Below, in pieces: positions 1-64,000 of a DNA stretch of 64,000 bases (positions within the stretch are counted from its first letter, which is position 1; each line of letters begins with the position of its first letter). Source of the stretch: Streptomyces sp. WMMC940 (GTDB lineage: Bacteria; Actinomycetota; Actinomycetes; Streptomycetales; Streptomycetaceae); contig NZ_JAPZBC010000001.1 of assembly GCF_027460265.1 (NCBI RefSeq), forward strand, positions 620,001 to 684,000, in the 5' to 3' direction. Under the pieces are notes generated by a model. That model had not been told where the DNA came from and made no database searches. It was given only the letters and a program-made list of their open reading frames with translations. Position numbers and translations under genes: made by a program.

Positions 1-540
1 ATGACCGCCAACCTCGCCCTGGTCGGGATCGCGGTCGGTGGCTCCGACCCCGATCTGGCGCGGAACTCCCTCGTCGCGCTCGCCGGATACGTCACCGGGG
101 TACTCCTCGGCGCCCGGTACCGCGAGCGTTGCGAACACCGGAACCGGACGGGCGTACGCGCGCTGCTCGGCGGCGAGTTGCTGCTGCTGTGCGGGGTCCT
201 GGCGGGCTGGCTCGTGACCGACGGCAGTCCTCCCGCACACCTGCGCACCGTCCTCCTGGGGACCGCCGCCCTGGCGATGGGATGTCAGAGCGCGGCGGTC
301 CGGGCCGCCGCGCCGCCGGGCGTCTCCACCACGTACATGACCGGGCTCCTCACCGCCGTGCTGACCGATGTCCTGGCGCGCCGCCGAACGGACTGGGGCA
401 GGGCCGCCCTGCTCGCGGCGATCCCGGCCGGGGCCGCCCTCGGCACCCTCGTCGTCGGCACCGCGAGGACGGCGGCACCACTGCTGCCGGTCGTCCTGCT
501 GGCGGCCGTGCTGGCCCTGTCGGGGGCGAACCCCGGCTGA
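1..540 (+). CDS. DUF1275 (YoaK/UPF0700) membrane protein, 5'-truncated by window edge
   Basis: This is the C-terminal part of a DUF1275-family integral membrane protein of unknown function. The first visible residues (MTANLALVGIAVGG) match the family's internal F-T-A-N-M-T-G-N-like segment, which normally follows a first membrane helix. The ATG at base 1 is therefore probably an internal methionine and the true start lies upstream. About five hydrophobic segments remain in 179 residues; full-length members have roughly 220-240. The gene ends at TGA 538-540 and converges on the WhiB-like gene, with a large palindrome between them. No substrate can be assigned. Confidence 0.75.
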   Translation: MTANLALVGIAVGGSDPDLARNSLVALAGYVTGVLLGARYRERCEHRNRTGVRALLGGELLLLCGVLAGWLVTDGSPPAHLRTVLLGTAALAMGCQSAAVRAAAPPGVSTTYMTGLLTAVLTDVLARRRTDWGRAALLAAIPAGAALGTLVVGTARTAAPLLPVVLLAAVLALSGANPG

Positions 541-587
541 CTCGGCACAGGACGGTGTTCGAGGAACCGCCGGCAGCCCGGTACCGC

Positions 588-623
588 CGCCCGCACCGTC
601 CCGGGCCCGGGACGGTGCGGGCG
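588..623. terminator. 36-bp perfect palindrome, probable bidirectional terminator
   Basis: Bases 588-605 are the exact reverse complement of 606-623, with no unpaired loop. The structure sits between the stop of the DUF1275 gene (540) and the stop of the WhiB-like gene (625), abutting the latter. Its placement between convergent stops and its GC-rich stem suit a bidirectional terminator. There is no U-tract, as is common in Streptomyces. Confidence 0.7.
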
Positions 624-624
624 A

Positions 625-900
625 TCACGAGGCGGAGTCGTGCTGCGCCCGCTGGCGCTGACGCGCCGTCCGGCGCTTGAGCGCGCGGCGCTCGTCCTCG
701 CCGAGGCCGCCCCAGACCCCGGAGTCCTGGCCGTGGGCGATGGCCCACTCGAGGCACTGCTCCCGGACGGGACACCGTGCGCAGACGGCCTTGGCCTCGG
801 CCACCTGCAGCAGGGCAGGCCCGGTGTTGCCGATGGGGAAGAACAGATCGGGGTCCTCGTCGCGGCAGGCCGCGTCGTGACGCCAGTTCTCGTGCTCCAC
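625..900 (-). CDS. WhiB-like Fe-S transcriptional regulator (WblE/WhiB1-type)
   Basis: A 91-residue WhiB-like protein. The four [4Fe-4S] ligands are present as Cys12, Cys40, Cys43 and Cys49 (C-x2-C-x5-C). They are followed by the G-V-W-G-G turn at residues 61-65 and a basic C-terminal tail for DNA binding. The segment LFFPIGNTGPALLQ before the cysteine cluster resembles WblE/WhiB1-type members more than WhiD, WblA or WblC. Such proteins bind the principal sigma factor and respond to redox or nitric oxide. The ATG at 900 gives the normal family length. Its position beside accessory genes suggests an extra paralogue rather than the core wblE, which I cannot test here. Confidence 0.93.
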   Translation of the reverse strand: MEHENWRHDAACRDEDPDLFFPIGNTGPALLQVAEAKAVCARCPVREQCLEWAIAHGQDSGVWGGLGEDERRALKRRTARQRQRAQHDSAS

Positions 901-1261
901 TGGGAGCGCCTCCTCCGTTCGGGGATGTTCGTCCTTCCCCAGTCGGATCGCCGACGATCGGCGACTGAAACACCCGTGACGCGTGGATCCTCGGATCCGG
1001 CGGGCCGAAGGACGTCCGTGCGACGTCCCTGCACCGCGGGATCCGCCGGCGCCTCACGCCGCGGATCCGTCCTGCTCGTCGTGCCGCCGGGACCCGGCCG
1101 GCGAAGACCGCCTCCGCCCGGGTGAGTTCCGCTTCAAACGACGTGGCCCGTACCAGCCCGCCCGTCCGCCTCACCCGTTCGGTGGCGTTTGAGTGGCAGT
1201 CCGAACGGCCCGGGACTCTCATGGAACCGGACCTCAACGGCGTCCGGGGCGGAGGTGCCCG
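901..1261. other. Intergenic region between divergent genes
   Basis: A 361-bp gap between the WhiB-like gene (minus) and the small gene at 1262 (plus). It should hold both promoters. The only structure I see is a pair of inverted TCAAACG (about 1133-1140) and CGTTTGA (about 1186-1192) elements, too far apart to call an operator. No convincing coding sequence is present. Confidence 0.5.
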
Positions 1262-1561
1262 ATGTACAGCATGTGCGCCGAGCGGATAACGGCCGAGGGC
1301 GGCACCACACTCCTGTGGCACGCCCTCGACCGCAACGGCGACGCCTTGTGCACCCGGCCGGTCAGCGGCACGGCGGTGTGGACACCGGACGCCGTGAACG
1401 GCCGCGACGAGTACTGCGGCGACTGCATGAACGCAGTCGCCATGGCCTTCCGGCCCGCCTCCCGCACCTCGTGCGAACGCGCCGCCGTCGGAGGAGGAGC
1501 CGCGGAACGGCACGCCGGTACCGATCCACCGGATCCGGAGCACCGCCCCCATGAGCGGTGA
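1262..1561 (+). CDS. Small cysteine-containing hypothetical protein
   Basis: I do not recognise this 99-residue protein. The ATG at 1262 is chosen because GGAGGT at 1251-1256 is a strong ribosome-binding site at ideal spacing; upstream in-frame codons have none. It contains Cys5, Cys30, a C-G-D-C pair near residues 52-55 and a later Cys, which could bind a metal, and it lacks a signal peptide. The last 11 bases overlap the start of the next gene, suggesting a two-gene operon. GC3 is high, supporting real coding. The hydrophilic tail after about residue 75 is low in information. Confidence 0.55.
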   Translation: MYSMCAERITAEGGTTLLWHALDRNGDALCTRPVSGTAVWTPDAVNGRDEYCGDCMNAVAMAFRPASRTSCERAAVGGGAAERHAGTDPPDPEHRPHER

Positions 1562-2081
1562 CTCCCACCGGCGGGACCGCCCGCGGCCGGGGCTCGTCGC
1601 ACGCTGGCGCGAGTCGGCGGATCAGCACCTGACGCCCACCAAGAGGTCGCTGATCGTGACGTGGCTCTCCTTCGGCGTCACCTGGGGCGCGGTCCGGCTC
1701 ATCACGCACGGCATCCGCGACGGCTGGCTGCCCTGGGGCAACATCACCACCGCCGGCAGGCACTTCCACCACTACAACTTCGGGATCGGGACCCTGGCGG
1801 GCATCGGCCTCATCGCCGTGCGCGGCGACGAGCGCGCGGTGGGCCACCCGGCCGTCGCCGCCGCCTACGGCTCGGGAACGGCCCTGATCGCCGACGAGTT
1901 CGCCCTGCTCCTCGATCTGCAGGACGTGTACTGGACCGAACAGGGGCGCTTGAGCGTGGACGTCTCCCTCGGGATCCTCTCGGCGCTCGGGGCGTACCTG
2001 ACGGCCGTACCGTTCTGGCACGAGTGCGCTCGCGTGACACGCCATCATCTGGTCTCCGCGGCCGTGCGCGAAGCGCGATAG
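1551..2081 (+). CDS. Hypothetical integral membrane protein
   Basis: A 176-residue membrane protein with about four hydrophobic segments starting near residue 35. A His-rich loop, GRHFHHYNFGIG around residues 69-80, and an acidic ADEFALLLDL helix follow. This type is common in actinobacteria and carries no assigned function that I know of. The start ATG at 1551 overlaps the end of the upstream small gene, so translation may be coupled. The conserved-looking HFHHYNFGIG patch could be a metal or quinone site, but that is speculation. No neighbouring enzyme suggests a pathway. Confidence 0.7.
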   Translation: MSGDSHRRDRPRPGLVARWRESADQHLTPTKRSLIVTWLSFGVTWGAVRLITHGIRDGWLPWGNITTAGRHFHHYNFGIGTLAGIGLIAVRGDERAVGHPAVAAAYGSGTALIADEFALLLDLQDVYWTEQGRLSVDVSLGILSALGAYLTAVPFWHECARVTRHHLVSAAVREAR

Positions 2082-2164
2082 GACTCCCGACGGGTGATCC
2101 GCTCCCGGCCGCCGGTCCCGTGCTGCACGCGCACGCGGTCCGACCGTCACGTACGACCGGAGCA

Positions 2165-2229
2165 CGCCCCGCCGGGTCCGCACGCACCGCTGTCACTCAG
2201 GCGCCCCGCCGGGTCCGCACGCACCGCTG
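2165..2229. repeat. 28-bp direct repeat, two copies, period 37
   Basis: A 28-base unit beginning CGCCCCGCCGGGTCCGC occurs at 2165-2192 and again, identical, at 2202-2229, with 9 bases between. It lies directly upstream of the palindrome and promoter region of the SCO0607-type lipoprotein gene. Confidence 0.8.
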
Positions 2230-2247
2230 AGTATCCGCGGACGCACT

Positions 2248-2267
2248 CCTGAGTAGACGTACTCAGG
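2248..2267. promoter_or_regulatory. Inverted repeat CCTGAGTA-N4-TACTCAGG, probable operator
   Basis: Perfect 8-base arms separated by GACG lie 76 bases upstream of the lipoprotein start at 2343. A further CTGAGTA half-site occurs at 2227-2233, 22 bases (about two helical turns) upstream of the one at 2249. This arrangement suits a dimeric regulator with an extra half-site; no cognate regulator is adjacent. Confidence 0.5.
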
Positions 2268-2342
2268 GCATGCCGGCCGACGTCGACGACAGTGGTGTGC
2301 GGAACGAACGGGCAGACCGAACGACCAGAGCAGGAGACCGCC

Positions 2343-2681
2343 GTGCACGTGTCCCGCAGGATCGACCGGCCCATCGGCACCGCCGAGCGCCGCAGGGGGC
2401 GGCGCGTCGTCGCGGCCGCCGCGCTCACCGCCGCGGTGGCGGCGGCCGCGCTCACCGGATGCTCCATCCGGGACGACATCTGCAGCCAGGGCGAGTACCC
2501 CGTCATCGCGGTGGGCAGCACCGGTTCCGCGTGCGTCCCCGAGGGGGAGCGGCCTCCGAAGGGCTACACGCGGTACCCCGAGGGCAAGGTGCCGCAGCAG
2601 GTCGACGACGAGTGGGACGTCTACTGGCGCACGCACACGGTCGACGAGGACGGCACCGTCGTCGACGCCCCGGCGGGCTGA
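2343..2681 (+). CDS. SCO0607-family lipoprotein
   Basis: A 112-residue secreted lipoprotein. The N-terminus has an Arg-rich stretch, a hydrophobic segment and a lipobox ending A-L-T-G-C (Cys38). The mature part contains S-I-R-D-D-I-C, a second Cys pair and the ending KVPQHVDDxWDVYWRTHT-like segment typical of SCO0607-family lipoproteins of Streptomyces. The GTG at 2343 is preferred because GGAGA lies about 7 bases upstream; the more distal ATG at 2292 lacks a site and would lengthen the signal. A possible terminator follows the stop. The molecular function is unknown; it is anchored on the outer face of the membrane. Confidence 0.85.
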   Translation: MHVSRRIDRPIGTAERRRGRRVVAAAALTAAVAAAALTGCSIRDDICSQGEYPVIAVGSTGSACVPEGERPPKGYTRYPEGKVPQQVDDEWDVYWRTHTVDEDGTVVDAPAG

Positions 2682-2718
2682 CCGCCCGAACCGGCGGCAC
2701 GACGGGAGTTCGGCGGTC
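2680..2718 (+). terminator. Imperfect stem-loop after lipoprotein gene
   Basis: GACCGCCCGAAC at 2680-2691 pairs, with one bulge, with GTTCGGCGGTC at 2708-2718. The stem begins inside the stop codon of the lipoprotein gene and probably ends its transcript. Confidence 0.5.
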
Positions 2719-3000
2719 GCGGCACCGCGTTCCCGGACCACGTCACGCCGCGCGGGCAGCGGGCCGATCCGGCGAGACGGACACGGCCGGCGGCGCCGCA
2801 CGACCACGTGCACGGGCCCTGTGCCACCACTCCCCCGCCCAGGGCCCGCGACACAGGACCGCCCGCGCGCGTCCCCCGGCCGCCGCCTCCGGGGCGGGCC
2901 CTCGCCCGGCGCGGCGCGCCGCCATGCACGGCGCCCCCGCCCGGGCGGCCCGCTCCCCGATCACCCCCTGACCGGCGCCCGAAAACGATAGAAATGCTCC
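2682..3000. other. Intergenic region, terminator then leader of the sensor phosphatase
   Basis: A 319-bp gap. The left end holds the lipoprotein terminator, the centre is featureless GC-rich sequence, and the right end turns AT-richer with an inverted repeat at 2978-3017 spanning the next start codon. No coding sequence is supported. Confidence 0.5.
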
Positions 3001-3017
3001 ATGCACCAATTTTCGGG
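2978..3017 (+). promoter_or_regulatory. Inverted repeat enclosing the putative ATG of the sensor phosphatase
   Basis: CCCGAAAA at 2978-2985 and TTTTCGGG at 3010-3017 form 8-base arms, extendable to about 10 pairs with one bulge. The ATG at 3001 lies in the 24-base loop. No Shine-Dalgarno sequence precedes that ATG. It may be a regulatory hairpin or operator, or a sign that translation starts further downstream. Confidence 0.4.
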
Positions 3018-5823
3018 GCGAAAAAGGCGTGGATCGCCGAAGTCCCCTGGGAGTGATCACGCGCCCGGCCGGTGGAACGCCCGGGGACGGCTGGGCCGCC
3101 TGCGTTCCCCGCTGACCGTGCGCAGCCTCGCCGGCCAGGTGTTCCTCCTGCAACTGGCGGTCGTGGTGCTGGTGGTCCTCGCCGCGATGGTGGCCCTCGT
3201 CGTACAGGCGCGCCGTGACAGCATGGCGGACGCCCGGCACCGGACGCTCACCGCGGCCCAGACCTTCGCGAACTCACCGGGACTGCAGGAGGCATTGGAG
3301 GGTCCCGACCCCACCGCTTCGCTGCAGCCGAGCGCGGAGGCGGTCCGCAGGGCCGCGGGCGTCGACGCCATCATCGTCTACCGGCCGGACGGGATCACCC
3401 TCACCCACAGCGATCCGAAGCAGATCGGAAAGCACGTCATCGGCCCCTACGCGGAAGCGGCGGCGGGGAAGACGTTCACCCGGACCTTCCAGGGGGCGCT
3501 GGGGCTCTCCGTCATCTCCGCCGTCCCCGTCAAGGACACCGGCGGCTCGGTCGTCGCCATCGTCTCGTCCGTCGTCACGGTGGGCAGCGTGCAGGACCGG
3601 GTGAACCGGCAACTGCCCGTCCTGTTCGGCGTCGCGGCCGGGTCGCTCGCCCTCGCCGCGGGCGGTTCGGCGCTGGTGAGCCGTCGTCTCCGGAGACAGA
3701 CCCACGGCCTGGGACCGGCGGAGATGACCCGGATGTACGAGCATCACGACGCCGTCCTCCACGCCGTACGGGAAGGGGTGCTGATCGTCAGGGGCGACGG
3801 CCGGCTGCTGCTGGCCAACGACGAGGCCCGCCGCCTGCTGGAACTTCCGCAGGACGCGGAACGCCGCCGTGTGGGCGCGCTGGGGCTGAACGCCGACCTC
3901 GCCGCGCTGCTCACGTCCGACCGCCCCGCCACCGACGAGGTGCACCTGGCGGGTGACCGGCTCCTCGCCGTGAACAAGCGGTTCACCGCCGCCCAGGGGC
4001 CGGCGAGCAGCGTGGTGACGCTGCGGGACACCACCGAACTGCAGGCCCTTTCCGGCAGGGCCGAGACCGCCCGCCGGCGGCTGCAACTGCTCTACGACGC
4101 CGGGGTGCGGATCGGCACGACCCTGGACGTCACACGCACCGCCGAGGAACTCGCCGAAGTCGCGGTCCCCCGCTTCGCCGACATCGTCTCCGTGGAACTC
4201 CTCGACCCCGTCCTGCACGGCGACGAACCCTCCGGTGCGAGCACCGAGATGCGCCGCACCGCCGTCGTGGGCCTGGAGGGGGACCACCTCCTCTACCCGG
4301 TCGGCAGGCTGATCCGCTTCGTCCCCGCCCACCCCGCGGCCGCCGGCGCGGCCGACGGCCGGGCGGTACTGGTCGAGGACCTCAGCGCCTCCGAGGGCTG
4401 GCAGGCGCAGGACCCCGACCGCGCCCGGCGGGTCCTGGAGCACGGCATCCATTCCCTGATCGTGGTCCCGTTGCGCGCCCGGGGAGTGGTGCTCGGAGCG
4501 GCCCACTACTGGCGGGCGGACGGCTCCCCGCCGTTCGAGGAGGAGGACGTGTCCTTCGCCGAGGAACTGGGCGTCCGGGCGGCAGTGTGCATCGACAACG
4601 CCCGCCGCTACACCCGCGAGCACACCATGGCCGTCACACTGCAGCGCAGCCTGCTGCCCAGCCGGGTACCTGAGCAGTCGGCCCTGGAGGTGGCCTACCG
4701 CTATCTGCCCGCACGCGCGGGTGTGGGTGGGGACTGGTTCGACGTCATCCCGCTGTCCGGTGCCCGGGTCGCGCTGGTCGTCGGCGATGTCGTGGGACAC
4801 GGTCTCCACGCGGCGGCCACCATGGGCCGACTCCGCACCGCCGTGCACAACTTCTCCGTCCTGGACATCCCGCCGGAGGAACTGCTGGGTCGTGTGGACG
4901 ACCTGGTGGCCCAGATCGACAGCGACGAGGACGCCGCCGAAGGGGAGGGCCGGGGCATCACCGGTGCGACCTGCCTGTACGCCGTCTACGATCCCACCTC
5001 CGGGCGACTCGCGGTCGCCACCGCCGGTCATCCCGGACCGGCCGTGGTCCACCCGGGTGGGACCGTGGACTTCCCCCGGCTGCCCGTGTCCCCGCCGCTG
5101 GGCCTCGGAGCGGGGCTGCCCGGCGAGAGCGCCGAACTGACGGTGCCCGAGGGGTCCCGGCTGGTGCTCTTCACCGACGGGCTGATCGAGGACCGGGACC
5201 GCGACCTGGACGTCGGCCTGGCCGCGCTGCGCGAGGCGCTGGCCGGGCCCGTTCGGTCCCCGGAGGCCACCTGCGCCGCGGTCGTCGACGCGCTGGTCCC
5301 CGACCGGCCCCGGGACGACATCGCGCTGCTGGTGGCCCGCACCCACCGTCTCGACCCGAACCGGACCGCCGACTGGCAGGTGCCCCGCGACCCGGCGGCG
5401 GTCGCCCCCGTGCGCGCAGCCTGCGTCCGCCGGATCCGCGAGTGGGGCCTCGGGCAGCTCGACTTCGCCGCCGAACTCGTTCTCAGCGAACTCATCACCA
5501 ACGCGATCCACTACGGCTCCGAACCCATCACCGTCCGGCTCGTCCGCGACCGGGCCCTGATCTGCGAGGTCTCCGACGGCAGCAGCACCTCGCCACGCCT
5601 ACGGCGGGCCGAGGTCACCGACGAGGGCGGCCGCGGGCTCTTCCTGGTCGCCCGGTTCACCGAACGCTGGGGCACCCGCTACACGCCGACCGGCAAGGTC
5701 ATCTGGGCCGAGCTCCCCCTCCACGGCGGTGCCGGCCCGTCGGTGGAGGGTCTCGCCGAGCTCCTGCTCGACGAGGCGGAGCCGCTTTCCGGGGAAGGTG
5801 AGCAGGACGGCACGGAACCGTGA
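3001..5823 (+). CDS. Membrane sensor PP2C phosphatase: sCache, PAS, GAF, SpoIIE, HATPase
   Basis: A 940-residue signalling protein. A membrane helix (about 45-68) precedes an extracellular single-Cache domain (70-200). Its segment DGITLTHSDPKQIGKHV resembles the ligand domain of CitA/DcuS di- and tricarboxylate sensors. A second helix (205-225) follows, then PAS (245-345), GAF (365-535), a SpoIIE-type PP2C (560-780) and an RsbW-like HATPase (800-905). PP2C metal ligands are visible in GGDWFDV, VVGDVVGHG, FTDGLIE and RDDIALL. The HATPase keeps the N box (ELITNAIHY) and the DEGGRGL loop. It probably dephosphorylates a STAS antagonist and may bind a sigma factor or antagonist itself. The start is uncertain: the ATG at 3001 lies in a hairpin loop without a ribosome site. 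It is paralogous over its cytoplasmic half to the symporter fusion at 30548-34129. Confidence 0.9.
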   Translation: MHQFSGRKRRGSPKSPGSDHAPGRWNARGRLGRLRSPLTVRSLAGQVFLLQLAVVVLVVLAAMVALVVQARRDSMADARHRTLTAAQTFANSPGLQEALEGPDPTASLQPSAEAVRRAAGVDAIIVYRPDGITLTHSDPKQIGKHVIGPYAEAAAGKTFTRTFQGALGLSVISAVPVKDTGGSVVAIVSSVVTVGSVQDRVNRQLPVLFGVAAGSLALAAGGSALVSRRLRRQTHGLGPAEMTRMYEHHDAVLHAVREGVLIVRGDGRLLLANDEARRLLELPQDAERRRVGALGLNADLAALLTSDRPATDEVHLAGDRLLAVNKRFTAAQGPASSVVTLRDTTELQALSGRAETARRRLQLLYDAGVRIGTTLDVTRTAEELAEVAVPRFADIVSVELLDPVLHGDEPSGASTEMRRTAVVGLEGDHLLYPVGRLIRFVPAHPAAAGAADGRAVLVEDLSASEGWQAQDPDRARRVLEHGIHSLIVVPLRARGVVLGAAHYWRADGSPPFEEEDVSFAEELGVRAAVCIDNARRYTREHTMAVTLQRSLLPSRVPEQSALEVAYRYLPARAGVGGDWFDVIPLSGARVALVVGDVVGHGLHAAATMGRLRTAVHNFSVLDIPPEELLGRVDDLVAQIDSDEDAAEGEGRGITGATCLYAVYDPTSGRLAVATAGHPGPAVVHPGGTVDFPRLPVSPPLGLGAGLPGESAELTVPEGSRLVLFTDGLIEDRDRDLDVGLAALREALAGPVRSPEATCAAVVDALVPDRPRDDIALLVARTHRLDPNRTADWQVPRDPAAVAPVRAACVRRIREWGLGQLDFAAELVLSELITNAIHYGSEPITVRLVRDRALICEVSDGSSTSPRLRRAEVTDEGGRGLFLVARFTERWGTRYTPTGKVIWAELPLHGGAGPSVEGLAELLLDEAEPLSGEGEQDGTEP

Positions 5824-5933
5824 GGGGCGTCCTGACGAAGCCGCACGACCGCCCGCGGGTCCGCTCCTTCCCGTACGTCCCTGCTCCTACGTCCCCGTTC
5901 GTTCCTTCCCGACCCTCGCGTCCTGGAGCAATC

Positions 5934-7070
5934 GTGACCGTACCCCGTGCCCGAACGGCGGCCACCGCGGCCTGCCTCACCCTCGCGCTGCTGGTCGGTT
6001 GCGCCGAGACGCCCGAGGACGCGCCCGTCGAGCCGTCGGTCGCCACCTCCGTGCAGGAGGCGGGAGGCATGAGCAGGCTGATCGCCGCGGCGAAGAAGGA
6101 GGGTGCGCTGAACGCGATCGCGCTTCCACGGGACTGGGCCAACTACGGTGGCCTGATCGACGACTTCGAGAAGACGTACGGGATCAAGGTCACGGTCGAC
6201 GATCCCCAGGGCTCCAGTCAGGACGAGATCGACGCCGTCAGGAGGAGCGGGAAGCGCGCCAACGCCCCCGACGTCGTCGACGTGGGGGACACGTTCGCCC
6301 GGACGGCGGTCCGCGAGAACCTGCTCGCGCCGTACCGGGTGGCCGCCTACGGCTCGGTACCGGACAACCAGAAGGACGGCGAGGAGGGCCGCTGGACCAA
6401 CAACTACGGCGGCTACATCTCCATCGGCTGCGACGCCCGCCGCGTCAGCCCCTGCCCCCGGACCTTCGCCGATCTGCTGGACCCCCGGTACAAGGGGATG
6501 GTCTCGCTCGACGGCGACCCCACCCGTTCCAACACCGCCTTCGCGGGGGTCTACGCCGCCGCCCTCGCGAACGGAGGGTCGTTCGACGACATCACCCCCG
6601 GCCTGGACTTCTTCGCCGAACTCCACGACCGCGGCAACTTCAACCCGGTCGAGTCCACCTCGGCAGCGGTCGAGACCGGCAGGACCCCCATCAGCATCGA
6701 CTGGGACTACGTCAATCTCGACTACGCGGACCGGTTCCGCGGCAAGGGCGTGGACTGGCAGGTCGCGATCCCCTTCGACGGCAGCTTCGCCCAGTACTAC
6801 GCCCTGGCCGTCAACCGGAACGCCCCCCACCCGGCAGCCGCCCGCCTGTGGCAGGAGTACCTCTTCGGCACGACGGGCCAGAACCTCCGGCTCAAGGGCT
6901 ACGCTCGTCCGGTCCTGATGGAGACCATGCGCGAGGACGGCACCCTCGACGAGGCCGCAGCCGCGAAGCTGCCGACGGTCGAGGGCGAGCCCCGGTTCCC
7001 CACGGACGCACAACTGCGGAAGGCGAGGTTGACGGTCGACCGGGGCTGGGCGGAGGCCGTGGGAGGCTGA
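5934..7070 (+). CDS. ABC transporter solute-binding lipoprotein (PotD/AfuA-like fold), orphan
   Basis: A 378-residue extracellular solute-binding protein. The GTG at 5934 is chosen because GGAG lies 5 bases upstream and it places a clean signal peptide with lipobox L-L-V-G-C (Cys23). The mature part shows type 2 periplasmic-binding features: KKEGALNAIALPRDWANYGG near the N-terminus, an N-N-Y-G-G-Y hinge strand and DLLDPRYKGMVSLDGD. These resemble iron(III), thiamine or polyamine binders. No permease or ATPase lies nearby. It starts 110 bases after the sensor phosphatase in the same direction, so the two may be co-transcribed and it may serve as a ligand presenter for the sensor. The ligand is unknown. 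Confidence 0.85.
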   Translation: MTVPRARTAATAACLTLALLVGCAETPEDAPVEPSVATSVQEAGGMSRLIAAAKKEGALNAIALPRDWANYGGLIDDFEKTYGIKVTVDDPQGSSQDEIDAVRRSGKRANAPDVVDVGDTFARTAVRENLLAPYRVAAYGSVPDNQKDGEEGRWTNNYGGYISIGCDARRVSPCPRTFADLLDPRYKGMVSLDGDPTRSNTAFAGVYAAALANGGSFDDITPGLDFFAELHDRGNFNPVESTSAAVETGRTPISIDWDYVNLDYADRFRGKGVDWQVAIPFDGSFAQYYALAVNRNAPHPAAARLWQEYLFGTTGQNLRLKGYARPVLMETMREDGTLDEAAAAKLPTVEGEPRFPTDAQLRKARLTVDRGWAEAVGG

Positions 7071-7206
7071 CCGCCACACGTTCGGCCTCCGGCGGGACCC
7101 CGTGCGGCCTCCCTCGTCCGCTTCGGCCGCGGCGGGCTTCGGCGGCACGGCACGGACCGGCCCGCTGGGCGGCGGTAGCGCGGCCTCGACGCACAGGTCG
7201 ACCTCC

Positions 7207-7560
7207 TCACTCCTCGATCGTGGCGACCGCGTCGAGCCCGGCGTGGCGCAGCGTCCGCCGGACCGTGCGCCGCGCCCCTCGGATGGTCAGCGCCGCGGGG
7301 TCCGCGCGAAGGCCGGCCGCCCGAAGGAGCGCGTACGCACACGCGAGGTCGAGGTGGGTGACCCCGCTCATCTCCACCACCCACTCGGCGGCCTCGGCCA
7401 GCGGGCTCGCGTCAAGGCGTTCTTCCAGTTCGCGCAGGGTCGCGGCCCCGATGTCCCCGGTCAGGACGACCTCTGCGCGCAGACCGTCGGCCGTCGACAC
7501 GATGCTGATCGGTCCGGCCTGCGGGTTGGTGTCTTCGGCTGCCACGGTGGACTCCTTCAC
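7207..7560 (-). CDS. STAS-domain protein lacking the phosphorylatable serine
   Basis: A 117-residue STAS-domain protein of the anti-anti-sigma (SpoIIAA/RsbV) fold. The fold is recognisable as a central strand (VVEMSGVTHLDLACAYAL) followed by helices. SpoIIAA-type antagonists carry D-S-(S/T)-G at the start of the phosphorylation helix; here the equivalent is H-L-D-L-A-C-A, with no Ser or Thr. It therefore probably cannot be switched by the usual kinase/phosphatase cycle and may act as a constitutive or decoy partner. Convergent with the solute-binding gene, it lies behind the terminator of the ctaD operon, so it needs its own short promoter or read-through. Confidence 0.7.
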   Translation of the reverse strand: MKESTVAAEDTNPQAGPISIVSTADGLRAEVVLTGDIGAATLRELEERLDASPLAEAAEWVVEMSGVTHLDLACAYALLRAAGLRADPAALTIRGARRTVRRTLRHAGLDAVATIEE

Positions 7561-7601
7561 GGCCGGCGGTACTCCCTTGCCCTTCCATCGTCACGCCGGC
7601 G

Positions 7602-7641
7602 GCCGGGGCCGGTCCGCGTGCGGTCCCGGACCGGCCCCGGC
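7602..7641 (-). terminator. Stem-loop terminator after the ctaD operon
   Basis: Perfect 14-base arms (GCCGGGGCCGGTCC at 7602-7615 and its complement at 7628-7641) enclose a 12-base loop. The structure abuts the stop codon (7643-7645) of the small gene downstream of ctaD. Confidence 0.8.
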
Positions 7642-7642
7642 G

Positions 7643-8011
7643 TCACCGGAGCGCGGTGAGGACGATGGTCGTCGCGCAGAGCGTGAGACAGGCGACGAGG
7701 CAGGCGACCGTCCGGCACAGGACACGGCGCCGCAGTTCCCGGTAGCGGGCGTCGTACTGGGCCTCCAGTTCGCGCGCCCGCCCCGCCACCGCCTCGAACT
7801 GCTCCCGGGACGCCTGGATGCGGTCCGCGGTACTGAGGCGCACGAGCTCCGTGCGCTCGTCGGCCGTCAGCCAGGGCATCCGGTCGGCGAGCCCTTCGGC
7901 CGCCGTCCGGGCCGCGACGACATGGGCGTTGGCCATCAGATAGCCCTCCAGCCGTGCGAAGCCCGCCGCCGTGTCGGCGCTGTCGCGGGCTCCGCCTCCC
8001 ACACCGCTCAC
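7643..8011 (-). CDS. Small membrane protein coupled to ctaD
   Basis: A 122-residue hypothetical protein. The body is charged and helical ([20 protein letters not shown], then [19 protein letters not shown]) and a single hydrophobic segment ends the protein (about residues 95-118). The GTG at 8011 overlaps the ctaD stop as GTGA, the standard coupling arrangement; an internal ATG at 7936 would give 97 residues. Similar short proteins follow stand-alone ctaD genes in other Streptomyces, as far as I recall, with no known role. A membrane-anchored accessory of the oxidase is the obvious guess. Confidence 0.6.
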
Positions 8012-9762
8012 CGGTCGCCCTTGTCGTCGCCGAGCGGAGGCGCCGCGCCCTTGCCCGGTTCGATCACGTCCCGGTAGCCGGTGACACTCGCCTCGTCGCT
8101 CGATGCGACTTCCGGGTGGTGCAGATCGAACGCCGGGGACTCGGAGCGGATCCGCGGCAGGGTGAGGAAGTTGTGCCGCGGCGGCGGGCAGGACGTCGCC
8201 CATTCGAGCGAACGGCCGAAGCCCCACGGGTCGTCGACCTCGATCTTCTTGCCGTACTTGGCCGTCTTCCACACGTTGTAGAGGAACGGGAGGATCGACA
8301 GGCCGAGCAGGAACGAGCTGATCGTCGAGACGGTGTTCAGCGCGGTGAAGCCGTCGGCGGCCAGGTAGTCCGCGTAACGGCGCGGCATGCCCTCGGCACC
8401 CAGCCAGTGCTGGACCAGGAACGTTCCCTGGAAGCCGATGAACAGCGCCCAGAAGGTCATCTTGCCGAGGCGCTCGTCCAGCATCTTGCCCGTGAACTTC
8501 GGCCACCAGAAGTGGAATCCGGCGAACATCGCGAAGACCACGGTGCCGAAGACGACGTAGTGGAAGTGCGCGACGACGAAGTACGAGTCGGAGACGTGGA
8601 AGTCCATCGGGGGCGAGGCCAGGATGACGCCGGTCAGACCACCGAAGGTGAAGGTGATCAGGAAGCCGATCACCCAGAGCATCGGGGTCTCGAAGGACAG
8701 CGAGCCCTTCCACATCGTGCCGACCCAGTTGAAGATCTTCACACCCGTGGGGATGGCGATCAGGAAGGTCATGAAGGAGAAGAACGGCAGTAGCACTCCG
8801 CCGGTGACGTACATGTGGTGGGCCCACACGGTCACGGACAGACCGGCGATCGCGATGGTCGCGGCCACCAGGCCGATGTAGCCGAAGATCGGCTTGCGGC
8901 TGAAGACGGGCACGACTTCCGAGATGATGCCGAAGAACGGCAGCGCGATGATGTACACCTCCGGATGGCCGAAGAACCAGAAGAGGTGCTGCCACAACAG
9001 GGCGCCGCCGTTGGAAGCGTCGAAGATGTGGGCGCCGAACTTGCGGTCCGCCTCCAGCGCGAACAGGGCCGCGGCGAGCACCGGGAAGGCCAGCAGGACC
9101 AGCACACCGGTCAGCAGCACGGTCCAGCAGAACACCGGCATGCGGAACATCGTCATACCCGGGGCGCGCATGCAGATGATCGTGGTGATGAAGTTGACCG
9201 AGCCGAGGATCGTGCCGAAGCCGGAGAAGGCCAGACCCATGATCCAGAGATCGGCGCCGACGTTCGGAGTGTGAACGGCGTTCGACAGCGGGGAGTAGGC
9301 GAACCAGCCGAAGTCCGGCGCACCGTTCGGGGTCAGGAAGCCGCCCACCGCGATGAGCGAGCCGAAGAGGTACAGCCAGTACGCGAACATGTTCAGCCGC
9401 GGGAACGCCACGTCCGGCGCGCCGATCTGCAGCGGCATGATCCAGTTGGCGAATCCGGCGAACAGCGGCGTCGCGAACATCAGCAGCATCACGGTGCCGT
9501 GCATCGTGAACGCCTGGTTGAACTGCTCGTTCGACATGATCTGCGTACCCGGACGGGCGAGTTCGGCACGCATGAAGAGCGCCATGATCCCGCCGATGCA
9601 GAAGAAGAAGAACGACGTCGACAGGTAGAGCGTGCCGATCGTCTTGTGGTCGGTGGTGGTGAGCCACTTCACGACCACGTTGCCGGGCCGCCGGCGCCGG
9701 ACGGGAAGTTCGTCTTCGTAGGTGTCCGTACCGAGCGCCTCGGACGACTTGTGCATGGCCAC
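8008..9762 (-). CDS. ctaD: Cytochrome c oxidase subunit I (aa3 type)
   Basis: A 584-residue heme-copper oxidase subunit I with twelve membrane helices. It binds heme a, heme a3 and CuB and performs oxygen reduction in the membrane. Visible motifs include the low-spin heme ligand in [12 protein letters not shown], the active-site His-Tyr segment [10 protein letters not shown], the CuB ligands in [11 protein letters not shown] and the heme ligands in [13 protein letters not shown]. The GTG at 9762 is favoured by GAGAGAG 7 bases upstream; ATG at 9756 is two codons later. The gene stands alone, without ctaC, ctaE, ctaF or the bc1 genes, so it is probably a second copy used with subunits encoded elsewhere. 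Confidence 0.95.
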
Positions 9763-10351
9763 GTTGTTGCTCTCTCGAATGAGGAAGTTGCAGGAGGAAG
9801 CATGCCGTGACGAGGTGTGACCGGGCCCCAACCCGTCTCTCGGCGAGTCGTTCCCCCCGGCCGGCCCGGACTCGGGGTGCCCGCCGCGCTGTCGCGTGCC
9901 GCCGCTTGTTCCGCCACCGGCCCCACCCCTGCCCAGCCCGAACGCCCATGAGGACTTTTCCCCCGTTGCCGTATTTCCTTTCCGGACGGCCGTCCGGTGC
10001 ATCCGAGCCATTCCGGTGCCGGCGCGAATTCCACCGGTGCGCCAACACCGATGAAACGGCCGGACCATTGTGGCGACGAGGTGCCGGCGCGGACCGGAAT
10101 TCGGCGTGCCGCATGGCCGCCGCTGTCCTTCCCGGCCGACGTACGACCCTTCCGAGCTGCAGTCCGGCTGGTCCGTACGGAGGCAGGCCGGCCGGGTGAA
10201 AACGCGGCACCGAATTCCCACCGGTGACCGTGGACGAGCGCAAGCGGGTGGATATTGTGACCGGCCGCGTCGTCATGGCGTACGCGTGTTTCCGGAAACA
10301 ACACTCCAACCAGGCAGGTCCCTTGACCGTGCACATGGGGGAATTTCACGC
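9763..10351. other. 589-bp divergent regulatory region between ctaD and the collagen-like gene
   Basis: No coding sequence is supported. It holds a 16-bp perfect palindrome CCGGACGGCCGTCCGG at 9982-9997. Two near-identical elements also occur, CGAATTCCACCGGTG at about 10024-10038 and CGAATTCCCACCGGTG at 10211-10226, and a 14-bp palindrome lies at 10287-10300. GC is lower than in the flanking genes in places, as expected for promoters. Confidence 0.6.
10287..10300. promoter_or_regulatory. Perfect palindrome TGTTTCCGGAAACA upstream of the collagen-like gene
   Basis: A 14-bp perfect palindrome lies 51 bases before the ATG at 10352, in the region where a promoter should be. It is likely to bind a dimeric regulator controlling the collagen-like gene; no regulator gene is adjacent. 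Confidence 0.45.
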
Positions 10352-13300
10352 ATGAGGATTTCACTTCGACAGGCCCGTCTCAGGGTCGCCCGCACGCTGT
10401 CGCTGGCCAGTGCCCTGGTGGTGGCGGCGAACGCGCTCTCGACGACGGACGCCGTGGCCGACGCGCTGGAGCGGGCGCGTACCGGCCATGGTCCGAAGGG
10501 CGCGGTGAGCGCCGACTTCAAGCCCCGTCCTCCGAACGACGACGACGACCGGGGGGACCGGCCCGGCAGGCCCGGACACGACGACCCGGACCGGCCGGGG
10601 AGGCCGGGAGGGACGCAGGGGCCCCAGGGGGCGCAGGGCCCTCAGGGTCACCAGGGTTCCACCGGCCCGCAGGGGTCCGGGGCCCAGGGTCCTCAGGGGG
10701 AGACGGGGGCACAGGGCTCGCAGGGCCCCCAGGGCTCGACCGGCTCCCAGGGGGTCGCCGGCCCGCAGGGGTCGACCGGCTCCCAGGGGGCGGTCGGTAC
10801 GCAGGGCTCCCAGGGCTCCCAGGGATCGACCGGCTCCCAGGGTTCGAGCGGCGCCCAGGGGTCGACCGGCTCCCAGGGGGCGGTCGGTACGCAGGGCTCC
10901 CAGGGCTCCCAGGGATCGACCGGCTCCCAGGGTTCGAGCGGCGCCCAGGGAGCAGCGGGTACGGACGGCGTCCAGGGCTTCCAGGGAGCGGCCGGTCCAC
11001 AGGGCGCAGCCGGGGACCAGGGCGCGGACGGCCCTCAGGGGTCGCAGGGTTCGGCCGGAGCCCAGGGCTCACTGGGCCCACAGGGCTCGGACGGCGCCCA
11101 GGGCCCCGGCGGCACACAGGGCTCCCAGGGATCCCAGGGATCGACGGGTGCCCAGGGTTCGGACGGCTCCCAGGGCGCGGACGGCCCCCAGGGGTCGCAG
11201 GGTTCGGCCGGAGCCCAGGGCTCACTGGGCCCACAGGGCTCGGACGGCGCCCAGGGCCCCGTCGGCACACAGGGCTCCCAGGGCTCCCAGGGCGCGGTCG
11301 GCAGCGAGGGGGCTTCCGGGGCGCAGGGCTCGGACGGCGCCCAGGGAACTGCGGGTGAGCAGGGATCGCAAGGCTCGCAGGGCGCGGCGGGTCCGCAGGG
11401 GTCGAGCGGCGCCCAGGGCTCGGACGGCGCCCAGGGAACCGCGGGTGAGCAGGGATCGCAAGGCTCGCAGGGCGCGGCGGGTCCGCAGGGGTCGAGCGGC
11501 GCCCAGGGCTCGGACGGCGCCCAGGGTGCCGCCGGTGAGCAAGGCAGCCAGGGGTTCCAGGGCGCGGCAGGAGTCCAGGGGTCGACCGGCGTACAGGGAG
11601 CCGATGGCACCCAGGGCGCGGCGGGTGAGCAGGGAACGCAAGGAGTCCAGGGTTCATCGGGTCCGCAGGGCTCCGCGGGAGCCCAGGGGCCTCTCGGCGC
11701 GGAGGGTCCGCAGGGCTCCGCTGGCCCGCAGGGCTCCACGGGCGCACAGGGGGCCGAAGGCGCGCAGGGGACGAACGGCGCGCAGGGGACGGCGGGTGAG
11801 CAGGGCCCGCAGGGCACCCAGGGCGCGACCGGCAGCGACGGGGTCTTTGGCCCGCAGGGAAGCGTGGGCGCCAAGGGGGACGACGGTGAACAGGGCCCGC
11901 AAGGGATCCAGGGAGCGTTCGGATCCCAGGGCGTCCCAGGCCCACAGGGTGCGGACGGCGCCCAGGGAACCTCGGGCGAAGCCGGCCCGCAGGGCACCCA
12001 GGGCGCAACCGGCAGCGACGGGGTCTCCGGCCCGCAAGGCTCCGTAGGAGCCCAAGGCCCCGACGGAGAACAAGGACTGCAGGGACTCCAGGGAGCCGAC
12101 GGCCCACAGGGTCTCGCGGGCGCACAAGGATCCAACGGCGCCCAGGGGACGGCAGGCGAACAGGGCCCGCAAGGGACCCAAGGCGCGACCGGCAGCGACG
12201 GAGTGTCCGGCCCGCAAGGCTCCGTAGGAGCCCAGGGCTCCGACGGAGAACAAGGACTGCAGGGCGTCCAGGGAGCGTTCGGATCCCAGGGCGTCCCAGG
12301 CCCACAGGGTGCGGACGGCGCCCAGGGAACCGACGGTGAACAGGGCCCGCAGGGCACCCAGGGCGCAACCGGAGGCGACGGCACACTCGGTCCGCAGGGG
12401 TCCGTGGGAGCGCAGGGCGCGGACGGGGAACAGGGTACGCAGGGCGCCCAGGGCGTGATGGGGAACGAGGGGGATCCCGGTCCTCAGGGGTCGGAGGGCG
12501 CTCAGGGGTCAGACGGGGAGCAGGGGCTGCAAGGCGTCCAAGGGGCGACGGGTGCCCAGGGGATCGTCGGCACCCAGGGCTCCACCGGTGTGCAGGGGCC
12601 GCAGGGTTCACAGGGGATCGTCGGCCCGCAGGGATCCGACGGTGTTCAGGGCACCACGGGTGAGGCCGGTCCGCAGGGCTTCCAAGGGGCCGCGGGTGCT
12701 CAGGGCGTCGCGGGGCCGCAGGGCGAGGAGGGGCCGCAGGGGCCTTCCGGGGGTCCGCAAGGGCCGCAGGGGGCGGACGGTGCTCAGGGGCCCGCCGGTG
12801 GTCCGCAGGGCGCGACCGGCGCCCAGGGAGACCCTGGCGAAGTGGGACCGCAGGGAGTCCAGGGGGAGGCGGGTCCGCAAGGAGCGGCCGGAGTCCAGGG
12901 AGACACGGGCGGACAGGGCACCCAGGGGTTCCAGGGCACCGCCGGTCCGGCGGGGCCGACCGGGGCTCAGGGCGCTGTGGGCACCCAGGGGTCTCAGGGG
13001 TTCCAGGGAGCCGAAGGCCCACAGGGCACCACCGGAGCACAGGGGTCCGACGGAGTACAAGGAGCGCCGGGTACCCAGGGGACCCAAGGCGCCCAGGGCG
13101 TCGAAGGCACCCAGGGCGCAACGGGTGTTCAGGGATCCGACGGAGCACAGGGCGCTGTGGGCGCACAGGGCACGCAGGGATTCCAAGGAGCCGAAGGCAC
13201 CCAAGGCGCAACGGGTGTTCAGGGATCCGACGGAGCACAGGGCGCTGTGGGCGCACAGGGCACGCAGGGATTCCAAGGAGCCGAAGGCACCCAAGGCGCA

Positions 13301-15097
13301 ACGGGTGTTCAGGGATCCGACGGAGCCCAAGGCACCCCCGGCACCCAAGGCACCCAAGGAACCCAGGGCTCAACAGGCGTACAAGGCCCCGAAGGAGCCC
13401 AGGGCGCGGACGGAGCACAAGGCCCCGCAGGCACCCCGGGAGCCCAGGGATTCCAAGGAGCCGAAGGCACCCAAGGCGCAACGGGTGTTCAGGGATCCGA
13501 CGGAGCCCAAGGCACCCCCGGCACCCAAGGCACCCAAGGAACCCAGGGCTCAACAGGCGTACAAGGCCCCGAAGGAGCCCAGGGCGCGGACGGAGCACAA
13601 GGCCCCGCAGGCACCCCGGGAGCCCAGGGATTCCAAGGAGCCGAAGGCACCCAAGGCGCAACGGGTGTTCAGGGATCCGACGGAGCCCAAGGCACCCCCG
13701 GCACCCAAGGCACCCAAGGAACCCAGGGCTCAACAGGCGTACAAGGCGCCGAAGGAGCCCAGGGAACCGTGGGCGCCCAGGGCGCGGAGGGTCCGCAGGG
13801 TGCGGCCGGGCCGCAGGGCTCGGTCGGGGCCCAGGGAGCAGCGGGTACGGACGGCGTCCAGGGCTTCCAGGGAACGACCGGGCCGCAGGGTGCGCAGGGG
13901 TCGGACGGCGCCCAGGGCGCGGCGGGCCCCCAAGGCACAGCGGGCGCACAGGGCGACACCGGCGCCACCGGGACACAAGGCGTCCAGGGGACGCCAGGTC
14001 CTCAGGGCGCGGCGGGCACCCAGGGTACGGCCGGGGTCCAGGGCGACGCCGGCACCCAGGGTGCTCAGGGCGCCCAGGGGTCGGACGGCGCCCAGGGCGC
14101 GGCGGGCCCCCAAGGCACGGCAGGCGCACAGGGCGACACCGGCGCCACCGGGACACAAGGCGTCCAGGGCGTCGAGGGAGCCCAGGGCGCGACAGGCCCC
14201 CAAGGCACGGCAGGCGCACAAGGCGACACCGGCGCCACCGGGACACAAGGCGTCCAGGGCGTCGAGGGAGCCCAGGGCGCGGCGGGCCCCCAAGGCACGG
14301 CAGGCGCACAAGGCGACACCGGCGCCACCGGGACACAAGGCGTCCAGGGCGCGGTCGGCCCTCAGGGTCTCCAGGGCACCACGGGTGCGCAGGGAGCCGA
14401 GGGAACGCAGGGCGTCCAGGGTTCCGCCGGTGAACAGGGTGCCACCGGCCCGCAGGGTCTCAGTGGCACTCAGGGCGCGACGGGTGCACAGGGTGCCCAG
14501 GGAACGGCGGGTTCGGCAGGTCCCCAGGGGTCGACCGGTGCCCAGGGTTCCACCGGCCCGCAGGGCGCGGCGGGAACGCAGGGCTCCCAGGGGTTCCAGG
14601 GCCAGACCGGTCCGCAGGGCACCCAGGGCCCGGCCGGCGCCCAGGGTTCCACCGGCCCGCAGGGCACCATCGGCGCCCAGGGCGCGGCCGGTGCACAGGG
14701 TACGCAGGGCACCCAGGGCTCGACCGGCGGAACGGGCTCCACGGGTCCCCAGGGCACCATCGGGGCCCAGGGACCCCAGGGAACCCAGGGGTTCCAGGGC
14801 ACCACCGGTGCGCAGGGGCCTCAGGGCGCCGGCAACACGGGAGCGCAGAGTGTGACGGTGACGCGCACTCTCGCCGGCCCGCAGAGCTCCACGACGCTCA
14901 ACACGGCCACGTGCCCGGCCGGCATGTACGCCACCGGCGGCGGCGCCTACAACGTCAACTCCACCTCGGGCGCGCCTGTCTCGTTCCAGGGAACCGACCG
15001 TCCCGTCGGCACCCCTCCCACGGGCTTCCAGTCCCAGGTCGGAAGCGGCGTCAACAGCAACGTGAACACGGTGGTGTACGTGATCTGCCGGCCGTGA
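10352..15097 (+). CDS. Giant secreted collagen-like protein rich in Gly-X-Gln triplets
   Basis: About 1,581 residues. The ATG at 10352 follows GGGGGA by about 9 bases and begins a signal peptide ending near A-V-A-D-A. A basic/acidic linker with a [13 protein letters not shown] segment leads into continuous Gly-X-Y triplets from about residue 87 to 1500 (roughly 470 triplets). Typical units are [21 protein letters not shown] and GEQ. Gln dominates the Y position, Lys is nearly absent and Pro is mostly limited to GPQ, unlike charged streptococcal collagen-like proteins. The triplets end near base 14850. A globular tail of about 80 residues with two Cys ([15 protein letters not shown] and the final YVICRP) follows. 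No LPXTG or membrane anchor is present, so it is probably secreted or surface-associated. Stacked 90- and 180-bp repeats show recent growth. Adhesion, aggregation or sheath roles are guesses. Confidence 0.9.
10771..10950 (+). repeat. 90-bp tandem duplication in collagen-like gene
   Basis: Bases 10771-10860 and 10861-10950 are identical over 90 bases. Each encodes ten Gly-X-Y triplets, so the frame and triple-helix register are kept. Confidence 0.95.
11341..11520 (+). repeat. 90-bp tandem duplication in collagen-like gene
   Basis: Bases 11341-11430 and 11431-11520 differ at one silent position (third base of the first Thr codon). Confidence 0.95.
13141..13320 (+). repeat. 90-bp tandem duplication in collagen-like gene
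   Basis: Bases 13141-13230 and 13231-13320 are identical. The second copy overlaps the left end of the 180-bp repeat array that follows. Confidence 0.95.
13265..13746 (+). repeat. 180-bp tandem array, two full copies and one partial
   Basis: Units begin near 13265, 13445 and 13625 with a period of 180 bases (twenty triplets) and are identical until the third copy diverges at about 13747. Codon use differs from the 5' part of the gene, with many CAA Gln codons and GGC Gly codons. Confidence 0.93.
14101..14350 (+). repeat. 90-bp tandem array, nearly three copies
   Basis: Units at 14101-14190, 14191-14280 and 14281-14350 (partial) differ at only a few positions, for example GCGGCG versus GCGACA at the unit start. 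Confidence 0.93.
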
Positions 15098-15214
15098 GCG
15101 CGCTTCGCCGTCGTTCCGGCCCTCATGACCGTACGAGCGGCCGGGGCGCGGCGATGTGACGAGGCGCCGGCGGGGCGGGGCTCCGGCCGGTCGGCAGCCG
15201 TGGCGAGCTCCGGT

Positions 15215-15243
15215 CCGGCGGGGATCCTTCGTCTTCCCGCCGG
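15215..15243 (+). terminator. Stem-loop after the collagen-like gene
   Basis: CCGGCGGG at 15215-15222 pairs with CCCGCCGG at 15236-15243 around a 13-base loop, 118 bases after the collagen-like stop codon. It is a plausible terminator, with weaker placement than usual. Confidence 0.45.
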
Positions 15244-15416
15244 CCACCGGCGCGGCTTCGTTGTGTACGTGCAGCCGTCGGCCCGTCCGGCGACCCGGCA
15301 GAATCGGCCGGGCGTCGGCAGGGTCCGCCGTCTAGGCCGACTCCGAGTGCCGCGTTTGACAAAATATGGCCGGTTCGCCCCTTGCGCCCTCCACCCCACC
15401 CTTCCCGGATGGTCAT

Positions 15417-15433
15417 AAGGTTAGGCTAACCTT
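15417..15433. promoter_or_regulatory. Iron box (DmdR/IdeR-type) AAGGTTAGGCTAACCTT
   Basis: A perfect 17-bp palindrome centred on base 15425 matches the DmdR1/IdeR/DtxR consensus TTAGGTTAGGCTAACCTAA in its core. It ends 6 bases before the GTG start of the iron transporter ATPase. TAGGCT at 15422-15427 could be the -10 element inside the box, giving a transcript starting close to the GTG. Iron-bound repressor would block the promoter directly. Confidence 0.88.
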
Positions 15434-15439
15434 TGCGCC

Positions 15440-16300
15440 GTGAGAGTCCCTGAAGAGAACTCCGCGGCCCCCGGTCCCCGCGGTCATGAGCTGTCGGCCA
15501 CGGGTGTCACCGTGGCCTACGACCGTGTCGACGTCGTGCACGACGCGTCCCTGACGCTTCGGCCCGGCGAGGTGACCGTCCTGGTGGGGCCCAACGGCAG
15601 TGGGAAGTCCACGCTGCTGCGCACCCTGGCGCGGCTGCAACGCCCCAGGACCGCGACCGTCGTCATCGACGGCGGCACGGACGGGCTGGCCATGACGCCG
15701 CGCCAGTTCTCGCGCCATGTGGCCCTGCTGACGCAGGGGCGTCCCACGCCCGGCGGACTCACCGTGCGGGACGTCGTCGAGTTCGGCCGGTACCCGTACC
15801 GGAGCCGCTGGGGCAAGGTGGACCCGGGCGGGCGGGCGGCGGTGGACCGCGCGCTCGCCATGACCGGCGTCGCGGAGCTCGCCGACCGGGGAGCGGAGCA
15901 TCTCTCCGGCGGCCAGCTGCAGCGCGTATGGCTCGCCTGCTGTCTCGCCCAGGAGACCGGCGTGGTGCTCCTCGACGAACCGACCACGTATCTCGACCTG
16001 CGCTACCAGGTCGAACTCCTCGACCTCGTCCGCGACCTCGCGGACGAGCACGGTATCGCCGTCGGCACCGTCCTGCACGACCTCGACCAGGCCGCGGCCG
16101 TGGCCGACCGGATCGTGCTGCTCCACGAAGGCCGGATCATCGCCGACGGACTCCCCGAGGACGTCCTCACCGCCCGGCGGCTGACCGACACCTACGGAAT
16201 CCGCCTCGAAGTCGACACCGATCCCCTGACCGGCCGGCTGCGCACCCGCGCGATCGGCCGACACCACTCGCGAACCGAAAGGCTCAGTACCACCTCATGA
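15440..16300 (+). CDS. Iron-siderophore ABC transporter ATP-binding protein
   Basis: A 286-residue FecE/FepC-type ATPase that powers uptake of ferric siderophores at the cytoplasmic face. It shows Walker A GPNGSGKST, signature LSGGQLQR and Walker B VVLLDEPTTYLD. The GTG at 15440 lies 7 bases after the iron box and has no clear ribosome-binding site, so a nearly leaderless mRNA is likely. Its stop overlaps the next start as ATGA. First gene of a three-gene operon (ATPase, binding lipoprotein, fused permease) expected to be derepressed in low iron. Confidence 0.93.
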   Translation: MRVPEENSAAPGPRGHELSATGVTVAYDRVDVVHDASLTLRPGEVTVLVGPNGSGKSTLLRTLARLQRPRTATVVIDGGTDGLAMTPRQFSRHVALLTQGRPTPGGLTVRDVVEFGRYPYRSRWGKVDPGGRAAVDRALAMTGVAELADRGAEHLSGGQLQRVWLACCLAQETGVVLLDEPTTYLDLRYQVELLDLVRDLADEHGIAVGTVLHDLDQAAAVADRIVLLHEGRIIADGLPEDVLTARRLTDTYGIRLEVDTDPLTGRLRTRAIGRHHSRTERLSTTS

Positions 16301-17277
16301 GACGCCTCCTCCTCACCGCCGCGGTCGCGACCTCGGCGGCCCTCACCCTGACCGCCTGCGGGACGACCGAGCCCGCCGCCGACGACGCGAAGAAGACGTC
16401 CGCCGAGCCGATCACCCTCACCGACTCGACCGGCACGGAGGTGAAGCTCGACGGGCCTGCCAAGAAGGTCGTCGGCACCGAATGGAACGTCGTCGAGAGC
16501 CTGGTGTCGCTGGGCGTCGACCCCGTCGGTGTCGCCGACGTCAAGGGCTACAAGACCTGGGACACCGCGGTCCCGCTGAAGAACGAGCCCAAGGACATCG
16601 GCACGCGCGGCGAGCCGAGCATGGACACGATCGCGTCCCTTGCGCCCGACCTGATCGTCGCGACGAACGACCTGCCGCCGGCCGCCGTGAAGCAGCTGCG
16701 CAAGGTCGCGCCGGTCCTGGAGGTCCGTGCCGCCGACGCGGCGGACCCGATCGGCCGGATGACCGAGAACCTCGACCTCATCGCGAAGGCCACCGGCACC
16801 ACCGAGCAGGCCGAGAAGCTCAAGAAGGACTTCGACGCCAAGCTCGCCGAGGGCAGGAAGGCTCTCGCCGACGCCGGTCTCGCCGGCACGAAGTACGCCT
16901 TCGCCGACGGCTACGTCGTCTCCAACCAGGTCTCGATCCGGCCCTACACCAGCGGCTCGCTCATCGGCGCCGTCAACGAGAAGCTCGGTCTGAAGAACGC
17001 CTGGACGGTCAAGGGCGACCCGAGCTACGGGCTCGCCGCGACCGACGTGGAGGGCCTCACCAAGCTCGGCGACGTGCAGTTCGCCTACATCGGAAGCGAC
17101 GGCGACAAGGCCAGCACCCCGTTCACCGGCGTCCTCGCCAAGGACAAGGTGTGGACGTCGCTGCCGTTCGTGAAGAAGGGCAACGTCCACCGGCTGCCCG
17201 ACGGCATCTGGATGTTCGGCGGCCCCGAGTCGATGGGCAAGTACGTCGACGCCGCGGTCCAGGCGCTGACGAAGTAA
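16297..17277 (+). CDS. Iron-siderophore binding lipoprotein (FepB/FecB-like)
   Basis: A 326-residue class III solute-binding protein. The signal peptide ends in lipobox L-T-A-C. The mature protein starts with the ITLTDSTGTEVKLDGPAKKV strand typical of FecB/BtuF-like binders. It continues with SMDTIASLAPDLIVATNDL, and ends with a lobe containing GIWMFGGPESM. ATG at 16297 overlaps the ATPase stop. It captures ferric siderophore outside the membrane and delivers it to the fused permease encoded 5 bases downstream. The siderophore type cannot be read from sequence. Confidence 0.93.
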   Translation: MRRLLLTAAVATSAALTLTACGTTEPAADDAKKTSAEPITLTDSTGTEVKLDGPAKKVVGTEWNVVESLVSLGVDPVGVADVKGYKTWDTAVPLKNEPKDIGTRGEPSMDTIASLAPDLIVATNDLPPAAVKQLRKVAPVLEVRAADAADPIGRMTENLDLIAKATGTTEQAEKLKKDFDAKLAEGRKALADAGLAGTKYAFADGYVVSNQVSIRPYTSGSLIGAVNEKLGLKNAWTVKGDPSYGLAATDVEGLTKLGDVQFAYIGSDGDKASTPFTGVLAKDKVWTSLPFVKKGNVHRLPDGIWMFGGPESMGKYVDAAVQALTK

Positions 17278-17282
17278 CACCC

Positions 17283-19349
17283 ATGGCCGTCACCGCTTCC
17301 CCACCCGCCACCCGTCCGCCGGCGGCCCCGTCCCGGACGGGCGCGGCCGCGGTGACGGCCGCACTGCTCCTCCTCGTCACGGCCCTCGCGGTCGTCGACA
17401 TCACCCAGGGCACGGCCGCCGTCGGCGCGCCCGAGGTCTGGAAGGCGCTCACCGGGCGCGCCGACCCGGACGACGCGTCCGTCATCATCGCCTCCCGGCT
17501 GCCCCGTATGACCGCGGGACTGCTCGTAGGGGCCGTGCTCGGCATGGCGGGCGCCGCCCTCCAGGCGGTCAGCCGCAACGTCCTCGCCTCGCCCGACACC
17601 CTCGCGGTGAACGCCGGTTCCTATCTGGCCCTCGGCCTGACCGCCGTCACCGGCGTCTCGCTGCCGCTCCTCGCCTCCTCCGGTGTGGCGTTCGCGGGCG
17701 GTCTCGTGGCGGCGGCCGTCGTGCTCGGGCTGTCGGGCCTGGGCACCGGAACCGTACGTCTCGTCCTCGCCGGCAGTGCCCTCATGCTCGGGCTGACCGC
17801 CATCACCGAGGCGCTGCTGCTGCTGTTCCCGCAGCAGACCGAGGGGCTCTACCGATGGAACCAGGGCAGCATCTCCCAGAGCGGTTACGACGGCGTACTG
17901 CAGATGGTGCCGCTCGGTGTCATCGGCCTCGTCGGACTGCTGCTCGTCGCCCGCAGGCTCGACGCGCTGGCGCTCGGCGAGGACGCCGCGCGCGGGCTCG
18001 GCGTCCCCGTCCGGGCGACCCGAGTCACGGTGGTCGTCCTCGCGGCGCTGCTCTCGGCGGCGGCGGTGACGCTCGCCGGGCCGATCGGCTTCGTGGGCCT
18101 GTGCGCCCCCGCTCTCGTCCGGCCCCTGGCGCGCAGGTTCCGCGGGTACTCCCGGGCACGTGGCGGAATTCCCGTCGCCGGACTGGCCGGTGCCGTGCTC
18201 GTCCTCGGCTCGGACGTGCTCCTGCGCGCCGTCGTGCCCGCCGATGTGGCGGTCGCCGTGCCGACGGGCGTGGCCACCAGCCTCGTCGGAGCCCTGTTCC
18301 TGGTCGTGATGGCCGCCCGGGTCAAGGACGGCGCGGGCGCCGCGGCCGGCGACCGGCTGCGCATCCGCAGCCGGGCCGTCTTCCTGACGACGGCGACCGT
18401 GCTGGTGGCCGTGCTCGTCGGCGTGACGATCGCCGCGGTGCTGCTGGGCGACAGCAAGCTGCTGCTCGGCGACGTGATGAACTGGGCGCAGGGCAGGGCC
18501 GGTCGCACGGTCGGGTTCGTCCTGGACACCCGCGTGCCCCGGGTCCTCGCGGCACTGTGCGCGGGCGCGGCGCTCGCCCTGGCCGGGACGCTCGTCCAGG
18601 CCGTGACCCGCAACCCGCTGGCCGAGCCCGCCATCCTGGGCGTGTCCGGCGGCGCCGCGCTGGGTGCCGTTCTCCTGGTGACGACGGTGGCCTCGGCCGG
18701 GTCGTGGGGCGTGGCCGGCGCGGCGTTCGCGGGCGCGGCGGCCGGCTCCGTCGTCGTGTTCGGACTCGCCGCGCGGGGCGGCTTCCAGCAGAACCGGCTC
18801 GTTCTCGTCGGCTTCGGTGTCGCCACCGGCTCTGCCGCGCTGATCAGCCTGCTCATCGTGCTCACCGACCCGTTCAACGCGACGAAGGCACTGACCTGGC
18901 TGTCGGGTTCCACCTACGGGCGGAACGCGGTCGACGTGCTTCCGCTCGCGGCCGTGCTGGCGGTGGGCGTACTCGTCGCGGTCGTGCGGCGCACCGAACT
19001 CGACCTGGTGTCACTGGACGAGGACACGCCGAGGCTGCTGGGGCTCGCTCTGGCGCGGGGGCGTCTGGGCTTCCTCGTCCTGAGCGTCCTGCTCACGGCC
19101 ACCGCCGTGGCCGCGGCCGGCACGATCGGCTTCGTGGGGCTCGTCGCCCCGCACGCGGCACGCGCGCTGGTGGGCCGGCAACACCTCCGGGTGGTTCCGG
19201 TGGCGGTGCTCCTCGGCGCCTCCCTCGTGTGCGTCGCCGACCTGCTGGGCCGTACCGTGATCGCCCCGGCGCAGCTCGGCGCAGGCCTGATGACGGCGGT
19301 GATCGGCACACCGTACTTCCTGTATCTGCTCGTCCGCACCCGCCGGTAG
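17283..19349 (+). CDS. Fused FecCD-type iron-siderophore permease
   Basis: A 688-residue permease containing two complete FecCD domains in tandem (roughly residues 20-335 and 350-685), like FhuB. Each half has the conserved GAxLGMAGAALQAVSRNxLA / GAALALAGTLVQAVTRNPLA segment. Each half also has the EAA-like coupling helix region before GPIGFVGLCAPALVRPLAR / GTIGFVGLVAPHAARALVG. About twenty membrane helices in all make a full transporter from one chain. It lies 5 bases after the binding protein in the same operon. The ending converges on the SDR remnant 26 bases away. Confidence 0.93.
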   Translation: MAVTASPPATRPPAAPSRTGAAAVTAALLLLVTALAVVDITQGTAAVGAPEVWKALTGRADPDDASVIIASRLPRMTAGLLVGAVLGMAGAALQAVSRNVLASPDTLAVNAGSYLALGLTAVTGVSLPLLASSGVAFAGGLVAAAVVLGLSGLGTGTVRLVLAGSALMLGLTAITEALLLLFPQQTEGLYRWNQGSISQSGYDGVLQMVPLGVIGLVGLLLVARRLDALALGEDAARGLGVPVRATRVTVVVLAALLSAAAVTLAGPIGFVGLCAPALVRPLARRFRGYSRARGGIPVAGLAGAVLVLGSDVLLRAVVPADVAVAVPTGVATSLVGALFLVVMAARVKDGAGAAAGDRLRIRSRAVFLTTATVLVAVLVGVTIAAVLLGDSKLLLGDVMNWAQGRAGRTVGFVLDTRVPRVLAALCAGAALALAGTLVQAVTRNPLAEPAILGVSGGAALGAVLLVTTVASAGSWGVAGAAFAGAAAGSVVVFGLAARGGFQQNRLVLVGFGVATGSAALISLLIVLTDPFNATKALTWLSGSTYGRNAVDVLPLAAVLAVGVLVAVVRRTELDLVSLDEDTPRLLGLALARGRLGFLVLSVLLTATAVAAAGTIGFVGLVAPHAARALVGRQHLRVVPVAVLLGASLVCVADLLGRTVIAPAQLGAGLMTAVIGTPYFLYLLVRTRR

Positions 19350-19375
19350 GGAACGCGTCCGCACGCACGGAGGCG

Positions 19376-19690
19376 TCACGTGACTTCCAGGCCGCCGTCG
19401 ACGGTGAGGACCTGGCCGGTGGGCCATTCCGTCGTCGGGTCCGCCAGCCGAAGGACCCACACGGCGATCTCCTCCGGCCTGCCCCGGCGGCCCAGGGGAA
19501 TACGGGCGGCCTCCGCCTTCTTGATCTGCACGACCTCGGCAGGGGGAAGGCCGGCGGCGGTCAGGGCGTCACTCTCGACGGGCCCGGGAGCGACCGCGTT
19601 CACCCGCACGCCTTCCGGTGCCAGTTCGAGGGCCCAACTCCTGGTCAGGTGCTCGATCGCCGCTTTCGAGGGCCGTCCGGGAGAGGATGT
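19376..19690 (-). pseudogene. SDR oxidoreductase remnant (C-terminal third only)
   Basis: About 100 residues of a classical short-chain dehydrogenase C-terminus are clear: SKAAIEHLTRSWALELAP, VRVNAVAPGPVES, then GRPEEIAVWVLRLADP and GQVLTVDGGLEVT. The NAD-binding TGxxxGIG motif, the catalytic Ser and the Tyr of YxxxK are all missing. The Y-S-A-S-K position reads G-R-P-S-K and similarity stops just upstream. The break lies between about 19688 and the stop of the next gene at 19713. Roughly 150 residues have been deleted, so it cannot be active. Confidence 0.8.
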
Positions 19691-19712
19691 GCCGCGCTCC
19701 GCCGGCCCCCTC

Positions 19713-20090
19713 CTACAGGCGCTCCACCAGGCCGGACCGCCACTCCGGCGACGGATCCGAGCCCAGCTCGCTCCAGTACTCCCGGCCGGCGACGATCCGT
19801 CCGGAGCGCACGGTCCAGAACGACGCGACACGGTGCACGCCCATCGTCCGGTGCGGCACCTCGACCTCCGACGCCACCTCCTCGCCCTCGGCCACGATCC
19901 GCAGGACCCGGACCGACCACCCCTCCGGATACTCCGCGTTGACGCGAACGTAGTCCTCCCGGCCCACGATCCGTTCACCGCTGACCGGCCACTCGACGAC
20001 GACATCGGGGGCGAGCAGCTCCCCCACGCCCGCCCAGTCCCGCGCCTGCATGCGATCCCACAACCCGTGTACGACCTTCGACGGCTCCAT
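19713..20090 (-). CDS. SnoaL-like (NTF2-fold) protein
   Basis: A 125-residue NTF2/SnoaL-fold protein. Recognisable are the first helix (VVHGLWDRMQARDWAGVGEL), LAPDVVVEWPVSGERIVGREDY, and the final strands FWTVRSGRIVAGREYW. The ATG at 20090 sits 7 bases after GAGGA; the GTG two codons upstream is too close. Family members include polyketide cyclases and many small-molecule-binding proteins. The specific function is unknown. It lies between the SDR remnant and a type II thioesterase, and may be part of the same degraded locus. Confidence 0.75.
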   Translation of the reverse strand: MEPSKVVHGLWDRMQARDWAGVGELLAPDVVVEWPVSGERIVGREDYVRVNAEYPEGWSVRVLRIVAEGEEVASEVEVPHRTMGVHRVASFWTVRSGRIVAGREYWSELGSDPSPEWRSGLVERL

Positions 20091-20160
20091 GGGCACATCC
20101 TCGCAGCCCCACTGACGGTGCCACCGGCCCGGCCGCGTCGGCCGGTACGACCACCCCCGC

Positions 20161-20937
20161 TCACCCCGCGGACGCGGGGAGCATGCCGCGGATCAGCTCG
20201 GCCACCTCCCCCACGTGGTCGTTCAGGAAGAAGTGCCCGCCCTCGAACACGCGCGTGCGGAAGTCGCCCGAGGTGCACTCCCGCCAGTCCCGGAGGTCCT
20301 CGACGGGCACCTCGGCATCCCGGTCCCCCGTCAGGGCCACGACGGGACAGGACAGGGTCCGGCCGAGGGTGGGCTCGTACGTGGCGAGCGCCCGGTAGTC
20401 CCCGCGCAGCGCGGGCAGGATCACATCGAGCAGTTCGGGGTCGTCGAGGAGCGCGGACTCCGTGCCGCCCAGCGTCCGTACCCGGGCGATCAGTTCGGCG
20501 TCGTCCCGCGGCCAGTCCCGGGGCCGCCTGCGGGCGGCGTCCGGCGCGCGACGGCACGACAGCACGAGCAGTAGCGGCTGGCCTCCGGGCACGCGCGCCA
20601 GCCGCACGGCCACCTCGTACGCGAGCGAGGCACCCATGCTGTGCCCGAGCAGCGCCCGGGGGCGGTCGCCCGGCGGCCCCAGCTCCGCGACGACCAGGTC
20701 CGCGAGCCGATGGAGGTCCTCGACGGGTGGCTCGTGCAGACGGTCGAGCCGCCCCGGGTACTGCACCGCCAGGACGTCCACCACCGGGGCGAGTTCCACG
20801 GCGAGCCCGCGCCAGTAGGCGGCGGAGCCGCCGGCGTGCGGGAAGCAGATCAACTCGAACGCCGGATTCCCCGCGGTGCCGTCGCCGTGCTCCACCGAGT
20901 GGAAGCGCCGCAACCACAGGTTCCGTCCCTGACTCAC
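20161..20937 (-). CDS. Type II thioesterase (GrsT/RifR family)
   Basis: A 258-residue alpha/beta-hydrolase thioesterase that removes wrong or stalled acyl groups from carrier proteins of polyketide or nonribosomal peptide synthases. The family opening CFPHAGGSAAYWRGLA, nucleophile GHSMGA, and a catalytic Asp/His pair (TGDRDAEVP, FEGGHFFL) are all intact. GTG at 20937 has GGAG 9 bases upstream; a GTG at 20967 has none. No NRPS or PKS lies in this window, so it either acts in trans or is left from a lost cluster. The siderophore transporter 1 kb away makes a former siderophore locus conceivable. Confidence 0.88.
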   Translation of the reverse strand: MSQGRNLWLRRFHSVEHGDGTAGNPAFELICFPHAGGSAAYWRGLAVELAPVVDVLAVQYPGRLDRLHEPPVEDLHRLADLVVAELGPPGDRPRALLGHSMGASLAYEVAVRLARVPGGQPLLLVLSCRRAPDAARRRPRDWPRDDAELIARVRTLGGTESALLDDPELLDVILPALRGDYRALATYEPTLGRTLSCPVVALTGDRDAEVPVEDLRDWRECTSGDFRTRVFEGGHFFLNDHVGEVAELIRGMLPASAG

Positions 20938-21302
20938 CCCGACCAACTCCGCACCTCGAAGCTCCACCGCGTGTCCGTGGCGGACGCACGACGCGTACGC
21001 ACCTCACCGGACCTGCCCGCACACACCGAACCGGGTTCGCACGTCCGCGGGTTCACCCCGCATCGTCGCATTTCGCCCCCACGAGTGTCCCGCCCCGTCG
21101 ACGTGAACGTGATCACCGCGGCGGCCGCGGCGGCGACCGCCACGTCGGTAGCCCCGCGCGCTGCGGCGCCTGCGGGGGCTCCCGACGTGCCGCGCCGGCC
21201 GCGTCTGCCGCGCCCGCTCGGCGCCGGCCGCGCCGCCCCGTACCGGAGCCCCGGTCGGGCGTCGGACGCCGTGCTCGGCGCCGCCCCGGTCGGGCGTCGG
21301 CG
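20938..21302. other. Intergenic region upstream of the thioesterase
   Basis: A 365-bp gap between two minus-strand genes. It contains an Ala/Arg-codon-like low-complexity stretch (around 21117-21150). Two copies of CCCGGTCGGGCGTCGG (about 21252 and 21285) lie just after the UvrA-like stop and could form the terminator. I see no convincing gene. Confidence 0.45.
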
Positions 21303-23705
<2,403 letters not shown>

Positions 23706-23909
23706 CTTCTCTCCATCCGTCGGGCGCCCTCGCGGTCCTTCGTCGGCGTCGCCCGGCTCGGTCCGACCGTCCTCGAGCAGTATGTCCGGTGGTCCGTCCC
23801 TCGGCGGTGCGGGTCATGGATTCGCTGCGAGGTGCGGCGGGAGGCGGCTCGCGTGAAGGGTGATGTCCGTGCCCGTCACGCTAGCCGCGGCCCGCCGCCG
23901 GATGCTTCT

Positions 23910-23938
23910 CCGATTCTGATCGGTCGGGTTCCGATCGG
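23910..23938. promoter_or_regulatory. Cluster of CCGAT/ATCGG inverted half-sites
   Basis: CCGAT-TCTG-ATCGG at 23910-23923 is followed seven bases later by CCGATCGG at 23931-23938. Four half-sites within 29 bases between divergent genes suggest an operator; the regulator is unknown. Confidence 0.35.
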
Positions 23939-24054
23939 CCCGGCAGGCCGCCTCGGTACCCCGGGGCGGACCCCGCCGGCCGTGAGTACGAGCGCACGCG
24001 GCAGGCTCCGGCTCGGCCGGCCGAGCAGCGAGACACAGGTCACACTCGTCCGGC

Positions 24055-24082
24055 TGTCACGTCCCGCCGAGCTGTCCGGTCA
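24055..24082 (+). promoter_or_regulatory. Candidate ECF41-type promoter
   Basis: TGTCACG at 24055-24061 matches the -35 TGTCACA reported for ECF41 sigma factors. About 15 bases downstream, CGGTCA (24077-24082) is a loose match to the CGTC -10. The ATG of the AhpD-like gene follows at 24118. The pairing with an ECF41 sigma gene 1.2 kb downstream supports it; the -10 is imperfect. Confidence 0.5.
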
Positions 24083-24117
24083 GCAGTGCGTATCTGCCAC
24101 TCGGCCCAGGAGCACAC

Positions 24118-24591
24118 ATGGAAGCGCGTCTCGACTACTTCGGCAACGCCCTTGCGGGCAAGGTGCTTCGGCACCTCAACTCGGCGGGCAGGGCCGCCTC
24201 GGACTCGGGGCTTCCGGTCCTCACCCAGGAGCTGGTGAAGATCCGCGCCAGCCAGATCAACGGCTGCGGCTTCTGCACCGACATGCACACCAAGGACGCC
24301 GCCGTCGCCGGTGAGTCCCCACTGCGCCTCAACCTGATCGCCGCCTGGCGGGAGGCCACGGTCTTCACGGACGCGGAGCGCGCGGCCCTGGAACTGGCGG
24401 AGCAGGGCACCCGGATCGCCGACGCGGCCGGTGGTGTCACCGACGAGGTCTGGGCCGCCGCGGCCGAGCACTACGACGAGGACCAGCTCGTCGCCCTGAT
24501 GTCCCTCATCGCCGTCATCAACGCCTACAACCGCATCAACGTGATCAACCAGCAGCCCGCGGGCGGTTACCAGCCCGGTCAGTTCGGCTGA
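24118..24591 (+). CDS. Carboxymuconolactone decarboxylase-like (AhpD-fold) protein
   Basis: A 157-residue AhpD-fold protein with the full redox motif: Glu38, then Cys50-Gly-Phe-Cys53 and His57 (C-G-F-C-T-D-M-H). Such proteins act as alkylhydroperoxidases or thiol-disulfide relay partners. ATG at 24118 follows AGGAG. It is encoded beside an ECF41-family sigma factor, the classic arrangement in which the sigma factor controls a neighbouring carboxymuconolactone decarboxylase, oxidoreductase or epimerase gene. A possible ECF41 promoter lies about 60 bases upstream of the ATG. Confidence 0.92.
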   Translation: MEARLDYFGNALAGKVLRHLNSAGRAASDSGLPVLTQELVKIRASQINGCGFCTDMHTKDAAVAGESPLRLNLIAAWREATVFTDAERAALELAEQGTRIADAAGGVTDEVWAAAAEHYDEDQLVALMSLIAVINAYNRINVINQQPAGGYQPGQFG

Positions 24592-25345
24592 CCGAGGACG
24601 CCCGGCACCGCGGTGAACGAACGTCCGTCTCCGCGTCGCCCCGGCCCTCCGGCGGGGAGACGGACCCCCGGCGCCGGACTGTTCCGCCGTACCCCCGCGT
24701 AGGGACGTCGAACCGGGGGAGACCGTGTCCGGCTCCACGGCCACCCACCTCCCGGACCTTGCCGCCGTCGTCACGGGCGCGGGTTCGGGCACAGTCCGTG
24801 CGACGGCCGTCGCACCGGCGGAGGCGGGGTCCGCGTCCTCCCTGTGGGACGCCGGAAGGACGCCCACCGGAGGAGACGGCCCCCGCCCACCCCGCTCCGA
24901 TCGACGGTGGGCGCGAACTCGTCGGACGGCATCGAATGTGACGATGCGTCAACTCCGGCCGGGCCGCCATGGGTGCCGGACCGCTCCTTCCGCCGGCGGG
25001 CCGTCGACGCCGACTGCCGCTCGGTGCAGCGGCCGCCGCGGACGGATTCCCGCCGGCGCGATCCTCATCACCTCGTCCACCACCGGTTCGCAGGACGCTC
25101 CCCCGGGCGATGACCGATTGCGCCGCGCACCCGTGCCCGGGGAGGCGGGGCGGCCACACCGGCATGCCCCGAGCACCGCGGCGCGGAGGGGTGGGGCCGG
25201 TCCCCGGTGTGCCGGCGGCAGCGGGACGCCGGCAACGGCGGGCGTCGTCCTCCCCATGTGCGATCGGTGTGAGCACCCACGGCCACCGGAGCAGGCCGCC
25301 GTACCGGCTCGTAGCATGGTGGCCACGGGTCCGGAAGGGACGACC
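24592..25345. other. 754-bp gap upstream of the ECF41 sigma gene
   Basis: No gene is convincing. A GTG at 24725 with a strong GGGGGAG ribosome site opens a frame with good third-position GC for about 50 codons (VSGSTATHLPDLAAVVTGAG...). It then becomes Arg-rich noise and runs into the sigma gene frame. This could be a decayed or very short gene. The remainder is featureless. Confidence 0.45.
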
Positions 25346-26242
25346 ATGCTCGCTGGGGATGACGCCGACCCCCTTGACCAGGCAGCGAGGGACTTCGTCG
25401 TCGCACGCCCGCGACTCTTCGGCATCGCCTACCGCGTGCTCGGCAGTGCCGCGGAGGCCGAGGACATCGTCCAGGACGCGTGGCTGCGCTGGCAGAAGGC
25501 CGACCGCTCGGACGTGGTCGAGCCGGCCGCCTTCCTGGCCACCATCACCACCCGCCTGGCCATCAACGCGGCCCGGTCCGCCCGGGTGCGGCGGGAGTCG
25601 TACGTCGGGCCGTGGCTTCCCGAACCGATCGACACGAGCCAGGACCCCCAGGTCGGGGCGGAGCGGGCCGAGGCCGTCGAGATGGCGGTGCTCTTCCTGC
25701 TGGAGAAGCTGAACCCGGTGGAGCGGGCCGCCTACGTCCTCAGGGAGGCGTTCGACTACCCGTACAGGCAGGTGGCGGAGGTCCTGGAGACCAGCGAGGC
25801 CAATGCCCGCCAGCTGGTGAGCCGTGCGCGCAAGCACCTGGCCGCCGAGCGCAGGGAGCCCGTGAGTCCGGCCGATCACCGGCACCTCCTGGAGGTGTTC
25901 CTGACCGCCGCGCGGACGGGGGACCTGAGAACCCTCGAGGACGTCCTGGCCGCTGACGTGGTCAGCTACTCGGACGGCGGAGGGGTACGTCGGGCATCGC
26001 GGATCCCGGTGGTCGGACGTCCGCACGTCTCCCGGTTCGTCGTGGCCTTCGCGCCGCGGTTCTGGCCCGGGGCGGACGTCCGGTGGGTCGAGGCCAACGG
26101 CCGCCCGGCCGTTCTCGTCTCGTCCGACGGCCAGGTCTTCGCGCTCCTGTCCGTCGACGTGTCGGCTGAGGGCATCGAGCGGATCATGTGGGTGATGAAC
26201 CCGGACAAGCTGGCGCCCTACACGGCGTCGTTGGACCGCTGA
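25346..26242 (+). CDS. ECF41-family (SigJ-type) RNA polymerase sigma factor
   Basis: A 298-residue ECF sigma factor with sigma-2 (FGIAYRVLGSAAEAEDIVQD, about 26-45), sigma-4 (about 105-165; FDYPYRQVAEVLETSEANAR) and a C-terminal SnoaL-like domain (about 180-298). ECF41 signatures are present: WLPEP in the linker and NPDKL near the C-terminus. In this group the C-terminal domain acts as a built-in regulator instead of a separate anti-sigma factor. ATG at 25346 follows GGAAGGGA by 5 bases. The target is very likely the AhpD-like gene upstream. Confidence 0.92.
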   Translation: MLAGDDADPLDQAARDFVVARPRLFGIAYRVLGSAAEAEDIVQDAWLRWQKADRSDVVEPAAFLATITTRLAINAARSARVRRESYVGPWLPEPIDTSQDPQVGAERAEAVEMAVLFLLEKLNPVERAAYVLREAFDYPYRQVAEVLETSEANARQLVSRARKHLAAERREPVSPADHRHLLEVFLTAARTGDLRTLEDVLAADVVSYSDGGGVRRASRIPVVGRPHVSRFVVAFAPRFWPGADVRWVEANGRPAVLVSSDGQVFALLSVDVSAEGIERIMWVMNPDKLAPYTASLDR

Positions 26243-26392
26243 GACCCCTCGCCCGATCCCTGCGGTGTCCCATGTCCCGCGGTGCCGGACCGGAGGCGTC
26301 CAGGAGCTCCCGTACCGCAGCCGCGCGGCTCGCCGCGGGGCGCGGGATCCCGGCTGCCCGGCACCCGGCGCGCGGTCGGTTACGGTGCTCCC

Positions 26393-27580
26393 ATGGGCAC
26401 CACAGCGCGGAGGCGAACCGGCGGTGCCGACGACGACGGTGCCGGCACTCTGTGGACCGCCACGCCACCGCTGTGGCTGCGCTCGCTGCCCGTCGCCCTG
26501 CTGGCCGCGCTGGTCCTGGCCCAGGGAGTCACGCCCAACCAGGTGGAGCTGGGCGCCTACTACGCGGCCGTGGCACCGCTCGCGGCCCTGGCGTACGGAG
26601 CACCGGGTACCGCCATCACCGGCGTCGCCGTGCTCGGCATCATGCTGCTCCCGCGCGTCGGAGCCGGCAGCCTGATCGCCGAGGAATTCGGGGCCGTCGC
26701 CGTGATCGCTGCGCTGAGTGTGGTGATCGCCGGGGTGCGGCAGCACTTCCGCGGCCGCCTGGAAGTGGCCGGTTCGGTCGCCGAGGCCGCCCAGCTCGCC
26801 GTGCTCACCCCGGTTGCCGACCGTGTGGGCGAGCTGCGCTGCGCCGCCCTCTACCGGGCCGCGCAGCGGGGTGCCCTGGTCGGCGGGGACCTCTACGACG
26901 TACGGCCGGGGCCCTACGGAGTACGGGCCCTGGTCGCCGACGTCCAGGGACACGGGCTCGCCGCCGTCGGCACCGTCGCGGCCCTGCTGGGAGCCTTCCG
27001 CGAAGCCGTCCTCGACCAGCCGGACCTGCAGGGGGTGGCGGCGCGGCTGGAGCGGCGGCTGACGCTCGATGCCGTGGCCGGGGCCGGGGCCGGGGCCGGC
27101 AGCGAACTGTTCGCCACCGCGTTCCTGATGGAGTTCCCTGCGGACGGCTCACACGTGCGCATCCTCAGTCAGGGTCATCCCCCGGCCCTGCTGCTGCGTG
27201 GCCGCACGGTCCTGGAGATGCGCTGCGAGCCGGGCCCGCCGCTCGGCACCGGGCTGCCGGGGCTGCCGGCGGCCAACCCCACGACGGTGCCGCTCCGGCC
27301 CGGCGACGTGATTCTCGCGTACACCGACGGTGTCACGGAGGCGCGGGACTCCTCCGGCACCTTCTACCCGCTGGACGACCGGCTCACCGCCCTGCTCGCG
27401 GAGGGCTCGGACGCCTCACCGCGGGCCGTGGTGGATGCGGTGTGGGGAGACCTGCAGCGGCGCACGGGTGCGATGGACGACGACGTGGCGCTGCTGGCGC
27501 TCGCGGTCCCCGGTGCCGCTGCCACCAGGTCGGGCGATCGAGCAGGGCCTCGACGCCCCGACCCGGGTACGCGTTCGTGA
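26393..27580 (+). CDS. Membrane PP2C (SpoIIE-type) phosphatase
   Basis: A 395-residue protein. Residues 25-115 hold three or four membrane helices without a recognisable sensor domain. The rest is a SpoIIE-type serine phosphatase with its metal-binding Asp motifs GGDLYDV, LVADVQGHG, AYTDGVTEA and DDDVALLAL. It has no HATPase or STAS domain. A low-complexity Ala-Gly stretch (AGAGAGAG) sits inside the catalytic domain. Such proteins dephosphorylate STAS antagonists and so free sigma factors. The substrate is unknown; the STAS protein in this window lacks a target Ser. It lies 150 bases after the ECF41 gene. Confidence 0.88.
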   Translation: MGTTARRRTGGADDDGAGTLWTATPPLWLRSLPVALLAALVLAQGVTPNQVELGAYYAAVAPLAALAYGAPGTAITGVAVLGIMLLPRVGAGSLIAEEFGAVAVIAALSVVIAGVRQHFRGRLEVAGSVAEAAQLAVLTPVADRVGELRCAALYRAAQRGALVGGDLYDVRPGPYGVRALVADVQGHGLAAVGTVAALLGAFREAVLDQPDLQGVAARLERRLTLDAVAGAGAGAGSELFATAFLMEFPADGSHVRILSQGHPPALLLRGRTVLEMRCEPGPPLGTGLPGLPAANPTTVPLRPGDVILAYTDGVTEARDSSGTFYPLDDRLTALLAEGSDASPRAVVDAVWGDLQRRTGAMDDDVALLALAVPGAAATRSGDRAGPRRPDPGTRS

Positions 27581-27604
27581 GGGACGCGGCGGGCGACCGC
27601 TCCG

Positions 27605-28831
27605 TCATCGTGCCGACGGGGCGGCCGATGCCACGCCTGATGTGTCGGCGGTCGCGTACACCGCGGCGATCCCCTGCGCCAGGTAGGGGATCCGGTGCGC
27701 CGGGACACCGGCGATGTTGATGCGCCCCGAGGCCGTTCCGTAGATGGCGAACCGCCTGCGCAGTCGGCGCATGTCGTCCGGCACGAGCGGCAGCATCGAG
27801 AACATGCCCTTCTGCCGCGCGAGCGAGTTCGCCAGGGTGCCGCAGCCCAGCGCGTCGAGGTGGGCGACCAGGTCCGACCTGTTGGCGGTGATCCGGTCGC
27901 GCATGGCGTCGAGTTCGGCCCGCCACTCGGCCCGTAGCCCCTCGTCCTCGAGGACGGTGGTGACGATGGCGGCTCCGTGCTCCGGAGGCATCGAGTACAG
28001 GGTGCGTGCGGCGTTCTGCAGGGCCGTTTCCACGTGCCGCAGCGCCGGGCCCGACGATCCGAGGACGATCGCGCAGCCGGTGCGGTCGCTGTAGAGGCCG
28101 AAGTTCTTGGAGCAGCTGACGGCGATCAGCATCTCCGGAAGGCGGTCCGCCAGCATCCGGGTGGGCTCCAGGTCGGCCTCGAGTCCGTCGCCGAGCCCGT
28201 GGTAGGCCAGGTCGACGAAGGGGACCCAGCCGTTCGTCGCGGCGAGCCCGGCCATCGCCTCCCAGGTCTCGAGCGAGGGGTCGACCCCCGTGGGGTTGTG
28301 GCAGCATCCCTGGAGGAGGACCACGTCGTCGCGTCCCGCGCCACGCAGGTCGTCGAGCATGCCCGTCGGGTCGGGGAGTCCTTCGGGGTCGATCCGGCCG
28401 TAGGTCCGGACCTTCAGTCCGGCTGCCTGGAGGATGGGCCGGTGGTTGACGTAGGCGGGCTCGCTGATCCACACCGTCGCACCCGGCCGGGTCTGGCGTA
28501 CCAGGTCGGCCAGGAGGCGCAGTGCTCCGGTACCCGCCACCGTCTGGACTGCCGTGGCCCGTGTGATCAGTGCTTCGGCGCCCAGAACCGTGGACAGCAT
28601 GGCCCGGTTGAAGGCGGTGTTGCCCGAGAGTCCGCGGTACTCCTTCGAGGCGGAACGTTCCGCCAGGCGTATCTCGGCCTCCCTGACCGCCGACATGACG
28701 GGTGTCGTTCCCGTGTGGTCCCGGTACACGCCGAGGACGAGGTTCAGGCGCTCCGGGCGCGTGTCGGCCTCGAACTCGGCAGCGAGATCCCACAGCGGGT
28801 CTGCGGGCGGGGCGGCAAGAAGTTCAAGCAT
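27605..28831 (-). CDS. Class I aspartate/aromatic-type aminotransferase
   Basis: A 408-residue fold-type I PLP enzyme of the aspartate/tyrosine aminotransferase group. Visible are the substrate-site stretch LNLVLGVYRDHTG, LLQGCCHNPTGVDPS, FVDLAYHGLGDGL, the PLP-lysine segment SCSKNFGLYSDR and the carboxylate-binding Arg region SGRINIAGV near the end. The ATG at 28831 overlaps the end of the EamA exporter gene by 8 bases. It forms an operon with that exporter, divergent from an Lrp regulator, which suggests breakdown and export of an amino acid. The amino acid is not identifiable. Confidence 0.92.
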   Translation of the reverse strand: MLELLAAPPADPLWDLAAEFEADTRPERLNLVLGVYRDHTGTTPVMSAVREAEIRLAERSASKEYRGLSGNTAFNRAMLSTVLGAEALITRATAVQTVAGTGALRLLADLVRQTRPGATVWISEPAYVNHRPILQAAGLKVRTYGRIDPEGLPDPTGMLDDLRGAGRDDVVLLQGCCHNPTGVDPSLETWEAMAGLAATNGWVPFVDLAYHGLGDGLEADLEPTRMLADRLPEMLIAVSCSKNFGLYSDRTGCAIVLGSSGPALRHVETALQNAARTLYSMPPEHGAAIVTTVLEDEGLRAEWRAELDAMRDRITANRSDLVAHLDALGCGTLANSLARQKGMFSMLPLVPDDMRRLRRRFAIYGTASGRINIAGVPAHRIPYLAQGIAAVYATADTSGVASAAPSAR

Positions 28832-29807
28832 CAGCGGAAACCTTGGCTCGGGGGCGTCGATTGGCGAGAACGACACCGGCGGTGATGAGGGGCACGCCGA
28901 CCACGACGGGCAGGGTCGGTGCCTCGTCGAGGAGGGGAATGGCGAGCAGGACGACGACGACCGGGCTGAGGCTGCCGACGACGGAGCTGCGCTGCGGTCC
29001 CAGCCGCCGGATCGCGAACGCGTACAGCAGACCGGCACACAGGCCGACGCCCAGCCCCTGAACGACGAGGAACAGCACGAGGTCGCCGCCGGCCGCCCGG
29101 GCGAGGTTGGTGGGCAGGACGCCGGTCAGGACCAGGAACGAGACGACGGCGAACGACGGAAGGCACAGCAGCCCTATGGATCCGACCGGGTCGAGGTCCA
29201 CTTCGCGCAGCCCCACCGTGTAGAGCGCCCACAGGCCGCTGGCGACGAGCAGGGTGCCCGAACCCAGCAGGACCTCCGTGTCCAGAACCACGGTGTGACG
29301 GAGGACCAGCGCGATGACTCCGGCGACGATCAGCACCAGGCCGGCCGTCTGCGTGCCCCGCGGAGCACCACGCCCGCTCGCGACGAGCAGGGCGGAGACG
29401 AACAAGGGGACCATCCCGGGGACGATCGCACCGACGAAGGCCGCCGACGTCAGCGAGCCTCCGTACATCGCCGCGAGGAAGAACGGCACCCCCGCACCGC
29501 AGATGATCTTGGCGGCGGGGCCCGGGTGCACGGCGGCCAGTCGGCGTCTGCGCCGCCACAGGGCAGGCGCGAGGACGACGAGGGGCACACCGAACCGCAG
29601 GACGGCCGCGTCCGCCGGAAGCAGGGTGGAGGCACTGAGAGCGCGGGCGCTCAGCGCGAACGCGGCCCAGATCGCCACGGTCAGCAGCAAAGCCGACATG
29701 CCCACCGCCTGTGGGGAGAGTCCCCCGTTCCGCGCGGCGGCTGCCGTGGGGGCCGTGCCCCCGGCCTCCGCGGGCGCCGGCGCCGCGGCCGTGTTCGTCG
29801 CGACCAC
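28824..29807 (-). CDS. EamA/DMT-family exporter
   Basis: A 327-residue drug/metabolite transporter with ten membrane helices in two EamA repeats (about 35-165 and 180-315). The second repeat ends in the typical PVVVVLLAIPLLDEAPTLP loop. The GTG at 29807 follows GGGAGGA. Members export amino acids or metabolites. Together with the overlapping aminotransferase gene and the divergent Lrp-type regulator, an amino-acid efflux role is the best inference. Confidence 0.9.
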   Translation of the reverse strand: MVATNTAAAPAPAEAGGTAPTAAAARNGGLSPQAVGMSALLLTVAIWAAFALSARALSASTLLPADAAVLRFGVPLVVLAPALWRRRRRLAAVHPGPAAKIICGAGVPFFLAAMYGGSLTSAAFVGAIVPGMVPLFVSALLVASGRGAPRGTQTAGLVLIVAGVIALVLRHTVVLDTEVLLGSGTLLVASGLWALYTVGLREVDLDPVGSIGLLCLPSFAVVSFLVLTGVLPTNLARAAGGDLVLFLVVQGLGVGLCAGLLYAFAIRRLGPQRSSVVGSLSPVVVVLLAIPLLDEAPTLPVVVGVPLITAGVVLANRRPRAKVSADA

Positions 29808-29953
29808 CGAAGAATCCTCCCGCCCATGGACCTGTCGGGCAGCACCGTGCCACCCCTGACGACTACGGCAACGCTAGATCAATCAGCGGGGCATACGATT
29901 GCCAGTTGTGCCCTTCAGACGTAGCTTTGAGGCAGAATCTGCCAAGGAGAGCC

Positions 29954-30442
29954 ATGGACGCGGTTGATCTCAAGATTCTTCACGAGTTGCAGGCGGACGG
30001 CCGCCTGTCCAACCAGGACCTCGCGGACCGGGTACGGCTGTCGCCCTCGCCCTGCCTGCGCCGAGTGCGCCGCCTCGAGGAGTCGGGTCTGATCAGCGGC
30101 TACACCGCCATGGTGGACCAGGTCGCCTTCGGCCTCCCGATCACCGTCTTCGTACGGGTCCGTCTGGAACGTCACACCGCCGAGGCGGTCAACGTGTTCG
30201 AGCGGCACGTCGGGCTCATCGAGCACATCCAGGACTGCTACCTGATGGCGGGCAGCAGCGACTACCTGCTCAGAGTCGTCATCGAAAGCCTCGAGGCGTA
30301 CGAGATCCTGGTGCGCACGCAGATCCACGCCATCCCCGGAATCGCGTCGATCGAGTCCAGCTTCGCGTTCGGGAGCGTGAAGCAGTCCCGGGTGTACCCC
30401 CGCCCAGGTGTGCCGTCCCGCCCGGCGGCCGGTCCTCGCTGA
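29954..30442 (+). CDS. Lrp/AsnC-family transcriptional regulator
   Basis: A 162-residue Lrp/AsnC regulator. The helix-turn-helix (LKILHELQADGRLSNQDLAD, then RVRLSPSPCLRRVRRLEESG) is followed by the amino-acid-binding RAM domain (about 65-145) with LMAGSSDYLLRV. The ATG at 29954 follows a perfect AAGGAGA site. It is divergent from the exporter-aminotransferase pair and almost certainly controls it in response to an amino acid. GGCAA (about 29867) and TTGCC (about 29899) in the 146-bp gap form a weak dyad. Confidence 0.93.
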   Translation: MDAVDLKILHELQADGRLSNQDLADRVRLSPSPCLRRVRRLEESGLISGYTAMVDQVAFGLPITVFVRVRLERHTAEAVNVFERHVGLIEHIQDCYLMAGSSDYLLRVVIESLEAYEILVRTQIHAIPGIASIESSFAFGSVKQSRVYPRPGVPSRPAAGPR

Positions 30443-30547
30443 CGTGCCGCGCAGGGATCCGCGAGCCAAGGGGACGAGGAGGCTCGGAGGCGATCCCCGG
30501 GTACGGTCCGTGCGGCCGCACGGGCGGCCCCCGCGGGGAGGTGGGGC

Positions 30548-33500
30548 TCACCTCGTCCGTTCGTCGGGAATCGCCTGTTCCGCCCAGATGATCTTGCCGG
30601 TCTTCGTGTAGCGCGTGCCCCATCGCCGGGCGAGCTGAGCGACGATCAGCAGGCCTCGCCCTCCCTCGTCCGTGGTCCTGGCGTGGCGCAGGCGCGGCGA
30701 AGTGCTGCTGGCGTCGGAGACCTCGCAGATCAGGGCGCGGTCCCGGATCAGACGCAGACAGATCGGTCCGGTCGCGTGGCGGATGGCGTTGGTGACCAGT
30801 TCGCTGACGATCAGCTCCATGGTGAACACGAGATCGTCCGTTCCCCACTCGGACAGCTGCCGGCCGGCGAGGCTGCGGGCATGCGCCACGGCGACGGGGT
30901 CGGAGGGCAGGTCCCAAGTGGCGACCTGGTCGGCGCCCAGGATGCGGGTCCGGGCGAGGAGCAGCGCGGCGTCGTCGGACGGCGGACCGGTCAGCAGGGC
31001 GTCGACCGCGTGGTCGCCGGTCTCCTCCAGCGTCGGCCCGGGGACCGCGAGAGCGCTGCTCAGCCGGGAGAGGCCGACGTCGACATCCCGGTCGGGGGCC
31101 TCGATGAGGCCGTCCGTGTAGAGCCCGATCAGGCTGCCCTCGGCCAGCTCCAGTTCGACGGATTCGAAGGGCAGGGATCCGAGACCGAGCGGCGGTCCGG
31201 CGGGCAGGTCCAGGAAGTCGGCGGTGCCGTCGGGGCCGACGACAACGGGCGGGAGGTGGCCGGCCCGGGCGAGCGCACACTGCCTGCTGACCGGGTCGTA
31301 CACGGCGTACAGGCAGGTGGCCCCCATCAGCGCGGCGCCCACGCTCTCGCTCTCGGCCGTCGCCGACTCGTCACTGCCGGGCGCCTCCATGAGGCCGATG
31401 ACCAGGTCGTCCAGGTGGGCCAGCAGCTCGTCGGGGGGGAGGTCCAGGTTGGCGAGCGTGCGCACGGCCGTCCGCAGGCGCCCCATGGTGGCCGCGGAAT
31501 TGATCCCGTGGCCGACCACGTCCCCGACGACCAGTGCGACCCGGGCCCCGGAGAGCGGAATCACGTCGAACCAGTCACCACCCACGCCACTGGGCGCATG
31601 TGCCGGGAAGTACCAGGAGGCCACCTCCAGAGCGGATCCCCCGGTCAGCTCCTGCGGAAGCAGATAGCGCTGCATCGAGCGGGCCGCGGTGCGCTCGCGG
31701 GTGTAGCGGCGCGCGTTGTCGACACACACCGCGGCACGGGAGACGAGTTCCTCGGCGAGACGTGTGTCGTCCTCCTCGAAGGGACCCAGGCGCCGGGAGC
31801 GGACGAACGTCGCCGCGCCCAGGGTGATACCGCGGGCCCGCACCGGCACCACCATGATCGAGCGGAACTTGTACTCGCGGATGACGGCGCCCAGCGTCGG
31901 GTCCATGGCCACCCACGCGCTGGTGGAGGCGTCCAGGATCGGTTCCACCAGGGTCCGGCTTTCCAGCAGGCACCGGGCGACGGGGGACGAGGGCGTGCGC
32001 TGGACCGTTTCCCCCACGGCCAGTCTCGCCTCCGGAGCACCCTCCCGCACCGACTTCTGCGCCGCGCGGCGGATGACGGGGCCGGAGCCGACTGGTCCGG
32101 GGGCGGGTTCGTCACCCCTCATGACGGAGTCCAGCAGGTCGACGGCGACGAAGTCGGCGAGGGACGGCACGGCGTCGTCGGCCAGTTCCTGTGCCGTTCG
32201 GGTCACGTCCAGCGTGCTGCCGATCCGGGCACCGGCATCGCTCAGCAGGGCCAGGCGCTCCTGGGCCCGCCAGCGCTCGGTGACATTGATGATCATGTAC
32301 CAGACGCCCACGTGCCGGCCGTGGCGGTCCTTCATCCCGAAGAACGAGGCGGAGTACGCACGCTCCTGGTGGGGATCGGCGTAGCTGGGCCCGCGGAACT
32401 CGTAGTCCATCACCGGAGACCCGGTCCGCAGGACCGTCCGCATCCTTTCCTCGAACGCCTCCGCCTCCAGCTCGGGCAGCACCTCCTTGACCCGCCGTCC
32501 GAGCCGTCGTTCGAGGGGGATCAGCCGCCCCAGTACGTCGTTCACCCAGACGTACCGCAGATCCGTGTCGAGGACCGCCACGCCGACCGGTGCGTGCGCG
32601 AGGAACGGTTCGAGCCTCAGCTGGCTCACCCCGCCCCCCGGCATCCGCCAGAAGGCGCGCTTCGGCGGCCGGCCGACGAACCTGCCGAAGAACAGCGCGG
32701 AGGCCGTGGCGACCAGCACGCCCGGCACCATCTCGTAGATGCCCGAATCAAGCGGCCCCAGCAGCGGACTGATCTTCTTCCAGAAGAGCACCGTGGCCGC
32801 GCCCGACACGATTCCCGCCATGGCCCCCGCCCAGGTCATACGCGGCCAGTACAGCGAGAGGAGGACGACCGGCCCGAAGGCCGCTCCGAAGCCGGCCCAG
32901 GCGTAGGCGACGATGTTCAGCACTCCGCCGCCCTTGAGGGCGATCAGGCAGGCTACCAGGATCACCACCACCACGGCGCCGCGACCGACCCACACCAGCA
33001 CCTTGTCCGAGGCCCGCCGGCTGAGCAGGGCCCGGTAGAAGTCCTCCGTGAGAGCGACGGACGACACGAGGAGCTGGCTGTCCGCGGTCGACATGATCGC
33101 GGCCAGTACGGCGACCAGCATCACCCCGGCGATCCAGGGGTTGAGCAGTGTCTGGGTCAGGGCGATGTAGACGGTCTCCGGATTGTCCAGTGGCGTATCG
33201 AGCTGCCCGATGCCCACGAGGCCGACGAGCACGGCGCCGCCGAGGACGACGAGCACCCAGCCCGTGCCGATGCGCCGGGCCGCCGGGACGGCGAGGGCGC
33301 TGCGGATGCCCATGAAGCGGGCCAGGATGTGCGGCTGACCGAAGTAGCCGAGGCCCCAGGCGAGCAGCGAGATGATGGCGACGGCGCCGAGCGGCCCGCC
33401 GGCCGTCCACCGGCCGTCGGCATAGCCGGCCTCGGCCCCCACTTCCAGCAGGGTCGGCGTCTTCTCGACGAGGGCGTTCTCCAGCGCCCCGAAGCCCCCG

Positions 33501-34129
33501 AGCGCCCCGATCCCGATCACGGGGAGCACGAGCAGGGCGAGGAACATCAGGGTGCCCTGCATCACGTGCGTCGTGCTCACGGCGAGGAAGCCGCCGAGGC
33601 ACGAGTACACCACGATGACCAGGGCGGTCAGCGACACGGCGAGCTCGAAGTCGACGCCGAAGACCTTCTCGAACAGCAGCCCGCCGGCCACCAGGCCACT
33701 CGCGACGTAGACGGTGAAGAACACGACGGTGACCGCCGCCGAGACCATCCGGAGCATCCGGGTGCGGTCCTCGAACCTCTCCTCCAGGTAGGCCGACAGG
33801 CTCACCGCGTTACCTGCCCGCTCGGTGTAGGTGCGCAGCCTCGGCGCGACGAACAGCCAGTTGAGGTAGGTGCCGATCGCCAGCCCGACGGCGATCCAGC
33901 CGGCCCCGACGCCGGCCGCGTAGACGGCTCCGGGAAGCGCCAGGAACAGCCAGCCGGACATGTCGCTGGCACCCGCGGACAGCGCGGCGACCGGCGCGCT
34001 GAGCCTGCGGCCGCCCAGGGCGAAGTCGGCGAAGGTGCGGGTGCGGGTGTACGCCCAGACACCTACTGCGATCACGGCGACCACATAGAGGACGAACGTG
34101 GCCGTGATCGGCGGGCTCACATCGGACAT
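30548..34129 (-). CDS. PutP-type Na+/proline symporter fused to PAS-GAF-PP2C-HATPase
   Basis: A 1,193-residue fusion in one uninterrupted frame. Residues 1-480 are a complete SLC5 sodium/proline symporter very similar to E. coli PutP. It has the substrate and Na+ site segment SAGASDMSGW (51-60), GWGLGYFGQPHILARFM-like helix and LAAIMSTADSQLLVSS with Ser347-Thr348. Then come PAS (505-620), GAF (630-805), SpoIIE-type PP2C (830-1060; GGDWFDV, VVGDVVGHG, YTDGLIEA, SDDAALLL) and an RsbW-like HATPase (1075-1185; ELVTNAIRHA, DEGGRGLLIV). All catalytic and metal residues expected are present. The arrangement recalls CbrA-type symporter-kinases, with a phosphatase/anti-sigma module replacing the histidine kinase. 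ATG at 34129 follows GAGGA. The natural reading is a proline- or Na+-sensing switch for a sigma-factor pathway. Confidence 0.92.
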   Translation of the reverse strand: MSDVSPPITATFVLYVVAVIAVGVWAYTRTRTFADFALGGRRLSAPVAALSAGASDMSGWLFLALPGAVYAAGVGAGWIAVGLAIGTYLNWLFVAPRLRTYTERAGNAVSLSAYLEERFEDRTRMLRMVSAAVTVVFFTVYVASGLVAGGLLFEKVFGVDFELAVSLTALVIVVYSCLGGFLAVSTTHVMQGTLMFLALLVLPVIGIGALGGFGALENALVEKTPTLLEVGAEAGYADGRWTAGGPLGAVAIISLLAWGLGYFGQPHILARFMGIRSALAVPAARRIGTGWVLVVLGGAVLVGLVGIGQLDTPLDNPETVYIALTQTLLNPWIAGVMLVAVLAAIMSTADSQLLVSSVALTEDFYRALLSRRASDKVLVWVGRGAVVVVILVACLIALKGGGVLNIVAYAWAGFGAAFGPVVLLSLYWPRMTWAGAMAGIVSGAATVLFWKKISPLLGPLDSGIYEMVPGVLVATASALFFGRFVGRPPKRAFWRMPGGGVSQLRLEPFLAHAPVGVAVLDTDLRYVWVNDVLGRLIPLERRLGRRVKEVLPELEAEAFEERMRTVLRTGSPVMDYEFRGPSYADPHQERAYSASFFGMKDRHGRHVGVWYMIINVTERWRAQERLALLSDAGARIGSTLDVTRTAQELADDAVPSLADFVAVDLLDSVMRGDEPAPGPVGSGPVIRRAAQKSVREGAPEARLAVGETVQRTPSSPVARCLLESRTLVEPILDASTSAWVAMDPTLGAVIREYKFRSIMVVPVRARGITLGAATFVRSRRLGPFEEDDTRLAEELVSRAAVCVDNARRYTRERTAARSMQRYLLPQELTGGSALEVASWYFPAHAPSGVGGDWFDVIPLSGARVALVVGDVVGHGINSAATMGRLRTAVRTLANLDLPPDELLAHLDDLVIGLMEAPGSDESATAESESVGAALMGATCLYAVYDPVSRQCALARAGHLPPVVVGPDGTADFLDLPAGPPLGLGSLPFESVELELAEGSLIGLYTDGLIEAPDRDVDVGLSRLSSALAVPGPTLEETGDHAVDALLTGPPSDDAALLLARTRILGADQVATWDLPSDPVAVAHARSLAGRQLSEWGTDDLVFTMELIVSELVTNAIRHATGPICLRLIRDRALICEVSDASSTSPRLRHARTTDEGGRGLLIVAQLARRWGTRYTKTGKIIWAEQAIPDERTR

Positions 34130-34388
34130 CTATTCCTCGCCTGCGAGGCTGACGAGCACGGGCGCGGCACATCGGCCGGTCTGCGGCGCCTTTCGCCCTG
34201 GCAAACAAATCTACCGATTCCGAGCCGGTGAGGGCCGATCGGAGTCCTCCTCACGGGTGCCGCGACGTCGGCCCCGGCCGGTTCCACCGCGGTGGCACGG
34301 TGGACCGGGGAGCGGCGCGCGGCGGGCACGCCGGATCCTCACCCCCGGTCCCCGGAGCGACGCTCGAGCCGGAGATCGTCACCCGAGG

Positions 34389-35354
34389 TCAGCGCACCCG
34401 GCCCCGCGGCTTGAGCGGCACGGGCGGCAGGTCGGGCGCGGCGAGCCGGTCGCCCTCGTACCCGTGGACCTCGCCGAAGCGGGAGCCCTCCGCCCAGTCC
34501 TTGCGCGCGGTCTCGATCTCCTCCTGCGTGCGGCCGATGAAGTTCCACCACATGATGAGCTCCTCCTCGAACGGCTCGCCGCCGAGGAGCATCAGGCCGG
34601 CGTCCGAGTCCGCGCGGAGGGGCAGTTCGCCGCGGCCGCAGCCGAGGTAGAGCATCGAGCCGGGGAGCAGGGGGACGCCGTCGACACGGGCCTCGCCGGA
34701 CATGGCGAGCACGGCGTACTCGAAGTCCGGTTCGAGCGGGACGGCGGTCTCGGTGCCGTGTGCCAGGGCGAGGTCGGCTCCCACGATCGGTGTGTACGTG
34801 GAGCCCGGTGACACGGCGCCGTCGAGCTCGCCGAGGATGACCGTGGCGGTCAGGCCGGGGGCGGTGACCTGCGGGAGCTCGGCGTGGTGCTGGAAGTGGG
34901 GTTCCACGTGTCGGTGGGCGTCCGGCAGGGCCACCCACAACTGGGCGCCGTGGAGGAAGCGGGCGTGGCTCTTCGGGCTCTCCTCGGAGTGGCTGATCGC
35001 CCGCCCCGAGGTCATCAGCCCGAGCTCCTTCGGCCGGATCGTCCGGAGGCTGCCGACGCTGTCCCGGTGCAGCACCTCTCCCTCGTGCAGCCAGCTCACG
35101 GTCTGCAGGCCCATGTGCGGGTGGGGTGGGACCTGCATCCCGGGCTCGTCGGCGATGTCGTCGGGGCCGTAATGGTCGACGAAGCACCAGGCACCGACCA
35201 TCCGGCGGCCGAGGTTGGGGAGCAGCCGGCGGACCTCGGTGGACTCGCCGAGCGGCACGCGGCGGGGGGTGAGGAGTTCACGCACCGGATCGGCGACGAC
35301 GAAGCCCTTGCCGCCGCATACGGAGAGCGCAGCCTGACGATCAAGATTGCTCAT
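34389..35354 (-). CDS. Pirin family protein
   Basis: A 321-residue bicupin pirin. The metal-binding motif is visible as HYGPDDIADEPGMQVPPHPH followed by GLQTVSWLHEGEVLHRDSVG, with the His-His-His-Glu ligands in place. The C-terminal cupin ends in GGEPFEEELIMWWNFIGRTQ. Bacterial pirins have quercetinase activity or modulate central metabolism by protein contact. ATG at 35354 gives the common family length. It is divergent from the TPR gene and no pathway is suggested by the neighbours. Confidence 0.92.
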   Translation of the reverse strand: MSNLDRQAALSVCGGKGFVVADPVRELLTPRRVPLGESTEVRRLLPNLGRRMVGAWCFVDHYGPDDIADEPGMQVPPHPHMGLQTVSWLHEGEVLHRDSVGSLRTIRPKELGLMTSGRAISHSEESPKSHARFLHGAQLWVALPDAHRHVEPHFQHHAELPQVTAPGLTATVILGELDGAVSPGSTYTPIVGADLALAHGTETAVPLEPDFEYAVLAMSGEARVDGVPLLPGSMLYLGCGRGELPLRADSDAGLMLLGGEPFEEELIMWWNFIGRTQEEIETARKDWAEGSRFGEVHGYEGDRLAAPDLPPVPLKPRGRVR

Positions 35355-35503
35355 GCCGCCCAACCTAGCCCTGTGCGGTGCCGATGCGCCGCAGCGCGAT
35401 GATGCGGAATGTTCAACCACTTTCTCGGGTTGACGGAAGTCCCGGCGGGATGACGGAGCAGCGGTCCGTCGACAGATCCGCGGATGACGGAGAGGAAGGC
35501 GAA

Positions 35504-35854
35504 GTGGGCGACACCTACTACGAGTTCGGGACCCCGGCGGAGCGGTGGGACCGCGCACGGTTCTTCTTCGACGCCAGGGAGTACACGACGGCCGCGCGGA
35601 TCCTCGACGGCCTCGTCGCCGAGGCGCCCGAGCAGGTCGCACCGCGGCTGCTGCTGGCCCGCGCCTACTACCACTCGGCGCGGCTCGGCAGGGCCGAGAC
35701 CGAGCTCCTCGCGGTGCTGGAGCGCGACCCGGTCGAGCACTACGCCCGCCTGATGCTGGGCCGCACGCTGGAGCGGCAGGGCAGGCACACCGAGGCCGCG
35801 CCGCACCTGAGGATGGCGGCGGCGATGTCCGGGGACCTCCCCGAGGTGCCGTGA
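35504..35854 (+). CDS. Tetratricopeptide-repeat protein
   Basis: A 116-residue TPR protein with about three repeats: FFFDAREYTTAARILDGLVA, RLLLARAYYHSARLGRAETE and ARLMLGRTLERQGRHTEAAP. The start GTG at 35504 is chosen because GGAGAGGAAGG lies just upstream and because similar Streptomyces proteins begin near this YYEFGTPAERWDRA segment; an in-frame ATG at 35450 has no ribosome site. It probably mediates protein contacts; no partner is evident. Confidence 0.8.
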   Translation: MGDTYYEFGTPAERWDRARFFFDAREYTTAARILDGLVAEAPEQVAPRLLLARAYYHSARLGRAETELLAVLERDPVEHYARLMLGRTLERQGRHTEAAPHLRMAAAMSGDLPEVP

Positions 35855-35894
35855 GACGCGGGCCGCCCCCCGCCCGGGACGGTACGGGTGCCGG

Positions 35895-37346
35895 TCAGCC
35901 GCTCTGGCCGTCCCCGCCGTCCCGGTACTCCTCCAGCAGACGCAGCCACACCTCGCTGATCGTCGGATACGAGGGCACCGCGTGCCACAGCCGGTCGATC
36001 GGTACCTCCCCGGCCACCGCGATCGTGGCCGAGTGGAGCAACTCGGTGACGCCCGGCCCGACGAACGTCACACCGAGGAGGATCTCGCGGTCGAGATCGA
36101 CGACCATACGGGCGCGGCCGCGGTAGTTGTCGACGAACAGGCTCGCGCCGGCGACGGCGGCGAGGTCCTTGTCGACGGCCCGGACACGGTGCCCGGCGGC
36201 CCGGGCCTCCGCCAGCGACAGGCCGACCGCGGCCGCCTCCGGGTCGGTGAAGACGACCTGGGGGACGGCGTCGTGGTCGGCCGTCGCCGAGTGCGCACCC
36301 CAGCGGTCCGTCTCCAGCAGGGGGGTGCGCCGGGCGCGCGCGACGATCGCCGCCCCGGCGATCCGGGCCTGGTACTTGCCCTGATGGGTGAGGAGGGCAC
36401 GGTGGTTGACGTCACCGACCCCGTACAACCACTCGTGGCCTCCCACCCGGCAGCTGTCGTCCACCGCGAGCCAGGACCCGGGCTGCAGGCCCACCGTCTC
36501 CAGACCGATGTCCTGGGTCCGCGGGGCGCGGCCGGTGGCGAACAGCACCTCGTCCGCCTCGATCATCTCCCCGTCGTCGAGGACGACGGTGACCGGACCG
36601 CCGGGGTCGGGCCGGTTGACCGCCGCCACCCCCACACCGGTCCGTACGGTCACCCCGGCCCCGGTCAGCGACTCGGCGACGTACTCGCCGACGAACGGTT
36701 CCATCCGCGGCAACAGCCCCCCGCCGCGCACCAGCAGGGTCACCTGCGAGCCGAGCCCCTGCCAGGCGGTGGACATCTCCGTGCCGACGACTCCCCCGCC
36801 CACCACGACGAGCCGGTTCGGCGCCTCGTGCGCGCTGGTCGCCTCGCGGCTGGTCCATGCCCTGGCCCCGGTGAGACCCGGCAGATCCGGCAGCACCGCC
36901 CGGCTTCCCGTGCACACGGCCACGGCGTGCCGCGCGGTCAGCACATGGTGCTCGCCCTCCGGTCCCTCGACGACGACCTTGCGGGGGCCGTGCAGCCGCC
37001 CCCGGCCGCGGTAGAGCCGGGCACCGATCCCGTCCAGCCAGGAGACCTGGCCGTCGTCCTTCCAGTGCGAGGCCATCCCGTCGCGGTGGGCGAGGACGGC
37101 CTCGGTGTCGAGGGGGCCCTGCACCGACCGGCGCACACCGGGCACGTTGCGCGCGTCGGACCGTGTGATCACGGGCCGCAGCAGTGCCTTGCTCGGCATG
37201 CACGCCCAGTACGAGCACTCGCCGCCGACCAGTTCGCTCTCCACCACCGCCGTACTCAGACCGGCGGCCCGTGTGCGGTCCGCCACGTTCTCGCCCGTCG
37301 GCCCTGCCCCCAGCACCACAACGTCGTACTCCACGGCTTCCGTCAT
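35895..37346 (-). CDS. Pyridine nucleotide-disulfide oxidoreductase-like flavoprotein
   Basis: A 483-residue protein of the lipoamide dehydrogenase/mercuric reductase family. FAD-binding GAGPTGENVA opens it. The redox-active pair is C-S-Y-W-A-C in GGECSYWACMPSKALL. NAD(P)-binding VVVGGGVVGTEM and the second FAD motif GVGDVNHRALLTHQGKYQAR follow. At the dimer interface the usual catalytic H-P-T-x-x-E reads Y-P-T-I-S-E, so the proton-donating His is missing; the enzyme may use a different acceptor or act as a thiol/quinone reductase. ATG at 37346. It is divergent from thioredoxin, sharing a 150-bp control region. Confidence 0.9.
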   Translation of the reverse strand: MTEAVEYDVVVLGAGPTGENVADRTRAAGLSTAVVESELVGGECSYWACMPSKALLRPVITRSDARNVPGVRRSVQGPLDTEAVLAHRDGMASHWKDDGQVSWLDGIGARLYRGRGRLHGPRKVVVEGPEGEHHVLTARHAVAVCTGSRAVLPDLPGLTGARAWTSREATSAHEAPNRLVVVGGGVVGTEMSTAWQGLGSQVTLLVRGGGLLPRMEPFVGEYVAESLTGAGVTVRTGVGVAAVNRPDPGGPVTVVLDDGEMIEADEVLFATGRAPRTQDIGLETVGLQPGSWLAVDDSCRVGGHEWLYGVGDVNHRALLTHQGKYQARIAGAAIVARARRTPLLETDRWGAHSATADHDAVPQVVFTDPEAAAVGLSLAEARAAGHRVRAVDKDLAAVAGASLFVDNYRGRARMVVDLDREILLGVTFVGPGVTELLHSATIAVAGEVPIDRLWHAVPSYPTISEVWLRLLEEYRDGGDGQSG

Positions 37347-37392
37347 ACGCACAGTGTGGTGGCACGTGTGGAGCGTGGCCACATGGGCAGGC

Positions 37393-37419
37393 GGAATACG
37401 GCCGTACTCCGCGCCTGTT
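37393..37419 (+). promoter_or_regulatory. SigR-type promoter of the thioredoxin gene
   Basis: GGAAT at 37393-37397, 19 bases, then GTT at 37417-37419 matches the Streptomyces SigR (disulfide stress) consensus GGAAT-N18/19-GTT. Transcription would begin near 37427, about 70 bases before the thioredoxin ATG. Thioredoxin genes are known SigR targets. Confidence 0.72.
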
Positions 37420-37496
37420 GTGGCGGACGCCCAACGCGCCGCCAGGGCGCCGGAGGGACGGGGCCGACCGGACACCCCAGGAAGAGGTAGTAGGTA

Positions 37497-37877
37497 ATGA
37501 GCACTGTCGAGCTCACCAAGGAAAACTTCGATCAGGTCGTTTCCGAGAACGACTTCGTCCTGATCGATTTCTGGGCTTCCTGGTGCGGTCCGTGTCGCCA
37601 GTTCGCCCCGGTGTACGAGAGCGCCTCCGAGCGCCACGAGGACCTCGTCTTCGCGAAGGTCGACACGGAGGCGCAGCCGGAGCTGGCGGCGGCGTTCGAC
37701 ATCCGTTCCATCCCGACGCTGATGATCGTCCGGGACAACGTCGCGGTCTTCGCGCAGCCGGGCGCGCTGCCCGAGCCCGTCCTGGAGGACGTGATCGGCC
37801 AGGCGCGCGGCCTGGACATGGACGAGGTGCGCAAGTCCATCGAGGACGCGCAGAAGAACGAGGCGACGCAGCAGTGA
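37497..37877 (+). CDS. trxA: Thioredoxin
   Basis: A 126-residue thioredoxin with the active site W-C-G-P-C (Cys30, Cys33), the buried Asp24 and the cis-Pro in R-S-I-P-T-L. The C-terminal extension beyond the fold (about 20 residues, acidic and Lys-rich) is longer than in E. coli TrxA. It reduces protein disulfides in the cytoplasm. The upstream SigR-type promoter indicates induction by thiol oxidation, and the divergent flavoprotein may be functionally linked. A terminator follows. The exact paralogue name (trxA, trxC) is not certain. Confidence 0.95.
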   Translation: MSTVELTKENFDQVVSENDFVLIDFWASWCGPCRQFAPVYESASERHEDLVFAKVDTEAQPELAAAFDIRSIPTLMIVRDNVAVFAQPGALPEPVLEDVIGQARGLDMDEVRKSIEDAQKNEATQQ

Positions 37878-37891
37878 CGCACTCGGGGCGT

Positions 37892-37919
37892 GCCCGGCCG
37901 CGAACATCGCGTGCCGGGC
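37892..37919 (+). terminator. Stem-loop after thioredoxin
   Basis: GCCCGGC plus CGCG (37892-37902) pairs with CGCG-T-GCCGGGC (37908-37919) around AACAT, 15 bases after the thioredoxin stop. Confidence 0.65.
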
Positions 37920-38041
37920 GCGTCCGCGCTCTCGGTCACTCCGTCCCCGAGACCCCCTAGCCCCCTGGTGGCCCCGTATCCCGACCGCGGCCCGCGGTGC
38001 CCGCCGCTCCGGGGCCCGTGCCTGTCGTGGCAGCGGCCCTC

Positions 38042-38311
38042 TCAGTCGGGCTGCCAGTCCCTGACCAGCGCCGTCAGCCCGTAGTCGAGCTCCGAGCCGT
38101 CCACGAGCAGCGCCTCCACCGTGCGGGTCTGCGGGTCGACGTCCGCGACGATGCCGTGGCCCGCGTAGCGCGGATAGCCCGACGCGCCCAGCTCCCCGGT
38201 CATCTCGACCACGGCCGTGCGCACCGCGCTGTCCTCGACCGCGGCACCACCGCGGTCCTCGACGTGCTCCGGCACGAGCAGGATCTCGAAGCGCCGCGGA
38301 ACAGTGCCCAT
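38042..38311 (-). CDS. Small hypothetical protein
   Basis: An 89-residue soluble protein that I do not recognise. It starts MGTVPRRFEILLVPEHVEDR and contains a GYPRYAGHGIVADVDPQTRT strand-turn-strand segment, with no signal peptide or metal motif. GC3 is high and the ATG at 38311 is the first good start. Convergent with thioredoxin. It is upstream of nothing obvious on its own strand, and the function is unknown. Confidence 0.65.
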   Translation of the reverse strand: MGTVPRRFEILLVPEHVEDRGGAAVEDSAVRTAVVEMTGELGASGYPRYAGHGIVADVDPQTRTVEALLVDGSELDYGLTALVRDWQPD

Positions 38312-38495
38312 GCCATGACGCTAGTCAGGCCCGGCCCGTCACGCATGCCGGCGCCCGCGCTCCGGCTGGCCCCCGTGGTGACACCGCCCGGGCGACGGGT
38401 CCCGCACCCCGGGTCGACTCGCGCCGCACCGCCGTCGTCGCCGTCACCTCGTGGCGCTCGGTGGGCCGGCGGGACGGCCGCACGAAGGGCCGGGC

Positions 38496-39341
38496 TCAGG
38501 AGACCCGGTCGGGCGCCGGGCCCGCCGGGAAGGCCTCCTGGAACGCCCGGAGCGTCCTCGCCTCCCGCGTCCGGTCCAGCACCGCGAAGACGATCTCGTC
38601 GAAGTGCCCGGAGAAGCGGCCGTCCCCGGTGAGCAGCGTCCGGAACGCCCCCGCGACCAGCGCCGGGTCGTTGCGGAAGACCCCGCAGCCCCACGCGCCC
38701 AGGACGAGCCGCCGGTAGCCCGTCGCCGCCGCGGTCTCCAGGACCCGCTCGGCCCGGGAGGCCAGGGCCGCCGGTATCCGGTCGGCCAGCTCCGGCGTTC
38801 GGCCGGTGATCACGCCCGCGTTGGGCGCCGGCGAGGTGAGGAAACCGACCGTGAACGGCGTGTCGAGGAGCCCGCCGCGCTCGTCCCGGAACACCGGCAC
38901 TCCGGGCGAGTGGATCACCCGGTCGGAGTAGAACGGGTCCCGGACCTCACGGTGGTGGGCGTAGAACCCGGGCACGGCCAGCAGCGTGGTGTAGAGCGCG
39001 GAGTCGCGGCAGAGCGCTTCCTCCTGCGCCTGGGCGCCGTTGAGGTACCCGCCCCCGGGATTGCGGGCCGAGGCGAAGTTCAGGACCGCGACCGGACCGG
39101 CGCCCCGGTCGGTCAGCCGCCGCGCGGCCGCCAGGCTGCTCTCCCCGGTGACCTCGCATAGGCTGAAACGGTCCGTGTCGGGGACCACCGGCACGGGCTC
39201 GGGCCCGAACATCCGTGTCCCTTCGACCGCGGCGGACAGATCCCCGCCGATCGTCACCGTGTGGCCGCCCGGTGCCCGGTAGCGGCCCGCTTCGACGATC
39301 TCCTGGGTCTGTCGTGCGACCCCCCGCAAACGTGCGCTCAT
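38496..39341 (-). CDS. TIGR02452-type bacterial poly(ADP-ribose) glycohydrolase-like protein
   Basis: A 281-residue protein of the microbial PARG/DUF2263 macrodomain family. The hallmark catalytic loop is present: Gly96-Gly97-Gly98 in NPGGGYLNGAQ followed by Gln106-Glu107-Glu108, i.e. GGG-x7-QEE, as in Thermomonospora curvata PARG. The ADP-ribose phosphate-binding region (LGAWGCGVFRNDP) is near residue 215-230. It should hydrolyse ADP-ribose polymers or related ADP-ribosyl marks in the cytoplasm. ATG at 39341. It is divergent from egtA; no ADP-ribosyltransferase is visible in the window. Confidence 0.87.
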   Translation of the reverse strand: MSARLRGVARQTQEIVEAGRYRAPGGHTVTIGGDLSAAVEGTRMFGPEPVPVVPDTDRFSLCEVTGESSLAAARRLTDRGAGPVAVLNFASARNPGGGYLNGAQAQEEALCRDSALYTTLLAVPGFYAHHREVRDPFYSDRVIHSPGVPVFRDERGGLLDTPFTVGFLTSPAPNAGVITGRTPELADRIPAALASRAERVLETAAATGYRRLVLGAWGCGVFRNDPALVAGAFRTLLTGDGRFSGHFDEIVFAVLDRTREARTLRAFQEAFPAGPAPDRVS

Positions 39342-39498
39342 GCCCGGAATCCTCAGTGATCAAGGAGGCGCCCCGCAAGCCTGTTCTCGCCCCGCTCACC
39401 TCGCCGGAAGCAGAGCCGCCCCGCTCGAGGGGCACTCTTGTGCGAACCGCAGCGGTGGCTTTAGGTGGACGGAACGCCTTCGACAGGAGGAGTCGATC

Positions 39499-40767
39499 AT
39501 GACAGCACCCGGCCACGGGGGCAGTACCCCGCCGCTCTCCGAGGACGACGCCGAAGAACTGCTCCGATGTATCTGCTTCAAGACGGGCCCGCCCCGCACC
39601 GTCGGAGTGGAGCTGGAATGGCTCGTGCACGACCGACACCTGCCGCACCTGCCCGTCGACGAGGCCCGTCTCGACCGGGCCTTCGCCGGACTCCGGGGCC
39701 TGGCCCTCGGTTCGGCGCTCACCTTCGAACCGGGCGGGCAGCTTGAGCTCAGCTCGCCGCCCGCCGCGTCGCTGATGGAGTGCATCGACTCCACGGCGGC
39801 TGATCTGACCACCGTCCGGACCGCCCTGGCCCGCTCCGGGCTGACTCTGACCGGTTACGGTCACGACCCCTGGAACCCGCCCCGCCGACTGCTGCGCGAG
39901 CCGCGGTACGACGCCATGGAGGCGTGCCTCGACCGCACCGGCCCCGCCGGCCGGTCCATGATGTGCTCCTCCGCGTCCGTCCAGGTCTGCCTGGACGCCG
40001 GGTACGAGGAGCCCGGCCCGCTCGGCCTCGGCCGCCGCTGGCAACTGGCTCACCTGCTGGGAGCGGTGCTCGTCGCGGCCTTCGCCAACTCCCCGGCCGG
40101 GGCGGGCGGGCCCACCGGATGGCGCTCGACCCGGCAGTCGCTGTGGGCCGGCCTGGACCCGGCACGGGCACTGGCACCGCCCACGGGCGCACCGCCGCGC
40201 GAGGCCTGGGCCGCGCACGTGCTGGACACCCCGGTCATGTGCATCCGGGCCGCGGACGGGCCCTGGCCGGTGCCGGACCGACTGACGTTCCGGGAGTGGA
40301 TCCGGTCCGGGAAGCCCCGGCCGCCCACCCGCGCCGACCTCGAGTACCACATGACCACGCTCTTCCCTCCGGTGCGGCCGCGCGGGCACCTCGAACTGCG
40401 CATGATCGACGCGCAGTCGGGGGAGACGGGGTGGATGGTTCCGCTCGCCGTCACCATGGCGCTGTTCGACGACCCGGAGGCCGCGGAGACCGCCTACCGC
40501 ACCGTCAAGCCGCTCGCCGAGACCGCCGGCACCCGGCCCGCGCCCCGCAACCCCCTGTGGGAGAGCGCCGCGCGCAACGGCCTCACCGACCCCGAACTGC
40601 ACGGTGCGGCCGCCGGCTGCTTCGCCGTAGCGCTGGAGGCCCTGCCCCGGCTGGGCGCCTCACAGGCCGTACAGGACGCGGTCGCCGCGTACCACGAGCG
40701 CCATGTCCTGCCCGGCCGCTGCCCGGCCGACGACTTCTCGCTCCGCACCAAGGAGACCAGCTCATGA
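39499..40767 (+). CDS. egtA: Ergothioneine biosynthesis glutamate-cysteine ligase EgtA
   Basis: A 422-residue GCS2-type ligase that makes gamma-glutamylcysteine, the sulfur donor for ergothioneine. Recognisable are TVGVELEWLVHD at the start, TFEPGGQLELSSPP, and RGHLELRMIDAQSG near residue 300. ATG at 39499 follows AGGAGG by about 7 bases. The stop overlaps the egtB start as ATGA. First gene of the four-gene operon; the 157-bp gap upstream holds the promoter, shared with the divergent PARG-like gene. Confidence 0.95.
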   Translation: MTAPGHGGSTPPLSEDDAEELLRCICFKTGPPRTVGVELEWLVHDRHLPHLPVDEARLDRAFAGLRGLALGSALTFEPGGQLELSSPPAASLMECIDSTAADLTTVRTALARSGLTLTGYGHDPWNPPRRLLREPRYDAMEACLDRTGPAGRSMMCSSASVQVCLDAGYEEPGPLGLGRRWQLAHLLGAVLVAAFANSPAGAGGPTGWRSTRQSLWAGLDPARALAPPTGAPPREAWAAHVLDTPVMCIRAADGPWPVPDRLTFREWIRSGKPRPPTRADLEYHMTTLFPPVRPRGHLELRMIDAQSGETGWMVPLAVTMALFDDPEAAETAYRTVKPLAETAGTRPAPRNPLWESAARNGLTDPELHGAAAGCFAVALEALPRLGASQAVQDAVAAYHERHVLPGRCPADDFSLRTKETSS

Positions 40768-42077
40768 CCGAGACCCCGGTGGCCACGGACGACGCGCTCA
40801 GGCAGCGCGCCCTGGAGGCGCTCACCACGGCCCGGGCCCGCACCAGGCTGCTGACGGAGTGCGTCGACGACGACGAACTCACCGCCCAGCACTCGCCCCT
40901 GATGTCCCCGCTCGTGTGGGACCTGGCGCACATCGGCAACCAGGAGGAGCAGTGGCTCCTGCGGGCCGTCGCAGGACGGGACCCGATCCGGCCCGAGATC
41001 GACTCGGTGTACGACGCCTTCGAGCACCCGCGCGCCGAGCGTCCGACCCTGCCGCTGCTGTCCCCGGCCGAGTCCCGGACGTACGCCTCCGACATCCGCG
41101 GCCGGGTGCTGGACGTCCTGGAGGCGCACCCGCTGCACGGCACTGCGCTCGTGGACTCCGCCTTCGCGTTCGGGATGATCGCGCAGCACGAGCAGCAGCA
41201 CGACGAGACGATGCTCATCACCCACCAGCTGCGGCGCGGCCCGGCGGCTCTCGACGCGCCGGAGCCGCCGGGCGGCGGCACGACCGGGCTGCAGGCAGAA
41301 GTGCTGGTGCCGGCGGGCCCGTTCACGATGGGCACCTCCACCGAGCCGTGGGCCCTGGACAACGAACGGCCCGCGCACCACCGCCACGTGGACGCGTTCC
41401 ACATCGACACCACTCCCGTCACCAACGGCGCGTTCCAGGCGTTCGTCGCGGACGGCGGGTACACCGAAGAGCGCTGGTGGGCGCCCGAGGGCTGGGACCA
41501 GATCCGCAGGCACGACATCGGCGCGCCGCTGTTCTGGCGGCGCGAGGGCGGCCAGTGGCTGCGCCGCCGGTTCGGGGTGACCGAAGCGGTGCCCGAGGAC
41601 GAGCCGGTGCTGCACGTCAGCTGGTACGAGGCGGACGCCTACGCGCGCTGGGCCGGACGGCGGCTGCCCACGGAGGCCGAGTGGGAGAAGGCCGCCCGGC
41701 ACGACCCCGCGTCCGGCCGCTCGCGGCGCTATCCGTGGGGCGACGAGGACCCCTCGCCCGAGCGGGCGAACCTGGGGCAGCGGCATCTGCGGCCCGCGCC
41801 CGCGGGGGCGTACCCGGAGGGCGCCTCACCGCTCGGGGTGCGGCAGCTGATCGGCGACGTGTGGGAGTGGACGTCGAGCGACTTCCTGCCGTACCCGGGG
41901 TTCGCGGCGTTCCCGTACCGCGAGTACTCGGAGGTGTTCTTCGGCCCCGGGTACAAGGTGCTGCGGGGCGGTTCGTTCGCCGTGGACGCCGTGGCCTGCC
42001 GGGGCACCTTCCGCAACTGGGACCTGCCGGTGCGCCGGCAGATCTTCTCCGGGTTCCGCACCGCGCGGGACGCGTGA
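40764..42077 (+). CDS. egtB: Ergothioneine sulfoxide synthase EgtB
   Basis: A 437-residue non-heme iron enzyme that joins hercynine and gamma-glutamylcysteine with oxygen. The N-terminal DinB-like domain carries the iron ligands: His in WDLAHIGNQEEQWLL and the H-x3-H-x-E motif H-E-Q-Q-H-D-E. The C-terminal half is an FGE-sulfatase (C-type lectin-like) domain with AGPFTMGTS, RLPTEAEWEKAARH and LRGGSFAVD. It overlaps egtA by 4 bases and egtC by one base, implying translational coupling. Confidence 0.96.
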   Translation: MTETPVATDDALRQRALEALTTARARTRLLTECVDDDELTAQHSPLMSPLVWDLAHIGNQEEQWLLRAVAGRDPIRPEIDSVYDAFEHPRAERPTLPLLSPAESRTYASDIRGRVLDVLEAHPLHGTALVDSAFAFGMIAQHEQQHDETMLITHQLRRGPAALDAPEPPGGGTTGLQAEVLVPAGPFTMGTSTEPWALDNERPAHHRHVDAFHIDTTPVTNGAFQAFVADGGYTEERWWAPEGWDQIRRHDIGAPLFWRREGGQWLRRRFGVTEAVPEDEPVLHVSWYEADAYARWAGRRLPTEAEWEKAARHDPASGRSRRYPWGDEDPSPERANLGQRHLRPAPAGAYPEGASPLGVRQLIGDVWEWTSSDFLPYPGFAAFPYREYSEVFFGPGYKVLRGGSFAVDAVACRGTFRNWDLPVRRQIFSGFRTARDA

Positions 42078-42832
42078 TGTGCCGCCACATCGCCTTCCTG
42101 GGGCGGCCGACGGGACTGGGCGAGTTGCTGGTGCGGCCGCCGCACGCGCTGCTGCGGCAGTCGTGGGCGCCACGCCGGCAGCGGTACGGGACGGTGAACG
42201 CGGACGGTTTCGGCGTGGGCTGGTACGCCGACGGCGACCCGGTGCCCGCCCGCTACCGGCGTGCCGGCCCCGTCTGGGCCGACCTGTCCTTCGCCGATCT
42301 GGCCCGGGTGGTCCGCAGCGGGGCGCTGCTGGCCGCCGTCCGCGACGCGACGGAGGCGGGCGCGGACGGCGAGGCCGCGGCCGCCCCGTTCGCCGCCGGA
42401 CCCTGGCTGTTCAGCCACAACGGCGCCGTGCGGGGCTGGCCCGGCAGCGTGGCCGCCCTCGCCGCCGCACTGCCCGCGACGGAACTGCTGTCGCTGGAGG
42501 CGCGCTGCGACTCCGCGTTGGTGTGGGCGCTGGTGCTGCACCGGCTGCGGGACGGTGACGAGCCGGGGCAGGCCGTCGCCGACACCGTGCTCGACGTGGC
42601 CCGGGCCGCCCCGGACTCCCGGCTCAATCTGCTGCTGACCGACGGTGTGACGATCGCCGCGACCGCCTGGGGCGACACGCTCTGGTACCTGGCCGAACCG
42701 GGCCGGGGCACGGTCGTGGCGTCGGAGCCGTACGACGACGACCCCCGCTGGTGCGAGGTGCCCGACCGAGCGCTGCTCACGGCGACCCGCACCGACGTAC
42801 TACTGACCCCGCTCAAGGAGCCGTCCGCGTGA
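42077..42832 (+). CDS. egtC: Gamma-glutamyl hercynylcysteine sulfoxide amidohydrolase EgtC
   Basis: A 251-residue class II glutamine amidotransferase-fold hydrolase. It removes the gamma-glutamyl group from the EgtB product. The N-terminal nucleophile is Cys2 (M-C-R-H-I-A-F), exposed after removal of Met1. NADGFGVGWYAD and WLFSHNGAVRGWPG match the amidotransferase glutamine pocket. The ATG at 42077 overlaps the egtB stop in TGATG. Confidence 0.95.
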   Translation: MCRHIAFLGRPTGLGELLVRPPHALLRQSWAPRRQRYGTVNADGFGVGWYADGDPVPARYRRAGPVWADLSFADLARVVRSGALLAAVRDATEAGADGEAAAAPFAAGPWLFSHNGAVRGWPGSVAALAAALPATELLSLEARCDSALVWALVLHRLRDGDEPGQAVADTVLDVARAAPDSRLNLLLTDGVTIAATAWGDTLWYLAEPGRGTVVASEPYDDDPRWCEVPDRALLTATRTDVLLTPLKEPSA

Positions 42833-43791
42833 GCCCGTTCCAGCTGACCCGCACCCTGCCCGAGGACGCCACGAGTGCCGCGCTGCGCGCCGATGTGCAG
42901 CACGGCCTGACCCGCAGCCCCAAGGAGCTGCCGCCGAAGTGGTTCTACGACGCCCGCGGCAGCGAGCTGTTCGAGGAGATCACCCGGCTTCCCGAGTACT
43001 ACCCGACGCGTGCCGAGCGGGAGATCCTGGCCGGCCGGGCCCGGGACATCGCCGCCGCGACCGGCGCCCGCACCCTGGTGGAGCTGGGCTCCGGTTCGTC
43101 GGAGAAGACCCGGTTCCTGCTGGACGCCCTGCCGGAACTGCACAGCTACGTCCCGGTGGACGTGAGCGAGAGCGCACTGACCGGGGCGGGCGAGTCGCTG
43201 CCCGCGGATCGCCCCGGGCTCCATGTCCACGCGCTGGTCGCGGACTTCACCCGGGTACTGGCCCTGCCGGACACCCCGGGCCCACGACTGGTCGCCTTCC
43301 TCGGCGGCACGATCGGCAATCTGCTGCCCGGCGAGCGCGCGGACTTCCTGCGGTCCGTGCGCGCGCTCCTGTCGCCCGGGGACGCGCTGCTGCTCGGCAC
43401 GGACCTCGTGAAGGACGAGGGGGTGCTGGTGGCCGCGTACGACGACGCGGCGGGCGTCACGGCGGAGTTCAACAAGAACGTGCTGGCCGTGGTCAACCGG
43501 GAGCTGGGCGCGGACTTCCCGTTGGACGGCTTCGACCACGTGGCCGTCTGGAACGCGCGGGAGGAGTGGATCGAGATGCGCCTGCGCGCACGCGAGGCGA
43601 GGAAGGTGAGGATCCGAGAGCTGGACCTCGTCGTTCCGTTCGAGGCGGGCGAGGAGATCCGTACGGAGGTGTCGGCGAAGTTCCGTCAGGAGGGGGTGCG
43701 TTCGGAGCTCGCCGCCGCCGGGATGGAGCTCACCGAGTGGTGGACGGACCCCGAGGGCAGGTTCGCGCTGTCCCTGTCGACCGCGATCTGA
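42829..43791 (+). CDS. egtD: Histidine N-alpha-methyltransferase EgtD
   Basis: A 320-residue SAM-dependent methyltransferase that converts histidine to hercynine, the first committed step. Visible are KELPPKWFYDARGSELFEEI, the SAM-binding LVELGSGSSEKTRFLL, and FLGGTIGNLLPGE. The GTG at 42829 overlaps the egtC stop as GTGA. It ends the egt operon. The C-terminal 106 bases are overlapped antisense by the tail of olsA. No egtE lyase gene follows, so the last step must be supplied elsewhere. Confidence 0.96.
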   Translation: MSPFQLTRTLPEDATSAALRADVQHGLTRSPKELPPKWFYDARGSELFEEITRLPEYYPTRAEREILAGRARDIAAATGARTLVELGSGSSEKTRFLLDALPELHSYVPVDVSESALTGAGESLPADRPGLHVHALVADFTRVLALPDTPGPRLVAFLGGTIGNLLPGERADFLRSVRALLSPGDALLLGTDLVKDEGVLVAAYDDAAGVTAEFNKNVLAVVNRELGADFPLDGFDHVAVWNAREEWIEMRLRAREARKVRIRELDLVVPFEAGEEIRTEVSAKFRQEGVRSELAAAGMELTEWWTDPEGRFALSLSTAI

Positions 43792-44648
43792 ACGGCGCCT
43801 CTGCGGGGCCCTGGGAGTGCCCGGTGCGGGGCGCCGGCGCCCCCTGGCGTCGCCGCCCCGCCGAGGGCGTGGTGTGCGGCCCCGGCCAGTGCCCGCCGGT
43901 CGGGGTGGGCGGCGGCGGGGATCGGCGGCAGGACCGTGATCTCCGCGGTCAGCCCGGCAGTGGCCGCGACCCGCCAGAGCGAGGCGCCCAGCGCGTCGTC
44001 ACCCACGAACGCGGCGGCGCCCACCGGCCGGTAGGCGATCCGCACGGGCTGCACGGCCGCGCCGGCATCGAGGGCGGCCTGGAATGCGGCGTTCCGGAAA
44101 CGGCCCCGCTCCCGGCCGCACCAGGTCGAGCCCTCGGGGAACACGATCACCCGCGAACCGCGCCGGAGCGCACCGGCCACGGCCCCGACGACGCCGGGGA
44201 GCTCCCGCAACCGGTCGCGGTCGACGAACAGGGTGCCGCCGAACCGGGCGAGCGGACCGAGCACGGGCCACTGCCGCACCTCGCGCTTGGCCAGCATCCG
44301 CCCGGGCAGGACCGAGGCGACGAGCGGGATGTCCAGCCAGGAGATGTGGTTGGGGACGACGAGGGTGCCCTGCCCGGCACGCCGGGGCCCCCGCTGCCCC
44401 GGGACGGCACCCGTCACCCGGATCCGTACGCCGAAGGCCCGCATCACCGCGCGGCACCACAGCCCGACGAGACGGGCGCGGCCGGACCGTCCCAGGAAGA
44501 TCGCCGCCGGGGCGAGCACGACGCCCGCGAGGACCGCCGCCGTACCGGCGACCAGACGGAGGGCCGCGGTGGTCCGGCGCACGGCAGGCCACCGCGGGGA
44601 CGCGCAGTCGGCGGGCGTGCAGGGAGCGATGGGCAGCCAGACGCTCAT
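43686..44648 (-). CDS. olsA: PlsC-type acyltransferase, probable ornithine-lipid O-acyltransferase OlsA
   Basis: A 320-residue membrane-associated acyltransferase. The N-terminal hydrophobic segment (about 30-55) is followed by the PlsC motif N-H-I-S-W-L-D (H-x4-D), the GTLFVDR block and the acceptor motif F-P-E-G-S-T. Paired with the OlsB-like gene whose stop overlaps its ATG (ATGA), it should add the second acyl chain to lyso-ornithine lipid. The recognisable domain ends near residue 265. The last 55 or so residues are Ala/Pro-rich and the final 35 are read antisense to egtD, so an earlier stop has probably been lost. Confidence 0.85.
   Translation of the reverse strand: MSVWLPIAPCTPADCASPRWPAVRRTTAALRLVAGTAAVLAGVVLAPAAIFLGRSGRARLVGLWCRAVMRAFGVRIRVTGAVPGQRGPRRAGQGTLVVPNHISWLDIPLVASVLPGRMLAKREVRQWPVLGPLARFGGTLFVDRDRLRELPGVVGAVAGALRRGSRVIVFPEGSTWCGRERGRFRNAAFQAALDAGAAVQPVRIAYRPVGAAAFVGDDALGASLWRVAATAGLTAEITVLPPIPAAAHPDRRALAGAAHHALGGAATPGGAGAPHRALPGPRRGAVQIAVDRDSANLPSGSVHHSVSSIPAAASSERTPS
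43828..43843. terminator. Perfect palindrome GGGGCGCCGGCGCCCC after egtD
   Basis: A 16-bp perfect palindrome 37 bases after the egtD stop is a likely terminator for the egt operon. It lies inside the extended olsA reading frame, which supports the view that this part of olsA was originally intergenic. Confidence 0.5.
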
Positions 44649-45421
44649 TTCACCGGCGCCAGGGAGAGGAAGTGCCGCAGGTAGCGGGGGTTGGTACGGC
44701 GCAGCGACAGCAGGACGTAGAGGTCGGCGACGCCGAAGTCGGGGTCGTGGGCGGGCGCCCCGCAGATCCAGGCGCCGAGGCGGAGGTAGCCGCGCAGCAG
44801 CGGCGGCAGCTCGGCGCGGCCCTCGGGGCGGGCGATGCCGTCGGCGCTCCAGAGCTTGTGCGGAGTGACCCAGTAGTCCTCCGGCGCGAGGTGCTTGGCC
44901 TTGACGGCGTCCCAGGTCGCGGCGGCGAGCGCACCGCCGTCGGCGAGCGGCACCGAGCAGCAGCCGGACAGCCAGGTGTGACCGGTGCGGGTCAGGTAGC
45001 GGGCGAGCCCGGCCCAGACGAGGGCGATGACGGCACCGTTGCGGTGGGCGGGGTGGACGCAGGAGCGGCCCACCTCGACCAGGTCGTCGCGGATGGGGGC
45101 GAGCCGGGACAGGTCGAACTCGGTCTCGGAGTAGAGCCGTCCGGCGACGCGGGCGCGCTCGGGCGGCAGCACGCGGTAGGTGCCGACGACCTCGCCGGTG
45201 TCCTCGTGGCGCACCAGGATGTGGTCGCAGTACGCGTCGAAGGCGTCGATGTCCAGCCCGGGTTCGGGGCCTTCGAGGCGGGCGCCCATCTCCCCGGCGA
45301 ACACCTGGTGGCGCAGCCGCTGCGCGGCCCGTACGTCGTCCTGGTCCCTGGCGAGCGACACCACGTAGCGGGGCTCGGCGGCCACGAGGGGGGCGGGGAC
45401 GACGGCTGGCGATGCGGGCAT
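44645..45421 (-). CDS. olsB: OlsB-like ornithine N-acyltransferase (GNAT fold)
   Basis: A 258-residue acyltransferase of the OlsB/autoinducer-synthase-like GNAT group. Conserved blocks include AQRLRHQVFAGEMG, GTYRVLPPE, ETEFDLSRL, VEVGRSCVHPAHRNG and LLRGYLRLGAWICG with PAHDPDFGVADLYVLL. It transfers a 3-hydroxyacyl group to the alpha-amino group of ornithine, the first step of ornithine lipid synthesis. ATG at 45421 follows AGGAGA. Overlap with the PlsC gene fits the two-step pathway; S. coelicolor carries an equivalent pair. Confidence 0.87.
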   Translation of the reverse strand: MPASPAVVPAPLVAAEPRYVVSLARDQDDVRAAQRLRHQVFAGEMGARLEGPEPGLDIDAFDAYCDHILVRHEDTGEVVGTYRVLPPERARVAGRLYSETEFDLSRLAPIRDDLVEVGRSCVHPAHRNGAVIALVWAGLARYLTRTGHTWLSGCCSVPLADGGALAAATWDAVKAKHLAPEDYWVTPHKLWSADGIARPEGRAELPPLLRGYLRLGAWICGAPAHDPDFGVADLYVLLSLRRTNPRYLRHFLSLAPVK

Positions 45422-45744
45422 GGCGGTCTCCTCTGCCGGAACGGATGGGCCGGACCGCGCCTGAGGCGGCCCGGCCCCTAACTAATTCCGTGACCGGCTG
45501 GATTCGACATGACGGCGGTGCGGAGCGGGGATGTGCGCCGTCTGAATGCCGGGCGTCCCCGTACGGGGCGGGGAGGGCGGGCGACGAGGAAGCGGGCGAG
45601 GGCACCGGTCCTGTTCCGTCAGCGGTGCTCGACCAGCAGATCCGCCTTGCTGTGACGGTCCCGCTCACGGCGGTCCGTGCAGGGCGGGTGGCCGGACCGC
45701 TGCTGCACGGTCCGGCCACACTGCGGCGGGATGGCCGCTTCGCG
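45422..45744. other. Intergenic region upstream of olsB
   Basis: A 323-bp gap between two minus-strand genes. It holds a strong terminator (45688-45719) for the repeat protein and, nearer olsB, an AT-richer patch CCTAACTAATTCCG (about 45477-45490) that may be the ols promoter. No gene is supported. Confidence 0.5.
45688..45719 (-). terminator. Stem-loop terminator after repeat protein gene
   Basis: Perfect 12-base arms (GTGGCCGGACCG and its complement) enclose an 8-base loop, 25 bases past the stop of the minus-strand gene. Confidence 0.75.
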
Positions 45745-46116
45745 TCACACCTTGGCACGTTCGGCCGCGGGGAACGCCTCGGCGACGGACTCCGGTGCGG
45801 ACGCGACCGCGCCGTCCGGGGCGTTGACCTTCAGCTCAGGCAGCGAGGCCACAGCCGCGTCCGAGGCACCAGCCTTCAGCTCAGGCAACGGAGCCACAGC
45901 GACATCCCCGGCACCAGCCCTCAGCTCAGGCAACGGAGCCACAGCGACATCCGAGGCACCAGCCCTCAGCTCAGGCAACGGAGCCACAGCGACATCCGAG
46001 GCAACGGCGCCCGTGGGCGCTGCCGTCTTCGCCTGTGCACTGGCGACGGCCGCGCCTCCGAGGGTGAGCACGCCTGCGGCAGCGGTGGCCAGTGCGGACC
46101 TGGCGATGACGTTCAT
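45745..46116 (-). CDS. Small secreted protein with 15-residue tandem repeats
   Basis: A 123-residue protein of unknown function. The first 27 residues are a Sec signal peptide ending A-S-A. After a short linker there are four clear 15-residue repeats (A-S-D-V-A-V-A-P-L-P-E-L-R-A-G and variants, residues 39-98) and a degenerate fifth (99-113), then F-P-A-A-E-R-A-K-V. Each repeat has alternating hydrophobic residues followed by P-L-P-E-L, which would suit a beta strand and turn. ATG at 46116 follows AGAAGGGAAGA. A terminator follows. It has no cysteine and no anchor, so it is probably exported to the wall or medium. Confidence 0.75.
   Translation of the reverse strand: MNVIARSALATAAAGVLTLGGAAVASAQAKTAAPTGAVASDVAVAPLPELRAGASDVAVAPLPELRAGAGDVAVAPLPELKAGASDAAVASLPELKVNAPDGAVASAPESVAEAFPAAERAKV
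45823..46002 (-). repeat. Four 45-bp tandem repeats within the secreted protein gene
   Basis: Four in-frame 45-base units encode residues 39-98. The first three (minus-strand order) are nearly identical and the fourth is more diverged; a fifth degenerate unit covers 45778-45822. Confidence 0.9.
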
Positions 46117-46503
46117 AGCGATCTTCCCTTCTCGTGGTGCGGCGGGCCCACCGGGTCTTGTCCCCAGGTGGGTCCGACCGGTGATCTCCACACTAGGAAG
46201 CGCCGCCTGTGGCCGTGGTCCGCTGAGTGGCCCGTGCGACGGAGGAATCGCGTACTCCGTCCGGGGGACACACGCCCGTCCCCCGGTGGACGTGCCGCCC
46301 AAGGCGGTGCGCCCGCGGCGCGGCCTCGCCGCCCAACGGGACGGCGCCGTGGAGCGCGAGGGGCGCCACGGCAAGGACCCCGGGCGGTCCGAGAGGCGGC
46401 CCCCGGGTCCCGCCGATGGCTCCCTCCCTGGGTGAACCGGACCCGGAAGGCACCGGGCGCACCGTGCGGCGGGCTCGGCCGGCGGGTGTTCCGTCCCGCC
46501 GGC
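46117..46503. other. Intergenic region between sugar-binding and repeat-protein genes
   Basis: A 387-bp gap on the minus-strand side of both genes. It contains the terminator of the binding-protein gene (46478-46503). An imperfect GGACCC/GGGTCC stem lies near 46375-46410. The promoter of the repeat protein is expected near 46130-46200. No gene is supported. Confidence 0.5.
46478..46503 (-). terminator. Stem-loop terminator after sugar-binding lipoprotein
   Basis: GCCGGCGGG (46478-46486) and CCCGCCGGC (46495-46503) form perfect 9-base arms around TGTTCCGT, directly abutting the stop codon at 46504-46506. Confidence 0.75.
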
Positions 46504-47754
46504 TCAGCTGCCGGCGAGGGCTTCGGTGATCCGTTCGGAGGCGGCCCGGCCCGCGGTGGCGGGTTCGGCGCCACCCAGCACGGCGGTCATGTACGGCTTG
46601 ATCGGGTTGTCCTCCTCGACCTCGGCCCACTGCGGCGAGTTCGGCGTGGCCCGGCCCTGCGCGGCACCGGCGGCCATCGCGGCGGTGCCCTCCTGGCCCT
46701 CGATGACGGAGGCGAGGCCGGTCTTGTTGGGCACGTAGCTCATGGTCCTCGCGAGATCGGTCTGCCAGCGTTCCCCTGCCAGCGCCTTGACCACCTCGAT
46801 CGCGGCGGCGCGCTCCCCTGCCTTCTCGGGGATGATCAGGTCCGAGCCGCCGGTGAACACGGCACCGGGCTTCCCGGCGGACTTCCCGGGGACGGGGAAG
46901 AAGCCGAGCCTGCCCTCGAGCGCCGGGTTCTCCTTCACGGCGAGGGCGGCGGCGGAGGGGGTGGCGATGATCTGGGCGACGTCGCCCTCGGCGAAGACCC
47001 CGGTCTGCGGCGGGGTCATCTCGTCGGCGTTCTCGGGCCCGTCCCCGAGGGCCTGGAGCTTCTTGTAGAAGGTCATCCCGCGGACGGCGGCGGGCTCGTG
47101 CAGGGTGCCCTGCCAGACGCCGCCCCGGTCGACGGCGAGGTCGCCGCCCTCGTCCCAGACGAAGCCGGCAAGGGTGTACCAGTCCTGTCCGGAGAGGTAT
47201 ATGCCCTGCCTTCCCCCGGTGTTGAGCCTCTCGGTGTCCTCGAGCCACTCCGCGCGGGTCTTGGGAGGACGGCTGATCCCGGCTTCCTCGAAGAGGTCCT
47301 TGTTGTAGACGACGACGCGGTTGGCCGCGTACCAGGGGATGCCGTACTGCGTACCGTGGACCCGGCCGGGCTCGGCGAGCCCCGGCAGCCAGTCCTCGCC
47401 GCCGAGGTCGCGGACGGACTCCAGGGTGAGATCGAGGAGCCCCTCGCTCTCGGCGTACTGGGCGACCTGGGTGTTGCCGACCTCGATGACGTCGGGGGCG
47501 TCCTCGCTCTCCAGCGCCGCGAGGACCTTCTTCCCGATGCCGGTCCACTCCTGGAAGGTGACGTCCAGCCGGACGCCGGGGTGGGTCTGCTCGAACTCGG
47601 TCACGAATCGCTCGAGGAAGTCGTCGGAGACGCTGTCCTTCATCAGCCAGACGGTGACCGTACGGTCGCCGGAACCACCGCCCGGGAGAAGCCCGCAGCC
47701 CGTGAGGGCGGTTGCGGACACGACGGCGACGGCACCGGCCAAGAAACGGTTCAT
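46504..47754 (-). CDS. Carbohydrate-type ABC solute-binding lipoprotein, orphan
   Basis: A 416-residue cluster B/D sugar-binding protein. The signal peptide ends at lipobox L-T-G-C (Cys20). The mature part shows TVTVWLMKDSVSDDF, FEQTHPGVRLDVTFQEWTGI, APDVIEVGNTQVAQYAESEG, then YGIPWYAANRVVVYNKDLF and GGSDLIIPEKAGERAAA. These are typical of chitobiose or N-acetylglucosamine binders such as DasA and NgcE. ATG at 47754 has AAGGTG about 9 bases upstream. No permease or ATPase is adjacent, so it must share a transporter encoded elsewhere. A DasR-like palindrome lies about 95 bases upstream of the start. Confidence 0.88.
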   Translation of the reverse strand: MNRFLAGAVAVVSATALTGCGLLPGGGSGDRTVTVWLMKDSVSDDFLERFVTEFEQTHPGVRLDVTFQEWTGIGKKVLAALESEDAPDVIEVGNTQVAQYAESEGLLDLTLESVRDLGGEDWLPGLAEPGRVHGTQYGIPWYAANRVVVYNKDLFEEAGISRPPKTRAEWLEDTERLNTGGRQGIYLSGQDWYTLAGFVWDEGGDLAVDRGGVWQGTLHEPAAVRGMTFYKKLQALGDGPENADEMTPPQTGVFAEGDVAQIIATPSAAALAVKENPALEGRLGFFPVPGKSAGKPGAVFTGGSDLIIPEKAGERAAAIEVVKALAGERWQTDLARTMSYVPNKTGLASVIEGQEGTAAMAAGAAQGRATPNSPQWAEVEEDNPIKPYMTAVLGGAEPATAGRAASERITEALAGS

Positions 47755-47847
47755 CACGTAGGTCACCTTTTGCGTGAGGGCACGGGGAAGTGAACACGAC
47801 GTGGGGGGAACGAACGGAATTCGCGGTGGTTGCGCGTGGTGGGAATT

Positions 47848-47861
47848 TTGGTCTGGACCAA
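47848..47861. promoter_or_regulatory. DasR-like operator TTGGTCTGGACCAA
   Basis: This inverted repeat (6-base arms around TG) matches the core of the dre consensus TGGTCTAGACCA recognised by the GntR-family regulator DasR at all but one central base. It lies upstream of a sugar-binding lipoprotein gene of the kind DasR controls, and also about 95 bases upstream of the divergent dodecin gene. Confidence 0.65.
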
Positions 47862-47954
47862 GTTCGGGGGTCAAGCCCGATGTCTCGCGGAGCCGGACGG
47901 GCTGGGGCACGGTGGAGTGGAGCCAGCGACACGGCTGAGAGGAGAACGGCCCTC

Positions 47955-48179
47955 ATGTCCCACCACACCTACCGGGTCACCGAGATCGTCGGCACTTCGC
48001 ACGAGGGCGTCGATCAGGCCATCCGGAACGGCATCGCCCGAGCCGGGCAGACACTGCGCGGCCTCGACTGGTTCGAGGTCACGCAGGTGCGCGGCAACAT
48101 CGAGAACGGCGAGATCGAGCACTTTCAGGTCGGCCTGAAGGTCGGGTTCCGGATCGAGGACGCGGAGGGCGCGGGCTGA
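47955..48179 (+). CDS. Dodecin family flavin-binding protein
   Basis: A 74-residue dodecin, which assembles as a dodecamer storing flavin in the cytoplasm. The sequence YRVTEIVGTSHEGVDQAI, the flavin-stacking Trp in GLDWFEV, and the Gln of EIEHFQVGLKVGF are all as in characterised dodecins. ATG at 47955 is the only start giving the family length. It is divergent from the sugar-binding gene and shares the region with the DasR-like palindrome. Confidence 0.93.
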   Translation: MSHHTYRVTEIVGTSHEGVDQAIRNGIARAGQTLRGLDWFEVTQVRGNIENGEIEHFQVGLKVGFRIEDAEGAG

Positions 48180-48312
48180 CACCGTCACCCGACCGGCCGC
48201 ACGGGCCCTCATGGATCCACGAGCCCGCAGCGACCGGAAACCCGGTTGTGTGACACGCACCACGTGGGCCGGGCGAGGGCGCGATGTGCGCCGGTGCCGG
48301 TCCCGGCGCGGT

Positions 48313-48330
48313 CGGGCGGACGACCGCCCG
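48313..48330. terminator. Stem-loop between dodecin and HAD genes
   Basis: CGGGCGG-ACGA-CCGCCCG at 48313-48330 lies between convergent stop codons (48179 and 48402) and probably terminates one or both. Confidence 0.55.
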
Positions 48331-48401
48331 GGCGCGCGAGGAGCGTGTGCGGCCGCTCTCCGCCAGATACGCCTCCTGTACGTCTCGGGTGCGACCCTCC
48401 G

Positions 48402-48908
48402 TCAGGTACGGCCCTGCGTCTGCTGGGCCGCCCGCATCGCCGTGGAGGTCGTGGCCCAGCGGGCTCGGACGACGCGGAAGCCCGCGCGTTCCGCCGCGTC
48501 GCAGACGAGTTCGTCGTCGTCGACGAGCATCCGGATCTCCCGGGTGCGCCCGAGGCGCCGCAGGACCTCCAGCTTGGTCGTACGCGCCGGGCGGCGGTCG
48601 TGGTCGCGCCGCATCCAGACGCGGCCGAGGGGCAGGCCGTGGCGCTCCAGCCACTCCACGGTGTCCGCCCGGCAGCGCTCGGGACGGCCGGTGAGGTACC
48701 CCACCTCGCACTCCCCCACGGCCTCCGCGACCAGTCGCAGCCCCTCCGCGAGCGGTGCGTCGTCGGGTGCCGCGGCGAAGAAGCCGGCCCAGTCGCGCGG
48801 CCTGCGCTCCAGGAAGTGCTGCCGGTGGCCGGTTTCCGCGAGGGTCCCGTCCAGGTCGAACACCGCGAGCGGCCTGCCGGCCCGATTCGTCTGCGTCTGC
48901 TGCGTCAC
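48402..48908 (-). CDS. HAD-family phosphatase resembling polynucleotide kinase 3'-phosphatase domains
   Basis: A 168-residue HAD hydrolase with motif I A-V-F-D-L-D-G-T-L-A, motif II in VGYLTGRPERCRADT and motif IV M-L-V-D-D-D-E. The layout, with WMRRDHDRRPARTTKLEVLRR between motifs II and IV, resembles the 3'-phosphatase domain of T4 polynucleotide kinase and its relatives. The GTG at 48908 is used; a TTG three codons upstream is an alternative. The substrate is unknown, and no kinase domain is fused. Confidence 0.8.
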   Translation of the reverse strand: MTQQTQTNRAGRPLAVFDLDGTLAETGHRQHFLERRPRDWAGFFAAAPDDAPLAEGLRLVAEAVGECEVGYLTGRPERCRADTVEWLERHGLPLGRVWMRRDHDRRPARTTKLEVLRRLGRTREIRMLVDDDELVCDAAERAGFRVVRARWATTSTAMRAAQQTQGRT

Positions 48909-48947
48909 GGGCCCCAAGGGTACGGCCCACCCGCACGCCGCCGGCCG

Positions 48948-49394
48948 TCAGGACGGTCCGGGAGCCCGCCTGCCCTTGCGCCGCTCCAGTTCCTCGTCCT
49001 CGACGAGGACGAGCATGGGCTTGCCGGGCACGCACATCATCGTGACGACGAACCGGACCGGTACGTCGTCACGATGGTTGCCGTCCTGGTAGTGGATCAC
49101 GTCACCGCCCGGCTCCCAGAACGCCTCCCCCGCCCGGACCACCCTCTCGGGCTCCCCCTCCAGCTCGAAGACCATCTCGCCCTCCACCACATAGCCGAAG
49201 GCAGGTCCGAAGTGCCGGTGGGGCGGTGTGCCGGGGTCCCCGGGAGGAAACTCGACCTGCAGGGTCATGACGTGCGCACCCTCGGGGACGGAAGGCGGTT
49301 TCGCCTCCTGGACCACGGTGACCGCGGTCTTCCATGCCTCGGATCGATGTCCCTGGTTCGCCGGGGCTCCGGCCACCGGCTCGTCGTTCGCCAT
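48948..49394 (-). CDS. Cupin-domain protein
   Basis: A 148-residue single-domain cupin. The metal-binding motif 1 is visible as PPHRHFGPAFGYVVEGEMVFELEG (His-x-His ... Glu), and motif 2 near GGDVIHYQDGNH. ATG at 49394 follows a very strong GGAGGTGG site. It is a cytoplasmic metal-dependent protein, possibly a dioxygenase or a small-molecule sensor. It lies just upstream of the HAD gene on the same strand. Confidence 0.85.
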   Translation of the reverse strand: MANDEPVAGAPANQGHRSEAWKTAVTVVQEAKPPSVPEGAHVMTLQVEFPPGDPGTPPHRHFGPAFGYVVEGEMVFELEGEPERVVRAGEAFWEPGGDVIHYQDGNHRDDVPVRFVVTMMCVPGKPMLVLVEDEELERRKGRRAPGPS

Positions 49395-49959
49395 CACGCC
49401 ACCTCCGTGTGGGCGTGCCGGCACGGAGGGCCGATCGTCGTGCCACGGGTGGCCGCGCCACACACAACGGCCTCGGCCGATCCGGCCCGGATGTCGTCTC
49501 GTCGCGTGGATCGGGCAACCGCCGACCGCGGTCCGGCGCGGCGCGCCGAGGCGGACAGGCGTACCACGTCAGCCTACTCCGCCCGCGCACCTGCCACCCC
49601 TCGTCTCCCGGTCGCCGGATCCGCCCTCGCCCCGGCCCGGCTCCGCGCGACGGCTGCCGCCGGTCATCGGTGCGCTCCGGCCCCGCTGTCCGCACTGCGG
49701 CCGTCACGCGGTCGGGCGTACCGTGGTCACGGATGACGGCTCCGGTCGGGAGCCGCTCGGACTCCGGACGCGCACCGCGCGATGGGGCTCCGACAGGCGC
49801 CGTGAGCGGCGAGGGCAGCCGGCGGGCGCGGCTCCTGACGCCCGGCGCCGGGCGTCCACTCGGCCGGCGAGGGGTCGGCCGGCCCACAACAGGCAGGCCG
49901 CTTCGAGCCGTTGCCCCCGTGACGCCCCGGGAACACGAGCGGCCGACGAAAGGTGCGCC
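49395..49959. other. 565-bp divergent intergenic region
   Basis: It lies between the cupin gene (minus) and the NAD(P)-binding gene (plus). A 20-bp perfect palindrome occurs at 49837-49856. I see no gene with coding character in either strand. Confidence 0.5.
49837..49856. promoter_or_regulatory. 20-bp perfect palindrome GACGCCCGGCGCCGGGCGTC
   Basis: Both halves are exact complements. It lies 104 bases before the ATG of the NAD(P)-binding gene. With no gene ending here it is more likely a regulatory or extragenic palindrome than a terminator. Confidence 0.4.
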
Positions 49960-50697
49960 ATGAAGTTCACAGTCCTGGGGGCAAGCGGGCTGATCGGCTC
50001 CCGATCGGTCGAGCGACTGACGGCGGCCGGGCACGACGTCGTACCCGCCACGCGCTCCACCGGGGTCGACGTGGTCAGCGGCAAGGGCCTGCGGGAGGCC
50101 TTCTCCGGCTCCGACGTGGTGATCAACCTGACGAACTCCCCCGTGTTCGACGCCTCCTCCATCGACTTCTTCGAGACCTCAGCGAACGCCGTCGGGGCCG
50201 CGGCCGAGGAGGCAGGTGTACGCCACCTGGTGATTCTCTCGATCGTCGGCGTGGACCGGGTGCCCCAACTCGACTACTACCGGGCCAAGACCGCGCAGGA
50301 GAACGTCGTCGCGAGCGGGCGCACCCCGTACTCCATCGTGCGGGTGACACAGTTCTTCGAGTTCGTCGAACCGATCATGTCCTGGACGACCGAGGGCGAT
50401 GTCGTCCGGCTGCCACGAACCCCCCTGCAGCCGATCGCCGCCTCCGATGTGTCCGCGGCGGTCGTGGGCGCCGCCTCCGGCGCCCCGTTGCAGGGCATCC
50501 GCAACGTCGGCGGCCCCGAGGTGTTCCCCCTGGACGAGCTGGGACGGATCACTCTGGCCGCGCGGCCCGACGGCCGCACCGTGGTCACCGACGACCAGGC
50601 CGGTTCGTTCGCCCTGGTGGCGGGAGACGTGCTCGTCCCACCGGAGGACTCCGACCTGGGCCCGACGTACTACGGGGACTGGCTCGGGCGCCGATAG
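49960..50697 (+). CDS. NmrA/atypical SDR NAD(P)-binding protein
   Basis: A 245-residue Rossmann protein of the NmrA-like/atypical SDR group. It begins with the nucleotide motif V-L-G-A-S-G-L-I-G-S and continues with SGSDVVINLTNSP, GVRHLVILSIVGVDRV, and Y-Y-R-A-K-T-A-Q-E, a Y-x3-K pair. Members reduce quinones or act as redox sensors. ATG at 49960 follows AAAGGTG. It has no operon partner; the promoter region upstream holds a 20-bp palindrome. Confidence 0.88.
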   Translation: MKFTVLGASGLIGSRSVERLTAAGHDVVPATRSTGVDVVSGKGLREAFSGSDVVINLTNSPVFDASSIDFFETSANAVGAAAEEAGVRHLVILSIVGVDRVPQLDYYRAKTAQENVVASGRTPYSIVRVTQFFEFVEPIMSWTTEGDVVRLPRTPLQPIAASDVSAAVVGAASGAPLQGIRNVGGPEVFPLDELGRITLAARPDGRTVVTDDQAGSFALVAGDVLVPPEDSDLGPTYYGDWLGRR

Positions 50698-50733
50698 CGC
50701 AATGGCGGCGCTCCCGGCGCCGAAGGGGCCTGT

Positions 50734-50814
50734 TCCCGGCCGGCGCGGGCGAGGTGCTCTTGCCGGCCGGCACGGGCCGGGTGCTCTTGCCGGCCGGCGC
50801 GGGCCGGGTCCGCG
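50734..50814 (+). repeat. Three 27-bp direct repeats
   Basis: Units at 50734-50760, 50761-50787 and 50788-50814 share the core CCGGCCGGCRCGGGC. Each contains the palindrome CCGGCCGG. They lie between the NAD(P)-binding gene and melC2, about 40 bases past the former's stop. Confidence 0.85.
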
Positions 50815-50961
50815 GGGCGCGATCGCCGCCCGTCCGGGGCCCGGCAGGGCGACCCCGCCCGATGTGCCGGACGCTCCGGGTTTCACGCGCCGGCCGGTGA
50901 CGGGCCGTCACCGGCCGGCGCCACGGCAGCGTCACGCCGGAACCGGGCCCGGCGACCGGTG

Positions 50962-51789
50962 TCAGGCGGCCGTGTCGTACGTGTAGTACGGCCGGTGGTC
51001 GAGCATGTCCGCCGGAGTCACGTCGTTCCACGGGCGCATGGTGTCCCGGAGGTCCACGACGTTCGGAGTGCCGGCGGCGGGCAGGTAGGGGGAGTCGGGG
51101 TGGCGCCGCTGCCACTCGGACCAGAGCCTGTCGATGAAGGCGTGGTGGAGCCAGAACACCGGGTCGTTCGGGGAGACACCGGTCGCCATCTGGCCGCCGA
51201 CCCACACATGGACGCGGTTGTGCAGATTGACGCCGCGCCAGCCCTCCAGGTGGTTGCGGAAGCCGTCCGAGGAGCTGTTCCACGGCGGGGCGTCGTAGGT
51301 GGACATGGCCAGGACGGAGTCGACCTCCGCCTTCGTCGGCAGCTGACGGCCGCCCGAGCCCAGTGCGCGACGGAGGAAGTTACGGCCGTCGACGCGGACG
51401 TTGACGGCCCAGCCGCCGGACGCGGCCGCGAAGGGGCCGTCCATGACCTGTCCGTCGCGGGCGCGGCCGGTGCCGCCGAGGAAGTCGGCGGCCCACAACG
51501 AGGAGGCGGTGGTGCGGTCGGCCGTCCAGTCCCAGTAAGGGAGCGCCACGGACGGGTCGACGGACTGCAGGGCCTGCTCGAACTGGATGAGGAATCTGCG
51601 GTGCCACGGGAGGAACGACGGCGAGCGGTGACCCACGCGGTCTCCGTTGTCCGTGTCGCTCATGATGAAGGCGTTGTGCGTGGTGACGAAGGAGTCGTAC
51701 TGCCCGTTCCGCTTGAGGGCGAGGAGGGCGTTGACGAAACGACGCTTCTCGTCGGCGGTGAGCTGGGCCTGGTTCTTGCGTACGGTCAT
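50962..51789 (-). CDS. melC2: Tyrosinase MelC2
   Basis: A 275-residue type 3 copper monooxygenase that oxidises tyrosine to melanin precursors. The CuA ligands are His38, His54 and His63 (TTHNAF, GHRSPSFLPWH). The CuB ligands are in NLHNRVHVW and LHHAFIDRLW. Length and spacing match S. castaneoglobisporus and S. antibioticus tyrosinases. It has no signal peptide and is carried out by the MelC1 partner. ATG at 51789, 17 bases after the melC1 stop on the same strand. Confidence 0.96.
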   Translation of the reverse strand: MTVRKNQAQLTADEKRRFVNALLALKRNGQYDSFVTTHNAFIMSDTDNGDRVGHRSPSFLPWHRRFLIQFEQALQSVDPSVALPYWDWTADRTTASSLWAADFLGGTGRARDGQVMDGPFAAASGGWAVNVRVDGRNFLRRALGSGGRQLPTKAEVDSVLAMSTYDAPPWNSSSDGFRNHLEGWRGVNLHNRVHVWVGGQMATGVSPNDPVFWLHHAFIDRLWSEWQRRHPDSPYLPAAGTPNVVDLRDTMRPWNDVTPADMLDHRPYYTYDTAA

Positions 51790-51806
51790 GGCGGTGGTGC
51801 TCCGGT

Positions 51807-52205
51807 TCAGCCGAGGGCGAGCGGGACGAGGGCGGCGCCCTGGAGTTCCGTGACGGCCGCGCGGGCCAGAGCCTTCGGGGTCGCCCTCGGCTCGTAGTGG
51901 TTGATCACACTGATCCAGGTGCCGTCCGCGTTCCGCATGACGTGGAGCTCCTCGCCGTCTATGCGGACGGTGTAGCCGGCGCCGTGACCGCCGTGATGCC
52001 CTCCCCCGTGACCGCCGTCGTGCGTGGGACCTCCTTGTATACGGCGACCCTTGTAGACCTCGTCGAACGAGCCCGGCGCGGCGGTGGCGCCCTGCGGCCG
52101 TGGTTCGGCCGGCTGCACCGCGGCGTGCGCGGCGCCGGCCGCGGCGAGGCCGGCGGCGGCGCCGGCGGCGACGCCCAGCGCCTGGCGGCGGGTGATTCCG
52201 GACAT
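51807..52205 (-). CDS. melC1: Tyrosinase copper chaperone MelC1
   Basis: A 132-residue MelC1 that delivers copper to apo-tyrosinase and carries it through the Tat system. The twin-arginine signal is seen in I-T-R-R-Q-A-L-G followed by an Ala-rich hydrophobic segment ending A-H-A. A His-rich stretch with seven His (residues about 62-75) precedes the conserved core [21 protein letters not shown]. The His stretch should bind copper and is richer than in some homologues. First gene of the melC operon, reading on the minus strand. Confidence 0.94.
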
Positions 52206-52359
52206 GCGTTACCCCCAAGTGGATGTGGTGGAACGGCGGTTCCGGTGGTCGGGCCGGAAGCGCCGCGACCATGCCTACAGGCCCGCCGGCGCCGGGCAGT
52301 AGTCGAGACGGACGGGTTGGCCGCCATACGGACAAGTCGCCACACACAGTGCAGGGTTG

Positions 52360-52380
52360 AACAGCGTTGATCTTGCTGTT
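52360..52380. promoter_or_regulatory. Inverted repeat AACAGC-N9-GCTGTT
   Basis: Perfect 6-base arms around nine bases, about 155 bases upstream of the melC1 start. A regulator of melanin synthesis may bind here. Confidence 0.4.
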
Positions 52381-52434
52381 TGCGGCATTCGCACACCCTC
52401 TGGACGCAAGAACCGCGGCCGAATATGACGATCG

Positions 52435-52451
52435 CGTGAAAGATCTTCACG
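52435..52451. promoter_or_regulatory. Inverted repeat CGTGAA-N5-TTCACG
   Basis: CGTGAAAGATCTTCACG has 6-base arms around AGATC and lies 181 bases upstream of the crotonase gene's ATG. Confidence 0.4.
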
Positions 52452-52631
52452 ATGTGACCATCCGACGTGCCCGGCGTCACAGGCAAAAACTGTCCGGAAA
52501 ATATGCCAAGATCACTGGCCTGAATATCCCCATGCAAGCACCTCGGCCGCTCCCGGGGGTTGTGCCGCTGCCGGGCGCCCGAGGAGGATCCTCGACCGGA
52601 CCGGGCGGGCACATCAACGGGAGGACGAACG

Positions 52632-53411
52632 ATGGGTGACACCCAGGCGGTACGGATCGAGCGCGACGGCCCCGTCCTCACCGTCGTCCTGAGCCGCCCC
52701 GAGGTGCGCAACGCCGTGGACGGCCCTACGGCGGCACTGCTGGCCGACGCCTTCCGGCGGTTCGAGGCCGACGATGACGCCGCGGTCGCCGTGCTGTGGG
52801 GCGAGGGCGGCACGTTCTGCGCCGGCGCCGACCTCAAGGCCGTCGGCGGCGAACGCGGCAACACGGTCGCCGCCGACGGCGACGGCCCGATGGGCCCGAC
52901 CCGGATGCGGCTGAGCAAGCCCGTGATCGCCGCGGTCTCCGGCCACGCCGTGGCCGGCGGCCTGGAGCTCGCCCTCTGGTGCGATCTGCGCGTGGCCGAA
53001 CAGGACGCGGTCTTCGGGGTGTTCTGCCGCCGCTGGGGCGTTCCGCTGATCGACGGCGGCACGGTGCGGCTCCCGCGGCTCATCGGGGAGAGCCGTGCCA
53101 TGGACCTGATCCTCACCGGTCGTCCCGTGCCGGCTGCCGAGGCCCACGACATGGGACTCGCCAACCGGCTCGTCCCACGTGGGGAGTCCCGGCGCGCCGC
53201 CGAGCGGCTCGCCCACGAGATCGCCGCGTTCCCCCAGCTGTGCCTGCGCCACGACCGACTGTCCGCGCTCGAACAGCACGGCCGGCCCGAAGCCGAGGCG
53301 CTCGCCGGCGAGTACCGGCACGGTCTCGTGCCCCTGACCGCCGGCGAGACCCGGTCGGGCGCGAACCGCTTCGCGAAGGGCGCGGGCCGCCACGGGTCCT
53401 TCACGGACTGA
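52632..53411 (+). CDS. Crotonase-fold (enoyl-CoA hydratase-like) protein
   Basis: A 259-residue crotonase-family protein. The CoA/oxyanion segments GGTFCAGADLKAVGG and GHAVAGGLELALWCDL are intact, and the first catalytic Glu (in GLELAL) is kept. The position of the second catalytic Glu of enoyl-CoA hydratase (F-G-Q-P-E) reads F-G-V-F-C, so ordinary hydratase activity is unlikely. It may be an isomerase, hydrolase or other crotonase-fold enzyme. ATG at 52632 follows GGGAGGA. It is monocistronic as far as I can see. Confidence 0.88.
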   Translation: MGDTQAVRIERDGPVLTVVLSRPEVRNAVDGPTAALLADAFRRFEADDDAAVAVLWGEGGTFCAGADLKAVGGERGNTVAADGDGPMGPTRMRLSKPVIAAVSGHAVAGGLELALWCDLRVAEQDAVFGVFCRRWGVPLIDGGTVRLPRLIGESRAMDLILTGRPVPAAEAHDMGLANRLVPRGESRRAAERLAHEIAAFPQLCLRHDRLSALEQHGRPEAEALAGEYRHGLVPLTAGETRSGANRFAKGAGRHGSFTD

Positions 53412-53570
53412 CCCGCGCCCCGCGCGCCTGGTACCCCGCCGGGCGGAGCCGCACCGGAGCGGTGATCCGCCGCCCCGGTCGTCTGCCGTCCGCGCGCCCC
53501 GCCGGCGCCGCCCCGCAGACCGCGGTGCGGCCCGTCGGTCCACGCCCCGGTGCAGGCGGCGGCCCGTTCC

Positions 53571-54313
53571 CTACCGCTTCACCTTGCGCGTGGCGCGCAG
53601 CCACTCGCGGTTCATCGCGGTGATCGACGGGAGCGGGATGCCCTTCGGGCAGGCCGTCGCGCACTCGCCGGCGAGGGTGCAGCCGCCGAAGCCCTCGTCG
53701 TCCATGGCCGCGACCATGTCGAGGACCCGGGTCTCGCGTTCCGGCGCGCCCTGCGGCAGCACATTGAGGTGGTTGACCTTCGCCGAGGTGAAGAGCATCG
53801 CCGAGCCGTTGGGGCACGCCGCCACACACGCCCCGCAGCCGATGCACTCGGCGTGCTCGAAGGCGGAGTCGGCGTCGGCCTTGGGGACCGGCGTGGCGTG
53901 CGCCTCCGGCGCCGAGCCGGTCGGGACGGAGACGTAGCCGCCGGCCTGGATGATCCGGTCGAAGGCCGAACGGTCCACGACCAGGTCCTTCACCACCGGG
54001 AAGGCGGAGGCGCGCCAGGGCTCGACGTCGATCGTGTCGCCGTCCTCGAACGAGCGCATGTGGAGCTGGCAGGTGGTGGTGCGTTCCGGGCCGTGCGCGT
54101 CGCCGTTGATGACCAGCGAGCAGGCCCCGCAGATGCCCTCGCGGCAGTCGTGGTCGAAGGCGACCGGCTCCTCCCCGCGCAGGATGAGTTCCTCGTTGAG
54201 GGTGTCGAGCATCTCCAGGAACGACATGTCCCGGGAGATGCCGTCGACCTCGTAGGTGACCATGGCGCCGGGTGCGTCGGCGTTCTTCTGGCGCCAGACG
54301 CGCAGTCTGAGCT

Positions 54314-54317
<4 letters not shown>
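53571..54317 (-). CDS. sdhB: Succinate dehydrogenase/fumarate reductase iron-sulfur subunit
   Basis: A 248-residue iron-sulfur subunit carrying electrons from the flavin to the quinone. The [2Fe-2S] site is C-R-E-G-I-C-G-A-C and a following Cys, the [4Fe-4S] site [12 protein letters not shown], and the [3Fe-4S] site [19 protein letters not shown] at 54317 overlaps the sdhA stop (ATGA). Last gene of sdhCAB. Confidence 0.95.
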
Positions 54318-56260
<1,943 letters not shown>

Positions 56261-56261
56261 G

Positions 56262-56966
56262 TCAGTTCACGACTCCGGTCATGACGGCGACGGGTACCGA
56301 GGCGAAGCCCACCGTCAGCACCAGGGCGAGGCCGTTGGCCGCGGCCTTGAGCGCGCGGTCGCGGCGTGCGCTGCCCGCCCCGAGGGTCTGGGCCGCGCTC
56401 CAGAACCCGTGGCGGACGTGCAGGCCGAGGGCGAGCATCGCGGTGAGGTAGACGGCGTTGCCGTAGGGGGTGGAGAAGGTCGCGACGACGTTCTCGTAGG
56501 GCCTGCCCGGCTGGGCGTTCTCGTTGACGGTGAGCGTGGTCAGGTCCAGCAGGTGCCAGACGACGAACAGCCCGAGGATGATTCCGCCCCAGCGCATGGT
56601 GCGGGTGGCGTAGCTCGCGCGCCGGCGCTTGTGGACGTACTTGCTCGGGCGGGCGCGGATGTCCCGCCGGCTGAGCTGGTACGCCGACACGCCGTGCAGT
56701 ACGACGGCCGCGAGGAGCACGAGACGGACGATCCAGAGCGCCCACTCGTAGTGGAGGAACGGCTCACCGAGCGTGCGCAGCCAGTGGGCGTAGCCGTTGA
56801 ACTCGTCGGAGCCGAAGAAGATCTTGAGATTGCCCAGCATGTGGACGACCAGATAGCCGAGCATGACCAGGCCGGTCACCGCCATCACGGTCTTCTTGCC
56901 GAGGGTCGATCCCCAGAGCGTGCGCGTCATGGACGGCCGTCGGTCCGTCCGCGTTGCCAGTGCCAT
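56262..56966 (-). CDS. sdhC: Succinate dehydrogenase cytochrome b558-type membrane subunit
   Basis: A 234-residue membrane subunit with five helices, binding heme and quinone. Family features are [36 protein letters not shown] and [10 protein letters not shown] with the heme His residues. This is the single-subunit cytochrome b558 type (as in Bacillus and some actinobacteria). ATG at 56966 is used, with GTG two codons upstream possible; neither has a clear ribosome site. First gene of the operon, divergent from a LysR regulator. Confidence 0.92.
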
Positions 56967-57023
56967 GGACACAGACGCTAGGCGTCGAGACCCCAGAGGT
57001 CCAAGACATGGTCCGGCTGATCT

Positions 57024-57042
57024 CGATAGGCAGGGTCTATCG
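57024..57042. promoter_or_regulatory. LysR-type operator CGATAG-N7-CTATCG
   Basis: Perfect 6-base arms with T-N11-A spacing, the hallmark of LysR-type sites. It lies 8 bases before the LysR ATG and 58 bases upstream of sdhC, where binding could control both. Confidence 0.65.
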
Positions 57043-57049
57043 TGGGTGG

Positions 57050-57961
57050 ATGCAGTTCCAGCAGCTCCAGTACTTCGTGGCCGTCGCGGAGACCCGGCAC
57101 TTCACCCGGGCCGCGGAGCGGGTGCACGTCTCCCAGCCCTCGTTGTCGCAGCAGATCCGGGCGCTGGAGAAGGAGCTGGGGGCGGAGCTGTTCAGCCGGG
57201 CGCGCGGCAACATCGCCCTCACCGACGCGGGCGAGGCGCTGCTGCCGCTGGCCCGGCGGATCCTCGCCGACGCGGACACCGCCCGGCACGAGGTGCAGGA
57301 GCTGGCACAGCTGCGCCGGGGGCGGGTGCGCCTGGGGGCGACGCCGAGCGTGTGCACGGGTCTGCTCCCGGACGTGCTCCGGGCCTTCCACGATCTCCAC
57401 CCGGGGATCGAGCTGCTGATCGAGGAGGGCGGCTCGCACGACCTCGTACGGCAGCTCGCCCGCGGCGCGCTCGATCTGGCGCTGGTGGTGCTGCCGCTGC
57501 CGACTCCCTCCCCTGCGCTGACGACGGTGGAGCTGCTTCAGGAGGACCTGGTGGTGGTCTCCTCGGCGGCGTCCCCGGCGCCGCGCCGTCCGGTGCGGAT
57601 CGCGGACCTCCAGGGCGAGCCGCTCGTGATGTTCCGGCACGGCTACGACCTGCGCGAGCTCACGGTGGCGGCATGCCGCGCGGAGGGCTTCGAGCCGGCG
57701 TTCACGGTGGAGGGCGGGGAGATGGACGCGGTGCTCGGCTTCGTACGGGCCGGGCTCGGCCTGGCGGTCGTCCCCCGCATGGTCGCGGCACACGCGGGCC
57801 GCGACCTCCGGGTCACCGCCCTCGCCCGCCCCGGCCTGCGCCGTACGATCGCGCTGGCCCACCGCAGCGACGTCGCACCGCCGCGTGCCGCCCGTGAACT
57901 CCAGCGCCTGCTCCTGAGGACGCGGGCGGCCGCTCCGCAGGAGCCGGGCACCGACGCGTGA
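57050..57961 (+). CDS. LysR-family transcriptional regulator
   Basis: A 303-residue LysR protein. The N-terminal helix-turn-helix (LQYFVAVAETRHFTRAAERV, then HVSQPSLSQQIRALEKELG) is classic, followed by a linker helix and two-lobed effector domain (about 90-290). ATG at 57050. Divergent from sdhCAB across 83 bases holding a LysR-type dyad, it very likely controls the sdh operon and itself. Known LysR regulators of TCA genes (CcpC/CcpE) sense citrate; the ligand here is unknown. Confidence 0.94.
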   Translation: MQFQQLQYFVAVAETRHFTRAAERVHVSQPSLSQQIRALEKELGAELFSRARGNIALTDAGEALLPLARRILADADTARHEVQELAQLRRGRVRLGATPSVCTGLLPDVLRAFHDLHPGIELLIEEGGSHDLVRQLARGALDLALVVLPLPTPSPALTTVELLQEDLVVVSSAASPAPRRPVRIADLQGEPLVMFRHGYDLRELTVAACRAEGFEPAFTVEGGEMDAVLGFVRAGLGLAVVPRMVAAHAGRDLRVTALARPGLRRTIALAHRSDVAPPRAARELQRLLLRTRAAAPQEPGTDA

Positions 57962-58015
57962 GGGGCGGGGTACCGGTTCGGGTTCCGGCTCCCCTCCTCA
58001 CCCCGCTGCCGCTGC

Positions 58016-58423
58016 TCAGTCGAGCATCGCGGTGGCCTCGATCTCGACCAGGTGCTCGGGGACGTCCAGGGCCGCGACGCCCAGCAGGGTGGCCGGCGGC
58101 ACAGGGGTGACCCCGAGCTTCGCGGCCGCCCGGGCGATGCCTTCCATGAGCAGCGGCATCTTGTCGGGGGTCCAGTCGACGACGTACACGGTCAGCTTCG
58201 CCACGTCGTCGAAGGAGGCACCGACCCCGGCGAGGGCGGTGCCGACGTTGAGGTAGCACTGCTCGACCTGGCCGGCGAGGTCGCCTTCCCCGACCGTGAC
58301 CCCCTCGGAGTCCCAGGCGACCTGGCCGGCGACGAAGACAAGCCTCGAGCCGGATGCGACCGACACCTGACGGTAGGCGTCGATCTCCGGCAGTCCGCCG
58401 GGGTTCACCAAACTGACGGCCAT
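58016..58423 (-). CDS. RidA/YjgF family protein without the catalytic arginine
   Basis: A 135-residue Rid-family protein. The fold-defining SRLVFVAGQVAWDSEG, QCYLNVGTALAGVGASFDDV and final HLVEIEATAML are clear. Canonical RidA enamine deaminase needs an Arg in P-A-R-S/T; here the position reads P-A-T-L-L, so it probably belongs to a non-deaminase subgroup. ATG at 58423 follows a strong AAGGAGG site. It is divergent from an HxlR regulator whose palindromic site lies between them. Confidence 0.9.
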   Translation of the reverse strand: MAVSLVNPGGLPEIDAYRQVSVASGSRLVFVAGQVAWDSEGVTVGEGDLAGQVEQCYLNVGTALAGVGASFDDVAKLTVYVVDWTPDKMPLLMEGIARAAAKLGVTPVPPATLLGVAALDVPEHLVEIEATAMLD

Positions 58424-58500
58424 GCTGCCCGCCTCCTTGTCCTGGCTCACGAGGACGCCCTGGCCCGGGTCCACCGGACAGGGCGTCCTCGGTCTCTTGT

Positions 58501-58515
58501 GGTTACTCGGTAACC
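58501..58515. promoter_or_regulatory. HxlR-type operator GGTTACTCGGTAACC
   Basis: A 15-bp inverted repeat (GGTTAC, TCG, GTAACC) between the divergent RidA-like and HxlR genes. GGTTACC recurs at 58574-58580 just inside the HxlR coding start. It is likely the regulator's own operator. Confidence 0.7.
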
Positions 58516-58571
58516 GTAGGAGACTGGCCCCTGACATGGAAGAACGCACTTTTCAGTGACTGGGGAACCTG

Positions 58572-58952
58572 ATGGTTACCAAGCAGTTCTCGGGTTCGCC
58601 CGACGAAGCGGACCTCCGGCGCGCGGACTCCCTGGCGCGGGAGATATTCGCGGACGTCGCCAACAAGTGGGCGCTCCTGATCATCGAGGCTCTGGGTGAG
58701 CGCACGCTGCGCTTCAGCGAACTGCGCGGCGAGGTGGAGGGCATCAGCCACAAGATGCTCACCCAGAACCTGCGCATGCTGGAGCGCAACGGCCTGGCCG
58801 ACCGCAAGGTGCACCCCACCGTGCCGCCGCGGGTCGAGTACAGCCTCACCGAGCCGGGGCTGGCCCTGCGGCAGACCGTTGACACGATGTGCGACTGGAC
58901 CCACCGGTACCTCGGGCACATCGAAGCCTCCCGCGGCCGTTTCGACGCCTGA
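58572..58952 (+). CDS. HxlR-family winged-helix regulator
   Basis: A 126-residue HxlR regulator. The winged helix is seen in IFADVANKWALLIIEALGER, LRFSELRGEVEGISHKMLTQ and LERNGLADRKVHPTVPPRVE. HxlR proteins respond to aldehydes, quinones, diamide or similar reactive species. ATG at 58572. It is divergent from the RidA-like gene, which it probably controls through the palindrome at 58501. Confidence 0.93.
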   Translation: MVTKQFSGSPDEADLRRADSLAREIFADVANKWALLIIEALGERTLRFSELRGEVEGISHKMLTQNLRMLERNGLADRKVHPTVPPRVEYSLTEPGLALRQTVDTMCDWTHRYLGHIEASRGRFDA

Positions 58953-59031
58953 TCCTTCCCGCTCCCGGCTCCCGAGGCCGCCCCTCGCGCGCCGCCCGTC
59001 GGGGTTCCGCGGCGGTCCGGCGCGGCAACGG

Positions 59032-61203
59032 CTACACCGCGTCCGCGAGCGACAGCGTGTGCAGCCGGTCCGGCGGGCCCGGCCGAGCGTAGTACCAGCC
59101 CTGCGCCGTGTCGCAGCCCAGCTCGCGCAGTTGCTCGGCCTGGACGCCGGTCTCGACGCCTTCGACCGTCACCGCCAGCTCCAGGCTGTGGGCCAGAGCG
59201 ACGATGCCCTCGACGATCTTCCGGTCCACCGGATCCGCCGGGTGCTGCTGCATGCCCTGGGTGAAGGAGCGGTCCAGCTTCAGCACGCTCACCGGGAGCC
59301 GCCGCAGATTGGCCAGGTTCGAGTAGCCCGTGCCGAAGTCGTCGAGCGCGATGTCGACGCCCATCTCCGCGAGTTGCCGCAGCGGCTTGAGCAGGTCCTC
59401 GTCGGCTCCGATCAGCGCGGACTCGGTGACCTCCAGGCAGAGCGCGCCGGGCGGCAGGCCCGAGCGTTCCAGTACGTCCACGGTGTCGGCGACCAGACCC
59501 GGGTGGTGCAGCTGGGTCGGGGACAGATTGACGTTGATCCGCAACGGCGGTGCCGAACAGCCCGGTTCGGCCTGCTCGTGCCAGAAGCGCGCCTGCCGCA
59601 CGGCCTCCTGCAGGACCCACCGGCCGAGCGGCACGATCAGCCCGGTGTGTTCGGCGAGCGGGATGAAGTGGTCCGGCCCGAGGACCCCGTGCTGCGGGTG
59701 CGACCAGCGCACCAGCGCCTCCGCGCCGTGCACCCGGCCGTCGCCGAGGTGCACCAGCGGCTGGTACTCGATGAAGAACTCGCCCCGCTCCAGGGCCGCG
59801 GGGAGCGCCGTGGTGAGTCCGTGCCGGGTGATCGCGCGAGCGTCCGCCTCCGGGTCGGCGAGCTCGAAGCGGTTCCCGCCCGCGGACTTGGCCCGGTACA
59901 TGGTGATGTCCGCACTGCGCAGCACCTCCGCCGAGGTACGCTCCCCGGCCGGTCCCTCGACGATCCCGATGCTCCCCCGGACGCTGATCTCCCGGCCTTC
60001 GAGGGTGACGGGCGCGGCCAGTGCGGCGAGGATCCGGGCGGCGAGCTCGCTCGCCTCGCACTGGGGCTCCCGGCCGGTCGTCAGCGCGACGAACTCGTCG
60101 CCGCCGAGTCTGGCCACCATCTCCCCGGGGGCCGTGGCGCAGCTCTGCAGCCGGTCGGCTACCTCGACGAGCAGCCGGTCGCCGGCCGAGTGGCCGAGGC
60201 TGTCGTTGATCGCCTTGAAGCCGTCGAGGTCGAGGTAGCAGAGTCCGAAGCGGGCCCCGTCGTCGGCCGCCAGCGCCTTCTCCAGTCGCTCGAAGAACAG
60301 GGTCCGGTTGGGCAGCCCGGTGAGCGCGTCGTGCGTCGCCTCGTAGCGCAGCCGGAGGTTCAGCAGCCGCCGTTCGGTGGTGTCCTCCATCAGCGCCAGT
60401 TGGTACTGGGGCAAGCCGTCGGCGTCCCGTAGCAGCGAGACGGTGAGGTTCGTCCAGAGCACCGTGCCGTCGTTGCGGTAGAAGGGCTTCTCGACGCGGT
60501 AGTGCTCGCGTTCGCCGCGTACGAGCTCTTCGTACATGTTCCAGGTCTGCGGGCGGTCCTCCGGGTGAGCCCATTCGTTGACCTTGCGTCCGCGGACGTG
60601 GTGTTCCAGTCCGCCGAACATCCGGGTGAGCGTGTCGTTGACCTCCAGGACGTTGCCGTCCAGGTCGGCGATGCCGATGCCGATCGCCGCGTCCTCGAAC
60701 ACGGCGCGGAAGCGCGTCTCGGTGGCGTGCAGGGCCTCCATGGCCACGCTGCGTGCCGCCAGTGCCGACCGGGCTATGGCCTCCTGCTCGGTGAGGGTGC
60801 GCTCCCGCAGCGCGAGGGCGTACCCGGCGGCGAGGGCGTGCTGCAGTCTGGCGCAGCGGGCCCGGCTGTCGTCGGCGGACTCCTGGTCGTTCCCGCAGTA
60901 CAGGACCAGGTAGGCGTCGACGACGCCGAGCGTACGGCTGAGGGCGTCCGGGTCCGTGCAATGGGCGTCGACGAGGGCGGCGCCGACCCGGTGGGCGGCG
61001 GCGGGGTCGAACGGGCGGGTGTGCAGTGCCTCGCTCAACCGCCGCGCCAGCGGCAGCAGATGCCCCTCGAACTCGGGACGGGTCAGCGACGTGGCGGTGA
61101 CCGGGAAGATCGCCCGGCTCCAGATGGTCGCGAACCGTCTGAGCCTGTCCTCCAGGTCGTCCGGGCCCGCCGCCGAGCCCGCTGCCTGCGACGGCGTCAT
61201 CAC
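59032..61203 (-). CDS. PAS-GGDEF-EAL cyclic di-GMP enzyme (RmdA-like)
   Basis: A 723-residue cytoplasmic protein. An N-terminal helical region (1-160) precedes PAS (165-285), GGDEF (290-445) and EAL (455-710) domains. The diguanylate cyclase signature L-G-G-D-E-F is intact, and the phosphodiesterase motif G-A-E-A-L-V-R-W plus later acidic residues (DDFGTGYSNLANL, EGVET) are present. Layout and neighbourhood resemble RmdA of S. coelicolor, a phosphodiesterase affecting development. GTG at 61203 overlaps the methyltransferase stop as GTGA, so the two are translationally coupled. Confidence 0.93.
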   Translation of the reverse strand: MMTPSQAAGSAAGPDDLEDRLRRFATIWSRAIFPVTATSLTRPEFEGHLLPLARRLSEALHTRPFDPAAAHRVGAALVDAHCTDPDALSRTLGVVDAYLVLYCGNDQESADDSRARCARLQHALAAGYALALRERTLTEQEAIARSALAARSVAMEALHATETRFRAVFEDAAIGIGIADLDGNVLEVNDTLTRMFGGLEHHVRGRKVNEWAHPEDRPQTWNMYEELVRGEREHYRVEKPFYRNDGTVLWTNLTVSLLRDADGLPQYQLALMEDTTERRLLNLRLRYEATHDALTGLPNRTLFFERLEKALAADDGARFGLCYLDLDGFKAINDSLGHSAGDRLLVEVADRLQSCATAPGEMVARLGGDEFVALTTGREPQCEASELAARILAALAAPVTLEGREISVRGSIGIVEGPAGERTSAEVLRSADITMYRAKSAGGNRFELADPEADARAITRHGLTTALPAALERGEFFIEYQPLVHLGDGRVHGAEALVRWSHPQHGVLGPDHFIPLAEHTGLIVPLGRWVLQEAVRQARFWHEQAEPGCSAPPLRINVNLSPTQLHHPGLVADTVDVLERSGLPPGALCLEVTESALIGADEDLLKPLRQLAEMGVDIALDDFGTGYSNLANLRRLPVSVLKLDRSFTQGMQQHPADPVDRKIVEGIVALAHSLELAVTVEGVETGVQAEQLRELGCDTAQGWYYARPGPPDRLHTLSLADAV

Positions 61204-62012
61204 GCCTTGCGCCCCACCCCTGCGTAACCGGAGAACGCGTATGGGTCCTCCTGGGCGTCCGGTGTCTCGGGCCGCCAGTCCGGCATCGACACCAGTCCGG
61301 GCTCGACCGTCTCGAACCCGTCGAAGAACCGGGCGATCTCCTCCCGCGAACGCATCACCAGCGGGTTGCGGATGTCCTTGTAGACCCCGACGGCGCCGCC
61401 CGCCTGCTCCTTGGGCAGCGGGATGCCCTCGTACGAGGCGTGGGTGACGACGACGAGGCTGCCGGGGGCGAGCGCGTCCCGCAGAGCGGCGACGGACAGC
61501 TGCGGCTCGTCGGAGTCCTCCAGGAAGTGGAGGACGGCGACGAGCAGCAGGGCCACGGGCCGTTCGAGATCCAGCAGTCGGGTGGTCTCGGGGTCCGCGA
61601 GGATGTCGGCCGGCTTGCGCAGATCGGCCTGGACGATCCCGGCCCGCTCGTTCCCCTCCAGCACCGCCCGGCTGTGGGCGACGGCGACCGGGTCGTGGTC
61701 GACGTACACCACCCGCGCCTCGGGGTCGGCCTTCTGAGCGACCTCGTGGGTGTTGCCGAACGTCGGTATGCCGGAGCCGATGTCCAGGAACTGGTTGACA
61801 CCCTCGCTCACGGCGTAACGTACGGCTCGGCGCATGAATGCCCGGTTCGCCTGCATGATCTTGGGGAGGCCCGGCAGGAACTGCATGGCCTTCCGGGCGG
61901 CTTCACGGTCGACCTCGAAGTTGTGCGAGCCGCCCAGGTAGTAGTCGTAAATGCGGGACACGCTCGGCACCGAGATGTCGATGCCCGGCGGGGCCCAGGC
62001 GGGACGCTCCAT
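61200..62012 (-). CDS. DUF574/SAV2177-family SAM-dependent methyltransferase
   Basis: A 270-residue member of the abundant Streptomyces DUF574 family. Signature blocks are PSVSRIYDYYLGGSHNFEVD at the N-terminus, FLDIGSGIPTFGNTHEVAQK for SAM binding, and VVYVDHDPVAVAHSRAVL. The substrate is unknown; several paralogues lie near conservons and developmental genes. ATG at 62012. The stop overlaps the c-di-GMP gene's start, linking the two. The 227-bp gap upstream has two TTAACGG copies and AACGGTCCGTT (about 62117-62127) near the promoter. Confidence 0.9.
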   Translation of the reverse strand: MERPAWAPPGIDISVPSVSRIYDYYLGGSHNFEVDREAARKAMQFLPGLPKIMQANRAFMRRAVRYAVSEGVNQFLDIGSGIPTFGNTHEVAQKADPEARVVYVDHDPVAVAHSRAVLEGNERAGIVQADLRKPADILADPETTRLLDLERPVALLLVAVLHFLEDSDEPQLSVAALRDALAPGSLVVVTHASYEGIPLPKEQAGGAVGVYKDIRNPLVMRSREEIARFFDGFETVEPGLVSMPDWRPETPDAQEDPYAFSGYAGVGRKA

Positions 62013-62239
62013 TGATGTCTCCAACAAGTCGCCACGGGGATTAACGGCCATTCGCGCGGCCGGTGTTCGAGCCGAGGCTACTGATCGCCCGCCAAGAGAG
62101 CGAGCAGAAACGGAAATTAACGGTCCGTTCTTGGTCACACGCCACCGGCACGTGCTGGCAGGAACCACCGCAAACAGCCGACCCGCCGCACGCGGGGGGC
62201 GTGGCGGCGGGCCGGTGGCCGGAGGCGCTGCGTGGGGAC

Positions 62240-63226
62240 CTACTTGGGCGCTCCGACCGGCTTGCCCTGGGGCGACACGGCGAACCAGGTGCCGCCCACT
62301 CCCTGGCCGTTGGTGTCGCCGGGCTTCTTGTCGCCCGCGAAGGTGTAGATCGGCCAGCAGTCGATGGTCTGCTGCTTGATTCCGTCGGGACGGTCGAAGG
62401 TGACGAAGCCCTTCTTCAGAATGCCTTCGGTGTCGTTCTTGTCGACGGGCGCGACGACCGGCCACTTCTCCAGACAGGCGCCCGTGCAGGCGGTCTTCAT
62501 CGGCCAGGCCGAGTCCTTCGTGAAGCGGTAGACAGTCATTCCGTTCTTGTCGACGACGATCTCGCCGAGCTTCGGGTCCTTGCGGACGGAAAGACCGGCG
62601 AGGTCCCCGGATCCGCCGCCGGCCACCGCGCCGCCGCCGGCCTCCTCGCCACCGCCTCCACCGAGCGCCGCCTTCTTCCCGTCGGGCGCCGAGGCGAACC
62701 AGGTGCCGCCGACTCCCTGTCCGTTGGCGTCGCCGGGCTTCTTGTCCTTCGCGTAGCGGTACATCGGCCAGCCGCCGACGGTGAGCTGCTTGGTACCGTC
62801 GGCACGGGTGACCGAGCCGATCAGCGAGGCGTCGGTGCCGGGGGCCGGAGTGACATCGCCCGCGGCCACCACCGGCCATGCCTTGGCGCAGTCGCCGTTG
62901 CAGTTGGACGTCACCGGGTCGACGGAGTCCTTGTCGAAGCGGTAGAGGGTCAGGCCGTCGCTGTCGGTGAGCACCTCGCCGAGCTTCTTGCTCTCCCACA
63001 CGGCGAGTTGGCCCGCCGTCCTCGGCTTGGCGTCCGCGGCGCCCGCGTCCGCACCGTCACCGTACCCGGCTCCGTATCCGCTGTTGGCGGCCGGCTGCCC
63101 GGCGGGGTTGACGGCTCCGACGGCCTGGCCGTTCGGCTGCGCCTCCGTCTCCTGACCGCACGCCGTCGTCAGCGCGAGTACGGCCGCCGCGGTCACCGCG
63201 AGCGAGGCGTTCCGCCAGGTCTTCAT
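62240..63226 (-). CDS. SCO0930-family lipoprotein with two secreted-repeat domains
   Basis: A 328-residue lipoprotein. The signal peptide ends L-T-T-A-C-G (Cys23). After a Gly/Ala-rich linker there are two copies of the Lipoprotein_15 repeat, about residues 75-185 and 210-320. Each contains LGEVLTDSDGLTLYRFDKDS / LGEIVVDKNGMTVYRFTKDS, a C-x3-C pair (CNGDC, CTGAC) followed by AWPVVA or KWPVVA, and GDxNGQGVGGTWFA. The Gly-rich spacer (GGGGGEE) joins them. Anchored outside the membrane; biochemical function is unknown. ATG at 63226. Confidence 0.9.
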   Translation of the reverse strand: MKTWRNASLAVTAAAVLALTTACGQETEAQPNGQAVGAVNPAGQPAANSGYGAGYGDGADAGAADAKPRTAGQLAVWESKKLGEVLTDSDGLTLYRFDKDSVDPVTSNCNGDCAKAWPVVAAGDVTPAPGTDASLIGSVTRADGTKQLTVGGWPMYRYAKDKKPGDANGQGVGGTWFASAPDGKKAALGGGGGEEAGGGAVAGGGSGDLAGLSVRKDPKLGEIVVDKNGMTVYRFTKDSAWPMKTACTGACLEKWPVVAPVDKNDTEGILKKGFVTFDRPDGIKQQTIDCWPIYTFAGDKKPGDTNGQGVGGTWFAVSPQGKPVGAPK

Positions 63227-63421
63227 GTCAACTCCCGTAGCCCGGTGTCCGTTGTGGCGCCCTTGGTGCGCCGTTCATGGCCCTAGGTACGCGCGGTGAG
63301 GCGGGGTGTGTTCAACGGCCGGCGGAAAAAATCTCCGCAGGGCGGCAAACACGTTCCCGGGACATCCCCACCATCAGGCGAATCGTTCCCCGTTGGGGCG
63401 TGTCCGGCCCTCGCGTGGATC

Positions 63422-63964
63422 ATGCTCACCGGCGTGTACGGATCGCTCGTCGCGCGGCTGCTGTCGGCCGCCGCACTCACCTGGCTGCTGACGGCCCCGC
63501 TGCCCGCCGCGGCCGACTCCTGCTCGTACGCCTCGATCGGCCCCGGCGGGCCGAACGGGCCGGACTCCTCCGTCGCGATCGCCGGCGGCGCCCACTGCAC
63601 GGCGGGCCCGGTCCCCGTTCCCGAACCGCCGCCTCCACCACCGCCACCACCGCCACCACCTCCGCCACCGCCACCACCTCCGCCACCGCCACCGCCGCCA
63701 CCACCTCCGCCGCCACCACCGCCACCGGCACCCGCGCCGCTCCGGATCGAGCCCGCTCCCCCACCGCCACCACCGCCACCACCGCCTTCCCCGCCCCCGA
63801 AGGCCCGCCCCGCGCCGCCGCGGCCGACCCCGGTGGCCCTCCCCCACTACCGCAGGCCCCAACGCGAGGAGCCACGGGGCGGGCCGTCGCTGGTCTCCCT
63901 CACGCTCCTGGTCACCGCCCCCGCCGTGCTCGCCGCGGCGTTCCTTCGCCCCCGATCCCGCTAG
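63422..63964 (+). CDS. Secreted/membrane protein with a 34-residue polyproline run
   Basis: About 180 residues. The ATG at 63422 begins a signal-like segment (YGSLVARLLSAAALTWLLTA, then LPAAADSC); a GTG at 63434 is an alternative. A short Cys-containing region (DSCSYASIGPGGPNG) is followed by exactly 34 consecutive Pro codons (63626-63727, mixed CCG/CCA/CCT). P-A-P-A-P-L then leads to a second run of 10 Pro. A basic stretch and a C-terminal hydrophobic helix (LVSLTLLVTAPAVLAAAFL) end it, so the C-terminus may anchor it. Translation of such a run needs EF-P. The function may be wall-spanning. Confidence 0.72.
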   Translation: MLTGVYGSLVARLLSAAALTWLLTAPLPAAADSCSYASIGPGGPNGPDSSVAIAGGAHCTAGPVPVPEPPPPPPPPPPPPPPPPPPPPPPPPPPPPPPPPPPAPAPLRIEPAPPPPPPPPPPSPPPKARPAPPRPTPVALPHYRRPQREEPRGGPSLVSLTLLVTAPAVLAAAFLRPRSR

Positions 63965-63979
63965 CCCCCGGAGGTTCAC

Positions 63980-64000
63980 TTGTCGGAGTGGGTCGTACTG
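63980..64000 (+). CDS. Start of next gene, truncated by window edge
   Basis: GGAGG at 63970-63974 lies 5 bases before TTG at 63980, opening the frame M-S-E-W-V-V-L that continues past the window. The spacing is ideal for a TTG start, and the gene begins 16 bases after the proline-rich gene's stop, implying an operon. Nothing can be said about the product. Confidence 0.45.

Follow-up and report, generated by a model that had tools for sequence, protein, structure and literature searches.

A Streptomyces protein joining a PutP-type symporter to a PP2C/anti-sigma-type module, and its possible role as a proline transceptor

A gene of Streptomyces sp. WMMC940 encodes, in one chain of 1193 aa, a PutP-type SLC5 transporter followed by PAS, GAF, PP2C and HATPase domains (30548..34129 of the window, the 64,000-nucleotide stretch of DNA that was analysed; this gene and all features below lie on the minus strand). 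The fusion has a single origin, its PutP residues are intact and its phosphatase residues conserved, and it differs from its nearest transporter-less relatives in the N-terminal module at Trp494. The explanation that we put first, at somewhat less than an even chance, is a membrane transceptor in which a PutP-type Na+/proline symporter occupies the position that the first PAS sensor has in a PAS-PAS-GAF-PP2C-HATPase regulator. A more specific form of the proposal is put forward more tentatively: sodium-driven proline binding to, or flux through, a genuine PutP would directly set the PP2C activity and thereby a sigma-factor partner switch without a STAC domain, PutP and PAS having been exchanged at one residue of a pre-existing regulator in a mobile gene with a dedicated promoter box. 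If true, proline uptake may be wired directly into stress signalling.

The gene and its distribution

The ATG frame is uninterrupted from end to end, which bears out the single frame that the first-pass annotation had described without naming its strand. The five parts named there were all matched by Pfam (PF00474, PF07228 and PF13581 among the models); the order from the N-terminus is SSF, PAS_4 (residues 511–619, 32273..32599), GAF (residues 685–802, 31724..32077), SpoIIE/PP2C and HATPase_c_2. The SAGASDMSGW and MSTADSQLL segments, which the annotation had regarded as key, were both found in the translation. Orthologous frames of 1185–1220 aa, likewise without interruption, were present in 40/40 candidate loci, each from a separate genome (the WMMC940 locus itself and one locus in each of 39 others). 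The annotation had said that a frameshift or a misjoined assembly between residues 480 and 505 would refute its reading, and none was found; the junction lies at about residue 494, and the frame is unbroken in the 39 other genomes. A protein search with residues 380–900 gave the same combination, PF00474 together with PF07228, in 116 of the best 120 of 7996 matches. Every domain in both halves is under purifying selection (NG86 dN/dS of 0.15–0.59 in the seven pairs tested). The claim that a complete PutP-type SLC5 unit and a complete PP2C/anti-sigma-type unit are united in one chain is supported.

The fusion was found in no genus but Streptomyces, where 21 of 199 genomes carry it. At the order level, PutP scored above the cut-off in 0 of 20 genomes outside the genus. 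At the class level it did so in 21 non-genus genomes, in 20 of them in frames of 510–671 aa, which were classed by frame length only. A class-level frame of 959 aa (L222), considered as a fusion candidate, turned out to be a stand-alone PutP. Among 64 matching plasmid records, none covers 80% of the query.

The transporter half and the junction at Trp494

The transporter half (residues 1–493, 32651..34129) contains an SSF match (PF00474, residues 36–443, E = 8.9e-89) and passed the NCBI PutP equivalog model TIGR02121 with 571.2 bits against a cut-off of 515.5; a second PutP model, NF011948, scored below its cut-off (453.5 against 955). Its identity to E. coli PutP (NP_415535.1) is 49% (236 of 479 aligned residues), and related stand-alone PutP copies are 64–76% identical to it. 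The positions aligned to A53, D55, M56, S57, G58, W59, Y140, W244, Y248, A337, S340, T341 and W405 of E. coli PutP are identical in 40/40 fused proteins; among these invariant positions are those of the Na2 site (A53, M56, A337, S340 and T341) and of the inner gate (D55 and Y248). D187 is presumably the acidic residue of a partly conserved Na3 site; the aligned position is His in 40/40 fused proteins and in 19 of 20 stand-alone Streptomyces PutPs, and an acidic residue there was not counted as defining for PutP. The position of the outer-gate residue L64 (Leu65 here) is Phe in 12 of the 40 fused proteins. D55, Y248, L64 and W405 of PutP are named in the sections of PMC7918813 that we draw on. 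The WMMC940 genome has no other PutP above the cut-off and has one proline dehydrogenase match. By its sequence, the transporter half appears to be an ordinary PutP, and we infer that it takes up proline in a Na+-dependent manner.

Homology with the SSF-less relatives P0118–P0121 begins exactly at residue 494, within the junction and linker (residues 491–512, 32594..32659; RAFWRMPGGGVSQLRLEPFLAH). The junction residues A492, F493, W494, R495, P497 and G499 are invariant in 40/40 fused proteins, and stand-alone PutPs have a different ending after RxW. The nearest SSF-less relatives have the linker in common with the fusion, and in them a PAS domain takes the position of PutP; soluble SSF-less copies of the output module are about 79% identical. 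The PAS domain in the place of PutP, together with the common sequence from Trp494 onward, fits a sensor exchange, and the junction thus looks like the point where one sensor module was exchanged for another.

The SSF parts of the fused proteins form one clade with a support of 100/100, and several origins of the fusion are therefore not supported. In a quick FastTree the SSF-less relatives were nested within the fused clade, where the starred branches force two changes, suggesting that PutP was gained and then lost again. This scenario was not recovered in a more careful tree with fewer rows and a longer region, in which the relatives stand beside the fused clade (100/97). Constraining the SSF-less relatives with L151 cost 17.65 log units, with a p-AU of 0.0545, so that this placement is not rejected at 0.05. 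We prefer a single exchange of N-terminal modules, which may have gone in either direction.

The output half, the genomic context and possible coupling

The linker between GAF and PP2C (residues 803–860, 31550..31723) is the best-conserved block of the protein, with a mean conservation of 0.925 over 40 orthologs. A low-confidence AlphaFold2 model predicts a helix at residues 786–823, but the pLDDT is below 50 at residues 816–852. In the PP2C/SpoIIE phosphatase (residues 861–1061, 30947..31549; PF07228, 1.6e-50), Asp852, 855, 870, 1052 and 1053 are invariant and Asp1006 is nearly so among 72 sequences, the first two lying just N-terminal of the domain boundary at residue 861; we take these aspartates to be the metal-binding residues. 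The RsbW-like HATPase_c_2 domain (residues 1074–1182, 30584..30910; PF13581, 41.8 bits against a cut-off of 27.4) has an invariant N-box Asn1114. Its G1 box, at residues 1138–1142, reads SDASS, whereas the consensus of such ATPases is DxGxG. The claim that all catalytic motifs are present is borne out at the aspartates of PP2C and at the Asn of the N-box, and needs qualifying at the G1 box. Pfam matched no HisKA/DHp domain in the 1193-aa protein, and no STAC domain between the SLC5 and sensor parts, although Pfam may hold no STAC model. Only about 25 residues separate the last modelled helix (residues 468–485) from the start of PAS at residue 511. The model as a whole has a pLDDT of 65.1 and a pTM of 0.40, with the junction (residues 485–513) below 50, and no rigid path between the halves is therefore visible.

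Upstream of the gene lies a candidate promoter- or operator-like box (AATCGGTAGATTTGT, 34205..34219). Its GTASATTT motif is found exactly in 30 of 40 fused loci, in 0 of 20 stand-alone putP loci and in 0 of 75 SSF-less paralogs, and the 15-mer occurs once in its own genome when one mismatch or fewer is allowed. The box is common to most fused copies despite their differing flanks. An inverted repeat in the leader (CCTCGCAGGCGAGG, 34135..34148) overlaps the ribosome-binding region and possibly forms a hairpin; 90% of its cells pair, yet covariation is absent. A riboswitch or structured leader RNA was rejected on this ground, together with the lack of an Rfam match and of a consensus fold by RNAalifold. 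SigB-type promoters were seen upstream of 2 of the 40 loci, which is no enrichment over shuffled sequence (mean 1.5), and the role in osmotic stress suggested by the first-pass annotation found no evidence of its own.

By context, the flanks of the 40 fused loci sort into 27 groups on the upstream side and 30 on the downstream side. No conserved operon emerged from rough GC3-based gene calling, in which PP2C relatives were merged into the gene's own cluster: the best other neighbour family is present in just 7 of 40 fused loci. A profile built from 10 own-genome STAS matches picked up STAS-like frames in the flanking sequence retrieved for only 4 of the 40. The WMMC940 genome contains 49 SpoIIE and 14 STAS (PF01740) matches, the nearest PF01740 match being about 23 kb from the gene, and with such numbers no partner can be named. 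Another PP2C relative lies within the flanking sequence retrieved for 14 of the 40 fused loci, and the same is true of 6 of the 20 stand-alone putP loci; a further one at the WMMC940 locus (PF07228 match at 26918–27508) falls outside the 14. About 4 of 40 would be expected by chance at 49 matches per 7.67 Mb. PP2C genes are concentrated towards the ends of the chromosome, where the region from 0.2 to 0.8 Mb holds 14 of the 49 SpoIIE matches of WMMC940, and this raises the expectation to about 15 of 40, so that no link with PP2C neighbours is claimed.

In the proposed transceptor, the PutP half would bring in proline with Na+, and its substrate- or Na+-dependent movement would pass through the last helix and the short linker to the PAS and GAF domains and on to PP2C by way of the predicted helical linker. 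This movement would alter PP2C dimerisation in the manner proposed for RsbU; the phosphatase would then remove phosphate from a putative STAS antagonist and a sigma factor would be released, while the RsbW-like domain would rephosphorylate the antagonist or retain the sigma factor. Such coupling of transport to the phosphatase is a plausible proposal. We count in favor of the transceptor the TIGR02121 score, the invariant PutP residues, the selection on every domain, the PAS domain at PutP's place in the nearest SSF-less relatives with their common sequence from Trp494 onward, and the lack of a second PutP above the cut-off in a genome with one proline dehydrogenase match. The proposal in parts of PMC12143880 that sensors of PPM phosphatases are exchangeable and act through a dimeric helical linker, which is the best-conserved block here, and the modulation of autokinase kinetics by the SSS domain of CbrA, described in parts of PMC7918813, were also counted for it. 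Counted against it are the weak junction in the model, the missing STAC match, the lack of a conserved neighbour, the His at the Asp187 position and the Phe at the outer gate.

The strongest alternative, which we consider less likely, is that the halves do two independent jobs, PutP importing proline and serving as an anchor while the phosphatase answers PAS/GAF ligands only, a matter of co-location and co-expression and not of allostery. The intervening PAS and GAF domains and the low-confidence linker model are compatible with this, as are the indications in parts of PMC7918813 that CbrA transport is independent of the kinase part and that contact between the CbrA parts seems dispensable for transport or signalling. 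It does not account well for the PAS domain that the nearest relatives carry in the position of PutP, nor for the six invariant junction residues or the different ending of stand-alone PutPs. It is improbable that the symporter half is a receptor without transport, similar to Ssy1 of yeast: Phe at Leu65 in 12 of 40 proteins and His at the Asp187 position would suit such a receptor, but 19 of 20 stand-alone Streptomyces PutPs also have this His, and the residues aligned to the sodium site, the substrate site and the inner gate match E. coli PutP in 40/40. Reverse control, with the cytoplasmic module gating PutP and matching proline uptake to a phosphorylation state or a PAS/GAF ligand, is more improbable still; nothing in the sequence appears to set the direction of control, but the output module occurs without PutP in the SSF-less relatives and presumably has targets of its own. 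A misassembly, a frameshift or a chance long frame in GC-rich DNA has a negligible probability: six of seven other long SSF frames (six chosen from genome searches, and L222) do appear, from codon composition judged by eye, to be a transporter plus an unrelated frame, but the same unbroken, length-conserved frame in 40/40 loci, domain scores well above the cut-offs and dN/dS below 0.6 in all domains rule out an artefact. The seventh long frame, L228, continues into MoaA-like sequence.

Comparison with known systems

According to the first-pass annotation, the SLC5-sensor fusions known so far terminate in histidine kinases, a view that is out of date. A review of 2021 (PMC7918813, in its section 5.1.1 and the legend of Figure 6) lists proteins with SSS, GAF, PP2C_SIG and HATPase_c domains in Actinobacteria, including Streptomyces species. 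They have the same domain set as the present gene and appear there as a SMART listing; the parts of the review used here do not describe their orthology to PutP, their residues, or how they evolved and function. The arrangement is real, common to many Streptomyces and previously outlined, and we found no tested function for it in the literature.

Rv1364c of Mycobacterium tuberculosis is described in parts of PMC12143880 as PAS-PP2C-anti-sigma-anti-anti-sigma, and OsaC of S. coelicolor (PAS and GAF) and RsbU/RsbP/RsbZ as sensors leading through a helical linker to a PPM phosphatase. Rv1364c is the best PDB sequence match to both the output half (3ke6, residues 834–1121) and the PAS domain (3k3c); unlike the present protein, it carries its own anti-anti-sigma domain. 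To our knowledge, neither Rv1364c nor OsaC nor RsbU/RsbP/RsbZ has a transporter. E. coli PutP is a stand-alone protein whose gene adjoins putA, whereas the PutP half here is fused. The fusion would give a naturally occurring instance of exchangeable sensors (PMC12143880, in the parts cited above) and would widen that idea beyond soluble sensors to include an entire membrane transporter.

The CbrA/SLC5-STAC histidine kinases resemble the present protein in their N-terminal SLC5 domain and cytoplasmic PAS-bearing signalling module, according to parts of PMC7918813 and PMC13022988. The present protein differs in its output, which is PP2C and an RsbW-like ATPase instead of a histidine kinase, and in giving no STAC match. 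It also keeps the sodium-site residues, which are not conserved in CbrA, where transport is proton-driven (PMC7918813, in part). The activating signal of CbrA is described as unclear in the sections consulted of the 2026 preprint PMC13022988, and in that system the transporter's own motion may or may not drive the signalling enzyme. The present fusion offers a cleaner test case, since it combines an ordinary PutP that has stand-alone copies with an output module that has soluble, PAS-bearing copies, the two forms differing at one residue position.

The fused frame and its transporter residues

The single open reading frame at window 30548-34129 on the minus strand encodes 1193 aa from its ATG, and Pfam placed the SSF (SLC5/PutP-type), PAS_4, GAF, SpoIIE, and HATPase_c_2 domains along it in that order, confirming the first-pass annotation's claim that an SLC5 transporter is joined in one frame to PAS, GAF, PP2C, and HATPase domains. 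The PutP-like identity claimed for the transporter half was borne out by the NCBIfam equivalog TIGR02121 (residues 8-490; 571 bits, cut-off 515.5), and a stricter second NCBIfam PutP model, NF011948, stayed below its cut-off (453.5 vs 955 bits). A PDB sequence search led from the front half to sodium symporters and from the back half with the PAS domain to Rv1364c, a PP2C stress phosphatase.

A protein search with residues 380-900 as the query covered 5.8 billion proteins. SSF and SpoIIE occurred together in 116 of the 120 matches listed (7996 scored), and all of the 116 with an organism name were from Streptomyces; the nearest among the matches listed was from Streptomyces marianii (98%). The set of fused loci comprised the locus in the window and all 39 others from the genus and order searches with PutP over the cut-off in a frame of more than 1000 aa. 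All 40 re-read loci had an uninterrupted frame of 1185-1220 aa with the same start position. The 39 other proteins were 74-88% (SSF) and 70-87% (output half) identical to the window's protein, and dN/dS (NG86) was 0.15-0.59 across every domain in the seven pairs tested. The intact frames and the dN/dS values rule out an assembly join; neither a frameshift nor a join, which the first-pass annotation had named as evidence that would count against the fusion, was found in the other genomes.

The fused protein and E. coli PutP share 236 of 479 aligned residues. The positions aligned to PutP A53, S54, D55, M56, S57, G58, and W59 were identical in all 40 fused proteins, as were those aligned to Y140, W244, Y248, A337, S340, T341, and W405; apart from D55, Y248, and W405, we take these to be the key-residue numbers of PutP. 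The three exceptions, together with L64, are named as important in PMC7918813. By sequence alignment, the transporter residues are kept rather than lost at these 14 positions, with departures at D187 and L64. The D187 position is His in 40/40 fused and 19/20 stand-alone Streptomyces PutPs (residue 188 in the window's protein; window 33566-33568, minus strand), a replacement that may alter cation coupling, and the L64 position is Phe in 12 of the 40 fused proteins. Locus L222, from another family, has Asp at the D187 position by eye.

Distribution and origin

PutP scored over the cut-off in 24 of the 199 genomes drawn from the genus and was fused in 21 of these (own genome included); the other nine over-cut-off matches (L182-L190), all re-read, were stand-alone frames of 506-611 aa. 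None of the 20 order genomes outside the genus had PutP over the cut-off. Across the class, PutP passed it in 24 of 246 genomes, and among the 21 of these outside the genus no fused PutP was found by frame length, the sole long frame, L222, being checked separately. Among the sampled genomes, the fusion was seen only in Streptomyces, the genus as identified from organism names among the matches, in roughly a tenth of its genomes. A 921-aa frame (L228, G048:C77:36000-45500) carries by eye an ActP-like symporter short of its C-terminus and MoaA-like sequence; a deletion, an assembly fault, and a true fusion are candidates.

The phylogeny of the transporter part proposed in the first-pass annotation, run against stand-alone Streptomyces PutPs (71 rows), placed the fused SSF parts in one clade adjoining them with 100/100 support. 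Among the 80 named loci listed, 6 were fused and 74 (L068-L141) showed no SSF. Ahead of the residue-621 position, 56 of the 74 SSF-less loci listed had 230-305 residues (median of all, 258; range, 131-1375) vs 620 in the fused protein. Three of the closest SSF-less relatives listed (P0118, P0119, and P0121) are PAS-PAS-GAF-PP2C-HATPase proteins by Pfam, and in all four of P0118-P0121 the homology to the fused protein begins exactly at Trp494 and ends at residue 1190 (78-79% identity). Likewise, in each of the 40 fused loci the DNA match of SSF-less L088 has an abrupt start at a single base. Most stand-alone PutPs finish with GRPPRRxW followed by a short tail, an ending that lines up with GRPPKRAFW in the fused proteins. 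From the homology start at Trp494, the PAS-PAS relatives, and the matching PutP ends, a PutP intact almost to its natural end occupies the position held by a PAS domain in the nearest relatives. A quick FastTree tree (122 rows) nested the SSF-less relatives within the fused clade; a careful tree of a longer region (30 rows) made them its sister (100/97), and the nested placement was disfavoured but not rejected (p-AU 0.0545). We prefer a single exchange, with PAS to PutP as the candidate direction.

Upstream box and neighbourhood

A box, GTASATTT (in longer form, a motif like (A/G)ATC(T/G)GTA(C/G)ATTTGT), lies upstream of the fused start, exact in 30 of 40 loci; allowing one mismatch raises the count to 38. 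Among the 30 exact loci, 26 have it starting 77-86 bases ahead of the fused start (simulated expectation 0.03 loci, maximum 1, 300 runs). The box was missing upstream of 20/20 stand-alone putP genes and from 75/75 SSF-less regions scanned. With up to one mismatch allowed, the 15-base form has a single site across the own genome, ahead of the fused gene, and the 12-base form has 7 sites vs 2 for the reversed control. We read the box as a putative promoter or operator of the fused gene's own. Two one-mismatch 12-base copies in the same genome, at C1:3206454-3206465 and C1:3207022-3207033 (-), lie less than 580 bases apart, possibly by chance. In fused loci L144 and L146 the box stands 43 bases before the start vs about 80 elsewhere, a spacing which suggests that the intervening stretch is dispensable or deleted. 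A leader inverted repeat by the start is conserved in sequence among fused loci, and their alignment revealed no covariation in it.

Sorted by context, the flanks of the 40 loci gave 27 groups upstream and 30 downstream, with no widely conserved neighbour; PP2C relatives aside, the commonest family occurred in 7/40. STAS-like frames were near the fused gene in only 4/40 loci. Other PP2C relatives were near it in 14/40, about the count expected from crowding in chromosome arms, as reckoned from the positions of SpoIIE matches in the own genome (49 in all). The window holds two further SpoIIE/PP2C matches, at 4759-5343 (+) and 26918-27508 (+), and at 7216-7467 (-) a STAS match that is weak (24.7 bits). 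A frame resembling an Lrp/AsnC-type regulator by eye (29711-30442, +), a family that frequently regulates amino-acid genes, is convergent about 100 bases from the fused gene's stop; it is not a conserved neighbour, since of the 39 other fused loci just one has a relative (33%), as do 0/20 stand-alone loci. On the same strand and immediately upstream of the fused gene, five of the 40 fused loci (L145, L152, L156, L171, and L176) carry a separate PP2C relative (30-39% identical) whose match stops 217-344 bases short of the fused start. Six of the 20 stand-alone putP loci (L193, L194, L195, L197, L199, and L200) have a PP2C relative in the fetched flank, that of L200 being 55% identical, convergent, and next door. 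Since L193, L194, and L197 share one neighbourhood by gene lists, these represent few independent events.

Possible mechanism and comparison with known fusions

In the simplest model, PutP took over a sensor's role; proline binding or transport would be relayed via the PAS/GAF pair to PP2C, which would act on a STAS antagonist. We infer every step past the architecture. Switching of the phosphatase RsbU is reported to occur when its flexible linker takes up a short coiled-coil form, pairing the phosphatase domains, and sensors have been proposed to be exchangeable on such linkers (PMC12143880). Within the fused family, no block is better conserved than the linker between GAF and PP2C (0.925). 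That the transporter and phosphatase are merely co-located in one chain is a strong rival to sensing by PutP. No rigid coupling path was visible in the AlphaFold2 model, because the model is weak (pLDDT 65.1, pTM 0.40) and drops under pLDDT 50 over residues 485-513 at the junction and 816-852 at the end of the linker.

The first-pass annotation's statement that SLC5-sensor fusions end in histidine kinases does not hold: Actinobacteria proteins with SSS and HATPase_c that carry GAF and PP2C_SIG are already in print, with Streptomyces examples in the Figure 6 legend (PMC7918813). Na+/proline symporter-histidine kinase fusions in proteobacteria appear in a 2006 signalling-helix paper (PMC1592074). 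Our literature search, with subscription papers mostly outside its reach, found no recognisable experimental study of the PP2C-type fusion. Because the domain set is published and no such study was found, the architecture is known and the function, as far as we found, is not; the newness lies in the details of this analysis rather than in the fusion's existence. We rate the fused protein as a variant of the SLC5 transceptor kind. In CbrA, the SLC5-histidine kinase fusion, the PutP sodium-site residues are described as not conserved and transport appears proton-driven (PMC7918813), whereas the fused protein keeps these residues; on this comparison, it is nearer to true PutP than CbrA is.
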